A stretch of 64,000 nucleotides of DNA from Candidatus Cloacimonadota bacterium (GTDB taxonomy: Bacteria > Cloacimonadota > Cloacimonadia > Cloacimonadales > Cloacimonadaceae). The translations under genes were made by a program, and so were the position numbers. Location: the NCBI GenBank assembly GCA_020532085.1, contig JAJBAV010000003.1:1-64000 (forward strand), written 5' to 3'. The notes under the pieces are model-generated. The model did no database searches and was not told the DNA's origin. It was given only the letters and a program-made list of their open reading frames with translations. Shown one piece after another: positions 1 through 64,000 of this stretch. The first letter of the stretch is position 1, and every line of letters starts with the position of its first letter.

Positions 1-164
1 AAGATGAAAACAATGCAATTGGTCGCTTGGCCTTACATAGATTGTGAGTAACGAGGGATATCAGATGCCCTCAAACAACCTGAGAAACAATGAGTTGGAA
101 TTTACACCAACATTTGGGACTCTACAGAGCGAACCGTGTTTCGATATTAGAAATCAGATAAAAC
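1..164. other. non-coding leader at window start
   Basis: No convincing gene is visible between the window start and the promoter at 165. The stretch is A/T-richer than the coding DNA around it. It may be the 3' region of an upstream locus cut by the window edge. Confidence 0.4.
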
Positions 165-193
165 TTGACAGATTCCATTGACGGAAAAATACT
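165..193 (+). promoter_or_regulatory. putative sigma-70-type promoter of the 242 gene
   Basis: TTGACA at 165-170 and AATACT at 188-193 are separated by 17 bases. They precede the secreted-protein gene that starts at 242. The same TTGAC-type -35 box recurs before several other genes here. Confidence 0.45.
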
Positions 194-241
194 GCGGATT
201 AAAAGTTGGCAAAGCTTTTCAACCATCCCCGGGAGTTTGGT

Positions 242-1663
242 ATGCGCAGAAGTATGGGGGTATTAATGCTTTGGGTGCTGTTTCTGCCGGTCTTGGCCGC
301 GCTGGGAGCGCCGTATCTGAAAACAGAGCCTAGCAGAGACTCATTCTGGCGTTTGGCCTCTAGCAATTGTTACTGGGAAACATATGGCCATGCCGGCGGC
401 TCTAAAGGAACTGTCACCAACTATTTTTACGATCCGGAGCATGCCCGCCACCTGGACAGCTTGACGGTGAATACGCACTATTCGTCGGATAGCATTGGGC
501 GCGAATACGCCACCTATTCATATCAGCTGTTTCCCGGCTATTATGAAGTTACCGAAAACTGGTTCAACCGAACTTATCCTCCCCAAGCACTAACTCGGGT
601 GACGGTCTCCCGCTACACCTACCAGGACCTGATTTTAAGCGTACGCATATACAATTCCCAGAACATTTTGGGCGAAGAGACCACTTACAGCTACGACGCG
701 GCCGGAAACCTGACCCAGAGGACAAGATCGACCTGGCTGGGACAAGCGTGGGAAATCAGGGAACAGGAAAGCTGGGTTTACAACAGCGACAACTTGCTGA
801 CAGGCAGGACTTTATCCGAATGGGTCCATGGCAACGGGCTGCTCGAAGAGACCGAGACCGAACAAAGGTTCTACAGCACCCGCGCCACGCCCGACAGCAT
901 TCACAGCTGGTATCTGGAAGGCGGTTACTCATTCGACTACGAATACGCGACCCGTTCGCTAAACCACTTCGACGCCCAGGGAAACGTGGAACTGAAAGAG
1001 GAGTGGATCGTCCGGACCCAGGTTCCGGGCGGCAGTACCGCCACTACCTTCAGGCAGTCATTTTCCGGCTTCACGCCCAGTCCGCGGGGATATCTGCCTC
1101 TGTGGACAAGAATATACAACAGCTACGACACCAGTACCAGCGGGGACAGCACACATATCTACTATGAATACAGCGCGGATTTCCGCCAGGCAGACCGCGA
1201 CTACATATATTACCTCGGCAGCGGCAGCATTACGGAAAGTTCAACCCAGTTTTACAATGAGGCCTGGATCCTCACCCGCGAACTTGGGAATTTCGCTGAC
1301 CCCATTTTTAACAATTTCCAAAGCTATGATAACAGCTGGGCTTGGGAATATGTGGAGGAAACTAACCCGCCGGGGATCCCGCCGGAACTTTTCGGGATCA
1401 CGGGGATCGCGCCAAACCCGTTTGCCACCCAGGCCAAAATCAACTTTTTGATGGTGGATCACGGCAGCGCGCGGATCAGTATTTACAACCTGCGTGGGCA
1501 AAAACTGAACTGTTTCAACCGGGACAACCTCGATCCGGGCGAACACCAGGTTTTGTGGGACGGAAAGGACAGCCGGGGCAACCTGGCTCCTCCGGGAATC
1601 TATCTGGTTCGGCTGTCCACCATCCAAGGCACTGATGTGGAAAAAATGATCCGGTTGAAATAG
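242..1663 (+). CDS. secreted protein with YD-like repeats and a type IX-like C-terminal sorting domain
   Basis: About 473 residues. The ATG at 242 is preferred over an in-frame TTG at 206 because GGAG lies 6 bases upstream and the protein then begins with a normal signal peptide (MRRSMGVLMLWVLFLPVL). The middle is rich in Tyr, Ser, Thr and Asn and contains strings such as YSYDAAGNLTQR that resemble YD/RHS beta-strand repeats. The last ~85 residues (from GIAPNPF, through VLWDGKDSRGNLAPPGIYL, to EKMIRLK) form a FlgD-Ig-like sorting domain as found on type IX secretion cargo in this phylum group. It is probably exported to the cell surface. The function of the body is not recognised. It stands alone, with its own promoter and the riboswitch region downstream. 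Confidence 0.7.
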   Translation: MRRSMGVLMLWVLFLPVLAALGAPYLKTEPSRDSFWRLASSNCYWETYGHAGGSKGTVTNYFYDPEHARHLDSLTVNTHYSSDSIGREYATYSYQLFPGYYEVTENWFNRTYPPQALTRVTVSRYTYQDLILSVRIYNSQNILGEETTYSYDAAGNLTQRTRSTWLGQAWEIREQESWVYNSDNLLTGRTLSEWVHGNGLLEETETEQRFYSTRATPDSIHSWYLEGGYSFDYEYATRSLNHFDAQGNVELKEEWIVRTQVPGGSTATTFRQSFSGFTPSPRGYLPLWTRIYNSYDTSTSGDSTHIYYEYSADFRQADRDYIYYLGSGSITESSTQFYNEAWILTRELGNFADPIFNNFQSYDNSWAWEYVEETNPPGIPPELFGITGIAPNPFATQAKINFLMVDHGSARISIYNLRGQKLNCFNRDNLDPGEHQVLWDGKDSRGNLAPPGIYLVRLSTIQGTDVEKMIRLK

Positions 1664-1715
1664 CGGAGCGTGACTCCTCCGGAATGCATTTTACTGGGAA
1701 CTGAGGATTTTGGGA

Positions 1716-1744
1716 TTGACACAAACAGCCCGGCAAAGAGAATT
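1716..1744 (+). promoter_or_regulatory. putative promoter driving the cobalamin riboswitch
   Basis: TTGACA (1716-1721), a 17-base spacer and AGAATT (1739-1744) lie just upstream of the riboswitch, so transcription would start near 1751. This is a good match to a sigma-70-type promoter. Confidence 0.5.
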
Positions 1745-1760
1745 GCATCCAAGAATAGAT

Positions 1761-1912
1761 GGTGCTACTTTCAGGTAAAAGGGAATCCCGTGAAAAGCGG
1801 GAGCGGTAACCGCCACTGTAAGCGGCAGATAAGGCCAGTTCGGTCACTGCGCGAAAATGCGTGGGAAGGCCGGGCTTCCAAAAGGCCGCCGCGAGCCAGG
1901 AAACCTGCCACC
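1761..1912 (+). promoter_or_regulatory. cobalamin (adenosylcobalamin-class) riboswitch
   Basis: The leader shows the ordered conserved blocks of a cobalamin riboswitch: an AAAAGGGAA-type block at 1777-1785, the paired segment around TCCCGTGAAAAGCGGGAGCG, the core GCCACTGTAAGCGG near 1812, and the B12 box GCCAGGAAACCTGCC at 1895-1909. It ends about 85 bases before the ATG at 1997. The gap (CCGGAACAGG and nearby pairing) could sequester the ribosome binding site AAGGTG at 1985-1990. In this class ligand binding normally represses downstream B12 uptake or synthesis genes, so the downstream gene is expected to be induced when cobalamin is scarce. The element is read directly from the sequence; the regulatory direction is inferred from the family. 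Confidence 0.9.
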
Positions 1913-1996
1913 GATTCCGGAACGCTTATACGGATTATGTAAGCCCGGAACAGGTAGCGCGATCCCTGTTCAACTCAAAAGAATAAGGTGAACGCT

Positions 1997-3235
1997 ATGC
2001 CCAAGACAAAACAACTGATAATGGCGCTGGTTTTGCTGCTGACGCTGCAGTCGATTTCAGCCGCGGAGATCTTCGTGGTGAATTCCGCCTCCCGCACGCT
2101 TTCCCGCATTGATACAGACAGCGGCAGCGTGAACAATTCCTTTGCCCAGCTGGGCCTGAGCCCCAATCTGATGGACCTCGACGCCCAGCACATCTACGTG
2201 GTCTGCTCCGGCGATAACGCCATCCAGGTGCTGGACCGGTCCAGCGGAGCGCATCTGCGCTACCTTCCGGTGGCGGCTTCCTCCAATCCTTACGACGTGC
2301 TCAAAGTGGGGGATTTCCTCTACGTGACCGGCCTGTTCACCGACAAGGTTTACAAGCTGAGCCTGCAGAGCAGCTCGGTGGTGGGGTCCGTGGAGGTGGG
2401 CGTAGCACCGGAGGGACTGTGTTCGGACGGCAGCCGTCTCTACGTCTGCAATACAGGCGGCTACCAAAACAACTACGCGAACAGCTCCGTGAGCGTGATC
2501 GACCTGGCCTCTTTCAGCGTGGCCGCGACCGTGCCCACCTGGACCAATCCTCAATACGCGGAGCTTCGGAACGGTTCTCTGCACGTTTCCTGCACCGGAA
2601 ACTGGACCGACGTGGCGGGCAAGCTGGACATCATCGACCTGGATACCTTGGAACTGGCCTCCCGCCTCGATGTGGGGGGAAACCCCGGCTCTCTGTGGAT
2701 CAGTCCTGACGGCGTGGGCTACATCGGCGAAGGCTATGGAACCGCGCTCTACAGCTACAATGCGGATACCCACAGCCTCGAGCATGGCGCGGCCGATCCG
2801 CTGAATTTCGAGGCTTCGCTGGTATCCGGAAATGCCAGCCTGATCGCCCTGCTGAAGCAGAATTGGGCCTCAAACTCCTTAGTGCGGACCTACAGCCATG
2901 ACCTCATTCTGCAGGAGTTTTTCGAGGTGGGGCTGTCCAGCTCGGACATCGTGGTCGCTCCGGAAGTTACCGCCGCGGAGGAAGAATTGCTTCCCGGAGC
3001 CATGCGTGGGGTTTATCCCAACCCCGTCAGGCGGGGAGGGACTCTGTGTCTGAGCGATAGAGCCGAAGCGGGGGAATTCCGCCTCTACAACCTGAAGGGA
3101 CAAGTGATCAGAAAGTTTCCACTGGCCAAGGGAGAAAGCTCCCTCCGCCTGGACGGACTCCCCGCCGGAGTGTATCTCTGGACGCTTGGAGGCGCGAACA
3201 CCGCCAACCGGGGAAAACTGCTGATCGGCGATTAA
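1997..3235 (+). CDS. riboswitch-controlled secreted YncE-like beta-propeller protein with sorting domain (possible B12-binding surface protein)
   Basis: About 412 residues. The ATG at 1997 is chosen over the GTG at 1988 because AAGGTG sits 6 bases upstream. Residues 1-22 are a signal peptide. Residues ~23-320 are repeated blades with YVVCSGDNAIQVLD-, YVTGLFTDKVYKL- and YVCNTGG-type strands, as in YncE/DUF5074 propellers. A type IX-like sorting domain follows from VYPNPV to the C terminus (RLYNLKGQVIRKF, GLPAGVYLWTL). It lies directly behind a cobalamin riboswitch. In Bacteroides the B12-regulated BtuG is a surface beta-propeller that captures cobalamin for BtuB. By fold and regulation this protein could do the same job, exported by type IX secretion rather than as a lipoprotein. 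The propeller and riboswitch are visible; B12 binding is inference. Confidence 0.75.
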   Translation: MPKTKQLIMALVLLLTLQSISAAEIFVVNSASRTLSRIDTDSGSVNNSFAQLGLSPNLMDLDAQHIYVVCSGDNAIQVLDRSSGAHLRYLPVAASSNPYDVLKVGDFLYVTGLFTDKVYKLSLQSSSVVGSVEVGVAPEGLCSDGSRLYVCNTGGYQNNYANSSVSVIDLASFSVAATVPTWTNPQYAELRNGSLHVSCTGNWTDVAGKLDIIDLDTLELASRLDVGGNPGSLWISPDGVGYIGEGYGTALYSYNADTHSLEHGAADPLNFEASLVSGNASLIALLKQNWASNSLVRTYSHDLILQEFFEVGLSSSDIVVAPEVTAAEEELLPGAMRGVYPNPVRRGGTLCLSDRAEAGEFRLYNLKGQVIRKFPLAKGESSLRLDGLPAGVYLWTLGGANTANRGKLLIGD

Positions 3236-3316
3236 CTCAGATTTTGCTTGACGCTTCAGCCGGAAATCAAAAAGGTGTCCGATACCTAATTATGATACTT
3301 TCCAAGGAGTTATGAT

Positions 3317-4462
3317 ATGAACTACTTTCTGAGCGACGACCAGCTGGAGATGAGGGAGATCGCGAAACGCATCGCCGAAGAAAAGATGCGCCCACTCTCC
3401 GAGAAATATGACGAGGAAGGCATTTTCCCCTGGGACATCGTGGAAGTGATGCGCCAGAGCGACCTTTTCGCCATCCTGGTGCCCGAGGAATATGACGGGA
3501 TCAGCGGCAAAGTGACCGACCTGGTGGTGGTAACGGAAGAGCTTTGCGCCGTGGACGCCGGCATCGCGCTGGCTTTTGGCGCCACCGGGCTGGGCATGTA
3601 TCCCATCACCATCGCCGGTTCGGAAGAGCAGAAGAAGAAGTATCTGCCCCAGATCGCGGCCGGAGAGCAACTGGCGGCCTTCGCGCTCACCGAAGCCAAC
3701 GCCGGATCGGACGCCGGGGCCATCGAAACCACCGCCCGCAGAGAAGGCGACCACTACATCCTGAACGGCACCAAACAGTGGATCACCAACGGCGGCGAGG
3801 CCGGCATCTACACTGTTTTCGCGATGACGGACAAGACCAAGGGCGCGCGCGGCTGTTCCTGCTTCATCGTGGAAAAGGGCACCCCCGGCTTCAGCTTTGG
3901 CAAAAAGGAAAACAAGATGGGCATCCGGGCCTCCGCCACGCGTGAACTGATCTTCGAGGACTGCGCGGTGCCCGAGGCCAATCTGATCGGACGCGAAGGC
4001 ACCGGCTTCATCACCGCGATGAAAGTTTTTGACAAATCCCGCCCCATGGTGGGGTCGCAGGCTGTGGGCATCGCCCGCGGTGCCTTTGAAGCGGCTGTCA
4101 GATATTCCCGCGAAAGGCAGCAGTTCGGCAAGCCGATCTCGAGTTTCCAAGCCGTGCAGTTCATGCTGGCGGACATGGCCACCCAGATCGAAGCAGCCCG
4201 GGCCCTGGTGTGGCAGACCGCGAAAATGATCGATGCCGGCGAGCGTAATTACAGCAAGGAATCCGCCATGTGCAAATATTTCGCCTCGGATGTGGCGATG
4301 CAGGTGACCACCGACGCGGTGCAGATCCTTGGTGGCTACGGCTACATGAAGGAATATCCGGTGGAAAAGATGATGCGCGACGCCAAGATCCTGCAGATCT
4401 ATGAAGGCACAAACCAGATCCAGCGCGGGATCGTGGCCGCGAACCTGCTCAAGGAATATTGA
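3317..4462 (+). CDS. acyl-CoA dehydrogenase, short-chain/butyryl-CoA type
   Basis: 381 residues, full family length, start ATG after AAGGAG. It is a FAD enzyme that oxidises or, in fermenters, reduces the alpha-beta bond of short-chain acyl-CoA, exchanging electrons with an electron-transfer flavoprotein. Visible family signatures are ALTEANAGSDAG and WITNGG in the FAD/substrate region, RERQQFGKPISSFQ, LGGYGYMKEYPVEKMMRDAK, and the C-terminal YEGTNQIQR whose Glu (~363) is the expected catalytic base. With the lysine-fermentation genes at 43-47 kb and the EtfA at 51.7 kb it fits a butyryl-CoA dehydrogenase step. It overlaps the next gene by one base (TGATG). Confidence 0.9.
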   Translation: MNYFLSDDQLEMREIAKRIAEEKMRPLSEKYDEEGIFPWDIVEVMRQSDLFAILVPEEYDGISGKVTDLVVVTEELCAVDAGIALAFGATGLGMYPITIAGSEEQKKKYLPQIAAGEQLAAFALTEANAGSDAGAIETTARREGDHYILNGTKQWITNGGEAGIYTVFAMTDKTKGARGCSCFIVEKGTPGFSFGKKENKMGIRASATRELIFEDCAVPEANLIGREGTGFITAMKVFDKSRPMVGSQAVGIARGAFEAAVRYSRERQQFGKPISSFQAVQFMLADMATQIEAARALVWQTAKMIDAGERNYSKESAMCKYFASDVAMQVTTDAVQILGGYGYMKEYPVEKMMRDAKILQIYEGTNQIQRGIVAANLLKEY

Positions 4463-4797
4463 TGCACGAGTGGATCAAGGAATTTCCGGCCGCCATCACC
4501 GTCTGCGACAAAGACGGCCTGATCCTGGAGATGAACGCCAAAGCCTGCTCCACCTTCGCCAGCCACGGCGGCGCGGCGTTGATCGGCACCAGCCTCTTCG
4601 ACTGCCATAAACCCAGCTCCGTGGCCCTCATCAAAGAGATGCTGGCCACTGGGGGAAACAACGTTTACACCATCGAAAAACAGGGCGTGAAAAAACTCAT
4701 CTACCAGCAGCCTTGGTACCGGAACGGAGAACTGGGCGGTTTGGTGGAAATCTCTTTGGAACTGCCGGAGGATATGGCGCATCATGTCCGCGCCTGA
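4462..4797 (+). CDS. small single-domain PAS protein
   Basis: 111 residues, starting at the ATG that overlaps the stop of the acyl-CoA dehydrogenase gene. The protein reads as one PAS fold: FPAAITVCDKDGLILEMNAKA, then GTSLFDCHKP, then a beta-sheet region ending LGGLVEISLELP. There is no kinase, cyclase or DNA-binding domain, so it is either a ligand or redox sensor acting through a partner or a stand-alone binding protein. It overlaps queH by 14 bases and is likely co-transcribed with both neighbours. Its signal and partner are unknown. Confidence 0.7.
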   Translation: MHEWIKEFPAAITVCDKDGLILEMNAKACSTFASHGGAALIGTSLFDCHKPSSVALIKEMLATGGNNVYTIEKQGVKKLIYQQPWYRNGELGGLVEISLELPEDMAHHVRA

Positions 4798-5329
4798 AAA
4801 ACTGCTGCTGCACAGCTGCTGCGCGCCCTGCCTGATCGCCCCGTATCAGCAGCTCAAGGCTGAAGGGATAAGCGTTTCGGTGCTGTGGTACAACCCCAAT
4901 ATCCATCCCGTCACGGAATACCGCCAGCGGCTGCAAACGCTGAAGGACTTCGCGCAGCGCGAGGGCTTTGAGCTGTTCGTGAACGACGCTTACGGCCTGC
5001 GGGATTTCGTGAAAGCTGTGGCGGACAGGCCCGACGCGCGCTGTGAACACTGCTACCGCGTCAGGCTGGAGATGGCGGCCAAAACTGCTGCTGACCATGG
5101 CTTTGAAGCCTTTTCCAGCACGCTGTTCTACAGTAAATACCAAAACCACGGGCTGATGAAGGATATCGCGTCCGAGATGGCGGAAAAATATCAGGTGAGC
5201 TTCTTTTACCGGGACTGGAGAGAGCTTTGGGACGAGGGGACACGGCTATCCAAGGAAGCTGGGATGTACCGCCAGAAATACTGCGGCTGCGTGTTCAGCG
5301 AGGAAGAGCGCTACCTGAAACGGAAGTAA
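4784..5329 (+). CDS. queH: epoxyqueuosine reductase QueH (DUF208 family)
   Basis: 181 residues. QueH reduces epoxyqueuosine to queuosine in tRNA and replaces the cobalamin-dependent QueG in many bacteria. The diagnostic cysteines are present: HSCCAPC (Cys12, 13 and 16), RCEHCY (Cys87 and 90) and KYCGCVFS (Cys167 and 169), which bind a 4Fe-4S cluster and a second metal. The start overlaps the PAS gene by 14 bases. Another queuosine-pathway gene, queE, is in this window at 52879. Use of B12-independent QueH fits an organism that must ration cobalamin, though that link is only suggestive. Confidence 0.92.
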   Translation: MSAPEKLLLHSCCAPCLIAPYQQLKAEGISVSVLWYNPNIHPVTEYRQRLQTLKDFAQREGFELFVNDAYGLRDFVKAVADRPDARCEHCYRVRLEMAAKTAADHGFEAFSSTLFYSKYQNHGLMKDIASEMAEKYQVSFFYRDWRELWDEGTRLSKEAGMYRQKYCGCVFSEEERYLKRK

Positions 5330-5339
5330 ACCTGGGCGT

Positions 5340-6137
5340 TCAGCCCAGCGCCACATCCAGAAACATCATCACGGCGAAGCCGAGCATCACCCCCAGGGTG
5401 GCCAGATGCGAGTGCTCGCCTTTTTGGGATTCGGGGATCACCTCTTCCGCCACCACAAAGATCATGGCTCCGGCGGCAAAGGCCAGGGCATAGGGCAAAA
5501 TTGGCTTGGCGATAATCACCAGCGCCGCTCCCAGCAATCCTCCCAGCGGTTCCACCATCCCGGAAAACTGGCCCCAGAAAAAGCTTTTACCTTTGGACAT
5601 CCCCTCCCGCCGCAGCGGAATGGAGAGGGCCGCACCTTCCGGCAGATTCTGGATGCCAATGCCCAAGGTGAGGGCCAAAGCCCCGGCCAGAGTGGCGTCT
5701 GCGAGTCCGGAAGCGTAGGCTCCGAAAGCCACGCCCACGGCCAGGCCTTCCGGAAAATTGTGCAGGGTGACGGCCAGGAACATCAGGGTGGATTTGCCCC
5801 AGGGGGTTTTCAGGCCTTCACGTTCGCCCATCTCGTCGCCAGGATGCAGATGCGGCAGCACCCAGTCGACCCCCCGCAAAAACGCCCCGCCCAGCAGAAA
5901 ACCGATCAGCGCTGGCAGGGGATTACCTCCGCTGAGGCCGATGGCTGGGTTGAGCAGGGACCAAAAGCTGGCCGCGATCATCACCCCCGCGGCGAAACCG
6001 AGCATGGTGTCCAGCAGCCAGGGTTTGATGGTACGGAAAAAGAAGACGAAGGCGGAACCTACGGCCGTCATCAGCCAGGTGAAGCCTGTTCCCAGCAGGG
6101 CCAGCAGAATGGGATCCGAGATCGTCAGCGCGTTCAT
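5340..6137 (-). CDS. ZIP family divalent metal transporter
   Basis: 265 residues with about eight membrane segments. Two transport-site motifs characteristic of ZIP proteins are visible, HNFPEG in segment IV and QNLPEG in segment V, followed by VAEEVIPES. A histidine-containing loop (LPHLHPGDE) precedes segment IV. It resembles the bacterial ZupT/GufA branch, which imports zinc and sometimes iron or manganese across the inner membrane; the substrate cannot be read from sequence. It is the last gene of the long minus-strand run, overlaps the upstream small ORF by 4 bases (ATGA), and converges on queH with only 10 bases between them. Confidence 0.88.
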   Translation of the reverse strand: MNALTISDPILLALLGTGFTWLMTAVGSAFVFFFRTIKPWLLDTMLGFAAGVMIAASFWSLLNPAIGLSGGNPLPALIGFLLGGAFLRGVDWVLPHLHPGDEMGEREGLKTPWGKSTLMFLAVTLHNFPEGLAVGVAFGAYASGLADATLAGALALTLGIGIQNLPEGAALSIPLRREGMSKGKSFFWGQFSGMVEPLGGLLGAALVIIAKPILPYALAFAAGAMIFVVAEEVIPESQKGEHSHLATLGVMLGFAVMMFLDVALG

Positions 6138-6331
6138 GAGTAGAATTTCTCGATGGCTTCGAGCATCTGCCGGATGGCGGCCTGGGTGTCGTCCACGGCC
6201 AGGGTGCGCTTGTCACCGTTGTCGAAGGTGAGCACCACGTTGCCCAGCACCCGGCTGATCTCTCTGATCTTGGGTATCACGATGTAACTTTTGCCCAGTT
6301 GTTCGTCGTCGTAGGTGAAGATAGCTTTCAT
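6134..6331 (-). CDS. small conserved-looking hypothetical protein
   Basis: 65 residues (MKAIFTYDDEQLGKSYIV to IEKFYS). The ATG at 6331 has a good AGGAG 5 bases upstream and is preferred to the GTG at 6337. The sequence alternates strand-like segments (SYIVIPKI, GNVVLTFDNGDKRTLAV) and ends in an amphipathic helix. There is no signal peptide, no membrane segment and no known motif. The 4-base overlap with the ZIP transporter gene suggests translational coupling. Function unknown. Confidence 0.65.
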   Translation of the reverse strand: MKAIFTYDDEQLGKSYIVIPKIREISRVLGNVVLTFDNGDKRTLAVDDTQAAIRQMLEAIEKFYS

Positions 6332-6357
6332 CGTCACTCCTGAATTGCATGCCGGGC

Positions 6358-6807
6358 TTAGCCGGAATAGCGTTTGAGGTTGCAGGTCTGGCTGGTGCGT
6401 TCGCCGGGGCGGAGATATTCGGCGAGGTCGGCCTCGAACTCGATGAGGGTGTAGTCCGGATCATCGTAGCCGCGGAAGTATTCGTCAAAAAAGAAGCAGC
6501 GCTCAGAGGCATCGGCCTTGAGCGCCGCGTTCGTGACAATTTTGGCAATGCCGGTGAGGCGGATGTAGCCTGTGTTTCCGGATTCATGCAGAGGCACGCA
6601 AACCTCCACCCACTTGTTGGCAGCGATCTGGCCGACCTTGGCGTCTCCGCTGAAGGTGGCGAAGAAATAGCGGTCGTCGTGCATGAACAGCACCACGGGA
6701 CGCACCCGAGGCTGTTTTTTATCGACCGTGGCCAGATAAACGTATTGGTTCTGGCTGATCCAGGCCATGATCTCCTGCTGCAGGGAAGATTCTGAGGTGC
6801 GCGCCAT
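6358..6807 (-). CDS. pyridoxamine 5'-phosphate oxidase-like (split beta-barrel) flavoprotein
   Basis: 149 residues. The N-terminal half has the split-barrel FMN-binding pattern: helix, then YLATVDKKQPRVRPV, then DRYFFATFSGDAKVGQIAANKWVEVCV. Proteins of this family bind FMN, F420 or haem and often act as small reductases of unknown substrate. The length fits the family. A reductase role is family inference and no partner is evident nearby. It lies 9 bases downstream of the cyclophilin gene in the same operon-like run. Confidence 0.78.
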   Translation of the reverse strand: MARTSESSLQQEIMAWISQNQYVYLATVDKKQPRVRPVVLFMHDDRYFFATFSGDAKVGQIAANKWVEVCVPLHESGNTGYIRLTGIAKIVTNAALKADASERCFFFDEYFRGYDDPDYTLIEFEADLAEYLRPGERTSQTCNLKRYSG

Positions 6808-6816
6808 GGGGCAGCC

Positions 6817-7674
6817 TTATTTGCTGAGGTTGATGGCCTGGATGATGGCCTGGTTTTCCTGCTTGGGGTTGTCCCGTTCGTCCCGGGGCAGTTTTTCGAT
6901 CTTGTGCACCACGTCCATGCCGCCGGTCACTTTGCCGAAAACGGTGTGTTTGCCGTCCAGCCAGGGTGTTCCGGGTTGCTTGGTGACGATGAAGAACTGG
7001 GAACCGTTGGTGTTGGGACCTGAATTGGCCATGCAGAGGTAGGAATAGAGCACGGGGGCCTTCAGGGTTTGCTTGCGCAGGGGTTCAGCGATGCCGGTGC
7101 GGTTTTGGTACCAATCAATTGTCTTGCCGTAGAGCGGGTCGGGTTTCTGTTGCTCCTGCACGGCTTTCACGATGTCGAAGATCTCCTGCTGGGGATTCTG
7201 GGCCGACTGCATGTAGGGGATGATGAGCTTGGTCCAGACGAGCATGGCGGTTTCTTCGTCGTTGACTTCGCCGGTGAGCTCTTCGCCCAAGGCGTAGCAT
7301 TCGTCCTCAAACTGGTATCCGGGCCCGCCCATGCCGTCGTTGGCGCGGTCGGCGTCCTTGGTGTTGGGGTCCCCGCCCTGGATCATGAAATCCGGGATCA
7401 CGCGGTGAAAGTAGGTTTGGTTGTAAAAGCCTTCAGCGGCCAGTTTCAGAAAGTTTTCCACCGTCTTGGGGGCCAGGTTGGGCCAGAGTTCCAGCTCGAT
7501 GTTTCCCTGGTTGGTTTCGATCACGGCGTTCTTCACTTGGGCATCTTTTTCCAATTTTTCCTCCAATTGGGCGGCTCCGGCCGATTTGAGTTCACTGGTC
7601 TGGCAGTTCAGCAGGCTGAGGCTGAGGGCCAGGACCATCGCCACAAGGGCTATCTTCTGAGGGGTTTTGAGCAT
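6817..7674 (-). CDS. cyclophilin-type peptidyl-prolyl isomerase lipoprotein
   Basis: 285 residues. A lipoprotein signal ends LLNC (Cys24), so the protein should be anchored at the periplasmic face of a membrane. The cyclophilin fold is recognisable: [40 protein letters not shown], then [16 protein letters not shown] and [12 protein letters not shown]. Catalytic-site residues HRV and Q-F-F are present. Between the two halves sits an extra ~80-residue segment (about 125-205, acidic and Gln-rich) that is absent from compact bacterial cyclophilins. The start has AAGGAG 7 bases upstream, inside the end of the preceding phosphoesterase gene, giving an 83-base overlap. Confidence 0.85.
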
Positions 7675-8419
7675 GTTGTGTCTCCTTGCTTTTGTAATAT
7701 TTGAGGTTCACCCGGCCGGCATCGATCTCCAGGTAGCTGTGGTGGCGGGTCCAATCGCCGCTGTTGGCGTAGGTCCCACCTTTCAGCTGGCTTATCCCGG
7801 GGCGGTGGCAGTGGCCCATGCAAACCAGATCATAATCCTTTTTTTTCACCATATACTCCGCGTAGTGGCTCAATCCCGCACTTTTTTTGGACTGGAGCAG
7901 GGCGGAAACCTGGCGGAACCGGCTGGAGCGGGAGAGCTTGGCTCCCAGTCGCAGAGCGAGGTCCGGATGGAGCAGGGAAAAGAGCTTCTTGCTGAGCCTG
8001 AAGCGGATCAGGCGGCGGAAAAACTTGTAGCGGAAGTCGTTCACGGTGTGTAGATCACCGTGGGTGAAGAGCATTTTGATGCCATCCGCCTTCAGGCTGT
8101 AGGCATCGTTGTAAACCTTCACGTCCAGATAATCGCGGAAGAAATCGTTGAACCAGAAATCGTGGTTGCCGCTGATCAGAACCAGCCGGCAGCCGTGTTC
8201 GCGGATCTCAGCCAAACGGTGCAGAAAAGGGAAATACTGTTTGATGATGGTGAAGGTCCAGTCGAACCAGAGGTCGAAGATATCGCCGTTGAGCACCATC
8301 AGGTCATACTTGCCCACGGCCTGTTTCAGAAAATCGAGGGCCAGGCTGGCGTTGGCGCGGTCGTAAGAGTCTCTGGGAGCGTATTTGTAGTGCACGTCGG
8401 AAAGCACGCAGATGCGCAT
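7592..8419 (-). CDS. LpxH-like calcineurin-type metallophosphoesterase
   Basis: 275 residues. The five metal-binding blocks of calcineurin-like phosphoesterases are visible: LSDVHYK at the N terminus, [24 protein letters not shown] and [16 protein letters not shown] and the overall layout match the UDP-2,3-diacylglucosamine hydrolase (LpxH/LpxH2) group, which makes lipid X for lipid A at the inner membrane, in keeping with a didermic cell. The last ~28 residues are Pro/Gln/Glu-rich and overlap the cyclophilin reading frame, so they are probably an unconserved tail. It could be another UDP-sugar or lipid phosphoesterase. Confidence 0.8.
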
Positions 8420-8420
8420 C

Positions 8421-9092
8421 TCAACCCCGGGAGAGCAGGTAATAGATGATATTGCAGCCGAAGCGGAGAGCGTTTTCGCGCAGTTCCGGTGGGTCTTTGT
8501 GCGTGGCCGGGTCCGCCCAGCCGTCGCTGATGTTGGTCTCGTAGGTGTACAAACACATCAGGCGGCCGTCATCGTCAAAAATGCCAAAGGCCTGGGGCGG
8601 CTTTTCGTCGTGCAGATGGATCTTGGGGACACCGCGACTGAAATCGAAAAAGCTGGTGAAGAGGGGAAAAGAGCCGTCCAGTTCCACGAGATCGTACTCG
8701 GGAAAGACGCGCTTGATCTCGCGGCGGAAGGAGGGGTCCATGCCATAGTCGTCATCGGCGTAGAGAAAACCTCCGCGCAGCATCCACTGGCGCAGGTTGG
8801 CCACCTCGCGTTCGTCCCAGCGGATGTTGCCGTGACCGGTGAGATAGACGAAGGGATATTCGAAAAGCCTTGCCTCGCCGGCCTTGACCACGCTTTGGTC
8901 CAGGGGAAAGGCGGTGTACAGGCTGGCATTCACGAAACGCGCCAGATTGGGCAGCACCTCCGGATCGTTGTACCAATCTCCCCCGCCATCATACTGAAGC
9001 CGGGCAAAGCCGGTGGTGGTGGCGCTTCCGGTTACCGCGCCCAAGGCGGCGGAAAAGAACAGGAGCAAAGCCGGAAGCAGGTTTCGGGGCAT
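8421..9092 (-). CDS. DUF4159 domain secreted protein
   Basis: 223 residues with an N-terminal signal peptide. The mature part matches the DUF4159 pattern: FARLQYDGGGDWYNDP, then FPFVYLTGHG-type and GGFLYADDDYGMD segments and a C-terminal FGCNIIYYLLSRG. The fold resembles glutamine-amidotransferase or ThuA-like domains, but no catalytic assignment is secure. DUF4159 proteins often sit with regulatory AAA/DUF58 loci or in periplasmic clusters; here it lies one base from its neighbours. Function unknown. Confidence 0.75.
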   Translation of the reverse strand: MPRNLLPALLLFFSAALGAVTGSATTTGFARLQYDGGGDWYNDPEVLPNLARFVNASLYTAFPLDQSVVKAGEARLFEYPFVYLTGHGNIRWDEREVANLRQWMLRGGFLYADDDYGMDPSFRREIKRVFPEYDLVELDGSFPLFTSFFDFSRGVPKIHLHDEKPPQAFGIFDDDGRLMCLYTYETNISDGWADPATHKDPPELRENALRFGCNIIYYLLSRG

Positions 9093-9093
9093 C

Positions 9094-10446
9094 TCAATTC
9101 ACAATGTTCAGGTTCACGCAGACCAGGGAATCTGCCGTCACCACGTAGAAACAGCTGTTGTAATCGTCGTATTGGGAAAGGTATCGGAGCTCCTCCGGCA
9201 AGGCCAGTTCACTCATCAACTTTCCCTGCTGGCTGTCCAGAATTGCCATCCCCCGCTTGAGCGGGACCACGGTGATGCATTTGTCGATGCGCTTTTCCTG
9301 GGCGGGCGTGATCTCCAGCATGGCCAGATTGGCCTTTTCGTTCGCCAGGGCCTGCAGTGACTGGTTCCAGACCTCATTTCCCCTGGGATCAAGCCCCAGG
9401 GTGTTGCCATTGGTGAGGGTTACGTTCAAACCAGCAGCCGTGGGCAGGATCGCGCCCACCGGCGCGGGATAGTTCTGTTTCCAGAGCTGTTCGCGGGTGG
9501 ACAGTTTATAGGCGTAAATATCAGCCCCGCTGGCCAGAAAGACGTTCTGCTGGTTGAAAGCGGGTGAGGAGGTCACCCGGAAAGGCAGTTCCAAGCTCCA
9601 TTTCTGAACCAGTTGAACATTTCGGGCCGGCATGTTCAAAGCGGTTTTGGCCTGTTCGATCTTTTCGGTAACCACTTTTTGGGCGCGATAGAAACCCACG
9701 CCGATGATGCGATTGCCCAAAGCCATGTAAACTATGGCCAAAGCCGTGCCCAGCAGCAGGAACAGACTGCTGATCTCCAGCTTGGTGAGGCGGCGTTTTT
9801 GGGGTTTGGCCAGCGGGGTTTGATGCTTCAGGATCAGCCACAGCGCGGGGGAGGCAGCGCCAAAGGATTCCACCAGCGGCTGCAGGCTGTTCACGTCCGG
9901 TGAGTTTCCAAACACCTTGGCCGCCACTTTCCCGGGCAGCACGAGCAGGCTTTCGTTTTCTTCCAGATGGAACTTCTGCGGCTTCACCCGGATGTCTTCT
10001 TCCGAAAGACCCAAAAGGTTCAGATCGCGCAGGGTTTGCACGTGATAGTTTTTCCAGTGCCGGCCCACCGTTTCCAACTTGTTGCCTTGGGTGACGGCAC
10101 AGAAAAGGCGGCCAAACTGCACGAAATAGAGATCGTGGTCGTAACAAACCGCGAAGAAGAGGGAAACGCCCTTTTCCCGCAGTTCGGTGCGGCGCAGGCT
10201 GGCATGCAGCTTCCAGTGGAAGTCCGCGAAGAAGCTCTTGAGCCAGTTTTCTATCTCCATCTTGCTGATCTGCAGCACATTGGCATTCAGAAGTTCAAGT
10301 TTCACCTCGGCCTGGATCTCTTCCAGGCAGACGTCGTTCTCCTCGTGGGTCACACAGAGGAACCAGGCGTAGCGGCCGTCCTGGGAGGACTGGTGTTCAC
10401 AGCTGCTTTGCGGGGGCAGGGCGTATTTGCTTTGGAGCTTGATCAT
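9094..10446 (-). CDS. membrane protein with degenerate PP2C-like N-terminal and PQQ-like C-terminal domain
   Basis: 450 residues. Residues ~25-180 show a PP2C-like alternation, including GVSLFFAVCYDHDLYFVQFG and a downstream DIRVKPQKFHLEENESLLV, but the Asp residues that bind metals in active PP2C phosphatases are not apparent. One membrane segment lies at ~226-245. Residues ~270-450 resemble PQQ/beta-propeller strands (LPFRVTSSPAFNQQNVFLASG, IYAYKLSTREQLWKQNY, GMAILDSQQGKLMSELAL). This looks like a cytoplasmic sensing or pseudo-phosphatase domain tied to an extracytoplasmic propeller. The domain assignment is by eye only. It starts 1 base after the radical SAM gene's stop. Confidence 0.5.
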   Translation of the reverse strand: MIKLQSKYALPPQSSCEHQSSQDGRYAWFLCVTHEENDVCLEEIQAEVKLELLNANVLQISKMEIENWLKSFFADFHWKLHASLRRTELREKGVSLFFAVCYDHDLYFVQFGRLFCAVTQGNKLETVGRHWKNYHVQTLRDLNLLGLSEEDIRVKPQKFHLEENESLLVLPGKVAAKVFGNSPDVNSLQPLVESFGAASPALWLILKHQTPLAKPQKRRLTKLEISSLFLLLGTALAIVYMALGNRIIGVGFYRAQKVVTEKIEQAKTALNMPARNVQLVQKWSLELPFRVTSSPAFNQQNVFLASGADIYAYKLSTREQLWKQNYPAPVGAILPTAAGLNVTLTNGNTLGLDPRGNEVWNQSLQALANEKANLAMLEITPAQEKRIDKCITVVPLKRGMAILDSQQGKLMSELALPEELRYLSQYDDYNSCFYVVTADSLVCVNLNIVN

Positions 10447-10447
10447 C

Positions 10448-11530
10448 TTATTTCCACCATTTGATCGTGCTGCGCCAAAAAACCCGCAGCAGCGTGGGCA
10501 GGTCCATCAGCATGTTGGTGTAGGCCGCGTTGGCCAGGGGGCACCAACACTGTTTTTTATGGATGGAGCGGCGCTCGAGTTCCGATTCGTGGTTGAACCA
10601 GATCTCACGGAAATTGTATTTGCCGGAGCGCAGGTTGCCCAGAGACCTGGCCTTGATGCAGCAGCTCCAGACATCCCCGTCCGGCGAGATCTGGGCTGAG
10701 GCTACTCCGGAATAGCAGGGCAGCACCTGGCGTTCGTCGCGCAGAATGCGTTTCACCAGGTTGTAATACTCGATCCTGAAGGCCATGGTGATCTTGTTCA
10801 TCCCCTTGTACTTTTCGTTTTTAATGCGGTGAATGAGAAAATCGATGGCGGATTTATAGGCCACGAGGCTGGGTGTGATATTGGCACCGATGGTATCCAG
10901 CTCCACCCTCTCCTCGGCGATCTCGGTGATGTAGGAATCCGGCTTGAGGCGTAGCAGTTCGTTGGCGATGGCCGGGAAGGTTTCCACATTGAGCTGGGAG
11001 ATCACGGTATGGATGCCCACCGCCAGGTTGGGCACCTGCAGGGCCTTGAGTTTTTGGAAGGTGCCCACGGCTTTTTTGTAGTTGCCGGGTACTTTGCGGA
11101 TCTCGTCGTGTTGCTCTTCAATGCCGTCCAGGGAAACGTTGATGATCACCTGGGCCTTGGGGCAGGCTTTGGCGATGGCGGCGGTTTTTTCCACGATGGT
11201 ACCGGTGAGGATGCCGTTGGTGGGAATGTTGATGATGTGGGGCCGCGAGCTCTGGTAGATGGTGGAGACCACTTCCACGATGTCCTTGCGAAGAAACGGC
11301 TCTCCACCGCTGAAAGTGATCCAGTAGGGCGATCGGCCGATCTTCTTGAAGGCTTTCGCGTATTCATCCACCGTGAAGTTCTGGGCCTTCTTTTTCCAAA
11401 TGTTGCAGGTGCTACAGCGTGAATTGCAGGTGTAGAGCAGGCTGACGGTGTAGTTCATGGGCAGGAGGCGGGGAAAGCCGAGGTGTTTCATCAGCCAGTA
11501 TCCGAGCATCCTGAATAGCAGAGTGAGCAT
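10448..11530 (-). CDS. radical SAM protein with SPASM-like C-terminal cysteines
   Basis: 360 residues. The radical SAM cluster motif CNSRCSTC has Cys35, 39 and 42, followed by ITFSGGEPFLRKD. The C-terminal region holds several more cysteines (CYSGVAS, WSCCIKA, CWCPLAN), the usual place for an auxiliary iron-sulfur cluster. The N-terminal ~25 residues are hydrophobic and may attach it to the membrane. Substrate unknown. The adjacent glycosyltransferase suggests work on an envelope glycan or lipid, which is only contextual. Confidence 0.8.
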   Translation of the reverse strand: MLTLLFRMLGYWLMKHLGFPRLLPMNYTVSLLYTCNSRCSTCNIWKKKAQNFTVDEYAKAFKKIGRSPYWITFSGGEPFLRKDIVEVVSTIYQSSRPHIINIPTNGILTGTIVEKTAAIAKACPKAQVIINVSLDGIEEQHDEIRKVPGNYKKAVGTFQKLKALQVPNLAVGIHTVISQLNVETFPAIANELLRLKPDSYITEIAEERVELDTIGANITPSLVAYKSAIDFLIHRIKNEKYKGMNKITMAFRIEYYNLVKRILRDERQVLPCYSGVASAQISPDGDVWSCCIKARSLGNLRSGKYNFREIWFNHESELERRSIHKKQCWCPLANAAYTNMLMDLPTLLRVFWRSTIKWWK

Positions 11531-11546
11531 GTTTTCTAAATTTTCC

Positions 11547-12446
11547 TTAACGGCCCAGGTCCTTGGTGGACCGGGCGATATCCCAGGCGAAGGGGTTTTT
11601 GCCTTTGGCGTAATAATCCCAGGCGCCCAGCAGACGGCAGTAGATCTCCAAAGCCATCACGGCAACAACTTTGGGTGCTGAGGCAGGGCGCTCGCGCAAC
11701 TCGTCGAAGATGATCCGGAGCAGGGTGCCGCCGTCTTGGGAAACAACCCTGTAGTCCTGTTTTTGCTTCAGCCAGAGATGGCCGTTCTGGATGCGGCGGC
11801 GCTGTTTGATGAAATCCTTCAAATTCGTGGGGCCCTTGTTGCTGATGACGGCTTCCGGTATGTAACGCAGTTTTAGCCCGTGCGAACGGACGATGGCCTC
11901 GATGCTGGCTTCGTCAACGGCCGAATCGGCCGGGATGGAATCCATGAGTTTGCGGAAGGCTATCATCTCACCCAGTTTGGGCGAGATCATGGCCATGCGG
12001 TGATGCAGGCGCCAGAGCAGATGCACGGCGAAGCCCATGAAAGTGTTGGCAGGATTCACGGGAACGGGTCTGCCGCCGCTGGCCCCCACCTTTGGGTCGG
12101 AGAAAGCCGCAGCCAGTTTTTCGATGGTGGCGGGCGCTGGGATCACGTCGCCGGAGATCACCATCAGGATGGGTGAAACGGCTTCCGCCAGAAAGAGGTT
12201 GATGGCGCTGGATTTACCTTCCCGCCTGGCCTGGCGGATCAAGCGCACCCGCGGTTCGCCAAGGGCAAAATCCTCCACCAGGGCGTCGGTTCCGTCCGTG
12301 CTGGCGCTGGAAACCACAATGATCTCCGCGATCCTGGCCCGCTGCAGTTTCTGGGCGCAAAGGGCTTCCAGCAGGGGGATAATGTTGTCCGCCTCATTGT
12401 AGGCAAACACACCCAAAGAGCAAATCAGAGCGTTATCCCGTTCCAA
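11547..12446 (-). CDS. family 2 glycosyltransferase
   Basis: 299 residues, apparently starting at TTG (12446). GT2/GT-A features are visible: VFAYNEADNIIPLLEAL, IIVVSSASTDGTDALVEDF, GKSSAINLFLAEA and the metal-site region VISGDVIPAP. A QRRRIQNGHLW motif resembles the QxxRW signature of processive or membrane-linked transferases. It probably transfers a sugar from a nucleotide donor at the cytoplasmic face of the inner membrane. The acceptor is unknown. It lies 16 bases from the radical SAM gene and 7 from nusB in the same run. Confidence 0.82.
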   Translation of the reverse strand: MERDNALICSLGVFAYNEADNIIPLLEALCAQKLQRARIAEIIVVSSASTDGTDALVEDFALGEPRVRLIRQARREGKSSAINLFLAEAVSPILMVISGDVIPAPATIEKLAAAFSDPKVGASGGRPVPVNPANTFMGFAVHLLWRLHHRMAMISPKLGEMIAFRKLMDSIPADSAVDEASIEAIVRSHGLKLRYIPEAVISNKGPTNLKDFIKQRRRIQNGHLWLKQKQDYRVVSQDGGTLLRIIFDELRERPASAPKVVAVMALEIYCRLLGAWDYYAKGKNPFAWDIARSTKDLGR

Positions 12447-12453
12447 AATTGCC

Positions 12454-12924
12454 TCAGCCGGGCAGGCCCTCGATGCTCTCGCGTGCGCGCAATTCCTTGT
12501 TCAGGGAATCCAGGATCCCGTTGAGGAACTTCACCGCGCCTTCACCGCAGAATTTCTTGGCGATCTCGAGCGCTTCGTTGATCACCACGGCCGGGGGAGT
12601 ATCGGTGAAAAGCAGTTCATAGACCGCGATGTGCAAAACGCCACGGTCCATGCGGGAAATGTTGGCAACGCTCCAGTGCTCGCTGTGTTTCTCGATTTCC
12701 TGGATGATCTCGGTCCGGTTTATGATCGCGTTTTTCACCAGATCATCGGCAAAATCGACCACCGGTGCTGAGTTCTGCAGCTTTTCCAGCTCGGCCAGCT
12801 CGTTCAACAGCTCCGGATAGCTGTTCAACATCCCGTATTCCAGAAACTCTGGATCCAGTTCCCGGAAATCAAGCGCGTACAAGGTTTGAGCCGCCAGCTC
12901 GCGGGACTTACGCCTCAGTCCCAA
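12454..12924 (-). CDS. nusB: transcription antitermination protein NusB
   Basis: 156 residues. NusB binds boxA RNA with NusE/S10 in rRNA antitermination. The all-helical fold signature is clear: [35 protein letters not shown], then [16 protein letters not shown] and [11 protein letters not shown]. Its start lies inside the end of ribH (17-base overlap), an arrangement common in bacteria where ribH and nusB are neighbours. Confidence 0.93.
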
Positions 12925-13387
12925 GCTTGAGTTCCGCCATTAGGTTCAGCATTTCCAAAGCCGCGCTGGCAGCGGAAAAACCTTTGTTCCCTGCTTTGGT
13001 GCCGGCGCGTTCCAGGGCCTGTTCGATCGTGTCGGTGGTAAGCACACCGAAGATCACGGGTTTGGACTGGCTCAGGGCCACCTGGGCCACACCCTTGCTA
13101 ACTTCGGAAGCCACATATTCAAAGTGGGGAGTGCCTCCCCGGATCACCGCGCCGAGGCAGATAACGGCGTCGAACCTGTCGCTCTGGGCCGCGGCCTTGG
13201 CCATTTGCGGGATCTCAAAGGCGCCGGGCACCCAGATCACCGTGATGTCATCCTCTGAAACTTCGTGACGGACCAGGCAGTCGATCGCCCCTTCCATCAA
13301 TTTTCGGCTCACCAGTTCGTTAAAGCGGCTGACCACCAGGGCGAAGCTGTAGCCCTTTGAAACCAGATTACCTTCTATGGTTTTCAT
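12908..13387 (-). CDS. ribH: 6,7-dimethyl-8-ribityllumazine synthase
   Basis: 159 residues. RibH condenses 5-amino-6-ribitylaminouracil with dihydroxybutanone phosphate in riboflavin synthesis and forms icosahedral or decameric shells. Signatures are [49 protein letters not shown] and [17 protein letters not shown] with [12 protein letters not shown]. The ATG at 13387 has AAAGGAG upstream and is preferred to an in-frame start at 13408. A promoter lies at 13430-13457. It is the first gene of the minus-strand run. Confidence 0.95.
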
Positions 13388-13429
13388 TGCATCTGCTCCT
13401 TTTCGCAAGGATTTTTTCCATGAAAGACC

Positions 13430-13457
13430 ATAATATTCAGGGCGCTGATTAAATCAA
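13430..13457 (-). promoter_or_regulatory. putative promoter of the ribH-nusB run
   Basis: On the minus strand TTGATT (13457-13452), a 16-base spacer and TATTAT (13435-13430) lie 43 bases before the ribH ATG. The box sequences are close to sigma-70 consensus. Confidence 0.5.
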
Positions 13458-13689
13458 GGAAAATCTTTTTCGGGAGGCTGGATAAGAATGCTGAAGGTGC
13501 CGCGGCCGCTCTTTCACCAGGATCAGCTTTCAACGTGAAACATCAACCCCGATTGACACGGTTCGAATGGCATAACCGAGATGTTTGGACCAGCGCGACA
13601 TCCGGTGCCGCTTTGGGCTTGGCCGAAAATTTGGTTGACGGAAACAGAGTATCCAAAAATGATGGATGAACTAAAACTATGGTGCGAAA
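13458..13689. other. divergent intergenic region between ribH and the PTS IIA-like gene
   Basis: No supported gene. A second possible promoter lies on the plus strand: TTGACG at 13635-13640, a 17-base spacer and AATGAT at 13658-13663, 27 bases before the ATG at 13690. Another TTGACA near 13553 has no obvious -10 box. Confidence 0.35.
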
Positions 13690-14163
13690 ATGAACAGACT
13701 ATTCCAACCCGAATTAGTGAAGATAGTGGATGGTTTCGAAACGAAATCCGAATGTCTGACCTATATGACAGCCCTGCTGGCGGAAAGCGGCTGCCTCAAT
13801 TTTCCCGACCGGTTTTTGGCCGCGGTGCAAGGCCGCGAAGACATCATGAGCACCGGCATCGGCAAAGGCGTGGCCATCCCGCACGCGCGGGACCTGACCG
13901 TGACCTGCATCAAGGTGGCGGTTTGCCTGGTCCACCAGCCTTTAGAGTATGAAAGCGTGGACGACCTGCCTGTCCAGTTGGTGTTCATGATCGCCGTTCC
14001 CCAAAGCGCCAGCAAAGAATATATGAAGATCCTGCGCTCGCTCTCCGAATACCTGCGGCAGAGCGAGAACCGCAATGCCCTGATCAACGCAACCAGCGAA
14101 ACGGAATTGTACCATGATGTGCTCAAAATTGAAAAGATCATTGCTGACAGCATTAATGCTTAG
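13690..14163 (+). CDS. PTS EIIA (fructose/nitrogen-type, PtsN-like) domain protein
   Basis: 157 residues, a stand-alone EIIA type-2 domain. The phosphorylatable histidine is in GVAIPHARD (His65), followed by the family's VQLVFMIAVP block and a C-terminal LRSLSEYLRQ. No EIIB or EIIC gene is adjacent, so a regulatory PtsN-like role is more likely than sugar transport. It overlaps the following barrel gene by 50 bases and heads an operon-like run on the plus strand. Confidence 0.85.
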   Translation: MNRLFQPELVKIVDGFETKSECLTYMTALLAESGCLNFPDRFLAAVQGREDIMSTGIGKGVAIPHARDLTVTCIKVAVCLVHQPLEYESVDDLPVQLVFMIAVPQSASKEYMKILRSLSEYLRQSENRNALINATSETELYHDVLKIEKIIADSINA

Positions 14164-15076
14164 CGTCTGTCTGCTGCCTTTGCTGGCGGTGAACGACGAG
14201 GCCGGCACCACCGGTTTCGCCAGCCTGAAAAACGTTTATTCCGCCCGGGCCATCGCCATGGGCCAGTCTCTCACGGGTGAAACCAGCAATCCGGACGGGC
14301 TGCATTTCAACCCCGCCTCCATCATCAAGATCGACGGCAATGAGGTTGGAACCACCTACACCAACGCTTTCGTGGGCTCCCAGGGCGGCCAGTTGCAGTA
14401 TCTCTGGCCCAAGGACCGTTTCACGGCCTGGGGTTTTGCCCTCAAATACATGAATCTGGGCCTGATGGAACGCACCGAGGTAGACCAGAACGGCGACCTG
14501 GTCTCCACCGGCGAAACCTTTGGCGCGAGCAATATAGTCGCCAGCGCTTCCCTGGCCAAATACATCTCGGACGCCGTGGACCTGGGTGGTTCCCTCAAAG
14601 TGATCTACGACCAGATCGACAGCAGTTCCTCCACAGCCGCAATGCTGGATCTGGGCCTCATCCACCATCCGGCCAACGAAAAACTCAAGATCGGGCTCAG
14701 CCTGCGCAACATCGGCCTGCAGCTAACCCGCTACTCGGATTCCGATTACAAGGAAAAACTACCCTTCACCTTCGCGGCCGGCATGACCTACGATTTCAAG
14801 CCCGGACTGATGGCCAGCCTAGAGATCGGCAAGGCCACCGGAGAAAACATTGTGGGCAAGGCCGGGGTGGAATACGAACTCACGCCCGCCTTCGACCTGC
14901 GCGGAGGTTTCAGGACCAGTGCCGGGGACGGCTATAACGGCGGGACTTTGGCCTTCCTTTCCGGGCTTTCCCTGGGTGCCGGCTGGAACTGGAACAATTA
15001 CCGCGTGGATTATGGTGTTTCCTCCTACGGCGACTTGGGCTGGATCAACCAGCTTAGTCTCAGCTACGAATTCTGA
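14114..15076 (+). CDS. PorV/PorQ-like outer-membrane beta-barrel protein
   Basis: 320 residues with signal peptide (LKRSLLTALMLSVCLLPLLA). The N-terminal motif SARAIAMGQSLTGETSNPDGLHFNPAS is characteristic of the UPF0164/PorV-PorQ family, and the rest is alternating strands ending in an aromatic residue (LSLSYEF). In type IX secretion PorV shuttles cargo to the attachment machinery. A second, different PorV-like protein is encoded at 30659. The start is ambiguous between ATGs at 14114 and 14117; both lie inside the end of the PTS IIA-like gene. Confidence 0.78.
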   Translation: MMCSKLKRSLLTALMLSVCLLPLLAVNDEAGTTGFASLKNVYSARAIAMGQSLTGETSNPDGLHFNPASIIKIDGNEVGTTYTNAFVGSQGGQLQYLWPKDRFTAWGFALKYMNLGLMERTEVDQNGDLVSTGETFGASNIVASASLAKYISDAVDLGGSLKVIYDQIDSSSSTAAMLDLGLIHHPANEKLKIGLSLRNIGLQLTRYSDSDYKEKLPFTFAAGMTYDFKPGLMASLEIGKATGENIVGKAGVEYELTPAFDLRGGFRTSAGDGYNGGTLAFLSGLSLGAGWNWNNYRVDYGVSSYGDLGWINQLSLSYEF

Positions 15077-15099
15077 ACCCAGCGCCGGTGAAAGCAGCG

Positions 15100-17199
15100 A
15101 TGCGTGATTTTTTGCTGGAAATAGGAACCGAGGAGGTTCCCGCCCCCCATTTGCAACCGGCGGTGGATCACATTCTCTCCTCTTTTCAGAAATTGATGCG
15201 GGACATGGGCTTGGAATATTCCGAACTAAAAGCCGGGTCAACCCCCAGGCGCATGTTTCTCATCGCCCTAGGGGTTCAGGCCACCCAGCCGGACGTTCAG
15301 GTCAACAAAACCGGCCCGGCCAAAAAGATCGCCTGGGACGAAGCCGGCAACCTGCTGCCCGCGGCCCTGGGCTTTCTCAAGAAGAACAACGCTGAAGCCA
15401 AAGATCTGTACCTTGAAACATCAGATAAAGGCGAATTCATCGCCCTGAACTACATCCAGCCGGGGCGGCCGACAGCGGAGATCCTGCAGGAATGGATCCC
15501 CGACCTGGTCAACCGGCTCCCCTTCCCCAAAACCATGATCTGGAACGACTCCCGCCTCGCGCTGTCCCGTCCGCTGCGCTGGCTCTGCGTGCTGTGGGGT
15601 TCCGAAGTTCTGGATCTGGAGGTCGGCGGCGTCACCAGCGGCAACCGGAGTTTCGGAAACCGTTATCTGGGTATGGACAGACCCTTGTCAATAAGCTCGG
15701 CGGATGAGTATCTGCAAGTCTTGACACAAAATGCCGTGCTGGCGGACCGCTCCGCCCGCCGGACCAGGCTGGTGGCGGAGCTGGACTCGGCCAAACTCGA
15801 TCCGGGCCTGAAAGTGGTGGGCGACGAACGCCTCACTGACACGGTTACCGATCTGGTGGAATTTCCCACCGCCGTGGTGGCGGAGTTCAACCCGGAATTC
15901 CTTTCCCTGCCGGAAAAGATCATCACTTCCACCATCAGCCAGAATCAGAAATACTATTCCGTGCAGGATGGCGAAGGCCATCTGAGCAACAAATTCGTGT
16001 TCATCTCCAACGGCGATCCCGCTTGTTCAGACCTCATCCGCCAGGGCAACGAAAAGGTTGTGGCGGCCAGGCTGGCCGATGCCCTCTGGTATTTCCGGGA
16101 AGACACGAAAAAACCTTTGGAAGCTTACGTGCAGCGTTTGAACGAGGTGGTGTTCCAATCCAAACTCGGCACCCTGGCCGACAAGACGGAGCGTATCGTT
16201 CGGATCACCGCGCAGCTCTGCCGCCAGCTTAAGCTGGATGAGACCAACACAGCCCTGGCCGCCCGGGCCGCACTGCTCTGCAAGGCGGACCTGGTCACCA
16301 CCATGCTGGGGGAGAAAGAATTCACCAAACTGCAGGGTTACATTGGCAAACACTACGCCCTGGCCAGCGGCGAGGACAGCCGGGTGGCGGAAGCCATTCA
16401 TGAGCATTACCAGCCCCGCGGCACCAACGACGGCCTGCCCCAAACCCTCACCGGGGCGGTGATCGCCGTGGCCGACAAACTGGACAGCGTGTGCGGGATC
16501 ATCGGCATTGGCCAGGTCCCGACCGGCTCCGCGGACCCCTTTGCCTTGCGCAGAGCGGCCAACGGTGTGGTGCAGATCATCGTGGAACGCGGCTGGAGCC
16601 TGGATTTATCCGAACTCATAGATTTTGCTTTGACCCTGGTAAAACAGCGGTCAGAACTCACACCCACTGCCTACAGCGACGTTCAGGCCTTCTTCCGCCA
16701 ACGGGTGGAAGGGCTGCTGCGGCAGCTGGAACTGGACCATGATGTCATCGACAGCCTGATGCACCTTTCCCTGGGCGATCTGCCCGACCTCAGGCGGCGC
16801 GGTCTGGCCCTGCAAGGTTTCCGCAGCCGCGAAGACTTCCTCCGTCTGGTGATCGGTTTCAAGCGGGTTGCCAACATCATTGAAAAGGTGGAGGGCATCC
16901 CCGCCCTGGATCCGTCCCTGCTTGAGGCGGAGGCGGAAAAAGAGCTGCATGCCTCGCTGCACAAGCTGCGTGGAGACATCAACGCCAGCCTGGCCGAGGG
17001 CGATTATCCGCAGGCAATAAACCACTTGGTGAGTTACGGAAGCAGCATCGACAGCTTCTTCGACGCCGTGCTGGTGAATTGCGAAGACCCGGCCCTGCGT
17101 GGAAACCGCCATGCCCTGCTGGGCGAGGTCAAAAAAGAGTTCCTGCGCGTGGCTGACATTTCCCGCATCGTGATAGACAATGAAAACAATGGAGCATAG
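15100..17199 (+). CDS. glyS: glycyl-tRNA synthetase beta subunit
   Basis: About 699 residues, the normal length for GlyS. It begins MRDFLLEIGTEEVPA, the hallmark of the beta subunit, and contains KTMIWND, RPLRWLC, HD-like IHEHYQPRG, and DPFALRRAANGVVQI near the C-terminal anticodon-binding region. The ATG at 15100 (GGTGA 8 bases upstream) is preferred to the GTG at 15088. The alpha subunit gene glyQ is usually next to it but is not in this window. Pta follows after 3 bases. Confidence 0.95.
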   Translation: MRDFLLEIGTEEVPAPHLQPAVDHILSSFQKLMRDMGLEYSELKAGSTPRRMFLIALGVQATQPDVQVNKTGPAKKIAWDEAGNLLPAALGFLKKNNAEAKDLYLETSDKGEFIALNYIQPGRPTAEILQEWIPDLVNRLPFPKTMIWNDSRLALSRPLRWLCVLWGSEVLDLEVGGVTSGNRSFGNRYLGMDRPLSISSADEYLQVLTQNAVLADRSARRTRLVAELDSAKLDPGLKVVGDERLTDTVTDLVEFPTAVVAEFNPEFLSLPEKIITSTISQNQKYYSVQDGEGHLSNKFVFISNGDPACSDLIRQGNEKVVAARLADALWYFREDTKKPLEAYVQRLNEVVFQSKLGTLADKTERIVRITAQLCRQLKLDETNTALAARAALLCKADLVTTMLGEKEFTKLQGYIGKHYALASGEDSRVAEAIHEHYQPRGTNDGLPQTLTGAVIAVADKLDSVCGIIGIGQVPTGSADPFALRRAANGVVQIIVERGWSLDLSELIDFALTLVKQRSELTPTAYSDVQAFFRQRVEGLLRQLELDHDVIDSLMHLSLGDLPDLRRRGLALQGFRSREDFLRLVIGFKRVANIIEKVEGIPALDPSLLEAEAEKELHASLHKLRGDINASLAEGDYPQAINHLVSYGSSIDSFFDAVLVNCEDPALRGNRHALLGEVKKEFLRVADISRIVIDNENNGA

Positions 17200-17202
17200 A
17201 TC

Positions 17203-18213
17203 ATGGACATCCTCACAGAGTTAAAGGCCAAAGCCAAACACATCGAAGGCCGGATCGTTCTGCCTGAAAGCGCCGACACCCGCACCCTGCAGGCCGCGGA
17301 CATAGTTTTGGCAGAAGGTTTGGCCGACATCATCCTGGTGGGCAAGCCGGAAGAGATCAAAGCCCGGGAGAAGATCCTGGACCTGAACCTCAGCCGCGCC
17401 ACCGTCATCGACCCGGCCAGTTTTGCCGAGATCGGCAAATTCGCCGATTTCTACTACGAAAAGCGCAAGGAAAAGGGCATCACTCGCGAGCAGGCAGCCC
17501 AGACAGTGCTGAATGAACTTTACTTCGGAGCCCTGCTGGTGAAATTCGGCCACGCCGACGGCATGGTGGCCGGCGCGGTTAACACCACGGCCGACGTCCT
17601 GCGCGCCGCCCTGCAGGTAGTGGGCGTTACCAGCGGCGTGAAAACCGTTTCCAGCTGTTTCATCATGGTGGTGAACGACTACATGCTGGAGGAACGGGTC
17701 TATCTGTTCGCGGATTGCGCCGTGGTGCCGGATCCGGACGCGGAACAGCTGGCAGATATCGCCATCAGCACGGCATCCACGCGCAGAGCCATTTTGGGCG
17801 ACGAGCCCAAAGTCGCGCTGCTGTCTTTCTCCACCCGGGGCAGCGCGCAGCACGAAAAAGTGGAAAAAGTGCAGCAAACCGTGAAAATCCTCGGCGAACG
17901 CAGGGTTGATTTCGCTTTTGACGGCGAGATGCAGCTGGACGCGGCGATCGTTCCCCACATCGCCAGGATGAAAGCCCCGGACAGCAAGGTGGCCGGACAG
18001 GCCAACACCCTTGTTTTCCCGGACCTGCAGTCCGGCAACATCGGCTACAAACTGGTGCAGCGCTTCGCCAAAGCCGAAGCCATCGGCCCCATCATCCAGG
18101 GCCTGGACGCCCCCGTTTGCGACCTTTCCCGGGGCAGTTCACGCGACGACATCGTTCACACCTGCGTGCTAGTGCTGCTGATGGCCAACCAGAACAAGAG
18201 CAAAGGAAACTGA
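17203..18213 (+). CDS. pta: phosphate acetyltransferase
   Basis: 336 residues, the short Pta form without the N-terminal regulatory domain. It interconverts acetyl-CoA and acetyl phosphate, giving ATP through acetate kinase (not in this window). Signatures are GRIVLPESADTRTLQAA, HADGMVAGAVNTTADVLRA, DCAVVPDPDAEQLADIA, LSFSTRGSA and the C-terminal GNIGYKLVQR. This fits the end of amino-acid fermentation to acetate. It is close to the phosphobutyryltransferase family, so a butyryl preference cannot be excluded. Confidence 0.92.
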   Translation: MDILTELKAKAKHIEGRIVLPESADTRTLQAADIVLAEGLADIILVGKPEEIKAREKILDLNLSRATVIDPASFAEIGKFADFYYEKRKEKGITREQAAQTVLNELYFGALLVKFGHADGMVAGAVNTTADVLRAALQVVGVTSGVKTVSSCFIMVVNDYMLEERVYLFADCAVVPDPDAEQLADIAISTASTRRAILGDEPKVALLSFSTRGSAQHEKVEKVQQTVKILGERRVDFAFDGEMQLDAAIVPHIARMKAPDSKVAGQANTLVFPDLQSGNIGYKLVQRFAKAEAIGPIIQGLDAPVCDLSRGSSRDDIVHTCVLVLLMANQNKSKGN

Positions 18214-18214
18214 A

Positions 18215-19426
18215 ATGGCGATCAAGATATCCAACCGGGTCAAACTGGTAAAACCCTCCCCCACTCTCACCCTGTCCGCCAGAGCCAAAGAGATGAAGGC
18301 CGCCGGCATCGACGTGGTCAATTTCGGCGTCGGAGAACCCGATTTCAACACGCCCGAATACATCAAAAGATCGGCCCAGGCCGCCATAGAGAACAATTTC
18401 ACCCGCTATACCGCCAACGCCGGCATCATCGAGCTTCGCCAGGCCATCTGCGCCAAGCTTCAGCGCGACAACGGCCTCAGCTACGAGCCCAAACAAGTCC
18501 TGGTCTCGCCCGGCGCCAAGGCGTCCATCCTGAACATCCTGATCGCGGTCTGTGATTCCCAGGACCAGGTGCTGATGCCAGCCCCCTATTGGGTCAGCTA
18601 CCCCTACCAGGCCATGCTGGCCAACGCCGAACCGGTGATAGTCCCCACCTTTGAGCAAGATTCTTACAAACTCACCGCTGCTTCCCTGGAACAAGCCGTC
18701 GCGGCCAATCCCTGCGCCAAAGCGCTGCTGCTGAACAGCCCCAATAACCCCACCGGAGCCGTTTACACCCGGCAGGAGCTGGAAGCCATCGCCGCCATCT
18801 GCGTGGATAAGGACATCCTGGTGGTTTCGGACGAGATCTACGAACGCCTGGTTTACGACGGCATCAAGCACGTTTCCATCGCCTCCCTGAACGAGGAGAT
18901 CAAAGCCCGCACCGTGGTGATCAACGGTGTTTCGAAAGCCTATGCCATGACTGGCTGGAGGCTTGGCTACGCCGCGGGCCCGGCCCACATCATCGCCGCC
19001 GCCGCCAGGGTTCAGGAACACGCCACTTCCTGCGTGAACTCCATCACCCAGAAGGCCTGCGTGACCGCCCTGGCCGAAGAGGACGACTCCATCGAAAAGA
19101 TGCGCGCGGAATTTGAAAAACGCCGCGATTTTCTCTACGCCGAGCTTGGCAATCTGCCCCACGTGTCCTGTTTCAAACCACAGGGCGCGTTCTACATCAT
19201 GCCAAACATCGATTGGTACCTGAACAACAACAGCCAGGGCATCACAGATGGAGACCAGTTTTGCCAGGTCCTGCTCGAGAAGCACCACGTGGCCCTTGTG
19301 TCCGGCGCTTCCTTCGGCATTCCATCCAACGTCAGGTTTTCCTATGCCAACAGCATGGAAAACCTCCAAAAAGGCGTTACCCGCTTCGCTCAATTCCTCA
19401 GCGAACTCACACCCTTAACAACATAG
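18215..19426 (+). CDS. class I/II PLP-dependent aminotransferase (aspartate aminotransferase-like)
   Basis: 403 residues. Fold type I signatures are GVGEPDFNTPEYIKRSA, the NSPNNPTGAVY block, VVSDEIYERLVYDG and the PLP lysine in GVSKAYAMTGWRLGY; the C-terminal Arg in SNVRFSYA contacts the substrate carboxylate. The best match is the AspC-like Igamma subgroup, which transaminates aspartate and aromatic or alanine-type substrates. GGAAA lies upstream, and the start is 1 base after the pta stop. The exact donor cannot be read from sequence. Confidence 0.9.
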   Translation: MAIKISNRVKLVKPSPTLTLSARAKEMKAAGIDVVNFGVGEPDFNTPEYIKRSAQAAIENNFTRYTANAGIIELRQAICAKLQRDNGLSYEPKQVLVSPGAKASILNILIAVCDSQDQVLMPAPYWVSYPYQAMLANAEPVIVPTFEQDSYKLTAASLEQAVAANPCAKALLLNSPNNPTGAVYTRQELEAIAAICVDKDILVVSDEIYERLVYDGIKHVSIASLNEEIKARTVVINGVSKAYAMTGWRLGYAAGPAHIIAAAARVQEHATSCVNSITQKACVTALAEEDDSIEKMRAEFEKRRDFLYAELGNLPHVSCFKPQGAFYIMPNIDWYLNNNSQGITDGDQFCQVLLEKHHVALVSGASFGIPSNVRFSYANSMENLQKGVTRFAQFLSELTPLTT

Positions 19427-19437
19427 GAAAAATAATC

Positions 19438-19668
19438 ATGACCGATATGGAAGATAAATACCGGGAACGCTGGCAGGACAAGCGTAAAAAGACCTACGAC
19501 TGGAAGCGCCTGATCATCATGTTGCTGGCCACGTTCGCCGTATTCGTGGTGATGGACAAGCTAAACCAAGTAAGCGTCAAGGAAGATCCCGCGGTCGAAT
19601 ATACGGCCCCCGACACAACCCGGACCCCACAAACACAGAACCCGTCTGCTGAAGACGCCCGGCCATGA
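19438..19668 (+). CDS. small single-pass membrane protein
   Basis: 76 residues from the ATG at 19438 (TAGGAAAAA upstream). A charged N-terminal helix (DKYRERWQDKRKKTYDWK) is followed by one membrane segment (LIIMLLATFAVFVVM) and a Thr/Pro-rich tail. The tail should face the periplasm. No family is recognised. The stop overlaps the start of the PfkB kinase gene (ATGA), suggesting coupling. Confidence 0.6.
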   Translation: MTDMEDKYRERWQDKRKKTYDWKRLIIMLLATFAVFVVMDKLNQVSVKEDPAVEYTAPDTTRTPQTQNPSAEDARP

Positions 19669-20555
19669 GTTTGGTGATCGTGGGCTCGATCGCCCTGGAT
19701 ACGATCGAAACTCCGCTTGGCAAGGTGGAAGAGGCTTTGGGCGGTTCCGCCGTTTACGGCTCTCTGGCCGCTTCCTATTTTGCCCCCACCTACATTGTGG
19801 GCGTGGTGGGCGATGATTACCCCGCCCGCGGGATCGAACTGCTGCGAGCGCACAAGGTCAATCTGGACGGCCTGGAAACCAGGCCGGGAAAGACCTTCCG
19901 CTGGAGCGGGACCTACCGCCAGTGGAATCAGGCCGACACCCTGAGCACCGATCTGAACGTCTTCGCGGACTTTTCGCCCCAGCTGCCCCCCTCCTGCAGA
20001 TGCTGCCGCAGCCTCCTTCTGGCGAACATCCATCCCCAACTGCAGCTGCAGGTGCTGGACCAGATCGAAAGCTACCAATGGGTGGCCTGCGACACCATGA
20101 ACTACTGGATATCCCTGTGTCCGGAACTCCTGACCGAAGTGATCCGCAGGGTGGACATCGTCTTCATCAATGAGGACGAGATCCGCCAGTATTCAGGGCT
20201 GGACAACGTCTTTGCCGCCGGACGCCAGCTGCTGGGCATGGGCGTGAAGGCCGTGGTGATCAAACGCGGCGAATACGGCAGCGTGACAGTTTTACCCGAC
20301 GACCTGTTTTTCGCGCCGGCCTGGCCGGTGGAGCAGGTGCAGGACCCCACCGGCGCCGGAGACAGCTTCGCCGGAGGTTTCATGAGCTATCTCGCCACCC
20401 AGGACCAGCTCAGCAAAAACGCCATCCGCAACGCCGTGCGGTTCGGCACCGTGCTCGCGGCCAAAAACGTTTCCGCCTTCAGCGTGGACGGCCTGGTCAA
20501 CCTGGAATTCTCGGAATTGCAGCATAAAGTGCACCAGCTGCGCAACTGGGCCTGA
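19665..20555 (+). CDS. PfkB family sugar/nucleoside kinase
   Basis: 296 residues. The ATP-site motif DPTGAGDSFAGGF with its catalytic Asp is clear, and the N-terminal half has EEALGGSAVYGSLAASYF and VGVVGDDYPARGIELL as in ribokinase-like proteins. It phosphorylates a sugar or nucleoside hydroxyl; the substrate is not evident. A cysteine-rich CRCC segment at ~110 is unusual for the family. It precedes purM, so a nucleoside substrate is possible but not shown. Confidence 0.85.
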   Translation: MSLVIVGSIALDTIETPLGKVEEALGGSAVYGSLAASYFAPTYIVGVVGDDYPARGIELLRAHKVNLDGLETRPGKTFRWSGTYRQWNQADTLSTDLNVFADFSPQLPPSCRCCRSLLLANIHPQLQLQVLDQIESYQWVACDTMNYWISLCPELLTEVIRRVDIVFINEDEIRQYSGLDNVFAAGRQLLGMGVKAVVIKRGEYGSVTVLPDDLFFAPAWPVEQVQDPTGAGDSFAGGFMSYLATQDQLSKNAIRNAVRFGTVLAAKNVSAFSVDGLVNLEFSELQHKVHQLRNWA

Positions 20556-20571
20556 GCCCCGCGGACCAGCA

Positions 20572-21606
20572 ATGACGCAAGATACTTTGGACTACCGTGG
20601 TTCGGGGGTGGACGTCGAAGCCGGAGAACGCGCCGTGGATGCCATCCGCGCGGTGGTGAAAAGCACCTACAACGCCAATGTGCTCAGCGAACTGGGCAGT
20701 TTCGGCGGCTTGTTCCGCTTTCCGCAAAACCAGTACAACGAGCCCATCCTGGTCTCCAGCACCGACGGCGTGGGCACCAAACTCCGCGTGGCGATCAAGG
20801 CCCGGCGCTTCGACAGCATCGGCCAGGACCTGGTGAACCATTGCGTAAACGACATTCTTGTCCAGGGCGCCCTGCCCCTGTTTTTTCTCGATTACATCGG
20901 CCTCGGCAAGCTCGAAGCGGCCATGGTGACCCAGATCATCTCCGGCATGGCCAAAGCCTGTTCCGAAAACGGCTGCGCCCTCATCGGCGGCGAGATGGCC
21001 GAAATGCCCGGCATCTACCAAAGCGGCGATTTCGACCTGGTGGGCACAATTGTGGGCGTAGTGGACAAAGAGCATCTGCTGCCGGCCGCCAGGATCCAAA
21101 AGGGCGATATCCTGATCGGGATCCCCAGCAGCGGCCTGCACACCAACGGCTATTCCCTGGCCCGCAGGATCGTGTTCGACCGCCTTGGCCTGGACATAAC
21201 CGACAGGGTTCCCGAACTGGACGCCACTGTCGAGGACCTGCTGCTCAGCGTGCACCGCAGCTATCTTCCTCTGCTGAAGCCACTCTTACGCGATGAGCGC
21301 CTGCATGGCCTGGCCCACATCACCGGCGGCGGCATTCCTGGAAACCTCAAACGGATCATCCCGGAAGGCCTCTGCGCCTTTGTAAGCTACGCCGAACGCG
21401 AGATCCCGCCCCTCTTCAACTGGCTGCAAAACGCGGGCGGACTGAGCCGCGAGACCATGCTGGAAAGCTTCAATCTGGGCATCGGCATGATCGCCGTGAT
21501 CGATCCTGCCTTTAGCTCAGAATTCATAACTGCCACCTCAGCCCTGGTGATCGGCGAGATCGACGAAACCCGCGTTCCGGGCACAAAAGTTCAGATCATC
21601 GACTGA
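20572..21606 (+). CDS. purM: phosphoribosylformylglycinamidine cyclo-ligase
   Basis: 344 residues. PurM makes aminoimidazole ribonucleotide in purine synthesis using ATP. Family blocks are present: YRGSGVDVEAGERAVDAI, SSTDGVGTKLRVA, HCVNDILVQGALPLFFLDY, ALIGGEMAEMPGIY, GIPSSGLHTNGYSLAR and HITGGGIPGNLKRI. No other purine gene is adjacent. It ends the plus-strand run and is followed by a 471-base gap with a repeat. Confidence 0.95.
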   Translation: MTQDTLDYRGSGVDVEAGERAVDAIRAVVKSTYNANVLSELGSFGGLFRFPQNQYNEPILVSSTDGVGTKLRVAIKARRFDSIGQDLVNHCVNDILVQGALPLFFLDYIGLGKLEAAMVTQIISGMAKACSENGCALIGGEMAEMPGIYQSGDFDLVGTIVGVVDKEHLLPAARIQKGDILIGIPSSGLHTNGYSLARRIVFDRLGLDITDRVPELDATVEDLLLSVHRSYLPLLKPLLRDERLHGLAHITGGGIPGNLKRIIPEGLCAFVSYAEREIPPLFNWLQNAGGLSRETMLESFNLGIGMIAVIDPAFSSEFITATSALVIGEIDETRVPGTKVQIID

Positions 21607-21696
21607 CCCGCCTGTCTTTCACCCTCTGAATCCTTTCTGTGAGAGGTTTTGGACCGTTCTGTTCAGCATGTCCCTCCCTAAACCTCAGCCTGCTCA

Positions 21697-21788
21697 CCCC
21701 TCCTTCGCCTCCCGCCTAGTTCCCCCTGAACAAGCGGGAAGTCAGCGGGAGGCGGAGGGGAGGCGGACCGGAGAGGACTTGGGGCCAG
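21697..21788. repeat. dispersed inverted repeat, copy 1
   Basis: CGCCTCCCGC at 21706-21715 pairs with GCGGGAGGCG at 21745-21754, followed by GGAGAGGACTTGGGGCCAG. It is related to copies at 47527, 53645 and 60325 and forms a G/C-rich hairpin in the gap between purM and the TonB-dependent receptor gene. Confidence 0.65.
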
Positions 21789-21953
21789 TCCTCAGCGATG
21801 GCAGGGATAAAACCGCCCCAACCCTTTGCTGCAAAGCCTTAGGCCGGTCAGATAAAATCCATGGAGAGACATAATGGAATCCCGCCAGACCCGGGCCTTC
21901 GGCCTGATGTGAGGAGAAAAACAGCCAGGCGTGAACATTTCGCGAAAAAATGC

Positions 21954-21982
21954 TTGACGATTTTGGGAGAGCCAGATAATCG
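21954..21982 (+). promoter_or_regulatory. putative promoter of the TonB-dependent receptor locus
   Basis: TTGACG at 21954-21959 is followed after 15-17 bases by GATAATCG (21975-21982). The CGCATCC just after it resembles the GCATCC that follows the -10 of the riboswitch promoter at 1739. The receptor ATG is 95 bases downstream. Nothing else was recognised in the rest of the 21607-22077 gap beyond repeat copy 1. Confidence 0.35.
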
Positions 21983-22077
21983 CATCCTACGTGGAAATAT
22001 TGTCTCCTTAAAGGCCGTATTTCTTTTCAGACCGTGATTTAAGAGTAATAAAGCCATACAAGAAGGGAGGTTTTTCG

Positions 22078-25000
22078 ATGCGAAAAACTGCATTGATCCT
22101 GCTGATACTGCTAATCGGTTGCGCCACTTTTTTGGAAGCAGCCACAACCGGACGCCTCGCGATTCGCGTGCGAGACAACGGAGGTAAACCACTTGAATTC
22201 GTGAACATTGTTGTCATGAAAGGGAACCAACGGATCACCGGTGGTCAGACCGACGCCAAGGGAAGCAAGATTCTCATCAACATCCCGCCCGGGATGTACA
22301 CCGTGAAAGTTTCTCTGCTTGGCTACGACTCCATCACCTACAACGATGTTCGCATCCAGGTTGACCAGACTGCCAGTCTGTCGCCTGTGATGAAAAAAGC
22401 CGGCGTGAAAATTGCCACCGTGACGGTTACCGTGCCACAGGACAAGGTGGGTAAAGACCGTACCTCGTCTGAACGCCAGATCGAAATGGACCGCATGGGC
22501 GATGTTTCCGTGGGTGACGTGGCCGGGATCGTGGCTTTGCAGGCTGGTGTTTCCAACATCGGCGGCGAGCTGCACATCCGCGGCGGACGCGCCAACGAGA
22601 TCAACTTCACCGTGGACGGCATGTCGGTTTCCGACCCCGTGGACGGCGGCAGCGCCCTGCAGGTGGATACCGACGCCATCAGCGACATGAAAGTGATGAC
22701 CGGCGGTTTCCCTGCTGAATACGGCAACGCCCAGTCCGGCGTGATCAACATCGTCACCAAGGACGGCGATCCTTTCTATTCCGGAAAGATCGAATACAAC
22801 ACGGATCATCTCATCACCTCCGGCAGGAATTCAGACGTGGTCAAATTCGCCTTTGGAGGCCCCATCTGGCCTCTGGGCACGGAAGACCTGCGCGAACGCC
22901 TCACCTTCTACATCAACGGCGGCGGTGAATGGCAGGACGGCCGTTTGAAAGACTATTACATCGCGGACCCGATGAGCGATTACATGTTCAGCAACCGGCA
23001 GCTGCTGGAATACGAATATCCGCTCAACGATCCCTATGCCGACAGGAACAGCATTCTGGGCATCGACACCGGCAACCGCAATTACAATGCCTACAACGTG
23101 AACCTGAAAACCAAGTATGTGCTCAACGCCACCCAGCGCATCACTTTGGCCGCCCGCGGCGACCGCTCTTTGGATTATCCCTTTTCCTGGGACAGCCGCT
23201 ACGCGCTGGACAACTATGCCGTGAGCGAAACCGAACAGAGGCAGTACATCGCCACCTACGACCACGTGTTCAATTCCAGCATGAACCTCAAGGTGAAAGG
23301 CAGTTATTACCAAAAAGACAGCAACACTGGACCCCGCGGGATCGACCGCGGCAACTACCTCTACATGTATCAGGGCCTGGATCCCGAAAATCCCGGCGAA
23401 GACTACGTGGACAACGTGCTGCTGGGCAACCAGGGCTGGAACAGCGTGGACCATAACTCCGACGGCGTGTACAGCCCGGACTACAACGGCGACGGCATCA
23501 GCGACGCCGACTATCTGGACTCCTCCTTCTGGACCTACCGCATTGCCAGCGTGGAAGACCCGCGCGTGATCACAGGCTTCGCGCCTCCCGGCTCCATCTA
23601 CCAGTTCTTCCAAAATGACCTCACCAGTTCCGTCAACGCCCGTGCCGATTTCGAATGGCAGGTGAACGACACCCATCTGGCCAAGACAGGTTTGGAAGTG
23701 ATCAAGCACTCGATCAAGAAAGACCAGCTGCAGAATTTCCTGAACATCTATGAAGATCGTTTCCAGGCCAGCCTGAAGCGCAAATGGGACGATATGGCCA
23801 ATTTCGTGCCCGTGTTTGATTCCCTGGGTAACGTTACCAACGTGCCGGACGAGCTTTATTCGATTTACGCGACCGATGAAGGGGCCCTGATCCCCATCTA
23901 CAATCCCGAAGACTATTTCAAAGCCGCTCAGGAAGCCTCCGGCAAGCGAGACGGCTATCAAGCCGATCCCTGGCAGGTGGCCTATTACATTCAGGACAAG
24001 ATGGAATGGGAAGGCATGATCGTGAATGCCGGCCTGCGTTTTGACCTCTGGTACCTGGGCAACAAATACAAGGTGCTGCAAGACGACGCCAGCTACCGCG
24101 AGGTTGAGTTCGACAAAGACGAACGCTGGCAGCTGATGCTGTCCCCGCGCCTGGGCGTTTCGCACCCCATCACGGACCGCGACGTGCTGCGCTTTGCCTA
24201 CAACTATCAGAACCAATTGCCTCAGATGCAATACATCTTCACCTCCAAGACTCCCGCCGACGCCAACGTTTCCGACCAGACCATCACGGTTGGCAACACC
24301 GAGCTGGAGCCGCAGATCACCGTGACCTACGAAGTGGGCCTTTCCCACCAGCTTTCCGACGACTACGTGGTGGACATGACCGCCTACTATAAAAACCTCT
24401 ACAACTACGTGAGCACGATGAAAGTCACCAAGCCCGGTGAAGAGCAGATCTTCTGGTATCAGTTCATTTCCGAGGACTACGGTTCCGCCCGCGGGATCGA
24501 CATCCAGCTGGAAAAACTGATGTCCAACTTCAACAACTGGTCGGTTGCCTACTCTCTGGCCTGGGCGCAGGGGAACAACTCCTCCACCGTGATCCAGGAC
24601 GAAGCCACCAATCTGCGTGAATTTCCGCTGGACTGGGACGTGCGCCATAACCTGAGCCTGAACTACACTTTCAGGATCGGCCGCGGCGAGGAATTTTTCG
24701 TTCCCTTCACGGACTACATCCTGCCCCTGGACGACCTGAGCGCAAACATCAACTGGAGCTTTGCCTCCGGCGCGCCCTACACGCCGCAAAGCATGGAAGG
24801 AAACAGTCTGCTGGACACCAACAGCGCCCGCAAGAAATTCACCCATCAGGCCAACCTGCGCCTTACCAAAGGCATCACCCTGTCCCAGAAAATGAACATC
24901 CGCCTCTTCATGGACGTGGAAAACCTCTTCGGCACCAGAAACGTGTACACCGTGTATCCCAAAACCGGAAGTGAACTTTACAACGGCGAGGACATTTCCG

Positions 25001-25119
25001 ACTCCAACACCGGCTACACCTACCCCGAAGTGCAATATGTTTACGACAAGTACATCCAAAACCCCGGTTTTTGGAGCAACTATCGCGGCATCACCTTTGG
25101 TGTGTCGTTCAACTTTTAG
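22078..25119 (+). CDS. TonB-dependent outer-membrane receptor
   Basis: 1013 residues, start ATG with AGGGAGG upstream. After the signal peptide (~1-22) comes a carboxypeptidase-regulatory-like domain (~24-105, with RLAIRVRDNGGKPLEFVNIV and GMYTVKVSLLGYDS). A plug domain follows (~115-235, GELHIRGGRANEINFTVDG and GGFPAEYGNAQSGVINIVTK), then a 22-strand-type barrel ending in Phe (GVSFNF). This is the architecture of FCB-group receptors for oligomeric or chelated nutrients. The substrate is unknown. It heads a run with its own ExbB, ExbD x2 and TonB, which together would energise it. Confidence 0.93.
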   Translation: MRKTALILLILLIGCATFLEAATTGRLAIRVRDNGGKPLEFVNIVVMKGNQRITGGQTDAKGSKILINIPPGMYTVKVSLLGYDSITYNDVRIQVDQTASLSPVMKKAGVKIATVTVTVPQDKVGKDRTSSERQIEMDRMGDVSVGDVAGIVALQAGVSNIGGELHIRGGRANEINFTVDGMSVSDPVDGGSALQVDTDAISDMKVMTGGFPAEYGNAQSGVINIVTKDGDPFYSGKIEYNTDHLITSGRNSDVVKFAFGGPIWPLGTEDLRERLTFYINGGGEWQDGRLKDYYIADPMSDYMFSNRQLLEYEYPLNDPYADRNSILGIDTGNRNYNAYNVNLKTKYVLNATQRITLAARGDRSLDYPFSWDSRYALDNYAVSETEQRQYIATYDHVFNSSMNLKVKGSYYQKDSNTGPRGIDRGNYLYMYQGLDPENPGEDYVDNVLLGNQGWNSVDHNSDGVYSPDYNGDGISDADYLDSSFWTYRIASVEDPRVITGFAPPGSIYQFFQNDLTSSVNARADFEWQVNDTHLAKTGLEVIKHSIKKDQLQNFLNIYEDRFQASLKRKWDDMANFVPVFDSLGNVTNVPDELYSIYATDEGALIPIYNPEDYFKAAQEASGKRDGYQADPWQVAYYIQDKMEWEGMIVNAGLRFDLWYLGNKYKVLQDDASYREVEFDKDERWQLMLSPRLGVSHPITDRDVLRFAYNYQNQLPQMQYIFTSKTPADANVSDQTITVGNTELEPQITVTYEVGLSHQLSDDYVVDMTAYYKNLYNYVSTMKVTKPGEEQIFWYQFISEDYGSARGIDIQLEKLMSNFNNWSVAYSLAWAQGNNSSTVIQDEATNLREFPLDWDVRHNLSLNYTFRIGRGEEFFVPFTDYILPLDDLSANINWSFASGAPYTPQSMEGNSLLDTNSARKKFTHQANLRLTKGITLSQKMNIRLFMDVENLFGTRNVYTVYPKTGSELYNGEDISDSNTGYTYPEVQYVYDKYIQNPGFWSNYRGITFGVSFNF

Positions 25120-25142
25120 TAATCCCCTGGAGGAAAGATAAC

Positions 25143-25958
25143 ATGAGAAAGAGCTTCTCTAAAGTATTACCGCTGATCGTGCTGATGAGCATGCTGCTCG
25201 TTGGCTTGGCCTACGCGCAAACAGATACAACAGCCGCCGCGACCACCGATACCAGCATAGCCGCAGCGGTCACTGAACCTGCAGCCGAAACCGCCCCGGT
25301 CGAAGAGAAATCCTCCGGCCTCAAAGGCGTTGCCGAATTCCTGTTCGGCCGCTCCCTGGTGAAGCAGTTTCTGGACGGCGGCTGGGCCATGTGGCCGATC
25401 CTGTTCGTGTTCATCTATGGCCTGGCCTACGCCATCTGGAAATTCATCTCCCTGATGTATGCCAAGATCAACCTCAACGACTTCCTGAACAAGATCCTGC
25501 CCCTCATTAAGGATAAAAAGATCAAAGAAGCCACCGAACTTGCCAAGAAGACCCGCGGCCCAGTGGCGGCAGTGGTCTATGCCGGTTTGCTCAAGGCTGA
25601 CCGGGGCGTGGACGCCGTGGAAAAAAGCATGGAAAACGCGGCCATGATCGAGATGTCCTACCTTGAAAAAGGTTTTGTGGAAATGACCTCGACCATCACT
25701 CTCGCCCCCATGTTGGGATTTTTGGGTACGGTTGCCGGTATGGTGGTCGCTTTCGACGCCATCGCCAAAGCCCGTTCTGTGGATGCCACGATCGTGGCGG
25801 AAGGTATCAAGATCGCCCTCATCACCACTCAGTATGGTTTGATCGCAGCCATCCCGATCCAGTTGTTGTACAATATCTTTACCACCATGGTGGACGGCTT
25901 GGTCATCGACATGCAAAGAGCCTCAGAGAAGGTCACAGAAGCCCTCATCGAGTCTTGA
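25143..25958 (+). CDS. exbB: ExbB/TolQ/MotA-type proton channel protein
   Basis: 271 residues from the ATG at 25143 (GGAGG upstream); an in-frame start further 5' lies inside the receptor gene. An N-terminal hydrophobic segment ending AYAQ looks like a signal peptide, then an Ala/Thr-rich linker. Membrane segments lie at ~83-104, ~186-205 and ~229-250, the last two with the channel pattern TLAPMLGFLGTVAGMV and LITTQYGLIAAIPIQ. With ExbD it converts proton flow into TonB motion. Confidence 0.9.
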   Translation: MRKSFSKVLPLIVLMSMLLVGLAYAQTDTTAAATTDTSIAAAVTEPAAETAPVEEKSSGLKGVAEFLFGRSLVKQFLDGGWAMWPILFVFIYGLAYAIWKFISLMYAKINLNDFLNKILPLIKDKKIKEATELAKKTRGPVAAVVYAGLLKADRGVDAVEKSMENAAMIEMSYLEKGFVEMTSTITLAPMLGFLGTVAGMVVAFDAIAKARSVDATIVAEGIKIALITTQYGLIAAIPIQLLYNIFTTMVDGLVIDMQRASEKVTEALIES

Positions 25959-25971
25959 TAAGGGGGGAACA

Positions 25972-26445
25972 ATGAAAGTTACCCGCAAGAGAAAGCGCAA
26001 GGCCGATATTCCGACCGCGTCCACCGGCGATATCGCTTTCCTGCTGATCGTCTTCTTCATGTCGACCACCAAGTTCGACGTCAAGGAAGGCGTAAAAGTT
26101 CAGTTGAACAAAGCCGTAACCCAGGAACAGCAGCAAACCACCCAGATCCAGCTTACGGACAAGGAAATGACCCGGCTCGAGATCATGGAAAACGGTTATC
26201 TGAAAGTTAATGAAGCAGAGCCGCGCGCCTACAATGACGACGACCTGGACAAGCTGATCCTGACCAAGATCGAAGAAAGGGAAGCGCTGAACCGCACCCT
26301 TACCGATCCCGAGCTTAAATCCACGAAGATGCTGTTTCTGGTAAAAACCAACCCTGAAGCCAAATACAGCGAGATGGTGAGGCTGGTGGACCACCTGGTC
26401 ACTTACCGTGACCGGGCCACCATATCCATCTCGACAGCGATATAG
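25972..26445 (+). CDS. exbD: ExbD/TolR family protein, first copy
   Basis: 157 residues. A basic N terminus (KRKRKADIPTASTGDIAF) leads into one membrane segment with the conserved Asp (Asp in TGDIAFLLIVFFM) that carries protons. The rest is a periplasmic domain ending with VDHLVTYRDRATISISTAI. It is paired with a second ExbD gene 10 bases downstream, as is common in Bacteroidota-type TonB clusters where two ExbD chains join one ExbB. Confidence 0.9.
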   Translation: MKVTRKRKRKADIPTASTGDIAFLLIVFFMSTTKFDVKEGVKVQLNKAVTQEQQQTTQIQLTDKEMTRLEIMENGYLKVNEAEPRAYNDDDLDKLILTKIEEREALNRTLTDPELKSTKMLFLVKTNPEAKYSEMVRLVDHLVTYRDRATISISTAI

Positions 26446-26455
26446 GAGCAAAGCA

Positions 26456-26881
26456 ATGGCCAAGATAATGACGAAAAAAAAGGCGGATGTGAACATCCCA
26501 ACCGCCTCAACCGGTGACATTGCCTTCCTGCTTTTGCTCTTCTTCATGGTTTCCACGGTCTTCGTTCAGGAGCGTGTTTTCTGGGTGCAGAGGGAACGTT
26601 TCCCGATGGCTTCTGAAAACATCGAAAGAGTCTCCCGCAACGAGTCCGCGACGATCTACATCACGCAGAAAGAAGAAATCCTGATCGACGACTTTCCCCG
26701 TTCGGTGGACGATGATTCGATCGTCGACACCATGAAGGCCAAAGCCCGGGAAATCCCCACCCTGCAGGTTTGCTTCAGAACGGACAAAGACACCCGCTAT
26801 CAGGCTGTGCGCGATGTAATGATGCGCCTGCAGGACGCGGACACGCGCAACGTGGTCTTTGAAACCCAAAGAAAGCTCTAA
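26456..26881 (+). CDS. exbD: ExbD/TolR family protein, second copy
   Basis: 141 residues from the ATG at 26456 (GGAGCAAAGCA upstream). It shares the core PTASTGDIAFLL followed by FFMVSTVF with the first ExbD but differs in the periplasmic domain, which ends DVMMRLQDADTRNVVFETQRKL. The conserved membrane Asp is present. The two ExbD proteins probably form a heteromeric stator with ExbB. TonB follows after 10 bases. Confidence 0.9.
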   Translation: MAKIMTKKKADVNIPTASTGDIAFLLLLFFMVSTVFVQERVFWVQRERFPMASENIERVSRNESATIYITQKEEILIDDFPRSVDDDSIVDTMKAKAREIPTLQVCFRTDKDTRYQAVRDVMMRLQDADTRNVVFETQRKL

Positions 26882-26891
26882 GAGGTGAGAT

Positions 26892-27542
26892 ATGGCACTC
26901 AGATCATATGACTGGAAAGACCACGCCAACGCCCAATTCAGCAAGGCGCTGGCCCTGGCCATAACCCTCATGCTTTTTGCCTTCCTGGTGACACCCAGGA
27001 TGGAATCGCAACATAGCAAAGAAGAAACCGCCATGGCCGAAATGGCCGAAGCGCCACCTGACCAGCGTGAAAAGGAAGAAGACGTGCAGGAGCAGGAGAT
27101 CGAGATCGACATCCCGGTGTTCAGCGAAGAGCTGGCCACCGAAGACACTCCCGAGCTTGCGGAACAAAGAGCCCAGGCCTTGCAGATCTTCGGAAACTAC
27201 CAAGCCACGACCAGCAGCTCGCTGCAGGCCAGTGATGACGAACTGCCTCCGGGCTTCGAGCCCTATGAAGACGCTCCCGTTCCCATCGGCGGCATCAACC
27301 CTGTCTATCCGGACTTCGCCAAGCGGGCCGGGGTGCAGGGCACCGTGGTGCTGGAAGTGGAGGTTTACAAAGACGGCCGGGTGGGCAACGTGGAGGTTCA
27401 GAGATCAGTTCAGTCCGGTCCCGGGGGTTTGGATGAAGCGGCGATCGCCGCCGTCAAGGCCGCCCGGTTCCAGCCCGGCAAGATGAACGGCAACCCTGTG
27501 AACACACTGGTTATCCTACCTCTTGAATTCAGAATAAATTAA
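26892..27542 (+). CDS. tonB: TonB energy-transducing protein
   Basis: 216 residues. A cytoplasmic N terminus, one membrane anchor (~19-35, ALALAITLMLFAFLV) and a Glu/Pro linker (REKEEDVQEQEIEIDIP) lead to a TonB C-terminal domain (~125-216: GGINPVYPDFAKRAGVQGTV, VYKDGRVGNVEV, AAIAAVKAARFQPGKMNG). That domain contacts the receptor's TonB box. Residues from IPVFSEELA onward are copied almost exactly, 133 residues with one change, in the lipoprotein encoded at 36828-37832 on the other strand. Confidence 0.93.
   Translation: MALRSYDWKDHANAQFSKALALAITLMLFAFLVTPRMESQHSKEETAMAEMAEAPPDQREKEEDVQEQEIEIDIPVFSEELATEDTPELAEQRAQALQIFGNYQATTSSSLQASDDELPPGFEPYEDAPVPIGGINPVYPDFAKRAGVQGTVVLEVEVYKDGRVGNVEVQRSVQSGPGGLDEAAIAAVKAARFQPGKMNGNPVNTLVILPLEFRIN
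27111..27509 (+). repeat. 399-base inverted duplication, arm 1 (tonB)
   Basis: This part of tonB is near-identical to 37259-36861 on the opposite strand. Over the stretches compared by eye only isolated base differences were seen (for example AAAGAGCCC versus AAAGGGCCC). The arms are about 9.3 kb apart in inverted orientation. Confidence 0.85.
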
Positions 27543-27561
27543 TATACATTGGGAGTATTGC

Positions 27562-30500
27562 ATGAAGTTTAACAAATTAGCGTTCTGCCTGCTGCTGGCG
27601 TTGCTGATCTCCGGAACAGCTTTCGCGGCGATGGCGGAATCTTCATCAGGGACCAAGAAACTGGACCTTTCCCTTTACCATAATGTGGGTAACATTTGGC
27701 TGCGGGTGAGTAACTACGGTTTCTTCGGCTCTGGAGACGACGTGGTGCCTCAATACCCGTCGCTGGAGTACCCCGGTGGCAGTGGTATCGACTACCTCTA
27801 CCAGGGCGCGCTCTGGTTCGGCGCCAAGAAATACCGCCGCGACGATGCCGGCAGAAAACTCTACTGGAGAGCTGTGAATCCCAGCGCCGACAGCACCTCG
27901 ACGGTCGCTGAAGGCACCGCGGGCTGGCAGCCCTGGATGAAACCAGTGGTGGACACCCTGGTCACCGTCGGCTTTGATGGCGACGCGGACCTCTATGAGT
28001 TCCTGCCTGCCTACAATCCTCTGGTGGCAGGTAACGCCGAGGCTGTGGACATGTACAACGCCTACAATTCCCTGGACGGGATCGCCACCGCCAGCACCCG
28101 CTTTCATAAACGGGGCGAAGATGACGACGGTGACGGCATCATCGACGAAGACTTTGTAGGCTACACCTTCCCGCTCAGGACGGCCAACGAATTGCCCAGC
28201 CAGTTCCAGTCTTTCGGCGGGCAGTACATCGCCAATACCCAAAACTTCAACATCATCAATGAAGGCACCAATTCCGAGATCTGGTTTCCCTTGGGCTTCA
28301 TGGAATTGTCCGATACATCACATAACACTTACGACTTTTCCAATCCTTACGACGACGACGGTGACGGCCAGGTGGACGAAGACGGAGCTCCTGTTTCCGA
28401 GCAGGACTTCATTTCCTTCTACTACGACTACTGCCCCCTCGGCACCGTGGGTGACAGGGATCTGGGCCAGTCCAGAAGCACCAACCGTCACTATCCGCTC
28501 AACGTGCGCGTGAGGCAGATGTCCTACCAGTGGAGTTACGACTACATCAAGAACCTGGTTTATGTGGAATTCAACGTTACCAACATGAATATCGCCACCC
28601 AGGACAGCCTGTTTGATTGCGCCATGGGCATCTACATGGACTGCGACACCGGCCCCCAGAGCATGGGCTCGGAAAAAGCCGCCGATGACAAATCCGGCTA
28701 CGTGAAGGGTGAAGGCTACGAATTTGCCTACACCTACGACGCCGACGGCGACGGCGGACTCACCACCGGCCGCGTGGGCGCCCGTGTTTGCACCCCGGAC
28801 CCCGAACAGCTTCAGTTCCATTGCTGGTACTGGAAGGTCGGAGACGGTCCGGATGACTCCAACCCCTACAACTGGAACTTCTCCCCGCAGCGCACGGCCA
28901 ACGAGAAATACTGGCTGCTGACGGGGAGGAACCCCAATGAGACCAAATACACGCCCCTGCGCCCCGAGCAGGCCGACCAGACTGAATGGGAACAGCCCAC
29001 CCCCAACGACACCCGGTTCCTGTTCTCCTTCTACGGCGACCAGGAAGGTATGACCAATCCCTCCGAAAGTTCCTGGAACCTCGCTCCCGGCAAGACCATG
29101 AAGATCGTGGTCGCCGTGTTCCCCGGTGACGACCAGGAAGACCTCAAACGCACGGCGCGCTGGGCCAAGGACATCTACGGCAAGCCCCAAACCCTCACCA
29201 CTGTGATATTGCCGGATACCTTCCCACACTACAATCCGCCGGAACCCCCGGAAATCCCCAAACTCTTTGCTGAAATGGCCGACAACGGCAACCGCATCGA
29301 CCTCTACTGGGATAACCGCGGCGAATTCTCCTACGATACCAAGACCGTTTCCAGCGCCGTCATCGGCTGGCAAAACCCCTCCAGTCCCCAACTGGAACCA
29401 GGCTTGGATTCCGATCCCAACGCGGTTGACTGGAGCGGCTATCCCGTCGAGTTCCAGCCGCCGGCTTCGGCCGACTCTCTCGCGTTCAACATGAACGCCA
29501 CCGTCAATCCTTACACAGCCCACAGGCTCCGCCACGATTTCCAGGGCTACACCACCTGGGGCAGAAGCGGCAGCGGATCGCAGGAAGACTGGACCATGAT
29601 GGAACGCTGGGACAGGATCGAGACTCCCCAGGACCTGCTGGATTACCAGGTGAACTTCAACCATCCGAATGATTCCCTGCATGTGAATTACGGCGGCTAT
29701 CTGGGTATCGACAAAGGCCTTCCCAACCGGAATGCCTGGGCGAATACCGACGATTACGGCCTTTATACGGTTCTGGATGAAAACTATCATTACTCCCCCA
29801 ATCCCGCAGATGTGTTCTATGGCTGGCCGATCTACAACCCTGCCGTGGAATGGAGCGAGGACCTTGAGGTTGAGGCGCAGGCCATAGCAGATGCTAACGC
29901 GACCCTGCCGGATTTCATGATCAAGAACCTTCAGGCCCGCCTCTTCAAGCATCCGGACATGCGGCCGGAGATCTTTGACGAGTTGTACGACTCCAAGATG
30001 ATCCCCCTGCCGGGACATGGCGGCCAGGTGAACATACCGGGCAGCACTCCCCCCACAACGGATGAACTGGCCACCCTGGCTGAACTCAAGGATGAAAGGC
30101 TGGCCCGCAGATATTACCGCTCCGCCATCATCAACCCCCGCAAGGGTGTGGAATACTACGTGGCCGTAACTGCTTACGACCGCGGCATCCCCTCCAACGA
30201 CCTGAACTTCCTGGAAACCGGACGCGACGCCGATGCCAACATGAAGATCTTCTTCCCCGGCACGCTCGCCCAGGAATCCATGGACAACATCTACGTGGTG
30301 CCCAATCCCTACATCGGCAGAAGCAGCTTCGACGGCCGCCGCGACAACGACGAAAAAGGCGATAAAAGCCGCCGTCTCTGGTTCATAAATCTGCCCATGG
30401 AATGCAAGATCCGCATCTACACCCTGGCCGGCGACCTGGTTCAAGAACTGGATCACAACGGCGCTTACCAAGCCGATATCATCACGGTTTCCAAAGCCGC

Positions 30501-30648
30501 CACCCAGGGCATCTCCGCCAGCGGCATGCACGACTGGAACCTGCTGTCCAAGCACAATCAGATCATAGCGCCCGGAGTGTATCTCTACTCCGTGCAAAAC
30601 AAGGCCGACAACAAGATCAAGGTCGGCAAGTTCGTCATCATCAAATAG
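27562..30648 (+). CDS. large secreted protein with Asp-rich calcium-type motifs and C-terminal sorting domain
   Basis: 1028 residues with a signal peptide (KLAFCLLLALLISGTAFA). The N-terminal part contains several calcium-loop-like strings: DDDGDGIIDEDF, DDDGDGQVDEDG and DADGDGG. The C terminus (VVPNPYIGRSSF, IRIYTLAGDLVQEL, APGVYLYSVQNKADNKIKVGKFVIIK) is a FlgD-like or type IX-like sorting domain. The body has no recognised catalytic signature. It lies 19 bases after tonB and 10 bases before a PorV-like gene, so it is probably the surface cargo or binding partner of this TonB locus, comparable in position to SusD-like proteins but unrelated by sequence. Confidence 0.75.
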   Translation: MKFNKLAFCLLLALLISGTAFAAMAESSSGTKKLDLSLYHNVGNIWLRVSNYGFFGSGDDVVPQYPSLEYPGGSGIDYLYQGALWFGAKKYRRDDAGRKLYWRAVNPSADSTSTVAEGTAGWQPWMKPVVDTLVTVGFDGDADLYEFLPAYNPLVAGNAEAVDMYNAYNSLDGIATASTRFHKRGEDDDGDGIIDEDFVGYTFPLRTANELPSQFQSFGGQYIANTQNFNIINEGTNSEIWFPLGFMELSDTSHNTYDFSNPYDDDGDGQVDEDGAPVSEQDFISFYYDYCPLGTVGDRDLGQSRSTNRHYPLNVRVRQMSYQWSYDYIKNLVYVEFNVTNMNIATQDSLFDCAMGIYMDCDTGPQSMGSEKAADDKSGYVKGEGYEFAYTYDADGDGGLTTGRVGARVCTPDPEQLQFHCWYWKVGDGPDDSNPYNWNFSPQRTANEKYWLLTGRNPNETKYTPLRPEQADQTEWEQPTPNDTRFLFSFYGDQEGMTNPSESSWNLAPGKTMKIVVAVFPGDDQEDLKRTARWAKDIYGKPQTLTTVILPDTFPHYNPPEPPEIPKLFAEMADNGNRIDLYWDNRGEFSYDTKTVSSAVIGWQNPSSPQLEPGLDSDPNAVDWSGYPVEFQPPASADSLAFNMNATVNPYTAHRLRHDFQGYTTWGRSGSGSQEDWTMMERWDRIETPQDLLDYQVNFNHPNDSLHVNYGGYLGIDKGLPNRNAWANTDDYGLYTVLDENYHYSPNPADVFYGWPIYNPAVEWSEDLEVEAQAIADANATLPDFMIKNLQARLFKHPDMRPEIFDELYDSKMIPLPGHGGQVNIPGSTPPTTDELATLAELKDERLARRYYRSAIINPRKGVEYYVAVTAYDRGIPSNDLNFLETGRDADANMKIFFPGTLAQESMDNIYVVPNPYIGRSSFDGRRDNDEKGDKSRRLWFINLPMECKIRIYTLAGDLVQELDHNGAYQADIITVSKAATQGISASGMHDWNLLSKHNQIIAPGVYLYSVQNKADNKIKVGKFVIIK

Positions 30649-30658
30649 GGGAGGAACA

Positions 30659-31690
30659 GTGAAAAAACATACCATACTGATCGTCGCTCTGGCTCTGATG
30701 CTGTTGCCTGGCCTTATTTCCGCCAAGCCTTTCGGCAAGGTGGGAACCGCGGCCTTGCAATTCCTCAAACTGGGCGTGGACGCCCGCGCCATCGGCATGG
30801 GCGAAGCCTTCACCGCGGTTACAGACGACGTTTCCTCTGTTTACTGGAACCCCGCCGGGCTTGCCCCCGCCTTCGAAAATCAGGTTCTGGCCTCTCACAC
30901 GAACTGGCCCGCCGGCATCATGCACGATTTCGTGGCCGGCACCTATACCAACGGCCCCTCCACCTTCGCGGCCTACGGATCCGTGCTGCACATGGACAAC
31001 ATGGACATCACCGATGAGGAGACCTTCGGGCCCACCGGCGAGCAATTCACCAACAGCAGCATGGCCTTTGGCCTCAACTACGCGCAGCAGTTCACCAACA
31101 AGTTTTCCGCCGGCATCGGTGTGAAATACCTGCGGGAAAACCTCTACACCTTCTCCGTGAACAGCTACGCCTTCGACGTCGGCTCCATCTACAACACCGG
31201 CTACAGAAACATCAAGATCGGCATGGCCCTGCGCAATTTCGGGCCCGACATCCGCTATCTGGTGGATGACGATGAAGACGGCGCCAACGATGAAGATCCC
31301 TTCGACCTCTTCGACAACGACGGCGACGGCCTGATCGACGAAGACGGGCAGGAACTCGATTCCAAGATACCCATGAGTTTCTCCCTGGGCATCTGCGGCG
31401 ACATCATGCGCACCGAAACCTCCCACTGGATAGTTTCGGCCCAGCTCGACAACGTGATCGACCGCATGGAAACCTGGAACCTTGGCACGGAATACAAGAT
31501 GGGCAACCTCTATCTCCGTGGCGGCTACCAACTAAACTACGATACCAACGGCTTCAGCGCCGGGGTCGGTTACCAGATCCCCACCCGCTTTGCCATCATC
31601 AATATCGACTATGCCTATACGGACATGGGCGCGCTGGCAGAAACATTCCTCAAAAGCGCCCACCGCCTGTCGATCAAATTCCGCTATTAA
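30659..31690 (+). CDS. PorV-like outer-membrane barrel with acidic calcium-type insertion
   Basis: 343 residues starting at GTG with GGGGAGGAACA upstream, signal peptide to ~22. The UPF0164/PorV motif GVDARAIGMGEAFTAVTDD followed by VSSVYWNPAG is clear, and the C terminus ends in an aromatic residue (LSIKFRY). At about residues 200-230 there is an unusual Asp-rich insertion (VDDDEDGANDEDPFD, DNDGDGLIDEDGQE), the same type of motif as in the upstream secreted protein. It may serve as a secretion shuttle or anchor for the cargo encoded next to it. Confidence 0.8.
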   Translation: MKKHTILIVALALMLLPGLISAKPFGKVGTAALQFLKLGVDARAIGMGEAFTAVTDDVSSVYWNPAGLAPAFENQVLASHTNWPAGIMHDFVAGTYTNGPSTFAAYGSVLHMDNMDITDEETFGPTGEQFTNSSMAFGLNYAQQFTNKFSAGIGVKYLRENLYTFSVNSYAFDVGSIYNTGYRNIKIGMALRNFGPDIRYLVDDDEDGANDEDPFDLFDNDGDGLIDEDGQELDSKIPMSFSLGICGDIMRTETSHWIVSAQLDNVIDRMETWNLGTEYKMGNLYLRGGYQLNYDTNGFSAGVGYQIPTRFAIINIDYAYTDMGALAETFLKSAHRLSIKFRY

Positions 31691-31721
31691 GCAAATGACC
31701 CTATAAATAATGGAGGTAAGA

Positions 31722-33935
31722 ATGAAAAAAACCTTATTGGTCATATTAACGCTCGGCTTCATCTTCTCCTTCGCGTTCGCGAAGGAAATGATGCCCGCCA
31801 CAAACCTGAAGGAAATGCCGGTTCTCATGGAGGACCAGGTCCCCGTGGATCCCAGCACCGTGTTTCCCACCGTGCAGACCCGCACCGCGCCGGAATATAC
31901 CTTCTCAAAACTGCCCACTGCCATCATCACCAACTACTACGACTACATGATCGGCAGCTACAACGGCCTGCCCCTCAGGATCATCCCCGATGTAGCCGGG
32001 GGCGGATATTTCATGAGCTATCACGGCCGGCGCCAGCCCACCAGCACCCGCCGCGCCTTCTACGCCTACATCGACGCCCAGGGCAACGTGGTGAATAACA
32101 ACGAGATCACCAGCGTGCAGAACAACGAAGGCTACGCCACCGTGTCCGTGGATCCCGTTTCCGGGAAACCCCTCTACGCCTGGCACTGCAACACAGACGC
32201 AGATGACGAGTATGAGGTCCAGTTTGCCTCCGATGCCTTCATTGCCGGCATCTCCGGCCTCTTCAACGACCTCCAGGTCACCATCGACAACCCCTACACC
32301 ATCACCTCCCCCAGCGGAGTGACCACCACCGCCAACGAGTTCATCTGGCCCACGGCTCAGATCGGACCCTCACCGGTGGCCGGCAAGAGAAGGGTGTACC
32401 TGGCCGCCAGGAACTCCGTCTATGAAACCTTCGGCCCCTCCGAAAACCTGATGGTCGCCTTTGCCGATTTCGACGGCAACGACGTCGAAAACGGTGTGGC
32501 TTTGACCTGGAGCCAGGTCTCCATCCCCGAGATGAACGACTGGAACGTTGACGACCAGTGGCGCCGTCCCTTCCACGCCATCACCACCGACAACGCCGGC
32601 AATGTTTACTATGCCGGTTACCACTTCGCCACCGAAGCCGACGGCACCACCAACATCCGCGAAGCCGACTTGGATGTCTTCGTCTGCCCGAACTACGGCC
32701 AGGGCACCTGGACCCGCGTGAGCGGCTACAGCTGGATCCCTTCCTGGAACCCGATCGGCCAGCAAGGCCAGACCAACGGCTATTTCGTGGACGACAGCAG
32801 CATCGGCTATGCCGATTCCCTGCTTGTCTGGGCCATTGCCAACGCCGCCCACATCAATGCCGGAGTGGACAACAACGGCCGCATCCACGTTTTGGGAACC
32901 TGGGCCCAATCCACCAAAGATGGCGGATACTGGCAGGACTTCCAGGTGGTGAAAGAATTCGTGTTCGATCCCGCCACCCAAGACTTCTCAGTTAAAGACG
33001 TGTTTCCACAGAAGAACCCCGCCGACACCTTCAACCAGTGCTTTGTGCCTTGGGACATGGAACCGCCCTGGGGTACTCCAGAGTATTTCCAGGCTGACGA
33101 CGGCAACTACTACCTGACCATCGCTGCCGCCGGCGGCGGGCATCCTGGACTTAAATGGCCCTTCCCCCACTGGGATACAGCGGCCCACGGTGATGCCATG
33201 CTCTTCCACTACAACAACACCAAGGTCACCAATGCCAACGACCAGGGCATGATGGCCGCTGTCTGGCAGGACGCTCAGCGCGCCCGCTGGTTCAACTTCG
33301 AATCCGATACCGATTACGCCGCCTACGCCAACACTCCCGAGATCTACATTTCAGTTTCTCCGGACAACGGCGACACCTGGAGCGAGCCCATCATCATCAA
33401 CAACGTGGAAACCACCCAATTCTCCGGGATCAAACCCATGTGGGTCTATCCCGCGGATGAAGTTATCTACACCGGCATGCAAGGCCAGAACATGGTTGGA
33501 AAGCTTGGCGTGATGTTCTACAACGACTTCACCTGGGGTTCCAACGCCATCACCCCTTCCTACCATCCCACCCCGGATGGCGGCGAAGTGATGTTCATGG
33601 AACTGCAGATCGTCTTCCCGCTTGGCTCTGCCGACGGCGAAAACACTGCCCCCGCCATCACCCGCATGCTGCATCAGAACTACCCCAACCCCTTCAATCC
33701 TGAAACCACCATCAGTTTCGATCTGCCCAAGGCCGGCCCCGCCAACCTTTCCGTGTACAACGTGAAAGGCCAGCTGGTGAAGACCCTCGCGGACGGAAAC
33801 CTGGATTTCGGCAAGCAGAGCTTCGTCTGGAACGGCACCGACAACAACGGTCGCAACGTTACCAGCGGCATCTATTTCTACCGCCTCACTGCCAACGGCA
33901 GCGTGGAGACCAAGAAAATGATGCTGATGAAATAA
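31722..33935 (+). CDS. secreted surface protein with type IX sorting domain (paralogue 1)
   Basis: 737 residues. The ATG at 31722 with GGAGG upstream is preferred to the ATG at 31710 because it opens a normal signal peptide ([20 protein letters not shown]). The body has beta-propeller or sialidase-like features such as [17 protein letters not shown]-type Asp-box strings ([14 protein letters not shown]). The sorting domain spans [20 protein letters not shown] to KKMMLMK. It shares its N-terminal block ([19 protein letters not shown]), core and C terminus with the next gene, so the two arose by tandem duplication. A terminator follows at 33957. Confidence 0.8.
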
Positions 33936-33956
33936 GACTTCGCCAGATAAACAATC

Positions 33957-33985
33957 ACCCGGGTGCTCGCGCCCGGGTTTTTTTT
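33957..33985 (+). terminator. rho-independent terminator
   Basis: ACCCGGG (33957-33963) pairs with CCCGGGT (33972-33978), followed by an uninterrupted T run to 33985. It ends the receptor-to-paralogue 1 transcript. Confidence 0.85.
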
Positions 33986-34131
33986 GTCCGCGCACAAGGA
34001 AGTCCCAACTGATTTTTTGCTTGACAATTATTGACGGGCTGACGAAGCTACGTTCTTGGTGGCCTCGGCCCTTATAAACTGGCAGGCCGCTGATTCATAG
34101 GTTGGATAAGTTACTTGTAATGAGTTTTTTG

Positions 34132-34142
34132 CCCCCCCCCCC
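34132..34142 (+). repeat. poly(C)11 tract upstream of surface-protein gene
   Basis: Eleven consecutive C preceded by a run of six T and one G lies 53 bases before the ATG at 34196. Homopolymers of this length are prone to slipped-strand changes in length, or to sequencing error. Confidence 0.9.
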
Positions 34143-34195
34143 TCGTGGGAAAGGCCCCCTCTGTTAACCCAACAACAAAAGATATGGAGAGAACC

Positions 34196-36373
34196 ATGAA
34201 ACGCATTTGTTTATTCATGCTGGTCCTGGCCCTTCTGCCAGCCTTGGCGCTGGCCGAGACCATGGTCCCGGGACCCCAGCCCAAACCCCTGCCCAGCCCC
34301 CAGGGAATGCGGATGCCGGCACTGCGCGACGCACCCGCTTACACCTTCACAAAACTGCCCACCGCCATAATCACCAACTACTACGACTACATGATCGGCA
34401 GCTACAACGAACTGCCCCTGGCAGTGATCCCTGATGTGGCCGGTGGCGGATATTTCATGACCTATCACGGCCGCCGCCAAGCCACCAGCACCCGCCGCGT
34501 GTTTTACACCTATCTGGACCCCGCAGGCAACGTGATCAACAACAACGAGATCACCAGCGTCCAGAATCATGAAGGTTTTCCCGCTTTGTCGATCGATCAG
34601 GTTTCCGGAAAACCCCTCTATGCCTGGCACGCCAATGCCGACGCGGATGCCCAGAACGAAACCCAGTTCACTTCCGACGCCTTCATCGCCGGCATCTCCG
34701 GCCTCTTCAACGACCTTTCCCTGGCCTGCGACGCCCCCGTGATCATTGATCCGCCCAACGCCGATCCCACTTCTGACAATGAATTCATCTGGCCCTGCAT
34801 GGTGATCGGACCTTCGCCGGTGGCCGGAAAACGCCGCGTCTATGTGGGCATGCGCAACTACATCTCCCACGCCTTGAATGGCAGCCCCAGCGAAAACATG
34901 TACATCTCCTACGCCGACTTCAACGGCGACGATATCGAGATGGGAACCGCGTTGAACTGGAGCCACACCACCATCCCGGAACAGGACGCCTGGAACCACG
35001 ACACCGTGGAATTCCGCCGTCCCACCGGAGTCCTCACCACGGATAACGCCGGCAACCTTTACTGGGCCGGCCACCACGTGGCTTACGACGCCGCCGACAA
35101 CGACCTCGGCGAAGCCGACATGGACGTGTACGTTTGCCCGAACTACGGCCAGGGTACCTGGACCCGCTACAGCGACTTTGCCAACATCCCCACCATCAAT
35201 CCCAACCAAGCCCCCGGCGACACCACCGGATATTACACCAATCCCGATGAAGGCGAAATCCCTTACGGAGACAACGGCGAAATGTACTGGGGCCTCTCCA
35301 ACTCCGGTCACTTCAACGTTGTGGTGGGCCAAGACGGCAAGATCCACGTTCCCGGCATCTGGGCCCTGCAGGCCTACAGCGGATACTACTATCCCGCCCT
35401 GCAATTCGTTAAGGAATACGTTTACGACATCAACACCCACGAGTTCGAGATCCGCGACATCTATCCCCAGCAGGATCCCAGCGACACCTTCAACGGCACC
35501 TTCACCCCCTGGGACATGGAAGCGCCCTGGGGCGAGGTGGACCAATTTGCCGATGACGGCGCTGGTGGCTTCTTCCCCGCGATGTTCACCGACTGGCCTT
35601 TCCCGCACTGGGACCAGGCCGCCCACACCGACTTGATGTTCTTTCACTATAACAACATCAAAGTCTCCGAGCCCAACGATCATGGCATGATGGTTTGCAT
35701 CTGGCAGGATTCAGACCGTGCCCGGATGTTCAACTACTACTCCGATACCGATTACGCCGCCTTCGCCCAAACCCCCGAGATCTACATCGCCGCGTCCCCC
35801 GACAACGGCAACACCTGGAGCGAGCCCATCTCCTTGAACAATGTGGAAACCCCGCAAATGGCCGGCATCAAGCCGATGTACGTCTATCCCGCGGACAAGG
35901 TGATCTACACCGGAATGCAGGGCGCGCACGAGGTCGGCAAGATCGGCGTGATGTTCTACAATGATTTCACCTGGGGCTCAAACGTGAACGCGCCCGCCTA
36001 CCATCCCACCCCGGATGGCGGCGAAGTGATGTTCATGGAGCTCGAGATCGTCTTCCCGCTCGGCTCCGCCTCCGACGATCCGACCGTGCCCTCCGTGGCC
36101 AGCCTGCTGCTGCAAAACTACCCCAACCCCTTCAACCCCGAAACCACCATCAGTTTTGACATGCCGGCCTCCGGGCCAGCCCGCCTTGAAATCTACAACG
36201 TCAAAGGCCAGCTGGTCAAAACCCTGGCTGACGCCAACCACGATTTCGGCCGCCACGCCTACGTCTGGAACGGCACCGACAACGGTGGGAACAGCGTCTC
36301 CAGCGGCATCTACTTCTATCGCCTGGCCACCAACGGCCACAGCGAAAGCCGCAAGATGATGCTGATGAAATAA
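34196..36373 (+). CDS. secreted surface protein with type IX sorting domain (paralogue 2)
   Basis: 725 residues. The ATG at 34196 follows GGAGAG, and the protein opens with signal peptide MKRICLFMLVLALLPALALA. It parallels the preceding gene along its length ([53 protein letters not shown]) and has the same sorting domain ([40 protein letters not shown]). Asp-box strings suggest a sialidase-like propeller fold without evidence of catalysis. It is separated from paralogue 1 by a terminator and a poly(C) tract, so it is probably transcribed on its own. Confidence 0.8.
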   Translation: MKRICLFMLVLALLPALALAETMVPGPQPKPLPSPQGMRMPALRDAPAYTFTKLPTAIITNYYDYMIGSYNELPLAVIPDVAGGGYFMTYHGRRQATSTRRVFYTYLDPAGNVINNNEITSVQNHEGFPALSIDQVSGKPLYAWHANADADAQNETQFTSDAFIAGISGLFNDLSLACDAPVIIDPPNADPTSDNEFIWPCMVIGPSPVAGKRRVYVGMRNYISHALNGSPSENMYISYADFNGDDIEMGTALNWSHTTIPEQDAWNHDTVEFRRPTGVLTTDNAGNLYWAGHHVAYDAADNDLGEADMDVYVCPNYGQGTWTRYSDFANIPTINPNQAPGDTTGYYTNPDEGEIPYGDNGEMYWGLSNSGHFNVVVGQDGKIHVPGIWALQAYSGYYYPALQFVKEYVYDINTHEFEIRDIYPQQDPSDTFNGTFTPWDMEAPWGEVDQFADDGAGGFFPAMFTDWPFPHWDQAAHTDLMFFHYNNIKVSEPNDHGMMVCIWQDSDRARMFNYYSDTDYAAFAQTPEIYIAASPDNGNTWSEPISLNNVETPQMAGIKPMYVYPADKVIYTGMQGAHEVGKIGVMFYNDFTWGSNVNAPAYHPTPDGGEVMFMELEIVFPLGSASDDPTVPSVASLLLQNYPNPFNPETTISFDMPASGPARLEIYNVKGQLVKTLADANHDFGRHAYVWNGTDNGGNSVSSGIYFYRLATNGHSESRKMMLMK

Positions 36374-36410
36374 ACTCAACTGACCGGATCTTATCCGGTT
36401 GACATATCCC

Positions 36411-36438
36411 GGGACGGCTATTTTGGCCGTCCCTTTTT
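36411..36438 (+). terminator. rho-independent terminator
   Basis: GGGACGGC (36411-36418) pairs with GCCGTCCC (36426-36433), followed by TTTTT. It lies 38 bases after the stop of paralogue 2. Confidence 0.85.
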
Positions 36439-36463
36439 CCATGTTTTCCCGCCCGGCCCCAAG

Positions 36464-36536
36464 TATCAATACGGTATCAATACGGAATCATTACGGATGA
36501 AATCCGTATTGATTCCGTATTGATACCGTATTGATA
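36464..36536. repeat. 35-bp near-perfect palindrome built of three ATCAATACGG units per arm
   Basis: The left arm 36464-36498 and right arm 36502-36536 are complementary with one mismatch and a 3-base loop. Each arm carries three successive copies of ATCAATACGG or a one-base variant. The A/T-rich composition differs from the flanks. Confidence 0.9.
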
Positions 36537-36827
36537 TTGGGAGCCAGCTGGGGTTGAAATGGGTTTGCGTGATACGTTTTTTCGCAATAGTGAAGGGATT
36601 TCCCTGAGACCAGTTGATCGCGAGCAAAGGCTCCACCCCAGGCTTGAAGGAGAGCGCGAATTACTGCTGGCGTGCCTGGCACGGCCAAATTGGGCCAATA
36701 CACCCGAGAGGGCAGAAACCAACCGGTGCTCTACAATTGTGGGGGGCCGAGTTTGCTGATGCAATTCAGAGTTTATAGCGCTGAATGGGACTGGTCAAAT
36801 CGATGCCACAAGGCTCTCGCCTCAAAA
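36537..36827. other. non-coding gap with no recognised feature
   Basis: Nothing convincing is seen here. A 66-codon open frame at 36559-36759 lacks a ribosome binding site and any recognisable motif. It lies between the palindrome and the end of the TonB-like lipoprotein gene. Confidence 0.4.
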
Positions 36828-37832
36828 CTATTTCAATTGGAATTCAATGGGCAGGATAAACAGAGTGTTGACGGGGTTGCCGTTCATCTTGCCGGGCTGG
36901 AATCGGGCGGCCTTGACGGCGGCGATCGCCGCTTCATCCAAACCCCCGGGACCGGACTGAACTGATCTCTGAACCTCCACGTTGCCCACCCGGCCGTCTT
37001 TGTAAACCTCCACTTCCAGCACCACGGTGCCCTGCACCCCGGCCCGCTTGGCGAAGTCCGGATAGACAGGGTTGATGCCGCCGATGGGAACGGGAACGTC
37101 TTCATAGGGCTCGAAGCCCGGAGGCAGTTCGTCATCACTGGCCTGCAGCGAGCTGCTGGTCGTGGCTTGGTAGTTTCCGAAGATCTGCAAGGCCTGGGCC
37201 CTTTGTTCCGCAAGCTCGGGAGTGTCTTCGGTGGCCAGCTCTTCGCTGAACACGGGAATCGGAATATCCCCATCCCCTCGGGAATAATATCCGCCCCCGG
37301 AGGCATACATCGTTGTGTCGATCCCATCGCCCGCGTATTCGCCTTCCCCGGCATCATCCTCCGGAAAAACGGTTTTGCCCTTGCGTTTGCCTTGCCAGTC
37401 GGTCACTCGCGCCCGCACCATGCTGATCGCGCGCGGGCCCAGGTATTTCTGCACCTGGCGGGCGGATTCCAAGGCCCGGGGATGCCCGTTGGAAGCGGCC
37501 ACCAGGAACCAGAAATAGCTTTCCTCCACTCCGGCACGGGCGGTCCTGTGTTTCAGATAAGTTGCTCCCAGACGGTATTGCGCGTCCAGATGGCCCAACT
37601 GAGCCGCCTTGTGATACCAGGTGAGGGCTTGGTCGAGGTCCACCTTCGTTTTCAGCCCCAGTTCATGGCTCTTGCCAAGCTGGAACTGCGCTTTGGGGTC
37701 ATTCGCCCTGGCCAGCTTCTCCAGCTTGGCCAGGGAAAGCAGGGCATAGTTTCCGGGTTTTTTGGCACAGGAAGCCAGCAGGCCGCCCAGAACCACTCCC
37801 AGCAAGACGAGAACGATAACTGAATTTTTCAT
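36828..37832 (-). CDS. Sel1-repeat lipoprotein fused to a copied TonB C-terminal domain
   Basis: 334 residues. The lipoprotein signal MKNSVIVLVLLGVVLGGLLA ends in LASC (Cys22). Residues ~44-130 hold Sel1/TPR-like repeats (DPKAQFQLGKSHELGL, DLDQALTWYHKAAQLGHLDA, YFWFLVAASNGHPRA). After a Gly/Tyr-rich linker, residues from IPVFSEELA to NTL copy TonB of this window with one change in 133 residues, including the receptor-binding domain. There is no N-terminal transmembrane anchor of the TonB kind; the only membrane tether is the lipid. It lies downstream of the BtuF/BtuC-like genes but has its own promoter. Whether it works as a TonB is unknown. Confidence 0.8.
   Translation of the reverse strand: MKNSVIVLVLLGVVLGGLLASCAKKPGNYALLSLAKLEKLARANDPKAQFQLGKSHELGLKTKVDLDQALTWYHKAAQLGHLDAQYRLGATYLKHRTARAGVEESYFWFLVAASNGHPRALESARQVQKYLGPRAISMVRARVTDWQGKRKGKTVFPEDDAGEGEYAGDGIDTTMYASGGGYYSRGDGDIPIPVFSEELATEDTPELAEQRAQALQIFGNYQATTSSSLQASDDELPPGFEPYEDVPVPIGGINPVYPDFAKRAGVQGTVVLEVEVYKDGRVGNVEVQRSVQSGPGGLDEAAIAAVKAARFQPGKMNGNPVNTLFILPIEFQLK
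36861..37259 (-). repeat. 399-base inverted duplication, arm 2 (lipoprotein)
   Basis: Partner of 27111-27509. Identity fades just after the codons for NTL, where the two genes diverge, and before the codon for the first Ile of IPVF. Confidence 0.85.
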
Positions 37833-37851
37833 GCTCGCACCTCTGCAGGCT

Positions 37852-37880
37852 TGAATAAACGTGATTTATTTTTTTGTCAA
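37852..37880 (-). promoter_or_regulatory. promoter of the TonB-like lipoprotein gene
   Basis: On the minus strand TTGACA (37880-37875), a 17-base spacer and TATTCA (37857-37852) lie 20 bases before the ATG at 37832, in the 51-base gap after the BtuC-like gene. This is the clearest promoter in the window. Confidence 0.6.
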
Positions 37881-37883
37881 GTT

Positions 37884-38804
37884 TTATTTGCGCAACATCA
37901 GCCAAACGAAGAAGGGGCAACCCACAGCAGCGGTGATTACACCCACGGGCAGTTCAATGGCGGCGATGTTTTTGGCGATGAGGTCACCCAGCAGCAGGAA
38001 GATGCCTCCGGCGGCGAGAGACCAGAGATAGACCCTTTTTTGCCCGGAAGGCACGAAAAAACGCACCACGTGGGGGATGATGAGGCCCACGAAACCGATG
38101 ATGCCGGCGTAGGAGACAGTGATTCCGATAAGCAGCGAGGTGAGGAAGAAGATCTCTTTGCGCACGCGGGAAACGTTGATGCCCACGCTGCCGGCGTAAA
38201 CGTCGCCCCCGCTCATGATGTCCAGGGCCGGGGCACGAAACCAGAGCCAGGCCAGGATGAGCAGCGAAAATCCCATCAGCACCAGGAAAAAGCTCCACTC
38301 ACCCCGGGTGAAGATGTGGCCGAGATTGCCCATCAGGGTACCCAGGATGATCATGGTGTCCTGCTGGAAAAGGTACATCACCAGCGAGATCCCGGCCGCG
38401 AAAAACATGCCGGCGATCACCCCGGCGATCAGCAGCCGGCTGCGGTCGAAGCTGCCTTTTTTCTGGGCCAGGCGCCAAACCAGCAGCAGCGTGGCCACCG
38501 CGCCGATGAAACCGCCCAAGGGCATCAACAGAGTGAGTCCCAGCACGCCAAAGAGGATGGCGCCGAAAGCCGAGCCGGAGGAAATTCCCAAGATGTAAGG
38601 CTCTGCCAGAGGATTGGCCAGCATCAGTTGATACACCGAGCCTATCCCGGCCAGGGCCATGCCGGTGAACACAGTGAGGATCAGCCGCGGCAAGCGCAGT
38701 TCGGTTACTATGTTCGCGTCCGGGCCGCCGCCAAAAAGATAGAAGGCCACGATCAGAACTCCGGCCACCCCCAGCAGAAGCGCGAACACCCGGCCCCGCG
38801 TCAT
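37884..38804 (-). CDS. FecCD/BtuC family ABC transporter permease
   Basis: 306 residues with about nine to ten membrane segments. The family hallmarks are RLPRLILTVFTGMALAGIG near the N terminus, NPLAEPYILGISSGSAFGA, the cytoplasmic coupling region with LDIMSGGDVYAGSVG, and GIIGFVGLIIPHVVR. BtuC/FecCD permeases import B12, haem or ferric siderophores with a cognate ATPase. Its start directly follows the stop of the binding-protein gene. The ATPase gene expected next is absent here. The B12 assignment is favoured by context but siderophore import is equally possible from sequence. Confidence 0.85.
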   Translation of the reverse strand: MTRGRVFALLLGVAGVLIVAFYLFGGGPDANIVTELRLPRLILTVFTGMALAGIGSVYQLMLANPLAEPYILGISSGSAFGAILFGVLGLTLLMPLGGFIGAVATLLLVWRLAQKKGSFDRSRLLIAGVIAGMFFAAGISLVMYLFQQDTMIILGTLMGNLGHIFTRGEWSFFLVLMGFSLLILAWLWFRAPALDIMSGGDVYAGSVGINVSRVRKEIFFLTSLLIGITVSYAGIIGFVGLIIPHVVRFFVPSGQKRVYLWSLAAGGIFLLLGDLIAKNIAAIELPVGVITAAVGCPFFVWLMLRK

Positions 38805-39656
38805 CTATTCCCCTCCCGGATAGATCAGCCGGTGCAGGTTCCGCAGTCCTTCCAGGGTGCGCGGGGTGGCCTGTTGGATGAGGTCGGGATCGAGATCGGA
38901 TTCGAAATAGACGCGCCGGTCGCGGAGGGCGGGGATGTCCTGCCAGCCTTTGCGGGCCAGGATGGAGTCCAGGCTGTCGCGGGAATAGCAGATGATGATG
39001 TCTGGCCGGGCCTGGACCACCGCTTCGGGGCTAACGCGGGCGTAGTCGCGCTCGAGTTCGCTGAAAATGTTGTCACCGCCTGCGGTTTCGATCACTTCAC
39101 CCACAAAGGAGGCGTCGGAAACGCTCATCAGGGGGTCGCGGTAAATCTCCAGATAAACTTTGGGACGGTCCAGTCCCGCTGTCTGGGCTCGCAGGGCCGC
39201 GATGCCACTGCTCAGGCTGTCGGCCATCGCTTTGGCCTCCGCGGGTTTGCCGATCAGGTTTCCTATCTCGAGCACCACGCGGGGCAGGTCGTCCAGCTTT
39301 TGGGGATAGATCTGTGTCACGCTGAGGCCCATTTTGGCCAGATCAGTGGCGAGGGCTTCCTGCTCCAGGGCGGAGCTGAACACCAGATCCGGTTTCAGGG
39401 CCAGGATGGCTTCCTTGCTTACGGCTCCGAAATTGCCCACTTTTTCGATCCCGGCAAGTTCCGGCGGATAGTCGCATTCCTGGGTGACACCCACCATCAG
39501 GCCGGCACCGCCCAACGCGGCGACGATCTCCGCCACCTCCGGAGAGAGGACCACGATCCGCTTCCGCCCTTGCGCCTCTTCCCCACTGCCACAAGCGCCG
39601 GTGATCAGGATAAGCAGCAGCAACAGGGTCCCGATCAAGCCAGCGGCAGGTCTCAT
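38805..39656 (-). CDS. BtuF-like periplasmic binding lipoprotein of an ABC importer
   Basis: 283 residues from the ATG at 39656; the longer upstream open frame is spurious because it runs through the L,D-transpeptidase gene. A lipoprotein signal ends ITGAC. The class III binding-protein layout is clear: RIVVLSPEVAEIVAALGG, VGVTQECDYPPELAGIEKVGNF, EAILALKPDLVF and the bridging helix, then VYLEIYRDPLMSVS and RPDIIICYSRD. It captures a chelated metal or cobalamin in the periplasm and hands it to the adjacent permease. The ATG overlaps the upstream stop by one base (TGATG). Confidence 0.85.
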   Translation of the reverse strand: MRPAAGLIGTLLLLLILITGACGSGEEAQGRKRIVVLSPEVAEIVAALGGAGLMVGVTQECDYPPELAGIEKVGNFGAVSKEAILALKPDLVFSSALEQEALATDLAKMGLSVTQIYPQKLDDLPRVVLEIGNLIGKPAEAKAMADSLSSGIAALRAQTAGLDRPKVYLEIYRDPLMSVSDASFVGEVIETAGGDNIFSELERDYARVSPEAVVQARPDIIICYSRDSLDSILARKGWQDIPALRDRRVYFESDLDPDLIQQATPRTLEGLRNLHRLIYPGGE

Positions 39657-40327
39657 CAATTCAAGATGTCCACACGGATCTTTGAGGGATCGTTCAGCCA
39701 GGCAACCTCTTCCCTGATCTCCGTGATGTCTTTGCTGTAGAGGCGGATGCAGCCATGGGAAACGAATTTGCCGATGGAGGAGGGGCTGCTGGTACCGTGG
39801 ATGCCGATCCCGGTCCAACTTTTTCCGGAGAAGGTGCCGGAGCGGGTGTTCACGGCAAAAAACCAGGGCCCATAGACGCCAGGCCCGCTTTTTCGGCCAG
39901 TTTCCGGAGAAGTGTAGCGCCATTTGCTGGAAGCGCTGATGGAATCTATCTTGAAGTGTCCTTCCGGCGTGGCCAGGTCGCCGATCCTGGATTTGTCCTT
40001 GTTGTTTTTGCCCGTGGCCACGGGGTAGGTTTTGAGCAGCACGCCGTCCTTGTATAGATGAAGCTTGTGGTCGGTTTTCTTGATGATAATGTAGTAACCA
40101 TCGGTGATGTGGCGCGGCTTGCGGTTTTTCCAAGCCTCCAGGCTGTCAGTATTGGCCGGAAGCACGCTGAGAGCGCCATCCTCAGTTACCAAACCGTTTT
40201 GCGCCTGAACCGTAGTGGCTTTCTCCGCCTTGCCGGTGGAATTTGCCGGCTGGCCCCACGCGACTGCCGAAAACAGTAACAAAAGCAGCATGGTCGCCAT
40301 GATCTTGCAGCTGGTCAGTCGATTCAA
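39656..40327 (-). CDS. L,D-transpeptidase (YkuD domain)
   Basis: 223 residues, probably starting at TTG with GAGAGG 5 bases upstream; the next ATG is at 40300. It has a signal peptide. The YkuD catalytic motif is GIHGTSSPSSIGKFVSHGC followed by IRL with Cys193 as nucleophile, preceded by the strand region YYIIIKKTDHKLHLYKDG. These enzymes cross-link or modify peptidoglycan in the periplasm, or attach lipoproteins to it. Its coupling to the BtuF-like gene looks coincidental rather than functional. Confidence 0.88.
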   Translation of the reverse strand: MNRLTSCKIMATMLLLLLFSAVAWGQPANSTGKAEKATTVQAQNGLVTEDGALSVLPANTDSLEAWKNRKPRHITDGYYIIIKKTDHKLHLYKDGVLLKTYPVATGKNNKDKSRIGDLATPEGHFKIDSISASSKWRYTSPETGRKSGPGVYGPWFFAVNTRSGTFSGKSWTGIGIHGTSSPSSIGKFVSHGCIRLYSKDITEIREEVAWLNDPSKIRVDILN

Positions 40328-40505
40328 TGTAACCTCTCATGATCGAAATTATTCACAGGCCCCACCACCCCATCCTGATGGGGTCAGTCACCACCACCAA
40401 GGATATTTGTCAACTGCTTTTTATACGCTGCCCACAGCGATATACTGCATGATTATTGCCGGGGAGGGCGCGGCGGCATCCCAGCGCCGCGGGAGGATTT
40501 TTCGG
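40328..40505. other. divergent intergenic region with a G/C-rich hairpin
   Basis: This lies between the L,D-transpeptidase and SurA-like genes. CGCGGCG (40469-40475) pairs with CGCCGCG (40485-40491), just before the SurA-like gene's promoter. No gene or T run makes it a clear terminator. Confidence 0.4.
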
Positions 40506-40534
40506 TTGACGTAATCGGGAGAAACAAATTTACA
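40506..40534 (+). promoter_or_regulatory. putative promoter of the SurA/PpiD-like gene
   Basis: TTGACG (40506-40511), a 17-base spacer and TTTACA (40529-40534) lie 57 bases before the ATG at 40591. Confidence 0.5.
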
Positions 40535-40590
40535 GGAAACACCTTCAGAAATGAGTACATACCTAGGTTAGATATCTTTCAGGAGATCAG

Positions 40591-42363
40591 ATGAAACGAC
40601 TATTTTTGCTGGCCCTGCTGCTCGCGGCAGCGGTTCTGGGCGCCAAGGATCCCGATCCCAAGGCTGTTGTCGGCAAGATCGACGACAAAACCTTCAGCTA
40701 TGCGGAATACAACAAGATCCTGGACAACTATTACAAGTACCACCAGACCCAGAAAGGCAGCGCCCTCACCAAAGAAGAGAAGGCCGACCTCAACAATCGC
40801 TGCTGGGAAGAATTGGTGGGACGCCACATCTACGACAAGGCCATCAAGGCCGGCAAGGTCAAGATCACCCAGCAGGAGCTGCTGCGCGAAGCGAAGAAGA
40901 ACCCGCCGGCGGCTGTGAAACAGATCCCGGACCTGAAGACCAAGGGCAGGTTCGATAAAAAGAAGTATGAAAAAGCGCTCACCGAATCCAAGGAGTTTCG
41001 CGACGCTGTGCTGGATGAGGTGAAGAACCTTTACCAGTACAGCAAACTGCTGGATACGATCCGCTCCGAGGCCGCGGTGGTGGAAGACAGCGTGAAAGTG
41101 CAGTGGGAGAGGGACAGCGAGGTGGTGGACGCCAAGATCATCTTTTTCGATGCCAACCGCCAACCCAACGTGGTGGCCACCGAAGACGAGGCCCGCGATT
41201 ACTTTGAGGCCCGCAAAGAAGAATTCCGCAAGGACGACTGCCGCCGCTACCGCTATGTGAAATTCGCCAAAGCCCCGTCAGCAGAGGATTCTCTGGCGGT
41301 TTACGAACGGGCGCTGCAGATCTACCGGGAGCTTGAATCCGGAGCGGATTTCGCCGCTTTGGCCAGCGAGTTTTCCCAGGACCCCGGGTCCGCCGCCAAG
41401 GGCGGAGACCTTGGCTGGTTCGGGCGGGGCCGGATGGTGAAGGTATTTGAAGACACGGCCTTCAACACTCCGGTGGGCGAAGTATCCCCGCCGGTGCTCT
41501 CCCAATTTGGCTGGCACATCATCCAAACCCAGGACAGACGGAGCACTGAGGGCAACGAGGAAGTTCTGGCCCGGCACATCCTGATCAGGCTTGAAGCTGG
41601 CCAGGCCACACAGCAGAAGATGAAGGCGAAAAGTTCGCAAGTCTATGAACTGGCCAAACAAAACGGACTGGCCAGCGCGGCCGCGGAACTGGGTCTGCCA
41701 GTGGAGGAAACCGCGGTGTTCCAAGCCAAGGACTCAGCTGTTCCCGGCATCGGCAGAGACGCGGGCCTGATCAGTTTTGCCTTCGCCAATCCCGAAGGCG
41801 CTTTGGCCGACATGTTCACGTCGCCCTCCGGAGACATTTTCGTCTGCGAGATCTCTGGGGTTTATCCTGTCTGGTATCCCACTTTCGAAGACGAACGCGC
41901 CCGGGTGATGAGCAGTGCCTCCAGCTCCAAGCGCGGCTACACCATGAACGCCAGGGTGCAGAGTTTCGTGAACAGCCTCAAACCCAATCAGTACCTGAGC
42001 CAGGCGGAACGCGACAGCATCCTGGTGGTGGAGATCACCGGCCATAAAAAAGGCGACAACATCAGCTCCATCGGCAAGGTTCCGGCCGTGGAGGAAGCCC
42101 TGTTCAACACCCCGGAAGGCTCTTTCGCGCCTCTGATCAGCGAAGCGATGCGCTGGTTTTTGGTGAAGGTGGAAAGGCATCAGGTGCCCGACCCCGCGGA
42201 ATGGGAACAGAACAAAAAGAAATTGCTGGCCGAAGCCAGGGACAAGGCCCGGCAGGAACACCTGAACGAATGGTACCGCGCGGAGCGCCAGAAGGTGACC
42301 ATCACCGACAACCGGCGCGACTTTTATGACCTCAGCTCCACCGGCCAGGTGATCAAGCTTTAA
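40591..42363 (+). CDS. SurA/PpiD-like parvulin-type peptidyl-prolyl isomerase
   Basis: 590 residues with signal peptide MKRLFLLALLLAAAVLGA, start after AGGAG. A SurA_N-like helical chaperone region (~25-180) precedes a parvulin domain (~219-320: RYVKFAKAPS, FAALASEFSQDPGSAAKGGDLGWFGRG, VSPPVLSQFGWHIIQ). A second, weaker parvulin-like stretch begins at EVLARHILIRLEAGQ (~327). The C-terminal part has another helical block (VPDPAEWEQNKKKLLAEARD). It is likely a periplasmic foldase for outer-membrane or secreted proteins, of which this window encodes many. Confidence 0.87.
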   Translation: MKRLFLLALLLAAAVLGAKDPDPKAVVGKIDDKTFSYAEYNKILDNYYKYHQTQKGSALTKEEKADLNNRCWEELVGRHIYDKAIKAGKVKITQQELLREAKKNPPAAVKQIPDLKTKGRFDKKKYEKALTESKEFRDAVLDEVKNLYQYSKLLDTIRSEAAVVEDSVKVQWERDSEVVDAKIIFFDANRQPNVVATEDEARDYFEARKEEFRKDDCRRYRYVKFAKAPSAEDSLAVYERALQIYRELESGADFAALASEFSQDPGSAAKGGDLGWFGRGRMVKVFEDTAFNTPVGEVSPPVLSQFGWHIIQTQDRRSTEGNEEVLARHILIRLEAGQATQQKMKAKSSQVYELAKQNGLASAAAELGLPVEETAVFQAKDSAVPGIGRDAGLISFAFANPEGALADMFTSPSGDIFVCEISGVYPVWYPTFEDERARVMSSASSSKRGYTMNARVQSFVNSLKPNQYLSQAERDSILVVEITGHKKGDNISSIGKVPAVEEALFNTPEGSFAPLISEAMRWFLVKVERHQVPDPAEWEQNKKKLLAEARDKARQEHLNEWYRAERQKVTITDNRRDFYDLSSTGQVIKL

Positions 42364-42417
42364 AAGCCAAACCCGCGCCGCTACTGCCCCAGTGGCCGGG
42401 CCATAAACGATCCATTC

Positions 42418-42450
42418 GGGACCAAACAGCCGACATTGGCTTTTGGTCCC
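42418..42450. terminator. hairpin between convergent genes, possible terminator
   Basis: GGGACCAAA (42418-42426) pairs with TTTGGTCCC (42442-42450) between the SurA-like gene and the CDF transporter gene, which converge. No T run follows, so its role as a terminator is uncertain. Confidence 0.4.
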
Positions 42451-42513
42451 CTGTCCTGGGGTTGGAAATCCTGCGGGAAAATGGGCGCGGGAAGGGGTGC
42501 AGGGTGAACCTAG

Positions 42514-43413
42514 TCAGCCGAAATGGCTGTGAGGGGTTTCCGGATGGAAATGGATCATCACCCGGCGCAGTCCGCCTTCATAGCGGGCCAGCAGTTTTTC
42601 CTCGACCCGGTGGGCAATGTTGTTGCCCTCTTCCACGCTGATGCCGCCATCCACACAGATGGTCATCTCGATGGTATAGACAGTGCCGAACCGGTGCACG
42701 CCCAAGTCTTCGATGCAGCGCACTCCCTCCACGGACAGCGCTATCTGCCGCACGGTTTCGCCAAATTCCTTGTCTGGAACGGCGTCCATCAATTCAGCGG
42801 AGGATTCCATGAGAATACTCACCCCGGTTTTGAAAATGAACAGGGCCACGATGGCGCCGGCCGCGGGATCCATCCAGGGCAAACCCAGCCGGGCGGCAAG
42901 CACCCCCGCGATCACGGCCCCGGATGCCATGATGTCGTTCAGATGGTCGTTGGCCAGGGCCTTGAGGGTGGGGTTGCCGGTTTGTCGATGGTTTTTGCGG
43001 GTGAGGGCAAGCAGATGGACCTTCAGCAAAAGAGTGGCCGCGGCGATCACCAGCACCCACAGCGAGGTTTGCTCGCTGGAAGCGGTGGTGGCCATGGCGT
43101 AAACCTTGTTGATGGATTCCCAGAAGATGGCTATGCCTGTGGTGATGATAAAAGCGCCCACCACGATGGCGGAAATGCTTTCCAACTGGCGGTGCCCGTA
43201 GGGATGTTCCGGATCGGCGGGTTTGTTGGCCTGGCGCATGAAGATCTTCACCGCCACATAATAGACCACGTCCGAACTGGAGTTGATGCCATCGGCCAGC
43301 AGGGCCTGTGAATGGCCGAAAATGCCGATCAGGGATTTGAGCAAAGCCAGGATGACGTTGCTGAAGAGGCCAAAATTGACTGTGCGGCTGGTGATCGTGT
43401 CCCTGTCGCTCAT
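42514..43413 (-). CDS. cation diffusion facilitator (CDF) family transporter
   Basis: 299 residues with six membrane segments and a cytoplasmic C-terminal domain (~215-299). Metal-site residues appear in LADGINSSSDVVYY (Asp41 and Asp48) and the HLNDIMASG segment; the motif HPYGHRQLESI follows the second segment. CDF proteins export zinc, iron, cobalt or manganese in exchange for protons. Its ATG overlaps the kamB-like stop by 4 bases (ATGA), so it is translationally coupled to the lysine operon. The ion is unknown. Confidence 0.88.
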   Translation of the reverse strand: MSDRDTITSRTVNFGLFSNVILALLKSLIGIFGHSQALLADGINSSSDVVYYVAVKIFMRQANKPADPEHPYGHRQLESISAIVVGAFIITTGIAIFWESINKVYAMATTASSEQTSLWVLVIAAATLLLKVHLLALTRKNHRQTGNPTLKALANDHLNDIMASGAVIAGVLAARLGLPWMDPAAGAIVALFIFKTGVSILMESSAELMDAVPDKEFGETVRQIALSVEGVRCIEDLGVHRFGTVYTIEMTICVDGGISVEEGNNIAHRVEEKLLARYEGGLRRVMIHFHPETPHSHFG

Positions 43414-44441
43414 GCTTTCAACTCCCGGATATCTGGAAGGTCAAGATGTGGCAGAGCCTGCCTGAGGCTGGAGCGAAAGTCCGCAGCATCCACAGCCTGG
43501 CTGCCCACGGCCGCTGCATTCAGAGCCCAGGCCCGGATCCGGAATGGGATCAGCACCCGCGGCTGTAGTTCAGTCACCAGGCGTTCCAGGCGGACCAAAC
43601 CCAGTTTAAGGCACTCGGGATGGCGAAAAATGACTCTTGCCCGGGACGCGGCCAGCAGCTCGCGCAGGGCCGGATAGACGGCGTCTGTGAACGCCCCGGG
43701 AATGTATAGTGCCTCCAACCCTTGCTCCAAAAGCTTTTTCAGGGTTTTTTCGCTGCCCAGCAGGGAATGCAGGCCAGTTTCTATCCAGCCTCCGTCCTTG
43801 CGCAGCAGGATCTGCCCGGAACCTAGTAACTCCGCAAACTCCAGCGGACTGATCTTCTCTTCCGGCAACGCGTTAAGCAGTTCCAGGCGCTTGATTTCAG
43901 CGATGATGGAAGAAACACTGCCGTAACTGGCCCCGATCAGCACCACCACGGCATTCACGGCTTCCGATTGGGCGATCGATTTGCGGTCCAGTGAACCGTC
44001 GATCAGCACTTTTTCCGCGCCCTGGTCCCGCATGGCCTGCAGCACGGTGATCTGTTCGGAAACAGAGCCCGGGCCAGTGATCTCCGTTTGCAGGGGCACC
44101 AGGCTGCGTGCCAGCCACAGCGGGCGGGTGGCGGATCCGGCCGGGAACTTTTCCAGCACCTGCACCCCGCTGCCCAGTTTATCCAGGCCGGCGGTGTCAC
44201 AGCAGAAAATGGTGCCCGCATCCAGCTTGACCGCTGGTTTGGGCACGCGGAAAACGCTGTCGCGTTCCTCGCCGTCGATCCCGGTGCTGAGAACTCCCCA
44301 AACCCCCTTCCGGCGCAGGGACAGCAGGTGGTTGAGCAGGGTGGTCTTGCCGGCGTTTTTGCAGATGCCGACGATGGCCACAGCGCGCAGATCCGCGGCC
44401 TGGATCCATTCGAAAGAACCGGGCTGCGCTCCGTGTTTCAT
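43410..44441 (-). CDS. kamB: P-loop protein of the lysine-fermentation operon (KamB-like)
   Basis: 343 residues. A Walker A motif, GICKNAGKTT (residues 25-34), opens a nucleotide-binding domain; KVLIDGSLDRKS and VNAVVVLIGASYGSV follow. It lies directly after kamA, where Fusobacterium and lysine-fermenting clostridia carry kamB of poorly known function. The gene name is assigned from position and the P-loop rather than from a tested sequence match. A role in assembling or reactivating an aminomutase is plausible. It starts 13 bases after kamA and overlaps the CDF gene. Confidence 0.6.
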   Translation of the reverse strand: MKHGAQPGSFEWIQAADLRAVAIVGICKNAGKTTLLNHLLSLRRKGVWGVLSTGIDGEERDSVFRVPKPAVKLDAGTIFCCDTAGLDKLGSGVQVLEKFPAGSATRPLWLARSLVPLQTEITGPGSVSEQITVLQAMRDQGAEKVLIDGSLDRKSIAQSEAVNAVVVLIGASYGSVSSIIAEIKRLELLNALPEEKISPLEFAELLGSGQILLRKDGGWIETGLHSLLGSEKTLKKLLEQGLEALYIPGAFTDAVYPALRELLAASRARVIFRHPECLKLGLVRLERLVTELQPRVLIPFRIRAWALNAAAVGSQAVDAADFRSSLRQALPHLDLPDIRELKA

Positions 44442-44454
44442 CTCTGAGGGCTGC

Positions 44455-45702
44455 TTATCTTACCCGGCGTTGGTTGCGGCGCGTGTCGGCCGGCCCCATG
44501 GAAACTTTTTTGCCCCGCAGCAAGGCCATCACGCCTTCAGTGGAACGGCGTTCGGGGGCGCAGCGGGCTTTGTATTTCTTATCATCCAGAGCTGTGTATT
44601 CCGGCTCGGTGTAGGCGGTGATGAAGCCCTCGTAATTGCGCAGGATCACGCGTCCCGGCATCTGGGAAATGATGTAGTTCGGCATCACCGGGATCTTGCC
44701 GCCGCCGCCCGGAGCGTCCACAACGTAGGTGGGAACGCAGAGCCCGGAGGTGTGGCCGCGCAGGGATTCGATGATCTCGATGCCCCTGGAAACGGGGGTG
44801 CGGAAATGAGAGATGCCTTCTGAAAGGTCGCACTGATAGATGTAGTAAGGCCGCACGCGGTTGCGCACCAGCGCGTGCACCAGGGCTTTCATCACGTCCA
44901 CGTGGTCGTTGATGCCTTTCAGCAACACGGATTGATTGCCCAGCACCACACCCGCCTCGGCGAGTTTGGCCAAAGCGGCCGCGGCTTCTTTGGTGAGTTC
45001 GTTCGGATGGTTGAAATGGGTGTTCAGCCAGACGAACTTGTATTTTTTGAGAACTGCGATCAGTTCATCGGTGATGCGTTGCGGCATCACCACCGGCGTT
45101 CTGGTGCCGATGCGGACTATGTCCACGTGGTCGATCCCGGCCAAACGGGCCAAAACCTCATCGATGCGGGCATCGCTCATGGTGAGGGGATCGCCCCCGG
45201 AGAGGATCACATCGCGCACTTCCTTGTGCTGTTCAATATACTTGATGGCCTTGTCCACATTTTCCCTGGGCATGGGGGCGTCGTATTCCCCGGCCTTGCG
45301 GCGGCGGGTGCAGTGGCGGCAGTACATGGAGCACTGGTCCGTGAGCAGCAGCAACACGCGGTCCGGATAGCGGTGGGTCATGCCAGGCACGGGCGCGTCG
45401 GCATCCTCGTGCAGGGGGTCGGCCATGTCGGAAGGGTCTTCAACGCTTTCCGCGATGCGGGGTATGGCCTGCAGGCGCACCGGATCGTGGGGGTTCTTGG
45501 GATCGATCAGGCTAAGGTAGTAAGGTGTGATCGCCATGCGGAAGGAAAAACTTTTTGAGCGGGCGACGGCCTCTTCCTCCGGCTGAAGTTCAATGTATTT
45601 CTTCAGGGTTTTGAAATCGGTGATGCGGTTGCGGATCTGCCAGTGCCAGTCGTTCCATTCTTTGGCGGTGGCGATCGAACGGATCTTGGTGATGCTAGCC
45701 AT
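44455..45702 (-). CDS. kamA: lysine 2,3-aminomutase
   Basis: 415 residues, the usual length. KamA converts L-lysine to L-beta-lysine using a 4Fe-4S cluster, S-adenosylmethionine and PLP. The radical SAM motif CSMYCRHC has Cys124, 128 and 131; LSGGDPLTMSD follows; the PLP lysine lies in PGGGGK (Lys336) after VVDA, whose Asp binds substrate. The C-terminal zinc-type cysteine region is shorter and ends PADTRRNQRRVR. Start ATG with GAGGT upstream. It is the second gene of the operon, 10 bases after kdd. Confidence 0.95.
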   Translation of the reverse strand: MASITKIRSIATAKEWNDWHWQIRNRITDFKTLKKYIELQPEEEAVARSKSFSFRMAITPYYLSLIDPKNPHDPVRLQAIPRIAESVEDPSDMADPLHEDADAPVPGMTHRYPDRVLLLLTDQCSMYCRHCTRRRKAGEYDAPMPRENVDKAIKYIEQHKEVRDVILSGGDPLTMSDARIDEVLARLAGIDHVDIVRIGTRTPVVMPQRITDELIAVLKKYKFVWLNTHFNHPNELTKEAAAALAKLAEAGVVLGNQSVLLKGINDHVDVMKALVHALVRNRVRPYYIYQCDLSEGISHFRTPVSRGIEIIESLRGHTSGLCVPTYVVDAPGGGGKIPVMPNYIISQMPGRVILRNYEGFITAYTEPEYTALDDKKYKARCAPERRSTEGVMALLRGKKVSMGPADTRRNQRRVR

Positions 45703-45712
45703 TTTTTTTACC

Positions 45713-46774
45713 TCACTGATCGGTGTATCTTGACTGGAAAATCTTCATCAGCACAGGGTTGCGGCGCAGCAGATCGATGGAGATGGCGGCATGGTGCCGC
45801 GCGTAACCGTTACCCAGGATCATGTCCACGTCCGCTCCGATCCCTTCCGCTCCCAGCGCCGCTTTGGTGAAAGAGGTGGCCATGGAAAAGAAGTAGACCA
45901 GGCCGCGGTCCTTGCAGGCCATGATGGAAGGGAGTTCCGTGTCTTCTATGTTCACCACGTTGATCACCACATCGGCCATCTGGCCGCGGGTGTGGCGCGC
46001 CACTTCCTGCTGGATGGTGAGGGCGTCGGTGGCGTCGGCGATGATCACCTCGTTGCAGCCGGTCTGCTTGCAGGTTTCGATGTAGGAGGGATTGCGCACG
46101 ATGCCGATCACCTTGCCGGAAACGCCCACCCGTTCGCGGGCGATGGCGTTGCAGAGCACGCCGCTTTTGCCGTTGGCACCCAGGATCACCACCGTGTCGC
46201 CAGGTTTGGCCAGGCGCTCCACCTGGGCCGGTGCCCCGGCCACATCCAGAACTGACAGGGCCAGGTTCTCATCCATGTCGTCCGGCAGTTTGGCATAGAT
46301 GCCGCTGCTGAAGAGGATCGCCTGGCCTTCGATCTCCACCTGGTCCTTGTCCAGCAGCACGCGCTTTACCTTGTTGATCTTCAGCGGCGTGAGGGAAAGT
46401 GAGACCAGGCTGGCGATGGTGTCGCCCACGGCGATCTCGTCTTCCATCTCAAACTTGGGGCCGATCTGCGCCACGCGGCCGATCAGCATGCCGCCGGAGC
46501 CGGTGTCCTCGTTCTTGTGCTTGCCGGTGCGGTTCACCAGGTCGATGGCGTGGTCCGCGAAAGCCTGGTCCAGGTCCTTGTGGCCCTGGGCGATCAGTTT
46601 GCTCTTGATCTGGTGGAAAGAGGCGGAATCCACGTTGAGGCGGATCACGTCGATGAGCAGTTCGTTGTCCCAGATCTCGCTCATGTCGTTGTTCAAAACT
46701 CTGGCAGGTTGGGGCAGTACGCCCTGGGGCTCGATCACCCGGTGGGTTCCAAAACGGCAGCCGCCGATTTTCAT
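45713..46774 (-). CDS. kdd: L-erythro-3,5-diaminohexanoate dehydrogenase
   Basis: 353 residues. The ATG at 46774 has GGGAG 6 bases upstream and is preferred to the TTG at 46780. Kdd oxidatively deaminates 3,5-diaminohexanoate to 5-amino-3-oxohexanoate with NAD(P) in lysine fermentation. The N terminus (GCRFGTHRVIEPQGVLPQPA) is typical of the family; the cofactor site is VVILGANGKSGVLCNAIARE. The kdd-kamA-kamB order matches known lysine-fermentation loci, but kce, kal and the B12-dependent kamDE are not in the window. Confidence 0.92.
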   Translation of the reverse strand: MKIGGCRFGTHRVIEPQGVLPQPARVLNNDMSEIWDNELLIDVIRLNVDSASFHQIKSKLIAQGHKDLDQAFADHAIDLVNRTGKHKNEDTGSGGMLIGRVAQIGPKFEMEDEIAVGDTIASLVSLSLTPLKINKVKRVLLDKDQVEIEGQAILFSSGIYAKLPDDMDENLALSVLDVAGAPAQVERLAKPGDTVVILGANGKSGVLCNAIARERVGVSGKVIGIVRNPSYIETCKQTGCNEVIIADATDALTIQQEVARHTRGQMADVVINVVNIEDTELPSIMACKDRGLVYFFSMATSFTKAALGAEGIGADVDMILGNGYARHHAAISIDLLRRNPVLMKIFQSRYTDQ

Positions 46775-46915
46775 GTTCAACTCCCTAAGATACTGTGATC
46801 TATCATGTTAATTATTATCAATCAGAAAGGTCAGTTTTTCTGGCTGTCAGCTTTTGTCAAGGACAAACAGCCCTTGGGAGGAGTGAGGCAAAGGCAGGTT
46901 ATTCGGAGTCCCGGG

Positions 46916-47398
46916 CTATTCTGCCAACTCGCTGGGAGGCAGGGTGAAGAGTTCAGGCCGGGAGAAATCGTAATACAACACGCGCAGATTCCCCTGCGGC
47001 GAGTAGGAATAGGTGGCCACCAGGTTTTCGTCGAAGATCCAGCTTACCGTCTCCCTGGCTTTGTCCACCAGCACGCTTTCGCCGTGCATTTTGTGCAGCT
47101 GGTCGAGCACAAACTCATCCTGTTCCGGAGTGTTTTCCCCGTTGTAAACAACACTCCAGCCATGCAGAACCTCGGAGTCGGGATCCACGTAAAGCACCAC
47201 GAAATCGATCAGAGGGTTGTAGTCCGAAGCGTAAACCACCCAGCTGCCGATCACTTCCCGGGCGATGAAACCCTGCTGCACCATCAGCGAATCCGCCAGG
47301 TTCAGGTTATCGCCATAGGCAACGCCAAAAAGCCCCGCCTGGGCGAACAGGCCGGCCGCAGCCAGGGCCAGGATCATCATTATGTATAGTTTTTTCAT
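46916..47398 (-). CDS. small secreted protein of unknown function
   Basis: 160 residues from the ATG at 47398 (AAGGTG upstream); an in-frame start at 47419 would lengthen the signal peptide without need. The signal peptide runs MKKLYIMMILALAAAGLFAQA. The mature part is strand-rich (GSWVVYASDYNPLIDFVVLYVD, WIFDENLVATYSYSPQGNLRVLYYDF), suggesting a small periplasmic or outer-membrane beta protein. No family recognised. A weak promoter (TTGACT, 17 bases, ATCAAT) lies at 47418-47446. The gene ends about 140 bases before the kdd start. Confidence 0.6.
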   Translation of the reverse strand: MKKLYIMMILALAAAGLFAQAGLFGVAYGDNLNLADSLMVQQGFIAREVIGSWVVYASDYNPLIDFVVLYVDPDSEVLHGWSVVYNGENTPEQDEFVLDQLHKMHGESVLVDKARETVSWIFDENLVATYSYSPQGNLRVLYYDFSRPELFTLPPSELAE

Positions 47399-47417
47399 TA
47401 TGCACCTTGTTCCGTGC

Positions 47418-47446
47418 ATTGATTTCTACCAGAGCCCTGGAGTCAA
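47418..47446 (-). promoter_or_regulatory. weak putative promoter of the 47398 gene
   Basis: On the minus strand TTGACT (47446-47441), a 17-base spacer and ATCAAT (47423-47418) lie 19 bases before the start codon. Confidence 0.3.
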
Positions 47447-47526
47447 CAAAAATCCTGCCCGGCCATCCGGAAACGGCGTTCCCCCTTGAAACCGGGATCA
47501 ACCCAAAGCCCTTCACTCAAGCCATG

Positions 47527-47580
47527 AGTTCGCCTCCCGCACAATGCCCGCCTGAGATGCGGCGATCATCCGGGAGGCTG
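47527..47580. repeat. dispersed inverted repeat, copy 2 (shorter)
   Basis: GCCTCCCG near 47532 pairs with CGGGAGGC at 47571-47578. It lacks the GGGCTTGGGGC tail seen in the other three copies, so it is a degenerate member or only the hairpin unit. Confidence 0.5.
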
Positions 47581-47649
47581 CCAGGGAGAGGATCTCTGAG
47601 CCTTCAGCAGGGAAGAAGGCGCATGTTGATATCGAGTGGGTGCGACTGG

Positions 47650-47669
47650 ATTCCAGCCTGCGCTGGAAT
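47650..47669. repeat. 20-bp palindrome resembling dRS3-type repeats
   Basis: ATTCCAGCCTGCGCTGGAAT has 8-base perfect arms around CTGC. It has the layout of the Neisseria dRS3 repeat (ATTCCC, eight bases, GGGAAT). It is a single copy in this window. Confidence 0.6.
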
Positions 47670-47714
47670 GACGGAGACGGTACTCGGGTTTTCCAGCCTT
47701 GCATGAACTTGAAC

Positions 47715-47744
47715 CAAAAAAGCGCCGGGTTGCAGGCCCGGCGC
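47715..47744 (-). terminator. rho-independent terminator of the C10 protease gene
   Basis: Read on the minus strand, GCGCCGGG (47744-47737) pairs with CCCGGCGC (47729-47722), followed by a T run (the A run at 47715-47721). It lies 20 bases after the protease stop. Confidence 0.8.
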
Positions 47745-47764
47745 GCACATGGGAGTACTGCCCT

Positions 47765-50700
47765 TTATTCTTGATTGAAGGGATCGGCTTTAATGATGGC
47801 TTCTTTCGCGTGGGCGGGGAAGCAGAACTTTTCCACCACCTTGTAATACATCATCGGGCTAGGGATGGGGCTGATAGAGTAGGTGCCGGCATTCAGGTTG
47901 GACGCCACCAGGTTCGCGAAGCTGCCATAGGGGTTGGAATCGCTGTAGATGTCGTAACTATAACGAGTGTCGGGATTCTGGGTCCATGACAGGATCAGCT
48001 GAGGTACGGTAAGATCCAGCTGGATGGTCACGGTGGGCTGGACCGGAGGCGGGACACTATTCACCGCAAGGGTGCAGTTTCCAGAATTTGCACTAAAACC
48101 TCCAATCACGATGTAGCAGGTTCCCGCAGGCACGTAGTTGCAACCGCTGTCCACGTATGACACCTGAGTCGTTCCGTCATCGTCGATCAGCAGCACATCG
48201 GCAGGATTGGTGCCGGGTGCGGTAACCAGGGCCAGGGCTGTGTCGTATGAAGAACCAGCCAGGTCGATGCTCAGCAGGGTGGGCTGGCTCAGGGTGAGCT
48301 GATACACCACATCTTTGGAGCTGCCCAGGGTTGAAGTCCCGCTGTAGTATCCGGTGATGGGATTGAGCAGATTCACCAATCCGCTGGCATCACCATAGGG
48401 GCCATGATCGTGATTGTAATGGATTGTGGTGAAGGAGTCCGTGTATGGCAGGGAATTGATCACGATGGGATTGCTTGCGGTATCGCCCAGCAGATAGGTG
48501 GTGCCGATCAGATAGCTGAATCCGGCACCCGTTGCGACTGAGGTCACATCAAGCGCTTCGTAATCCACGGCCTGATGCACAAATCCGGCTGGATCTGTGA
48601 CCCTCATTATGAATTGATAGGTGGTCCAGGGAGGTATGTTTATGGGGGTTTGCAACAAACTTACCCCATCCATCTCATATAGAGTGTAGTTCAAAACCCC
48701 GATCCCTTGAATGCCGGCATTGTAAGCATCCGGCATGGCGCCTTTGTTTTGCACTGTCACAATGTAATCCAGGGTGCTTCCCGCCAATAAATATCCAGAA
48801 AGGGGCACACTTACGGTATAATCATACAGGGGGCTTTCCTGCACCTTCACGTTGTCGATCAGCCAGCCGTAGCGCTGAATTGAGCTGTCCGATTTCAGGC
48901 GGAAGCGCAGCATCAGGTTTGGCTGTCCCAGATAAGCTCGCAGGTCAAAGACCTCTGTTTTCCACCAGGTGTTGTCTGGAACAATATTGGTGGTTCCCCA
49001 TTCCGGATAGGAGGACTCCATGAAGCAGGGACCTTCCGGATTGTTATTGATGGGGTGTACGTAAGCTCCTCCGCCAAGATACTCATGCGGCATGAAGATC
49101 ATCCAAGTAATTCCGCCGTCGTTGGAGACCTCCACGTAGCAGTGGTCCCAATTGTTTTCCGTTTTGGCAATGTGGTCGAAGTACAGCAAGGGGAAATTTG
49201 CCGTGGTCAGGTCAAAGGTGTAAGTGGTGACCAGCATATTCGCATTGCTGGCCTGATAAGCATTCCAGGCGGATTGCACACCTTCGGAGAACAGCGTGGT
49301 ATCCAGCGCCCAGGGGGTGTTGCTGGCGGGGTCGCTGACCATGTTCACGAAACCTGCCTCGAAATTCTCGAACCAGGGATAGGGCAAGGTAGGAGTGCCC
49401 TGGGTGGTGAAGTTGCCAGGGCCGGCCCAGGCGCTGTAAACATTCACGGAAGGATAGAATGAGCGCACATACCAGTCGTAGGTTGTGCCCTGCGCCAAAC
49501 CCTGCAAATTGAAAGGATTGCTGGGCATCATGGGAAGATATATCCCCGTACCGAGAGTAAATCCAGGAGGCCCGTACTCAATATCCCAGATAAAGGCGGA
49601 GCCAGCCTCCGTCCATTGCAGCCAAGCATCGGTGAAATTGACCGTTGGTTCGAACAGGCCTGTGGGCGGAGGTGGAGAAAGTGTCGTCACCGGAGGCGCG
49701 TAGGCCGGGTTTGAGTTTCCCGCACCGTTGAAGGCGGTTACCCTGTAATCGTAGGTTTGCAAGGGCATCAGGCCGAAATCGACGTAGACGGTGGCATCGG
49801 TGGGAACAGTATTTCTGTAGTACCAAGTGAGGTCGGGCATCAATCGGGCCTCGATCAGAAAACCTGTTTCATTGCTGGAGTTGTCTGTCCAGTTCAATTG
49901 GACAGTATCATAGGCCATCGCGGTGGCAAAGGCGTTGGAAGGATGCGCCGGTACGGCCTGCGATGCAGTATAGTTTTGGTTGGTCTGGCTGGCGGTGATC
50001 AAGGAATAGTTCCTGTTGGATGGTGTGAAGGAATAGCCTGCCAGGGAAGGTGTGGCCGTTCCTGTATAGTTGTTGGAAACGGCTTTGCTGTATTGTCCGG
50101 AGGAGTTGGTGACCACCGAAGCGCGGGTGTTGCTGAAATCGACAGTAACCCCTGAAATGGGGCTGCCCCAGCTGTCGGTTACCTGGCCTGAGATGTTCAG
50201 ACCGGGAGAGAGGTTGAAGTAAGCCCACTGTCCGTAGCTGTAGTCGAAACCGGGATAGGGAATGATGTTGTTTAGCGTGAAATATCCATTGTATGAACCG
50301 CCCCAACCGAAGTTGAAATGGAAATCCGACTGGGTAGTGCGGTAACCGTCCATCACAAAACAGTGGCCGAACTGCAGGGTCGTGTCATAGCCGTTGTAGA
50401 TCACCGGTTTGCCATTGTCCAGATCCGCGCGCATCATGCTGGTCCAGGTGGTGGGGTAATTGCTGCGGTAATCCCAGTGGGCGGCGGGATCGTAGCCGAA
50501 AAAAGTCTCCATGGCATCGTTGGTGAACACCAATGCTCCGGAGGCGGTCGGGCCATAGTTCATCTCCACCCCCACCCCGCAGTGGTGGAGTAAAGTGGCT
50601 ATATGTGTATTCAAGCTGCTGATGGAATTTGGCATACTGGACCAATTGTAGGAAGTGGAGGCAAAATTGGCGGAAAGAGCCCCGTAGGTGGGGTGGGTGT

Positions 50701-51310
50701 ATGTGTGTGAGATGGAGCCGGCGCTGGGATGGTTCCAGTATTTCATCACCTGCCCCATTGCCGTGGCTGTGCAGCCGGCGTAGGCATGGAGTCCTGGGCC
50801 CCCGGCATCGTAGGGGCAGGAATTGTTATAGGGCCAGTCCTGATTCCAGGTGGTTTGCAGCAGCGGAGCCACGTCCCGAGTGGAATCCCAGCGGCTGAAG
50901 AGTCCGGCGCGGATTTCGTTCCACGCAGTCAGAGTCTCATTGTTGGAGTGTTTATCCCTGATGGCGGTCTCCAACTGCCGTTCATAGATACTCATCCAAT
51001 ACACGACGGCGGGACAGGTGATGGGGTATTCAAAATCGCCGCTGTCGCTGTAACCGAGGATGGGCAGGGAGGCATCGTCAGCGGCCACCAAAACCCAACC
51101 GCCGCCGGTTAGGGACAGGATGTAATAGAGGGCCAGCCCCTCCTTTTCGACAAGCTGGATCTGTTCAACTTCTTTGGCCGCCTGCTCCGGAAAAGCGTGG
51201 CTCAACCATATATATCCAACTTCCAACACCACCTCCTCAGTAACCGGCGCGCCGGCCAAGGAGGCAAAACAGAGGAAAACCAAGATCGATGCCAGCATTA
51301 TTTTTTTCAT
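47765..51310 (-). CDS. large secreted C10 (streptopain-type) cysteine protease with repeated beta domains
   Basis: 1181 residues with signal peptide (MKKIMLASILVFLCFASLAG). A prodomain (~24-140) precedes a peptidase C10 domain (~145-360). The nucleophile is in AGCTATAMGQVMKYW (Cys180) and the histidine in FGHCFVMDGY (His316), followed by FHFNFGWGGSYNGYF. Downstream are a carboxypeptidase-regulatory-like domain (~365-450, ISGQVTDSWGSPISGVTVDF), fibronectin III-like domains (~455-640), a jelly-roll segment (~650-800) and further beta domains. No type IX sorting domain is evident at the C terminus (KADPFNQE). It probably degrades extracellular protein for amino-acid fermentation. Confidence 0.85.
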   Translation of the reverse strand: MKKIMLASILVFLCFASLAGAPVTEEVVLEVGYIWLSHAFPEQAAKEVEQIQLVEKEGLALYYILSLTGGGWVLVAADDASLPILGYSDSGDFEYPITCPAVVYWMSIYERQLETAIRDKHSNNETLTAWNEIRAGLFSRWDSTRDVAPLLQTTWNQDWPYNNSCPYDAGGPGLHAYAGCTATAMGQVMKYWNHPSAGSISHTYTHPTYGALSANFASTSYNWSSMPNSISSLNTHIATLLHHCGVGVEMNYGPTASGALVFTNDAMETFFGYDPAAHWDYRSNYPTTWTSMMRADLDNGKPVIYNGYDTTLQFGHCFVMDGYRTTQSDFHFNFGWGGSYNGYFTLNNIIPYPGFDYSYGQWAYFNLSPGLNISGQVTDSWGSPISGVTVDFSNTRASVVTNSSGQYSKAVSNNYTGTATPSLAGYSFTPSNRNYSLITASQTNQNYTASQAVPAHPSNAFATAMAYDTVQLNWTDNSSNETGFLIEARLMPDLTWYYRNTVPTDATVYVDFGLMPLQTYDYRVTAFNGAGNSNPAYAPPVTTLSPPPPTGLFEPTVNFTDAWLQWTEAGSAFIWDIEYGPPGFTLGTGIYLPMMPSNPFNLQGLAQGTTYDWYVRSFYPSVNVYSAWAGPGNFTTQGTPTLPYPWFENFEAGFVNMVSDPASNTPWALDTTLFSEGVQSAWNAYQASNANMLVTTYTFDLTTANFPLLYFDHIAKTENNWDHCYVEVSNDGGITWMIFMPHEYLGGGAYVHPINNNPEGPCFMESSYPEWGTTNIVPDNTWWKTEVFDLRAYLGQPNLMLRFRLKSDSSIQRYGWLIDNVKVQESPLYDYTVSVPLSGYLLAGSTLDYIVTVQNKGAMPDAYNAGIQGIGVLNYTLYEMDGVSLLQTPINIPPWTTYQFIMRVTDPAGFVHQAVDYEALDVTSVATGAGFSYLIGTTYLLGDTASNPIVINSLPYTDSFTTIHYNHDHGPYGDASGLVNLLNPITGYYSGTSTLGSSKDVVYQLTLSQPTLLSIDLAGSSYDTALALVTAPGTNPADVLLIDDDGTTQVSYVDSGCNYVPAGTCYIVIGGFSANSGNCTLAVNSVPPPVQPTVTIQLDLTVPQLILSWTQNPDTRYSYDIYSDSNPYGSFANLVASNLNAGTYSISPIPSPMMYYKVVEKFCFPAHAKEAIIKADPFNQE

Positions 51311-51462
51311 GGCGATCTCCTTTTAATATTGCGGTTTGTTCTCAGCACATATTCACGCTGTCTTAGCCGGTCCCAGACAGCTTTGCCAAACAGGCAATTG
51401 CTTGCTGCACAAAGATATGATCAGCACGTGGTAGGTCACAACTCTGGAGTTTCATTGATTTC
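51311..51462 (-). other. long 5' leader of the C10 protease gene
   Basis: About 145 bases lie between the predicted promoter and the ATG. No known riboswitch core was recognised. A/T content is higher than in the coding DNA. Confidence 0.35.
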
Positions 51463-51492
51463 ATAATAATGACTGATTCACTTTCGTGTCAA
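51463..51492 (-). promoter_or_regulatory. putative promoter of the C10 protease gene
   Basis: On the minus strand TTGACA (51492-51487) and TATTAT (51468-51463) are separated by 18 bases. The boxes are near-consensus. Confidence 0.5.
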
Positions 51493-51664
51493 GCGTTTTG
51501 TATGTAATTCACCCATTATGCCTGATACTTTCGTGGAAAGTTTTCCACAAAACCAGAGCAAAGTTAGGATGGTTCGGGCCGCGGGTGTGCTCAGCCTGAC
51601 CGGTAAAAATCGCCTTGACAGAAATGCTGTACCCAAAACCCATTACCCTCTGAGGAGATTTGAA

Positions 51665-52855
51665 ATGATCGAAGTAATAGACCAAAGTTGCGTGGGCTGC
51701 GGCGCCTGCGTGAAAGCCTGCGCTTACGACGCCATCCGGCTGGAAGGCAAGCTGGCGGTGATCGATATCGATAAATGCACCCTTTGCGGGGCCTGCGTTC
51801 AGGCTTGTCCCTTCGACGCCATCGTGATCCGCAGGCAAGGGGCCGTTCAGACCGACCTGCAGGAACACCAAGGCATCTGGATCTTTGCCGAACAAAAGGA
51901 CGGGGCCATTGCTCCCGTGGTTTTAGAGCTGCTGGGCAAAGGCCGCGACCTGGCGGAGCAGATGGAAGCCGAGCTCAGCGCCGTGCTGCTGGGATCTGAG
52001 GTTGAGAGCCTGGCTTCGGAGCTGATCGCCTTTGGGGCCGACCAGGTGATCGTGGTGGATGATCCCGAACTCAAGAATTTCCGTGACAGCCGCCATGCCA
52101 AGGCACTCACGGAACTGGCCCTCAAATACAAACCCGCCGTGATCCTCGCCGGAGCCACCGTTACCGGCAGGTCCTTCATCCCGCGCGTGGCCATTGATCT
52201 GCACACCGGCCTCACCGCCGACTGCACCGGGCTGGACTACGATCCCGAAACCGGAAACCTGCTGCAGACCAGGCCCGCCTTCGGAGGCAACATCATGGCC
52301 ACCATCATCACCTCCAACCACCGGCCCCAGATGGCCACCGTGCGCCACAAGGTGATGAATTCCCTCCCCCGAGATGACAGCCGCTCCGGGATCGTGATCC
52401 AGGAACAGGTGGACTTCGATCTGGACGAGGAAGACAGTGCCTGGCTGGGTTTTGAACCCGAAGCGGGCACCCTGGTCAACATCACCGAGGCCAACATCAT
52501 CGTCTCCGGTGGTCGGGGTCTCAAAGACGCCAAAAATTTCGCCTTGCTGGAAGAACTGGCCGCTGCCCTGGGTGGCGCGGTCGGAGCCTCGCGCGCCGCC
52601 GTGGACGCTGAGTGGATCCCCTATTCCCATCAGGTGGGGCAAACCGGCAAGACGGTGAAACCCACTGTCTATATCGCCTGCGGGATCTCCGGAGCCATCC
52701 AGCATCTGGCCGGAATGTCCTCCGCGGATTACATCATTGCCATCAACAAGGATCCCGACGCGCCCATCTTCAAAGTGGCGGACCTCGGCATCGTCGGCGA
52801 CCTCTTTGAAGTGCTTCCCGCACTCACCAAAAAGGTCAAGGAACTGCGCGGATAG
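51665..52855 (+). CDS. etfA: electron-transfer flavoprotein alpha subunit with N-terminal ferredoxin domain
   Basis: 396 residues. The ATG at 51665 with GAGGAG upstream begins the protein immediately before the ferredoxin; a longer frame to 51518 has no ribosome site. Two 4Fe-4S motifs occupy residues 9-19 (CVGCGACVKAC) and 38-48 (CTLCGACVQAC). The EtfA body follows, with AGATVTGRSFIPRVA and the FAD site PTVYIACGISGAIQHLAGM and IIAINKDPDAPIF. Such clostridial-type EtfA proteins pass electrons between ferredoxin or NADH and acyl-CoA dehydrogenase. EtfB, normally adjacent, is missing here. TTGACA at 51615 may be its -35 box. Confidence 0.92.
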   Translation: MIEVIDQSCVGCGACVKACAYDAIRLEGKLAVIDIDKCTLCGACVQACPFDAIVIRRQGAVQTDLQEHQGIWIFAEQKDGAIAPVVLELLGKGRDLAEQMEAELSAVLLGSEVESLASELIAFGADQVIVVDDPELKNFRDSRHAKALTELALKYKPAVILAGATVTGRSFIPRVAIDLHTGLTADCTGLDYDPETGNLLQTRPAFGGNIMATIITSNHRPQMATVRHKVMNSLPRDDSRSGIVIQEQVDFDLDEEDSAWLGFEPEAGTLVNITEANIIVSGGRGLKDAKNFALLEELAAALGGAVGASRAAVDAEWIPYSHQVGQTGKTVKPTVYIACGISGAIQHLAGMSSADYIIAINKDPDAPIFKVADLGIVGDLFEVLPALTKKVKELRG

Positions 52856-52878
52856 TTGTTATCTGCCACACCAAAGCC

Positions 52879-53502
52879 GTGAGCCTGTCCGTCTGCGAGA
52901 TCTTTTACAGCCTGCAGGGCGAATCCAGCTTCGCGGGCAGGCCCTGCGTTTTCATCCGGCTCAGCGGCTGCAATCTGCGCTGCTCCTACTGCGACACGCG
53001 ATACGCCTGGGGCCCGGGAACCAAGATGGAGATTCCCGAAATCCTGTCTAAGATCCACAGATATCCCACCCGGCTGGTGGAAGTTACCGGCGGCGAACCC
53101 CTCTGGCAGGAACAAACTTACGCTCTGCTATCTGCGCTGTGCGCTGAGGGTTACACCTGCCTGCTGGAAACCAACGGCTCGCTCTGGCTGGAGGAAATGC
53201 CGGCTGAAGTGGTCCGCATCATCGACGTCAAGTGCCCCGGCAGCGGCTGCGGGGATTCCTTTATGAAATGGAACCTGAAACAGCTCAAACCGCGCGATGA
53301 ACTGAAGTTTGTGCTCACCAGCCCCTGGGATTACCGCTTCGCGCTTGATTTCATCAGAGCCAATTCCCTGCAGGACAGAACCATCCACTTCTCGCCAGTC
53401 ACCTCCGTGCTCAAGCCCGAAACCCTGGCCAAATGGATGCTGCGGGATGGCGTGACAGCCAGGTTGCAGTTGCAGTTGCACAGGATACTGGACCTTAAAT
53501 AG
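52879..53502 (+). CDS. queE: 7-carboxy-7-deazaguanine synthase QueE
   Basis: 207 residues, probably starting at GTG (52879); no strong ribosome site is visible. QueE is a radical SAM enzyme that makes 7-carboxy-7-deazaguanine for queuosine. The N-terminal EIFYSLQGESSFAGRPCVFI and the cluster motif CNLRCSYCDT (Cys31, 35 and 38) are diagnostic, with EVTGGEPLWQ next. The protein partners functionally with queH at 4784, but other queuosine genes are not in the window. It follows etfA by 23 bases, likely by chance. Confidence 0.93.
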   Translation: MSLSVCEIFYSLQGESSFAGRPCVFIRLSGCNLRCSYCDTRYAWGPGTKMEIPEILSKIHRYPTRLVEVTGGEPLWQEQTYALLSALCAEGYTCLLETNGSLWLEEMPAEVVRIIDVKCPGSGCGDSFMKWNLKQLKPRDELKFVLTSPWDYRFALDFIRANSLQDRTIHFSPVTSVLKPETLAKWMLRDGVTARLQLQLHRILDLK

Positions 53503-53644
53503 CCAATCATTCTAAGGGGTTGCGTTACTTTGTCACCCACTTTGGGTGGAAACATCTGGCTCCGGCAGCTTGATTCTGAGCATCCCCAATCCAGTTTCAG
53601 GATTGGAAAGCGCAGGCCCCGCCCTGATCACACCACCCATTCAC

Positions 53645-53735
53645 TTCCCATTCGCCTCCGCTTCAGTTCCCGCCCACCCAAGGGGAACTGAGGCGGAGGC
53701 GGACAAGGGGCGGACGGGAGAGGGCTTAGGGCGGA
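53645..53735. repeat. dispersed inverted repeat, copy 3
   Basis: TTCGCCTCCGCTTCAGTTCC at 53651-53670 pairs over about 20 bases with the segment at 53684-53703 (two wobble positions), followed by GGGAGAGGGCTTAGGGC. It lies in the gap between queE and the AddA-like gene. Confidence 0.65.
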
Positions 53736-53801
53736 TCAAGCTGGCAGAATTCTGCTAACTCCAGCCTCCAGAATGAGTTGCGGATAACCCCAGCCAACCG
53801 G

Positions 53802-53873
53802 CCCCTGCAGTCCATGAGGCTACATAAGCTACTCTTAGATAAAAGCTTACATATGCCTCATGAACTTCAGGGG
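53802..53873. repeat. long hairpin just downstream of the AddA-like gene
   Basis: The 19-base arm 53802-53820 (CCCCTGCAGTCCATGAGGC) pairs with 53855-53873 with two mismatches. Inside, TAAGCT (53825-53830) pairs with AGCTTA (53844-53849). It ends 20 bases from the minus-strand stop at 53893. There is no T run, so it is not a standard terminator. Confidence 0.7.
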
Positions 53874-53892
53874 CATTATCTGGGTTTGGGCC

Positions 53893-56800
53893 TCAGATCT
53901 TCAGATCCACGAACTCCGTTTCCACCTGGTAGTTTTGGTCCCGGATCGCGGGCAGGGCCAGCAAAGCCTGTTTGTAGCGCTGCAACTGCCCTTCCTCCCT
54001 GCTGTCGCCGGTCTTGTAATCCAGGATCAGGGCTCGTTTGTGCGTGGTGTCCAGCAAGAGGCGGTCGATACGGTGTTCCCGGCCTTGATGCCAGAGGGTG
54101 AATTCGGTGAAAACCTTATCGTAGCCGGAGGGGAAGATCCGCTCCTGGGGCAGGTTCGAGCGCAGGATCTGGATCCGGGCCTGGATGGGTTCCCGGGTAA
54201 GCAGCGAACCAAAGCGGGCCAGACACTGTTTGGCGGCGTAGTCGTGCTCGGCGGGCAGGTCCAGTTTCACAAAGCTGAGATAGTGGTGAGCCAGGTCACC
54301 GAAGAGGTTTTGGCGGTCTTCCAGCCAAATCTTTTTCCAGTTTTTATGCTCTTCGAGCAGGTTGGGCCGAAGGCCGGCAAAGCGGTCTGTTCGCCTGGAC
54401 GGCAAAACTCTGGCCAGAGCGGCCACAGTGACGCCCTCTTGTTTGAGGGTTTTGGTTTCTCCCTCCGCCGGCTGAGGCTGGGATTCCGGCCAAATGTAGG
54501 TCCCGTCCTCTGTGGGAACCACGGCTTCAGCCTGAAAGAATTCCTCCGCCGCGGCAGCCACCAGCACCGGAAGTTTGAGTTTGCCGCTCTTTTTATCCTC
54601 CACGTATTTTCCCCAGCCGTCCTTGCCCTCAAAGGCAAAACAGATGTGCAGAGCGGTCTTGGCCCGGGTGAAAGCCACGTAGAGGTTGTTCATTTCCTCC
54701 AGCAGGGCGCGGTTCTCGGTGCTCTCAGCCAAGGCTTTGTGGCTGGAAGCCTTGATCACATCGGCATAGTGGTAGGTGAGGCCAAAATCACGCAGGTCCT
54801 GAAAATCGGCCCCGGTGAAGTCGGCGTAGGCCTTGAGATGGGCATGATCGTTGCCGCCCCGGCTGCTGAGGTTGTAAAAGAGAAACACGCGGTCGAACTG
54901 CAAGCCCTTGGATTTGTGTACAGTTAGCAATTGCAGGGAGCCTCCGCCCTCCACCGAAACCTGCTTCAGGAAATCCTGGCCGTCGTTGTCGGTGAGATAA
55001 TCCAGGAAAGCGGGAATGCTGACATCTTTCTGGGTGGTGGCCAGCTCAAAGTCGCGTACAAGACTGAGGAAGGCATGGATGTTCAGATAATCGCGCTCGA
55101 AGGCCTGGGGGTTGGCAGACTCAGCCGCGGCCCCCTTGCGCAGCGGCAGACAACGGTCTGTGAGCGCCCGGCAGGCTTGGGAGATCGATCCGGACTGCTC
55201 CTGGGAGAGTTTGTAAAGCCCAGCCGCGAGGGGACAGGCAGAGAAATCCGGCTCAAGCCCGGCTTCCCGGGCTACGCTTAGCTCGTCCGCGACTTTCTTT
55301 AGCTCCGTCGCGTTGAGCAGGATGTAGTTCGAGCGCAGCACCTCCAGAAAATCCAGCCAATCACGCCAGGCCAGCCAGCGCAGCCACGCCAGCAGCGGTG
55401 AAACCCAGGCGTGATCAGGCAAAGTGCTGGAAGGCTGATAGATGCTGCCGATTTCCGCGGCATCCAGCAAGGGCTGGAAGGCGGCCAGCTCTTTGCCCGT
55501 GCGGCAGATCAGGGCCATGCTTTCCCGACTGTCCTTGGGGCTGTGGGGTTTGATGAAATCGCGGACAAAATCGCGGTGGATGCTGCCGAGGCTTTTTCCG
55601 GCCTCACTTTTGGAATAGGCAGAGGCGCGAAATTCGATCCGGGTTTGGGGATCGAGTTCTTTCATGGCATGCTCGAGCGGCTTGTAATACCAGCTTAACT
55701 CAAACTCCCGCAACCGATTGCTGATCAGGGACGAACTGAAAACACGGTTGACGAAGGAGACCATCAGTTCGCTGCTGCGGTAGGATTTATCCAGGGATTC
55801 CAGCCGCAGATCGCTCAGAGCGCCGAAGATGGAGCGCAAATTGAGCAACAGCTTTCGTTCTCCGCCACGCCAGCCGAAGATGGACTGCTTTTCATCCCCC
55901 ACCACGATCATGCCGCCAAAATCCTTGGTGCCCTCACCACTGGTGATCTCCTCGATGATGGGTTTGAGGATGGCGAATTGGATCAGCGAAGTGTCCTGAA
56001 ATTCGTCGATCAGAATGAAGCGGCTGCGGTGGGCCAGAAACTGGTAAAATTCGGTGGCGACGGCCTCCTCCTGCATGTCGAATTGAGGCGGGTCAGTGCT
56101 GAAGAGCGCTTCCAGGGTGAACCAGGAAATGTCGTCATAGGTCATGTTCTTGTAGCGGTAGATCAGTTTGTCATATTCCGCCAGAATGGCCGACCAGACC
56201 GAGAGGATCTCCTCCTGTTCGGGCAAAAAGTGGGTGTGCAGCAAGAAATCGGCCAGATGTCCGTAAATTCCGGTTTGCAGTTCCAGGAGGGTCTGTTTCA
56301 CCTCCGCCAGGCCTTTGCGCTTGAATTTGTTCGAGTCCGCGATCTTGCCTTCGGGGCAATTCTGAAACAGCCGGAGGTAGCCGTCGGGCCGGTCACAGAG
56401 TTTGGCCAGGGCCTCCCGCAACCCGGCAAAGGTATCCGGAAAGAGGGGAAACAGCTTGCGGAACTTCTCCACGACGCACTCTTCCGGCGCCAGGTCCGGC
56501 CGGCTCTGCTCCATGAGGGAGACCAGAAGTTCCAGATTTTCCCGGATGGCCGCGCGGTGCTGATCCCGCGCCGCGGGATCGCCTTGCTTGAAAAGCTGCC
56601 AGAGAGTTCCCTCCGCCGGAGTTTGCCGCTCTCCCTTCCTGATCTGGAAATGCAGCCAGCGCTGTTCGATCAGCGATTTGAAGAAGTGCCGGTACTCGTC
56701 CAGCGAAGGGCTGATCTTGCGGCTGAGCAGGCTGTCCAGCTTGGACTTGAATTCCGGCCGCATCAGGTGTTGGAGCAGAAAGGGCAGCCGTTTATCCACT

Positions 56801-57255
56801 GCCTTGATGTCGATCTCGAAATTTTCGATGCTGCGCAGGGGTCGCACGATGTTGCGGAAAACGCTGTTGATATAGGCATCGATGGTCATCACCTGCAGCT
56901 GCTTGCGGTCGGAGGATAGGGCGCGCAGAGCACGGTTGAGCAGGGCAAGGTCCTGGTCAGTTAGTTCCGGCTTTGCCTTATCCGGCCAGAGGCTGTCCAG
57001 CAAACCGCGCCGCTCCCGGGCGATCTTGTCCGTGGCCGGTTTGTCGTTGCAAAGCAAGGCCAGATGGGCGTTTATTCTTTCACGGATCTCCGCTGTGGCC
57101 TTTTTGGTGAAGGTGAGCACAAGGATGTTGTCCAGGCTGAAATCCTGGTTTTTGCCGTAGAAGCCCAGAATGACGCGGATGTATTCCAGGGCGAGGCGAT
57201 AGGTTTTGCCCGTGCCGGCGCTGGCGGTGATGATCTTGCTGGAAAACTGGCTCAT
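53893..57255 (-). CDS. AddA/RecB-like UvrD-family helicase with C-terminal nuclease domain
   Basis: 1120 residues. Walker A is ASAGTGKT (residues 11-18), followed by NILVLTFTKKATAEIRERI (motif Ia) and the DEAD-like ILIDEFQDTS (motif II); VGDEKQSIFGWRGGE (motif III) and QLLTVHKSKGLQFDRVFL (motif V region) follow. The C terminus has the PD-(D/E)XK nuclease core ALILDYKTGD (~1075-1084). It acts with the overlapping partner gene to process double-strand breaks ahead of RecA. It overlaps the partner by 4 bases (ATGA). The AddAB rather than RecBCD form is favoured because both subunits carry nuclease motifs and no recD is present. Confidence 0.9.
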   Translation of the reverse strand: MSQFSSKIITASAGTGKTYRLALEYIRVILGFYGKNQDFSLDNILVLTFTKKATAEIRERINAHLALLCNDKPATDKIARERRGLLDSLWPDKAKPELTDQDLALLNRALRALSSDRKQLQVMTIDAYINSVFRNIVRPLRSIENFEIDIKAVDKRLPFLLQHLMRPEFKSKLDSLLSRKISPSLDEYRHFFKSLIEQRWLHFQIRKGERQTPAEGTLWQLFKQGDPAARDQHRAAIRENLELLVSLMEQSRPDLAPEECVVEKFRKLFPLFPDTFAGLREALAKLCDRPDGYLRLFQNCPEGKIADSNKFKRKGLAEVKQTLLELQTGIYGHLADFLLHTHFLPEQEEILSVWSAILAEYDKLIYRYKNMTYDDISWFTLEALFSTDPPQFDMQEEAVATEFYQFLAHRSRFILIDEFQDTSLIQFAILKPIIEEITSGEGTKDFGGMIVVGDEKQSIFGWRGGERKLLLNLRSIFGALSDLRLESLDKSYRSSELMVSFVNRVFSSSLISNRLREFELSWYYKPLEHAMKELDPQTRIEFRASAYSKSEAGKSLGSIHRDFVRDFIKPHSPKDSRESMALICRTGKELAAFQPLLDAAEIGSIYQPSSTLPDHAWVSPLLAWLRWLAWRDWLDFLEVLRSNYILLNATELKKVADELSVAREAGLEPDFSACPLAAGLYKLSQEQSGSISQACRALTDRCLPLRKGAAAESANPQAFERDYLNIHAFLSLVRDFELATTQKDVSIPAFLDYLTDNDGQDFLKQVSVEGGGSLQLLTVHKSKGLQFDRVFLFYNLSSRGGNDHAHLKAYADFTGADFQDLRDFGLTYHYADVIKASSHKALAESTENRALLEEMNNLYVAFTRAKTALHICFAFEGKDGWGKYVEDKKSGKLKLPVLVAAAAEEFFQAEAVVPTEDGTYIWPESQPQPAEGETKTLKQEGVTVAALARVLPSRRTDRFAGLRPNLLEEHKNWKKIWLEDRQNLFGDLAHHYLSFVKLDLPAEHDYAAKQCLARFGSLLTREPIQARIQILRSNLPQERIFPSGYDKVFTEFTLWHQGREHRIDRLLLDTTHKRALILDYKTGDSREEGQLQRYKQALLALPAIRDQNYQVETEFVDLKI

Positions 57256-60131
57256 GCCTCACCTCCCTTGTCCGCACGGAACAGGTCAGCGCGGGTGACA
57301 GCGGCCAGTTTCTCCCGGTCACCGGCTTTTTTGCCAAGGGTAAATCCCCGATCCAGAACGTCTTTAAAGCTATCCTCCAGTCCTTCCCGCCAGTCCTGGC
57401 GGCGCTTGTCAGTGATCTTTTTGCCACCCGTTTCCTGCCTGAAAACAAGCCAGAACAGGGATTGCAATTCCTTGCCCTGCCAGGCCTCGTCCAGCAGATA
57501 GTACAGCCACTCATAGAAGATCAGTTGCCCGTCGTCGCCATTGCCGGTCTTGAAATCCACGATGTAATTGAGTTCCGGGCATTCTACGCGCAGGTCCGCC
57601 TTGCCGTGAATCCAGAGCGAATAGTCCCGGTCCCCATGGGTCACGCAGACCAGCTTGCGGCCTTCGCTTTCCTCTTTGGTCATGAATTCCTCTTCCGGAA
57701 TCAGCCGGAAGGAAACTTCTTGCAGCCGGGGTTTCAGAAACTCGAAGAAAAACTCGCGAATGGATTCCACCAGATTGTCCGAGATGATGCTCACCAGAAA
57801 CTCGTGGTTGTAGTTTTGCGGGATCTTGTAGAGGTAGAGTTGGTCAGGGTCGTTCAAGATCCTGCCCAAGGCTTCCGCCAGGCCTTTGGAATCCGTGAAA
57901 GCCTTTTCCAGACCGGGCAGGTCGGCCTCCTCCCTGGCCAGAGGCAGCAGCACAGACGAAAGAAAGGAGTGCATGATGCTGCCAAAGAGTTTGCGCGTGA
58001 GGGTTTCCTGCGGACGCAGTTCCAGTTCCGGAAGCTTGCGCAGATGCTCCAGATACCAGGCGAAGGGGTTTTTTTTGAACCAGGCCAGGCTGTAATAGCT
58101 GGTGTGGACGCGCCCGCCCGCCCCAAAATCTTTCTGGGGAGAACAGGGCAGAGTGAAAAAGTCCCCGTCCGGCTGGTCCAGCCCACAGAAGGCCTTGTCG
58201 GCGAGCCCGGGAAGGCTCTCCGCGGGGTCCGGAGCAGCCTCAAAGCCAGCCAGATAGAGTTTGGATATCCGCGGCGCCAGCTGCACTGTCTGCTCTTCCG
58301 GCTTCTCCCTGTTCACCTCCGGCAACGCGCCGTCCGCCATGGCCTGAACCAGTTCGGTTACAAAGCTGCCCGGCTCGATGTCCTTTTCCTGGTCGCGGTA
58401 GCTGAAGATCACGCAACGCCTGCTGGTGAGCACGGTGCGCAGAAAATAGTAGCGTTCACGCTCGCGGAGGTCGGGATAGCTTTTCAGGCCCAGACTGGCG
58501 CGCTGGTTTTCGTTGAGCAACCAGACCGGGCTTGGATTTGAAGGGATTTCCCCCTCGGTGGCATGGAAGAAGTAAACGCTGTGGTGCTGCAGGTCGCGCA
58601 GATCCAACAGGTTGCTCACCTCCACGCGGGATTCAGCCTCCAAAGCCTGCTGGAAGCTGAACTTGCCGCTACCCAGGGATTCCAGGAACAGCTGCAGAAT
58701 GGCCGCGGCCAGGCTCACTCCGCCGCAGCCGAAGAGCGCTTCCCAGTCGCTTACAATGGCCAGGTTTTCCAGGCTGGCAAAGTTGGAGAGCCGCTCGTAG
58801 AAGACATCCAGGATATCGCTGTGCAGCAGTTCCTCTTCCCGGCACAGGTCCTGGATCCGCAGACCCTCAGGAATGTCGACCAAATCGATGAGGTCTTTGG
58901 GCCGGGCGATCCTGCCCAGCTGGCGGAGGAGGGCAAAGTGTTTGTGCAAAACCACCCTAAGCAGGGGAAAACCCTGCTTGCGGTAAAGTTTGCTCAAAAG
59001 CCGCAGCTCGCTGTCCACGTAGAGGATATCCTTTTGCAGCATGTATCTCAGCTCTTCCAGCAGCGGGGCCTTATCCGCGGCTGAGAGCCCGTGATAGCGC
59101 AGAAAACCCTCTTGCGCGCAGGCATCCAGGATGAGTCGCAGCGGCAGGAAGGATTCTTCCAGCGTGGCCTGCATCGCCTCCAGGTGCCTTTGGAAAACAC
59201 GCAGCAGCTGAAAGACGTTGCTGCCAACGATGGATTCGGAGCGGGGGATGGCAAAGCGGGCAGGATCGAACAAATCACGGTAATGGGCCTGGTTGAAATG
59301 GCTGTCCACGATCACCGCATCACCCTCTTCCCCACTGGCCTGGGCATGGTTGGCGAGGAAGGCCAGCACCATCTGTTCGGCGTTTTCGCATTCCACGATC
59401 TCCAGTTGCCTGAGCTTGTATTCCGCCGCTTCCAGGCTGGCCAGGTCGATGCGGGGTGGCTCCAGATCACGGTTTTCTTCCGCCGGGGCCTGCGCCAGCA
59501 CCAGCACCTCGTTGCCGGCATGTTCCAAAGCATCCAGCAACGCTTTTTCCAGCCGGCTGTAATAATATTGGTTCACGAAAACCACTTTCCGGCCGGAGAA
59601 ATGAACCCGGGCGCGGTCGGCCCGGCGAGTGAAGATGGGATCGCTGCAGGCCAGTTCCTCCAGTTTGCCCTGATACCGGGAGCGGATCTCCAGAACCCGG
59701 AGCAGGTAATCCTCCTGCCAGTTCAGCAGCGTCATCTGGGCGCGGCCGGGAAGGTCGTGCAGGATCTGGCTGTCCACGTTTTCGTCGCAAAGTTCCTCAA
59801 AGAACTGGAAGAAGTGGCCGCCCCACTCCACGATGTCGAAATAGCCGTTGATGTGGAAATACTCCCGGTCTTCCTCCAGCAAGGATTGGTAGAGACAGAG
59901 CAAGCGCTTGTCGTCACTGATCCGCGGCAGGGAGGGGAGCAGCAGCGCGGCTTTGAAATCCTCCATCGCCACAAACTCGCAATCCTGCAGGGCCCAGCCT
60001 TCCATGAAGCGTTGCCTGGCCCTGGCAGCGGAAATGCGGGTGGGAAAGACCAAAATGCTGGCGTCCCTGACCTGGCTCACGGCCGCTGCGGTCAGGTCTT
60101 CACTGAAAGAGATATTGATGAGGGCGTGCAA
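57252..60131 (-). CDS. AddB-like helicase/nuclease-family subunit
   Basis: 959 residues, apparently starting at TTG (60131) with GGGGAGG 5 bases upstream. A PD-(D/E)XK nuclease core is visible near the C terminus (LNYIVDFKTGNGDDGQL, ~854-870). The N-terminal part (ILVFPTRISAARARQRFME) is in the position of a degenerate helicase domain; no Walker A motif is apparent. The size and coupling to the AddA-like gene identify it as the second subunit of a break-processing helicase-nuclease. Regions such as KPYPDLRERERYYFL fit AddB-type proteins only loosely. The specific name is inference. Confidence 0.8.
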   Translation of the reverse strand: MHALINISFSEDLTAAAVSQVRDASILVFPTRISAARARQRFMEGWALQDCEFVAMEDFKAALLLPSLPRISDDKRLLCLYQSLLEEDREYFHINGYFDIVEWGGHFFQFFEELCDENVDSQILHDLPGRAQMTLLNWQEDYLLRVLEIRSRYQGKLEELACSDPIFTRRADRARVHFSGRKVVFVNQYYYSRLEKALLDALEHAGNEVLVLAQAPAEENRDLEPPRIDLASLEAAEYKLRQLEIVECENAEQMVLAFLANHAQASGEEGDAVIVDSHFNQAHYRDLFDPARFAIPRSESIVGSNVFQLLRVFQRHLEAMQATLEESFLPLRLILDACAQEGFLRYHGLSAADKAPLLEELRYMLQKDILYVDSELRLLSKLYRKQGFPLLRVVLHKHFALLRQLGRIARPKDLIDLVDIPEGLRIQDLCREEELLHSDILDVFYERLSNFASLENLAIVSDWEALFGCGGVSLAAAILQLFLESLGSGKFSFQQALEAESRVEVSNLLDLRDLQHHSVYFFHATEGEIPSNPSPVWLLNENQRASLGLKSYPDLRERERYYFLRTVLTSRRCVIFSYRDQEKDIEPGSFVTELVQAMADGALPEVNREKPEEQTVQLAPRISKLYLAGFEAAPDPAESLPGLADKAFCGLDQPDGDFFTLPCSPQKDFGAGGRVHTSYYSLAWFKKNPFAWYLEHLRKLPELELRPQETLTRKLFGSIMHSFLSSVLLPLAREEADLPGLEKAFTDSKGLAEALGRILNDPDQLYLYKIPQNYNHEFLVSIISDNLVESIREFFFEFLKPRLQEVSFRLIPEEEFMTKEESEGRKLVCVTHGDRDYSLWIHGKADLRVECPELNYIVDFKTGNGDDGQLIFYEWLYYLLDEAWQGKELQSLFWLVFRQETGGKKITDKRRQDWREGLEDSFKDVLDRGFTLGKKAGDREKLAAVTRADLFRADKGGEA

Positions 60132-60324
60132 AGAAACCTCCCCTATGGCTTTTTTGCACGTTCGGACCAGGCTGGTTTTCTGTCAAGCCGAAATCCTCCC
60201 AATCTCAATGACGAAGGCTATTGATCCGCCCAGTTCAACTTCTCTGGCCCTTTTCGCCTCTTATCAAGCCATGGCTGGAACGGAGGCCGGGCAAGCCTGG
60301 CAGTTATGGCCCTCTGGTCCCGCC
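60132..60324. other. intergenic DNA before repeat copy 4
   Basis: No supported gene. It presumably holds the promoter of the AddB/AddA-like pair on the minus strand, but no clear boxes were found. Confidence 0.35.
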
Positions 60325-60412
60325 CTCATTCGCCTCCCGCCTAATCACCGCATCTGATGCGGCTATAAGGCGGGAGGCTTGATATGGACTGATCTGAAAG
60401 GGCTTGGAGCCA
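60325..60412. repeat. dispersed inverted repeat, copy 4
   Basis: GCCTCCCGCCT (60332-60342) pairs perfectly with AGGCGGGAGGC (60368-60378); an inner GCATCTGATGC palindrome occupies the loop. A tail AAAGGGCTTGGAGCCAG follows. It abuts the 3' end of the glycosylase gene. Confidence 0.65.
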
Positions 60413-60428
60413 GCCCGGCTTGGGGCAT

Positions 60429-61100
60429 TCAGGATGTTCCAGAGGGACAAACAGCCCTTAAAGGACAGCCAGAGCAAAGCGAGGTCTTTTTACAGAAATC
60501 TTTGCACTGGCGGACGATCTGGGCGTGAAAGTCATTGTAGAGGGTGACCTCCTGGGGAATGCGGGCACAGATGTAATCCTGCAGCTGGTGATAGTCCAGC
60601 CTTTCCACCGCGTGGCCGAGCCGCGACAAAAGCCTTTTGGTGTAAGCATCCACCACAAAGACCGGCAGCCCGCCGGCATAGAGGAGGATGGAATCAACCG
60701 TTTCCGGCCCCAAGCCCTTGAGGGCAAGCAGCCTGGCGCGCAGGTCCGATAGGTCTTCCGTGAACAAGCGGTCCAGATCGAAGCCGCAGGTTTCTGCCAA
60801 AAAATCGGCAAATCCCTTGAGGCGCAAAGCTTTCTGATTGTAGTAGAGGCTGGGGCGGAGCAGCGGGGCCAGGATCTCCACAGGCGTGGCGTGAACATCC
60901 CCGAGCGTGGTGATGCCGCTTTCCGCGAGTGCGGCCAAAGCCTTGGCCACATTGCCCCAGGCCACGCTTTGGGTGAGGATTGCGCCGATGATGATCTCGT
61001 CCCGGGTCTGGCCCGGCCACCATTTTTGGCAGCCATTGCGATTGAGCAGGAATTGGTATGTTTCCGGCAGGAGGAGAGGCGATTTGCTCGAGCCTGTCAT
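60429..61100 (-). CDS. endonuclease III-family DNA glycosylase (MagIII-like)
   Basis: 223 residues. The helix-hairpin-helix-GPD motif is LKGLGPETVDSILLYAGGLP followed by VFVVDAYTKRLLSRLG, with catalytic Asp151. The lyase lysine of endonuclease III (in GxGxKT) is Glu here, so the enzyme should be a monofunctional glycosylase, as in MagIII of Helicobacter. A C-terminal 4Fe-4S loop has cysteines at 203, 209, 212 and 218 (C-x5-C-x2-C-x5-C). It removes a damaged base from DNA; 3-methyladenine is a guess. It is the last gene of the terminal minus-strand run. Confidence 0.85.
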   Translation of the reverse strand: MTGSSKSPLLLPETYQFLLNRNGCQKWWPGQTRDEIIIGAILTQSVAWGNVAKALAALAESGITTLGDVHATPVEILAPLLRPSLYYNQKALRLKGFADFLAETCGFDLDRLFTEDLSDLRARLLALKGLGPETVDSILLYAGGLPVFVVDAYTKRLLSRLGHAVERLDYHQLQDYICARIPQEVTLYNDFHAQIVRQCKDFCKKTSLCSGCPLRAVCPSGTS

Positions 61101-61128
61101 GATTTTTGGTGAAGCGACGCGCTCTGGC

Positions 61129-61335
61129 TCAGCCGCCGCTGATCAGGTGATAGACGCTTACATCCGCCCCGGCAGGCACTTCCGTGGTATCCCAGTCAGC
61201 TTTTTTCACCAACTGGCCGTCGATCTTGATCACCAGCATCATGAAAGTGTAGTTCATCGCGGTGAGCACGTCGCGCACCGTCATGCCTTCCCGCCAGCTT
61301 ATCTGATGCCCGTTGACGGTGACGCAGGGCGTCAT
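61129..61335 (-). CDS. thiS: ThiS/MoaD-type sulfur carrier protein
   Basis: 68 residues ending in the Gly-Gly tail (VYHLISGG) that is adenylated and thiocarboxylated. The beta-grasp fold is suggested by TVNGHQISWREGMTVRDVL and VPAGADVSVYH. It overlaps the thiF-like gene by 4 bases. In thiamine synthesis ThiS gives sulfur to the thiazole; related carriers serve molybdopterin or tungstopterin. ThiG and other thiamine genes are not present here, so the pathway is open. Confidence 0.82.
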   Translation of the reverse strand: MTPCVTVNGHQISWREGMTVRDVLTAMNYTFMMLVIKIDGQLVKKADWDTTEVPAGADVSVYHLISGG

Positions 61336-61949
61336 TTCGCCGCCTCCAGAAGCAGTTCCAGACAGAGGTTGGCCTGCATATTGGCCACTGTCGCCACCCG
61401 CGCGGAAACCGGGCTTATTCCTGGCTCCAGCTCGGAAACGCCGTCGCCGACAATGATCAACCGGCCCAGAGTCTCGGTGTGGATCAATTCGTTTTTCCCC
61501 ACCCCGGCAATGCCTGAAGCGGCGATGATATAGCGCTGGGGGAAGAGGCTTTGCCAGGCCTCGATCAGCATCTGCTTTTCCGCGGCAGCATCAAACGCTT
61601 CCAGCATGATGTCCGCCTGGGCAAAAATGCTGTCGATGTTGAGTGGGCTTACCTTGATGTGATATATGACCACGTTGGTGTAAGGGCTGATGTGGCGTAG
61701 ATTGTCTTTCAGCGCGGCCACCTTGGGCAAGCCGACTTGGTTGAGGAAATACTGCTGACGGGCCAGGTTGGCGGTGGTCACCGAATCGTGGTCGGCAATG
61801 ATGATTTTGCCAATACCTGCCCTGGTGAGGGATACGGCGATATTCGATCCCAAGCCCCCGGCCCCGGCTATGCCCACCACGGCTTTTTGCCAAACTTGCA
61901 GCTGGCTGGGGTCATGCCCGGAAAAGAGTTCTGTGTATAGCTTGTCCAC
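61332..61949 (-). CDS. thiF: ThiF/MoeB/HesA family adenylyltransferase
   Basis: 205 residues, starting at GTG (61949). The ATP motif is GIAGAGGLGSNIAVSLTRAG, followed by IIIADHDSVTTANLARQQYF with the conserved Asp and Arg. It activates the C terminus of the adjacent sulfur carrier. It is short: the zinc-binding CxxC pairs of E. coli ThiF/MoeB are absent, as in the compact ThiF subgroup of anaerobes. It follows the MobB-like gene by 3 bases. Confidence 0.85.
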   Translation of the reverse strand: MDKLYTELFSGHDPSQLQVWQKAVVGIAGAGGLGSNIAVSLTRAGIGKIIIADHDSVTTANLARQQYFLNQVGLPKVAALKDNLRHISPYTNVVIYHIKVSPLNIDSIFAQADIMLEAFDAAAEKQMLIEAWQSLFPQRYIIAASGIAGVGKNELIHTETLGRLIIVGDGVSELEPGISPVSARVATVANMQANLCLELLLEAAK

Positions 61950-61952
61950 GGC

Positions 61953-62702
61953 TCATCTCCGGATGTGAATCCTGATGTCGCCGCCGTTGTCGGTTCCCTT
62001 GAGGTTGGCTGTGAAACCCAGAATGATGTCCCGCAGCAGGTTTTGCACGAAGGGGACGATGGTGAGGGGCTGGCCGCCGATCTCAAGTTCGAGATCCTGC
62101 TGGCTGTCCAAAACGCAGTCGGAGCGCCCGGCCCGGCCCTGCACTATGTCCGCGGCTAGTTGCCAGCAGGTTTTTCCGCAGGCGGAGCAGCACTCCGGAG
62201 CGCTGTGGGGCAGGATATCGAAAGCTTTGCTGACGGCAAGTTCGATCAGTTGCGGCGTTTGTTCCTCGAGGGAAAACACCGGCAGGCCTTTGTAACTGCT
62301 GGTTTGGCCCGAGATCCGGCCACAGAGGCAAAAAACCGTCTCATCGATCAGTTCGTCCGCCTGGGCTGTGTCGTTGGCGCAGACTATCTTGGGCACGGCG
62401 GCATCTTTCATGCCTTCGATGATCAGCCACTCGGCGCTGAGCAAACTCAGCATCCGCGGCAGGTCAGGCGGTTGATCCAGGATCAGGGCGGCATCGCGCA
62501 AGCCGCGGGCAAATACCTGTGAAGCGCCGGCCTGGGCATGCTTCCAAGAATTTTTGCCCTCGCTGTCGGCCCGATAGGCCTCGGAGTGAATGTCCTTGAT
62601 GGAGGCCACTTGAAAACCTTTCTGCGCCAAGGCGCTGATGAGGGCTACAGCTAGGGTGGTCTTGCCGCTGTGATGGTAGCCGATGATCCCGATCGCTTTC
62701 AC
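61953..62702 (-). CDS. MobB-like GTPase with C-terminal cysteine-cluster domain
   Basis: 249 residues, start GTG overlapping the ispF stop (GTGA). The N-terminal domain (~1-165) is MobB-like: [18 protein letters not shown] with the P-loop, then [21 protein letters not shown] and [13 protein letters not shown]. The C-terminal extension (~170-249) contains [20 protein letters not shown] and a beta part, an arrangement fitting iron-sulfur binding. MobB assists attachment of nucleotides to molybdopterin. With the sulfur carrier and its activator next door, a Mo- or W-cofactor role is possible but MoaA, MoaC and MoeA genes are not visible here. Confidence 0.75.
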
Positions 62703-63175
62703 ACTCGCCTCAGCAGCAAAATGCAGTGCGCAGCCATCCCGCCTCCGCCTCCGGAAACTCCCAAACCCTCTTCCGTGGTCGCTTTCACGCTCACGTTGTC
62801 CCGGCCGGTATTCAGGTCCAGGGCCAGATTGGCCCGCATGTCGTCGATGTATGGACGGAGTTTGGGCCGCTCGGCGCAGACGGTGCAGTCGAGATTGGCC
62901 AGCGCCCAGCCGCGTTCACGCACCATCGCGTAGGTGCGGCGCAGCAGGTCGCGGCTGTCGGCGCCCGCGTAGGCGGGATCGGAATCGGGGAAATGAGCGC
63001 CGATATCGCCGAGAGCCAGGGCTCCCAGCAGGGCGTCGATCACCGCGTGGACCAGCACATCAGCGTCGGAATGACCCAGCAGTCCCAGATGAAAGGGGAT
63101 CTGCACCCCACCGAGGATGAGTTTGCGTCCCGGTGCCAGGGTGTGAACGTCGTAGCCGTGGCCGATGCGAAACAT
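62699..63175 (-). CDS. ispF: 2-C-methyl-D-erythritol 2,4-cyclodiphosphate synthase
   Basis: 158 residues. IspF makes the cyclic diphosphate intermediate of the MEP isoprenoid pathway, as a zinc-dependent trimer. Signatures are [11 protein letters not shown] (Asp9 and His11 bind metal), [33 protein letters not shown] and the C-terminal [15 protein letters not shown] followed by [10 protein letters not shown]. The ATG at 63175 lies just after the stop of the SIS-domain gene. Confidence 0.95.
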
Positions 63176-63178
63176 GGC

Positions 63179-64000
63179 TCAATCCACCGTTATCGATTTG
63201 GACACGTTTTTAGGCACATCCGGATGCACCCCGTGGTCCGGAATGTTCAGCTTGTCCAGCTTTTTCATCTTGCGCAGGCTCATTTTCAGGGCCAGCATCT
63301 GCAGGGCGACGGTGGCTGAAAAGCAGGTCAGAAGTCCGTCTCCGGTCTTGGGCAGCATCACGTAGCCCCAGCCGTAGCGTCCTCCCTCGCGGGGATTGTC
63401 GCTGGCGTTCTTGAGCAGGCGCTCGTCTTCCTCGGCGATCACGTAGGTGTTGGCGCCGCGGATCTTATGGGTGTTGATCTGCGAAATGGAGAGATTCACG
63501 TCGCGGGTTTCGGGGCCGGTGACGTAAATGAGCGGATAATTGCGGTAGAGGGATTCAAAGAAGTCGTGGCTGTCCACGGTGGCGTGGAACAGCCTGTCCG
63601 CCGCTGGCGACAGATTGAAGGGCAGATTGCCGGTGAACATGTAGTTCACCAGGGCGTTGTAGATGTCCCGGGTTTCCTTGCGGCTGATGTTCTGCTCTTC
63701 AGCCCTGCCATCCAGGTTTTCGATCACCCCGCTGAAGGCGCGCATGAAGCTGCGGAGGTGCTTGAATCCGTAAACCGTGTTCTTGCCAAGGATGGTATTT
63801 GGCCCATGCTTGAATTCAGATGCTTCGCGGCCCTCAGCGTGATTGAGCACTGTTTCGCGGATCTTGAGAGCGCCTTCCATCGCCACGCCGCTGATTTTGG
63901 TGGCCAGGATGTGCAGCGAAGGCTCCATATAGATCTGGGCCGCGATGGAGTCGATTATGTCGGAGGTGTTTTCCAAAGTCTCGCGGATCAGGGAGGGTAT
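63179..64000 (-). CDS. SIS-domain protein, GlmS-like C-terminal part (partial, 5' end outside window)
   Basis: The frame is open to the window edge, giving about 273 residues of the C-terminal part. The segment ILATKISGVAMEGALKIRE followed by HAEGREASEFKHGP corresponds to the SIS sugar-isomerase domain of glucosamine-6-phosphate synthase, in which the EFKHGP-type motif contacts the substrate. The rest has long insertions unlike E. coli GlmS (FNLSPAADRLFHATVDS) and ends NVSKSITVD rather than the usual C-terminal VE, so it may be a GlmS-like phosphosugar isomerase or deglycase. Upstream residues are needed for the N-terminal amidotransferase domain. Confidence 0.6.
   Translation of the reverse strand: MPSLIRETLENTSDIIDSIAAQIYMEPSLHILATKISGVAMEGALKIRETVLNHAEGREASEFKHGPNTILGKNTVYGFKHLRSFMRAFSGVIENLDGRAEEQNISRKETRDIYNALVNYMFTGNLPFNLSPAADRLFHATVDSHDFFESLYRNYPLIYVTGPETRDVNLSISQINTHKIRGANTYVIAEEDERLLKNASDNPREGGRYGWGYVMLPKTGDGLLTCFSATVALQMLALKMSLRKMKKLDKLNIPDHGVHPDVPKNVSKSITVD

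Follow-up and report, generated by a model that had tools for sequence, protein, structure and literature searches.

We found that the TonB_C domain of S1T, our working name for the open reading frame at 36828-37832 (minus strand), is a mosaic, in which a core nearly identical to that of the resident tonB gene is bounded by much older divergence. Our preferred reading, to which we give a probability of roughly 60%, is that S1T serves as an accessory TonB-domain lipoprotein that is not energised, arose as an older fusion and had its core converted by the resident tonB. The window analysed is a 64,000-nt stretch (contig JAJBAV010000003.1:1-64,000) of GCA_020532085.1, a MAG of Candidatus Cloacimonadota bacterium (Cloacimonadaceae; 2.8 Mb, 98 contigs, ~99% complete).

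TonB_C is usually taken to mark an energy transducer. The C-terminal domain (CTD) of TonB binds the TonB box of TonB-dependent transporters (TBDTs) and can dimerise (PMC9022066), and the N-terminal transmembrane (TM) helix binds the ExbBD motor (PMC12204202).

Results

The resident tonB (26892-27542, plus strand; 216 aa) is a canonical one by its ORF, Pfam, hydropathy and synteny. It is the last gene of a TBDT-exbB-exbD-exbD-tonB cluster (exbB, exbD, exbD at 25146-26881, plus strand; Pfam) and encodes an N-terminal hydrophobic TM helix (about residues 14-38), a linker and TonB_C, the only domain that Pfam finds in it. Besides this one tonB, the genome encodes four plug-domain transporters.

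S1T encodes 334 aa from an ATG start (ORF, Pfam and AlphaFold2 model). The segment at 37767-37832 reads as a lipoprotein signal peptide with the lipobox LLASC, in which Cys22 is followed by AKK (so that +2 is not Asp); its type II assignment comes from motif and hydropathy only. Sel1 repeats follow at about residues 28-150 (37383-37751; Pfam PF08238, 9.7e-10; model helices 28-150; Foldseek), and TonB_C lies at 36834-37073 (PF03544, 2.6e-20; Foldseek), all on the minus strand. An earlier note on this DNA had described the N-terminal part, a LASC signal and Sel1 repeats, as having no counterpart in tonB. Indeed, Pfam detects Sel1 in S1T only, and the two genes show no similarity upstream of their shared stretch or past both stops. 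The note had also envisaged a TonB-like domain tethered by a lipid and unable to couple normally to ExbBD, with which the sequence agrees: the lipobox is present, and hydropathy finds no TM helix or other hydrophobic segment in mature S1T (maximum KD19 0.5), the sole hydrophobic segment being the cleavable lipoprotein signal.

The AlphaFold2 model (mean pLDDT 75.5; domains mostly 82-95) supports a predicted architecture of a Sel1 solenoid and a TonB-CTD fold with a disordered linker between them. Foldseek matched the Sel1 part to LpnE/LceB/AlgK and the C-terminal part to TonB CTDs including the BtuB:TonB complex 2gsk, the fold being that which the E. coli TonB CTD adopts when complexed with BtuB. 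AlgK and MotX, which are periplasmic or lipoprotein Sel1 proteins, share with S1T an exported Sel1-type helical scaffold but have no TonB_C. The C-terminal domain of S1T is practically identical to that of the resident TonB; however, unlike this energy transducer, S1T has a lipoprotein signal and Sel1 repeats in place of the N-terminal TM helix and lies outside the exbBD cluster.

Whereas the resident tonB is linked to exbB/exbD, S1T is placed 9 kb off, after btuC. Immediately upstream on the same strand are genes for a BtuC/FecCD-like permease (37884-38804) and a BtuF-like binding protein (together 37884-40133, minus strand; ORFs and genus orthologs), names that come from our reading of the sequence. 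The S1T start is 51 nt from the permease stop; a scan called no sigma-70 promoter ahead of S1T, and a TTGACA is visible within the gap. This position behind a B12/iron-type permease gene weakly hints at a role in uptake.

The earlier note had reported that 133 residues (from IPVF to NTL) differ at one position between S1T and tonB, and that about 399 matching bases lie on opposite strands. Both statements held: 132 of the 133 residues are identical, the sole change being A to V in YED[A/V]PVP, and the 399-nt stretch has 8 mismatches in an inverted repeat that was also detected independently (27111-27541 and 36829-37259; 431 nt, 96%). The repeat sequence has exactly two matches in the genome. 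Nucleotide alignment of the two genes revealed a feature that the note had passed over, namely that mismatches gather towards both ends of what the genes share: of the 8, the core has 3, with 2 more at the 5′ margin and another 3 at the 3′ margin. We read the mismatch blocks from a codon alignment that included 12 tonB orthologs from the genus. S1T and tonB differ there at six positions in 12 nt at the 5′ edge, at three in the 380 nt that follow, and at 12 (6 of them synonymous) in the final 43 nt ahead of the stop. The 380-nt block (36874-37253, minus strand; 377/380 identical) corresponds to 27117-27496 (plus strand) in tonB, which we read as the donor tract. At synonymous sites the core has diverged by 0.022 and the 3′ tail (36831-36873, minus strand) by 0.92, the latter value being an imprecise guide to age because the tail offers only about 45 nt and about 11 synonymous sites. 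The contrast between core and tail is strong (Fisher test, p 8.8e-6 for synonymous sites and p 1e-10 for all sites). A near-identical tract is thus flanked by older divergence in homologous sequence, with a clear 3′ boundary and a 5′ boundary of a few codons, where those for IPV differ synonymously (ATT CCC GTG versus ATC CCG GTG).

Such uneven divergence, with an old tail and a new core, indicates that S1T owned a TonB_C end before its core was replaced. It supports overwriting of the core by gene conversion from tonB, and the fusion looks older than its near-identity with tonB would imply. Could the C-terminal half of tonB instead have been copied recently and directly onto a Sel1 lipoprotein that previously had no TonB domain? 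The identity of the core and the existence of relatives without the fusion would fit, but one block copy should diverge evenly, and neither the mismatches in the tail nor the synonymous changes in the IPV codons conform to this; we consider such a recent fusion unlikely. The genome also holds no other source for the tail, since its TonB_C domains number two. Therefore, where the earlier note had offered recent copying or ongoing gene conversion, conversion is supported, and simple recent copying of the entire C-terminal half is not.

The likeliest direction of conversion is from tonB into S1T, and four features support it well. First, the gene order of the exbBDD-tonB cluster is conserved across the genus. 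Second, the N-terminal part and the tract of tonB are about equally distant from the ortholog in the closest relative, G002 (dS 0.69 and 0.61, respectively), which argues against import of the tract into tonB. Third, the tonB product ends in EFRIN, matching the genus pattern (K/R-L/I-N; EFK(L/I)N), whereas the EFQLK end of S1T deviates. Finally, at the single replacement in the tract, tonB and its closest ortholog have Ala codons, and the GTT of S1T is derived.

To the other side of S1T the window contains T9SS-type genes, and the Ton and T9SS-like genes are stably linked in the genus: after the exbBDD-tonB cluster, a large secreted protein gene, porV and two T9SS-type sorting-domain proteins follow in conserved order (27562-36373). 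The last two (31710-33935 and 34145-36373) are tandem paralogues with stretches up to 81% identical, and their number varies, from one copy in some relatives to at least three in G002. A palindromic repeat at 36459-36550, made of three 10-13-nt units (ATCAATACGG-like) plus their complements, has at least 40 copies in the source genome and many in G006, G008, G010 and G012, and was undetected in six further members of the genus; in the same slot, G003 has a hairpin of like layout and other sequence.

Seven genus relatives (G010, G003, G008, G005, G009, G011 and G004) have btuF-btuC followed by T9SS-type genes on the opposite strand and then, where contigs suffice, porV, the large secreted protein gene and tonB. 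In all seven the S1T slot holds 0.1-0.8 kb of non-coding DNA instead, with repeats and short frames and no remnants of S1T. S1T is also absent from G002, in which the two halves of the locus are on separate contigs. The conserved flanks bear on the concern that S1T is an assembly artefact. Inverted, near-identical repeats of ~400 nt are hard for short reads, and in a short-read MAG of 98 contigs they might be misjoined or collapsed. However, since the gene order on either side of S1T is that of the relatives, a misjoin would have to have restored synteny; moreover, the 9.3-kb segment between the copies is in the ancestral orientation, and the copies retain distinct 5′ parts, tails and internal differences. 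An artefact is thus very improbable.

The earlier note had pointed to the same fusion, similarly diverged, in distant relatives as a sign of old age. Searches with the Sel1 part against the genus, order and phylum, and a scan of 84,980 species genomes that may omit the window's own or very near genomes, revealed no ortholog of the fusion. Neither is there a close homologue of the Sel1 part in 125 phylum genomes, the best distant matches having 29-43% identity. S1T, which is known from a single genome (one MAG), is best read as a lineage-specific gain, by transfer or by local fusion. Horizontal import of the whole gene from an unsampled close relative with a like tonB, with conversion before or after transfer, is a plausible route, if somewhat short of an even chance. 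The absence of a close Sel1 homologue from the phylum genomes is in its favour, as is the divergence of the tail, which is comparable in size to the G000-G002 distance (0.6-0.9); the tail lies about as far from tonB as does the tonB of the closest relative. Yet the composition of S1T is ordinary (GC3 0.70-0.74 versus 0.70-0.80 nearby), and no mobile genes were seen beside it. Import and our preferred reading are compatible.

A PF03544 survey of 50 family genomes showed that most have one canonical tonB plus extra TonB_C proteins; we inspected 20 chosen frames, of which the majority do not belong to the canonical tonB set. In G050, an exported protein (L141 46-759) has a type I signal peptide, two Sel1 repeats and TonB_C. 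It resembles S1T in being exported and in the order of its modules, but has no lipobox, two clear repeats and a short linker without the genus-specific tonB linker; it is a fusion of independent origin. G054 encodes an ankyrin-TonB_C lipoprotein (L145; ISAC), and G047, G018, G016 and G017 encode short TonB_C proteins whose lipoboxes are either strict or relaxed; the LMAC of G047 alone passed the motif test, and the others were judged by eye. G050 also has a DUF2059-TonB_C protein, and G065 a triple TonB_C protein. These family proteins (L142-L155, including L145) share with S1T a TonB_C on an exported or lipidated carrier, but differ in having other N-terminal modules and in not being near-identical copies of a resident tonB.

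The frames also showed TonB_C in further settings: a serine/threonine protein kinase-TM-TonB_C protein in G056 (L153 1035-2573) and a caspase-like-TonB_C protein in G052 (L154 1193-2494), the kinase and caspase labels being readings of the sequence. In G047 (97% complete), where the survey detected no canonical tonB, the only TonB_C found was in a short lipobox protein of 136 codons (L155 2268-2678).

These examples suggest that TonB_C behaves as a mobile module in the family, often without the motor-binding helix. They also qualify the earlier note's view of S1T as an unusual topology. The lipid tether is real as far as the sequence goes, but proteins with TonB_C behind a signal peptide or lipobox recur in the family, and a second, independent Sel1-TonB_C fusion exists. 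In the open-access literature searched, we found neither Sel1-TonB fusions nor a lipid-anchored TonB.

Discussion

In our preferred reading, a Sel1 lipoprotein gene that already had a TonB_C end would have arrived between the btuFC-like and T9SS-substrate genes in the source lineage. Gene conversion would then have overwritten its TonB core from the resident tonB, so that S1T and TonB would display one TonB-box-binding surface. The 431-nt inverted repeats might also allow inversion of the intervening 9.3-kb segment.

S1T would be lipidated at Cys22 and would probably end up in the inner leaflet of the outer membrane, as predicted by the +2 rule, which is proteobacterial and may not hold in this host. 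Its C-terminal domain may bind either TonB or the TonB boxes of the few TonB-dependent transporters that the cell has, and its Sel1 repeats may recruit a partner. Since S1T has no TM helix, it could not be driven by ExbBD and would thus act as a dock, competitor or brake rather than as a transducer. Our best functional guess is that S1T, anchored in the outer membrane, binds TonB boxes or partners of TonB but does not energise them. That it is an outer-membrane TonB decoy, whose receptor-binding face conversion keeps identical to that of TonB and which is a brake or dock for TonB-dependent uptake, is a more specific proposal that we regard as a long shot. Alternatively, S1T may be a dispensable passenger without any role related to TonB, such as a Sel1 scaffold with a peptidoglycan-binding TonB_C. 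Peptidoglycan binding has been proposed for the TonB CTD (PMC9022066), and the occurrence of S1T in one genome would suit a passenger; however, its frame and domain are intact, and TonB_C has been recruited repeatedly and independently to secreted proteins in the family, which makes this alternative rather improbable.

Since TonB_C is carried, in S1T and in several relatives, by exported proteins and lipoproteins that have no motor-binding helix, the annotation 'TonB' would be wrong for them. A natural, lipid-tethered TonB tip that matches the cell's own would also make it possible to ask cleanly how the C-terminal domain behaves in the absence of pulling. The S1T mosaic also indicates that gene conversion can give an older fusion a brand-new look.
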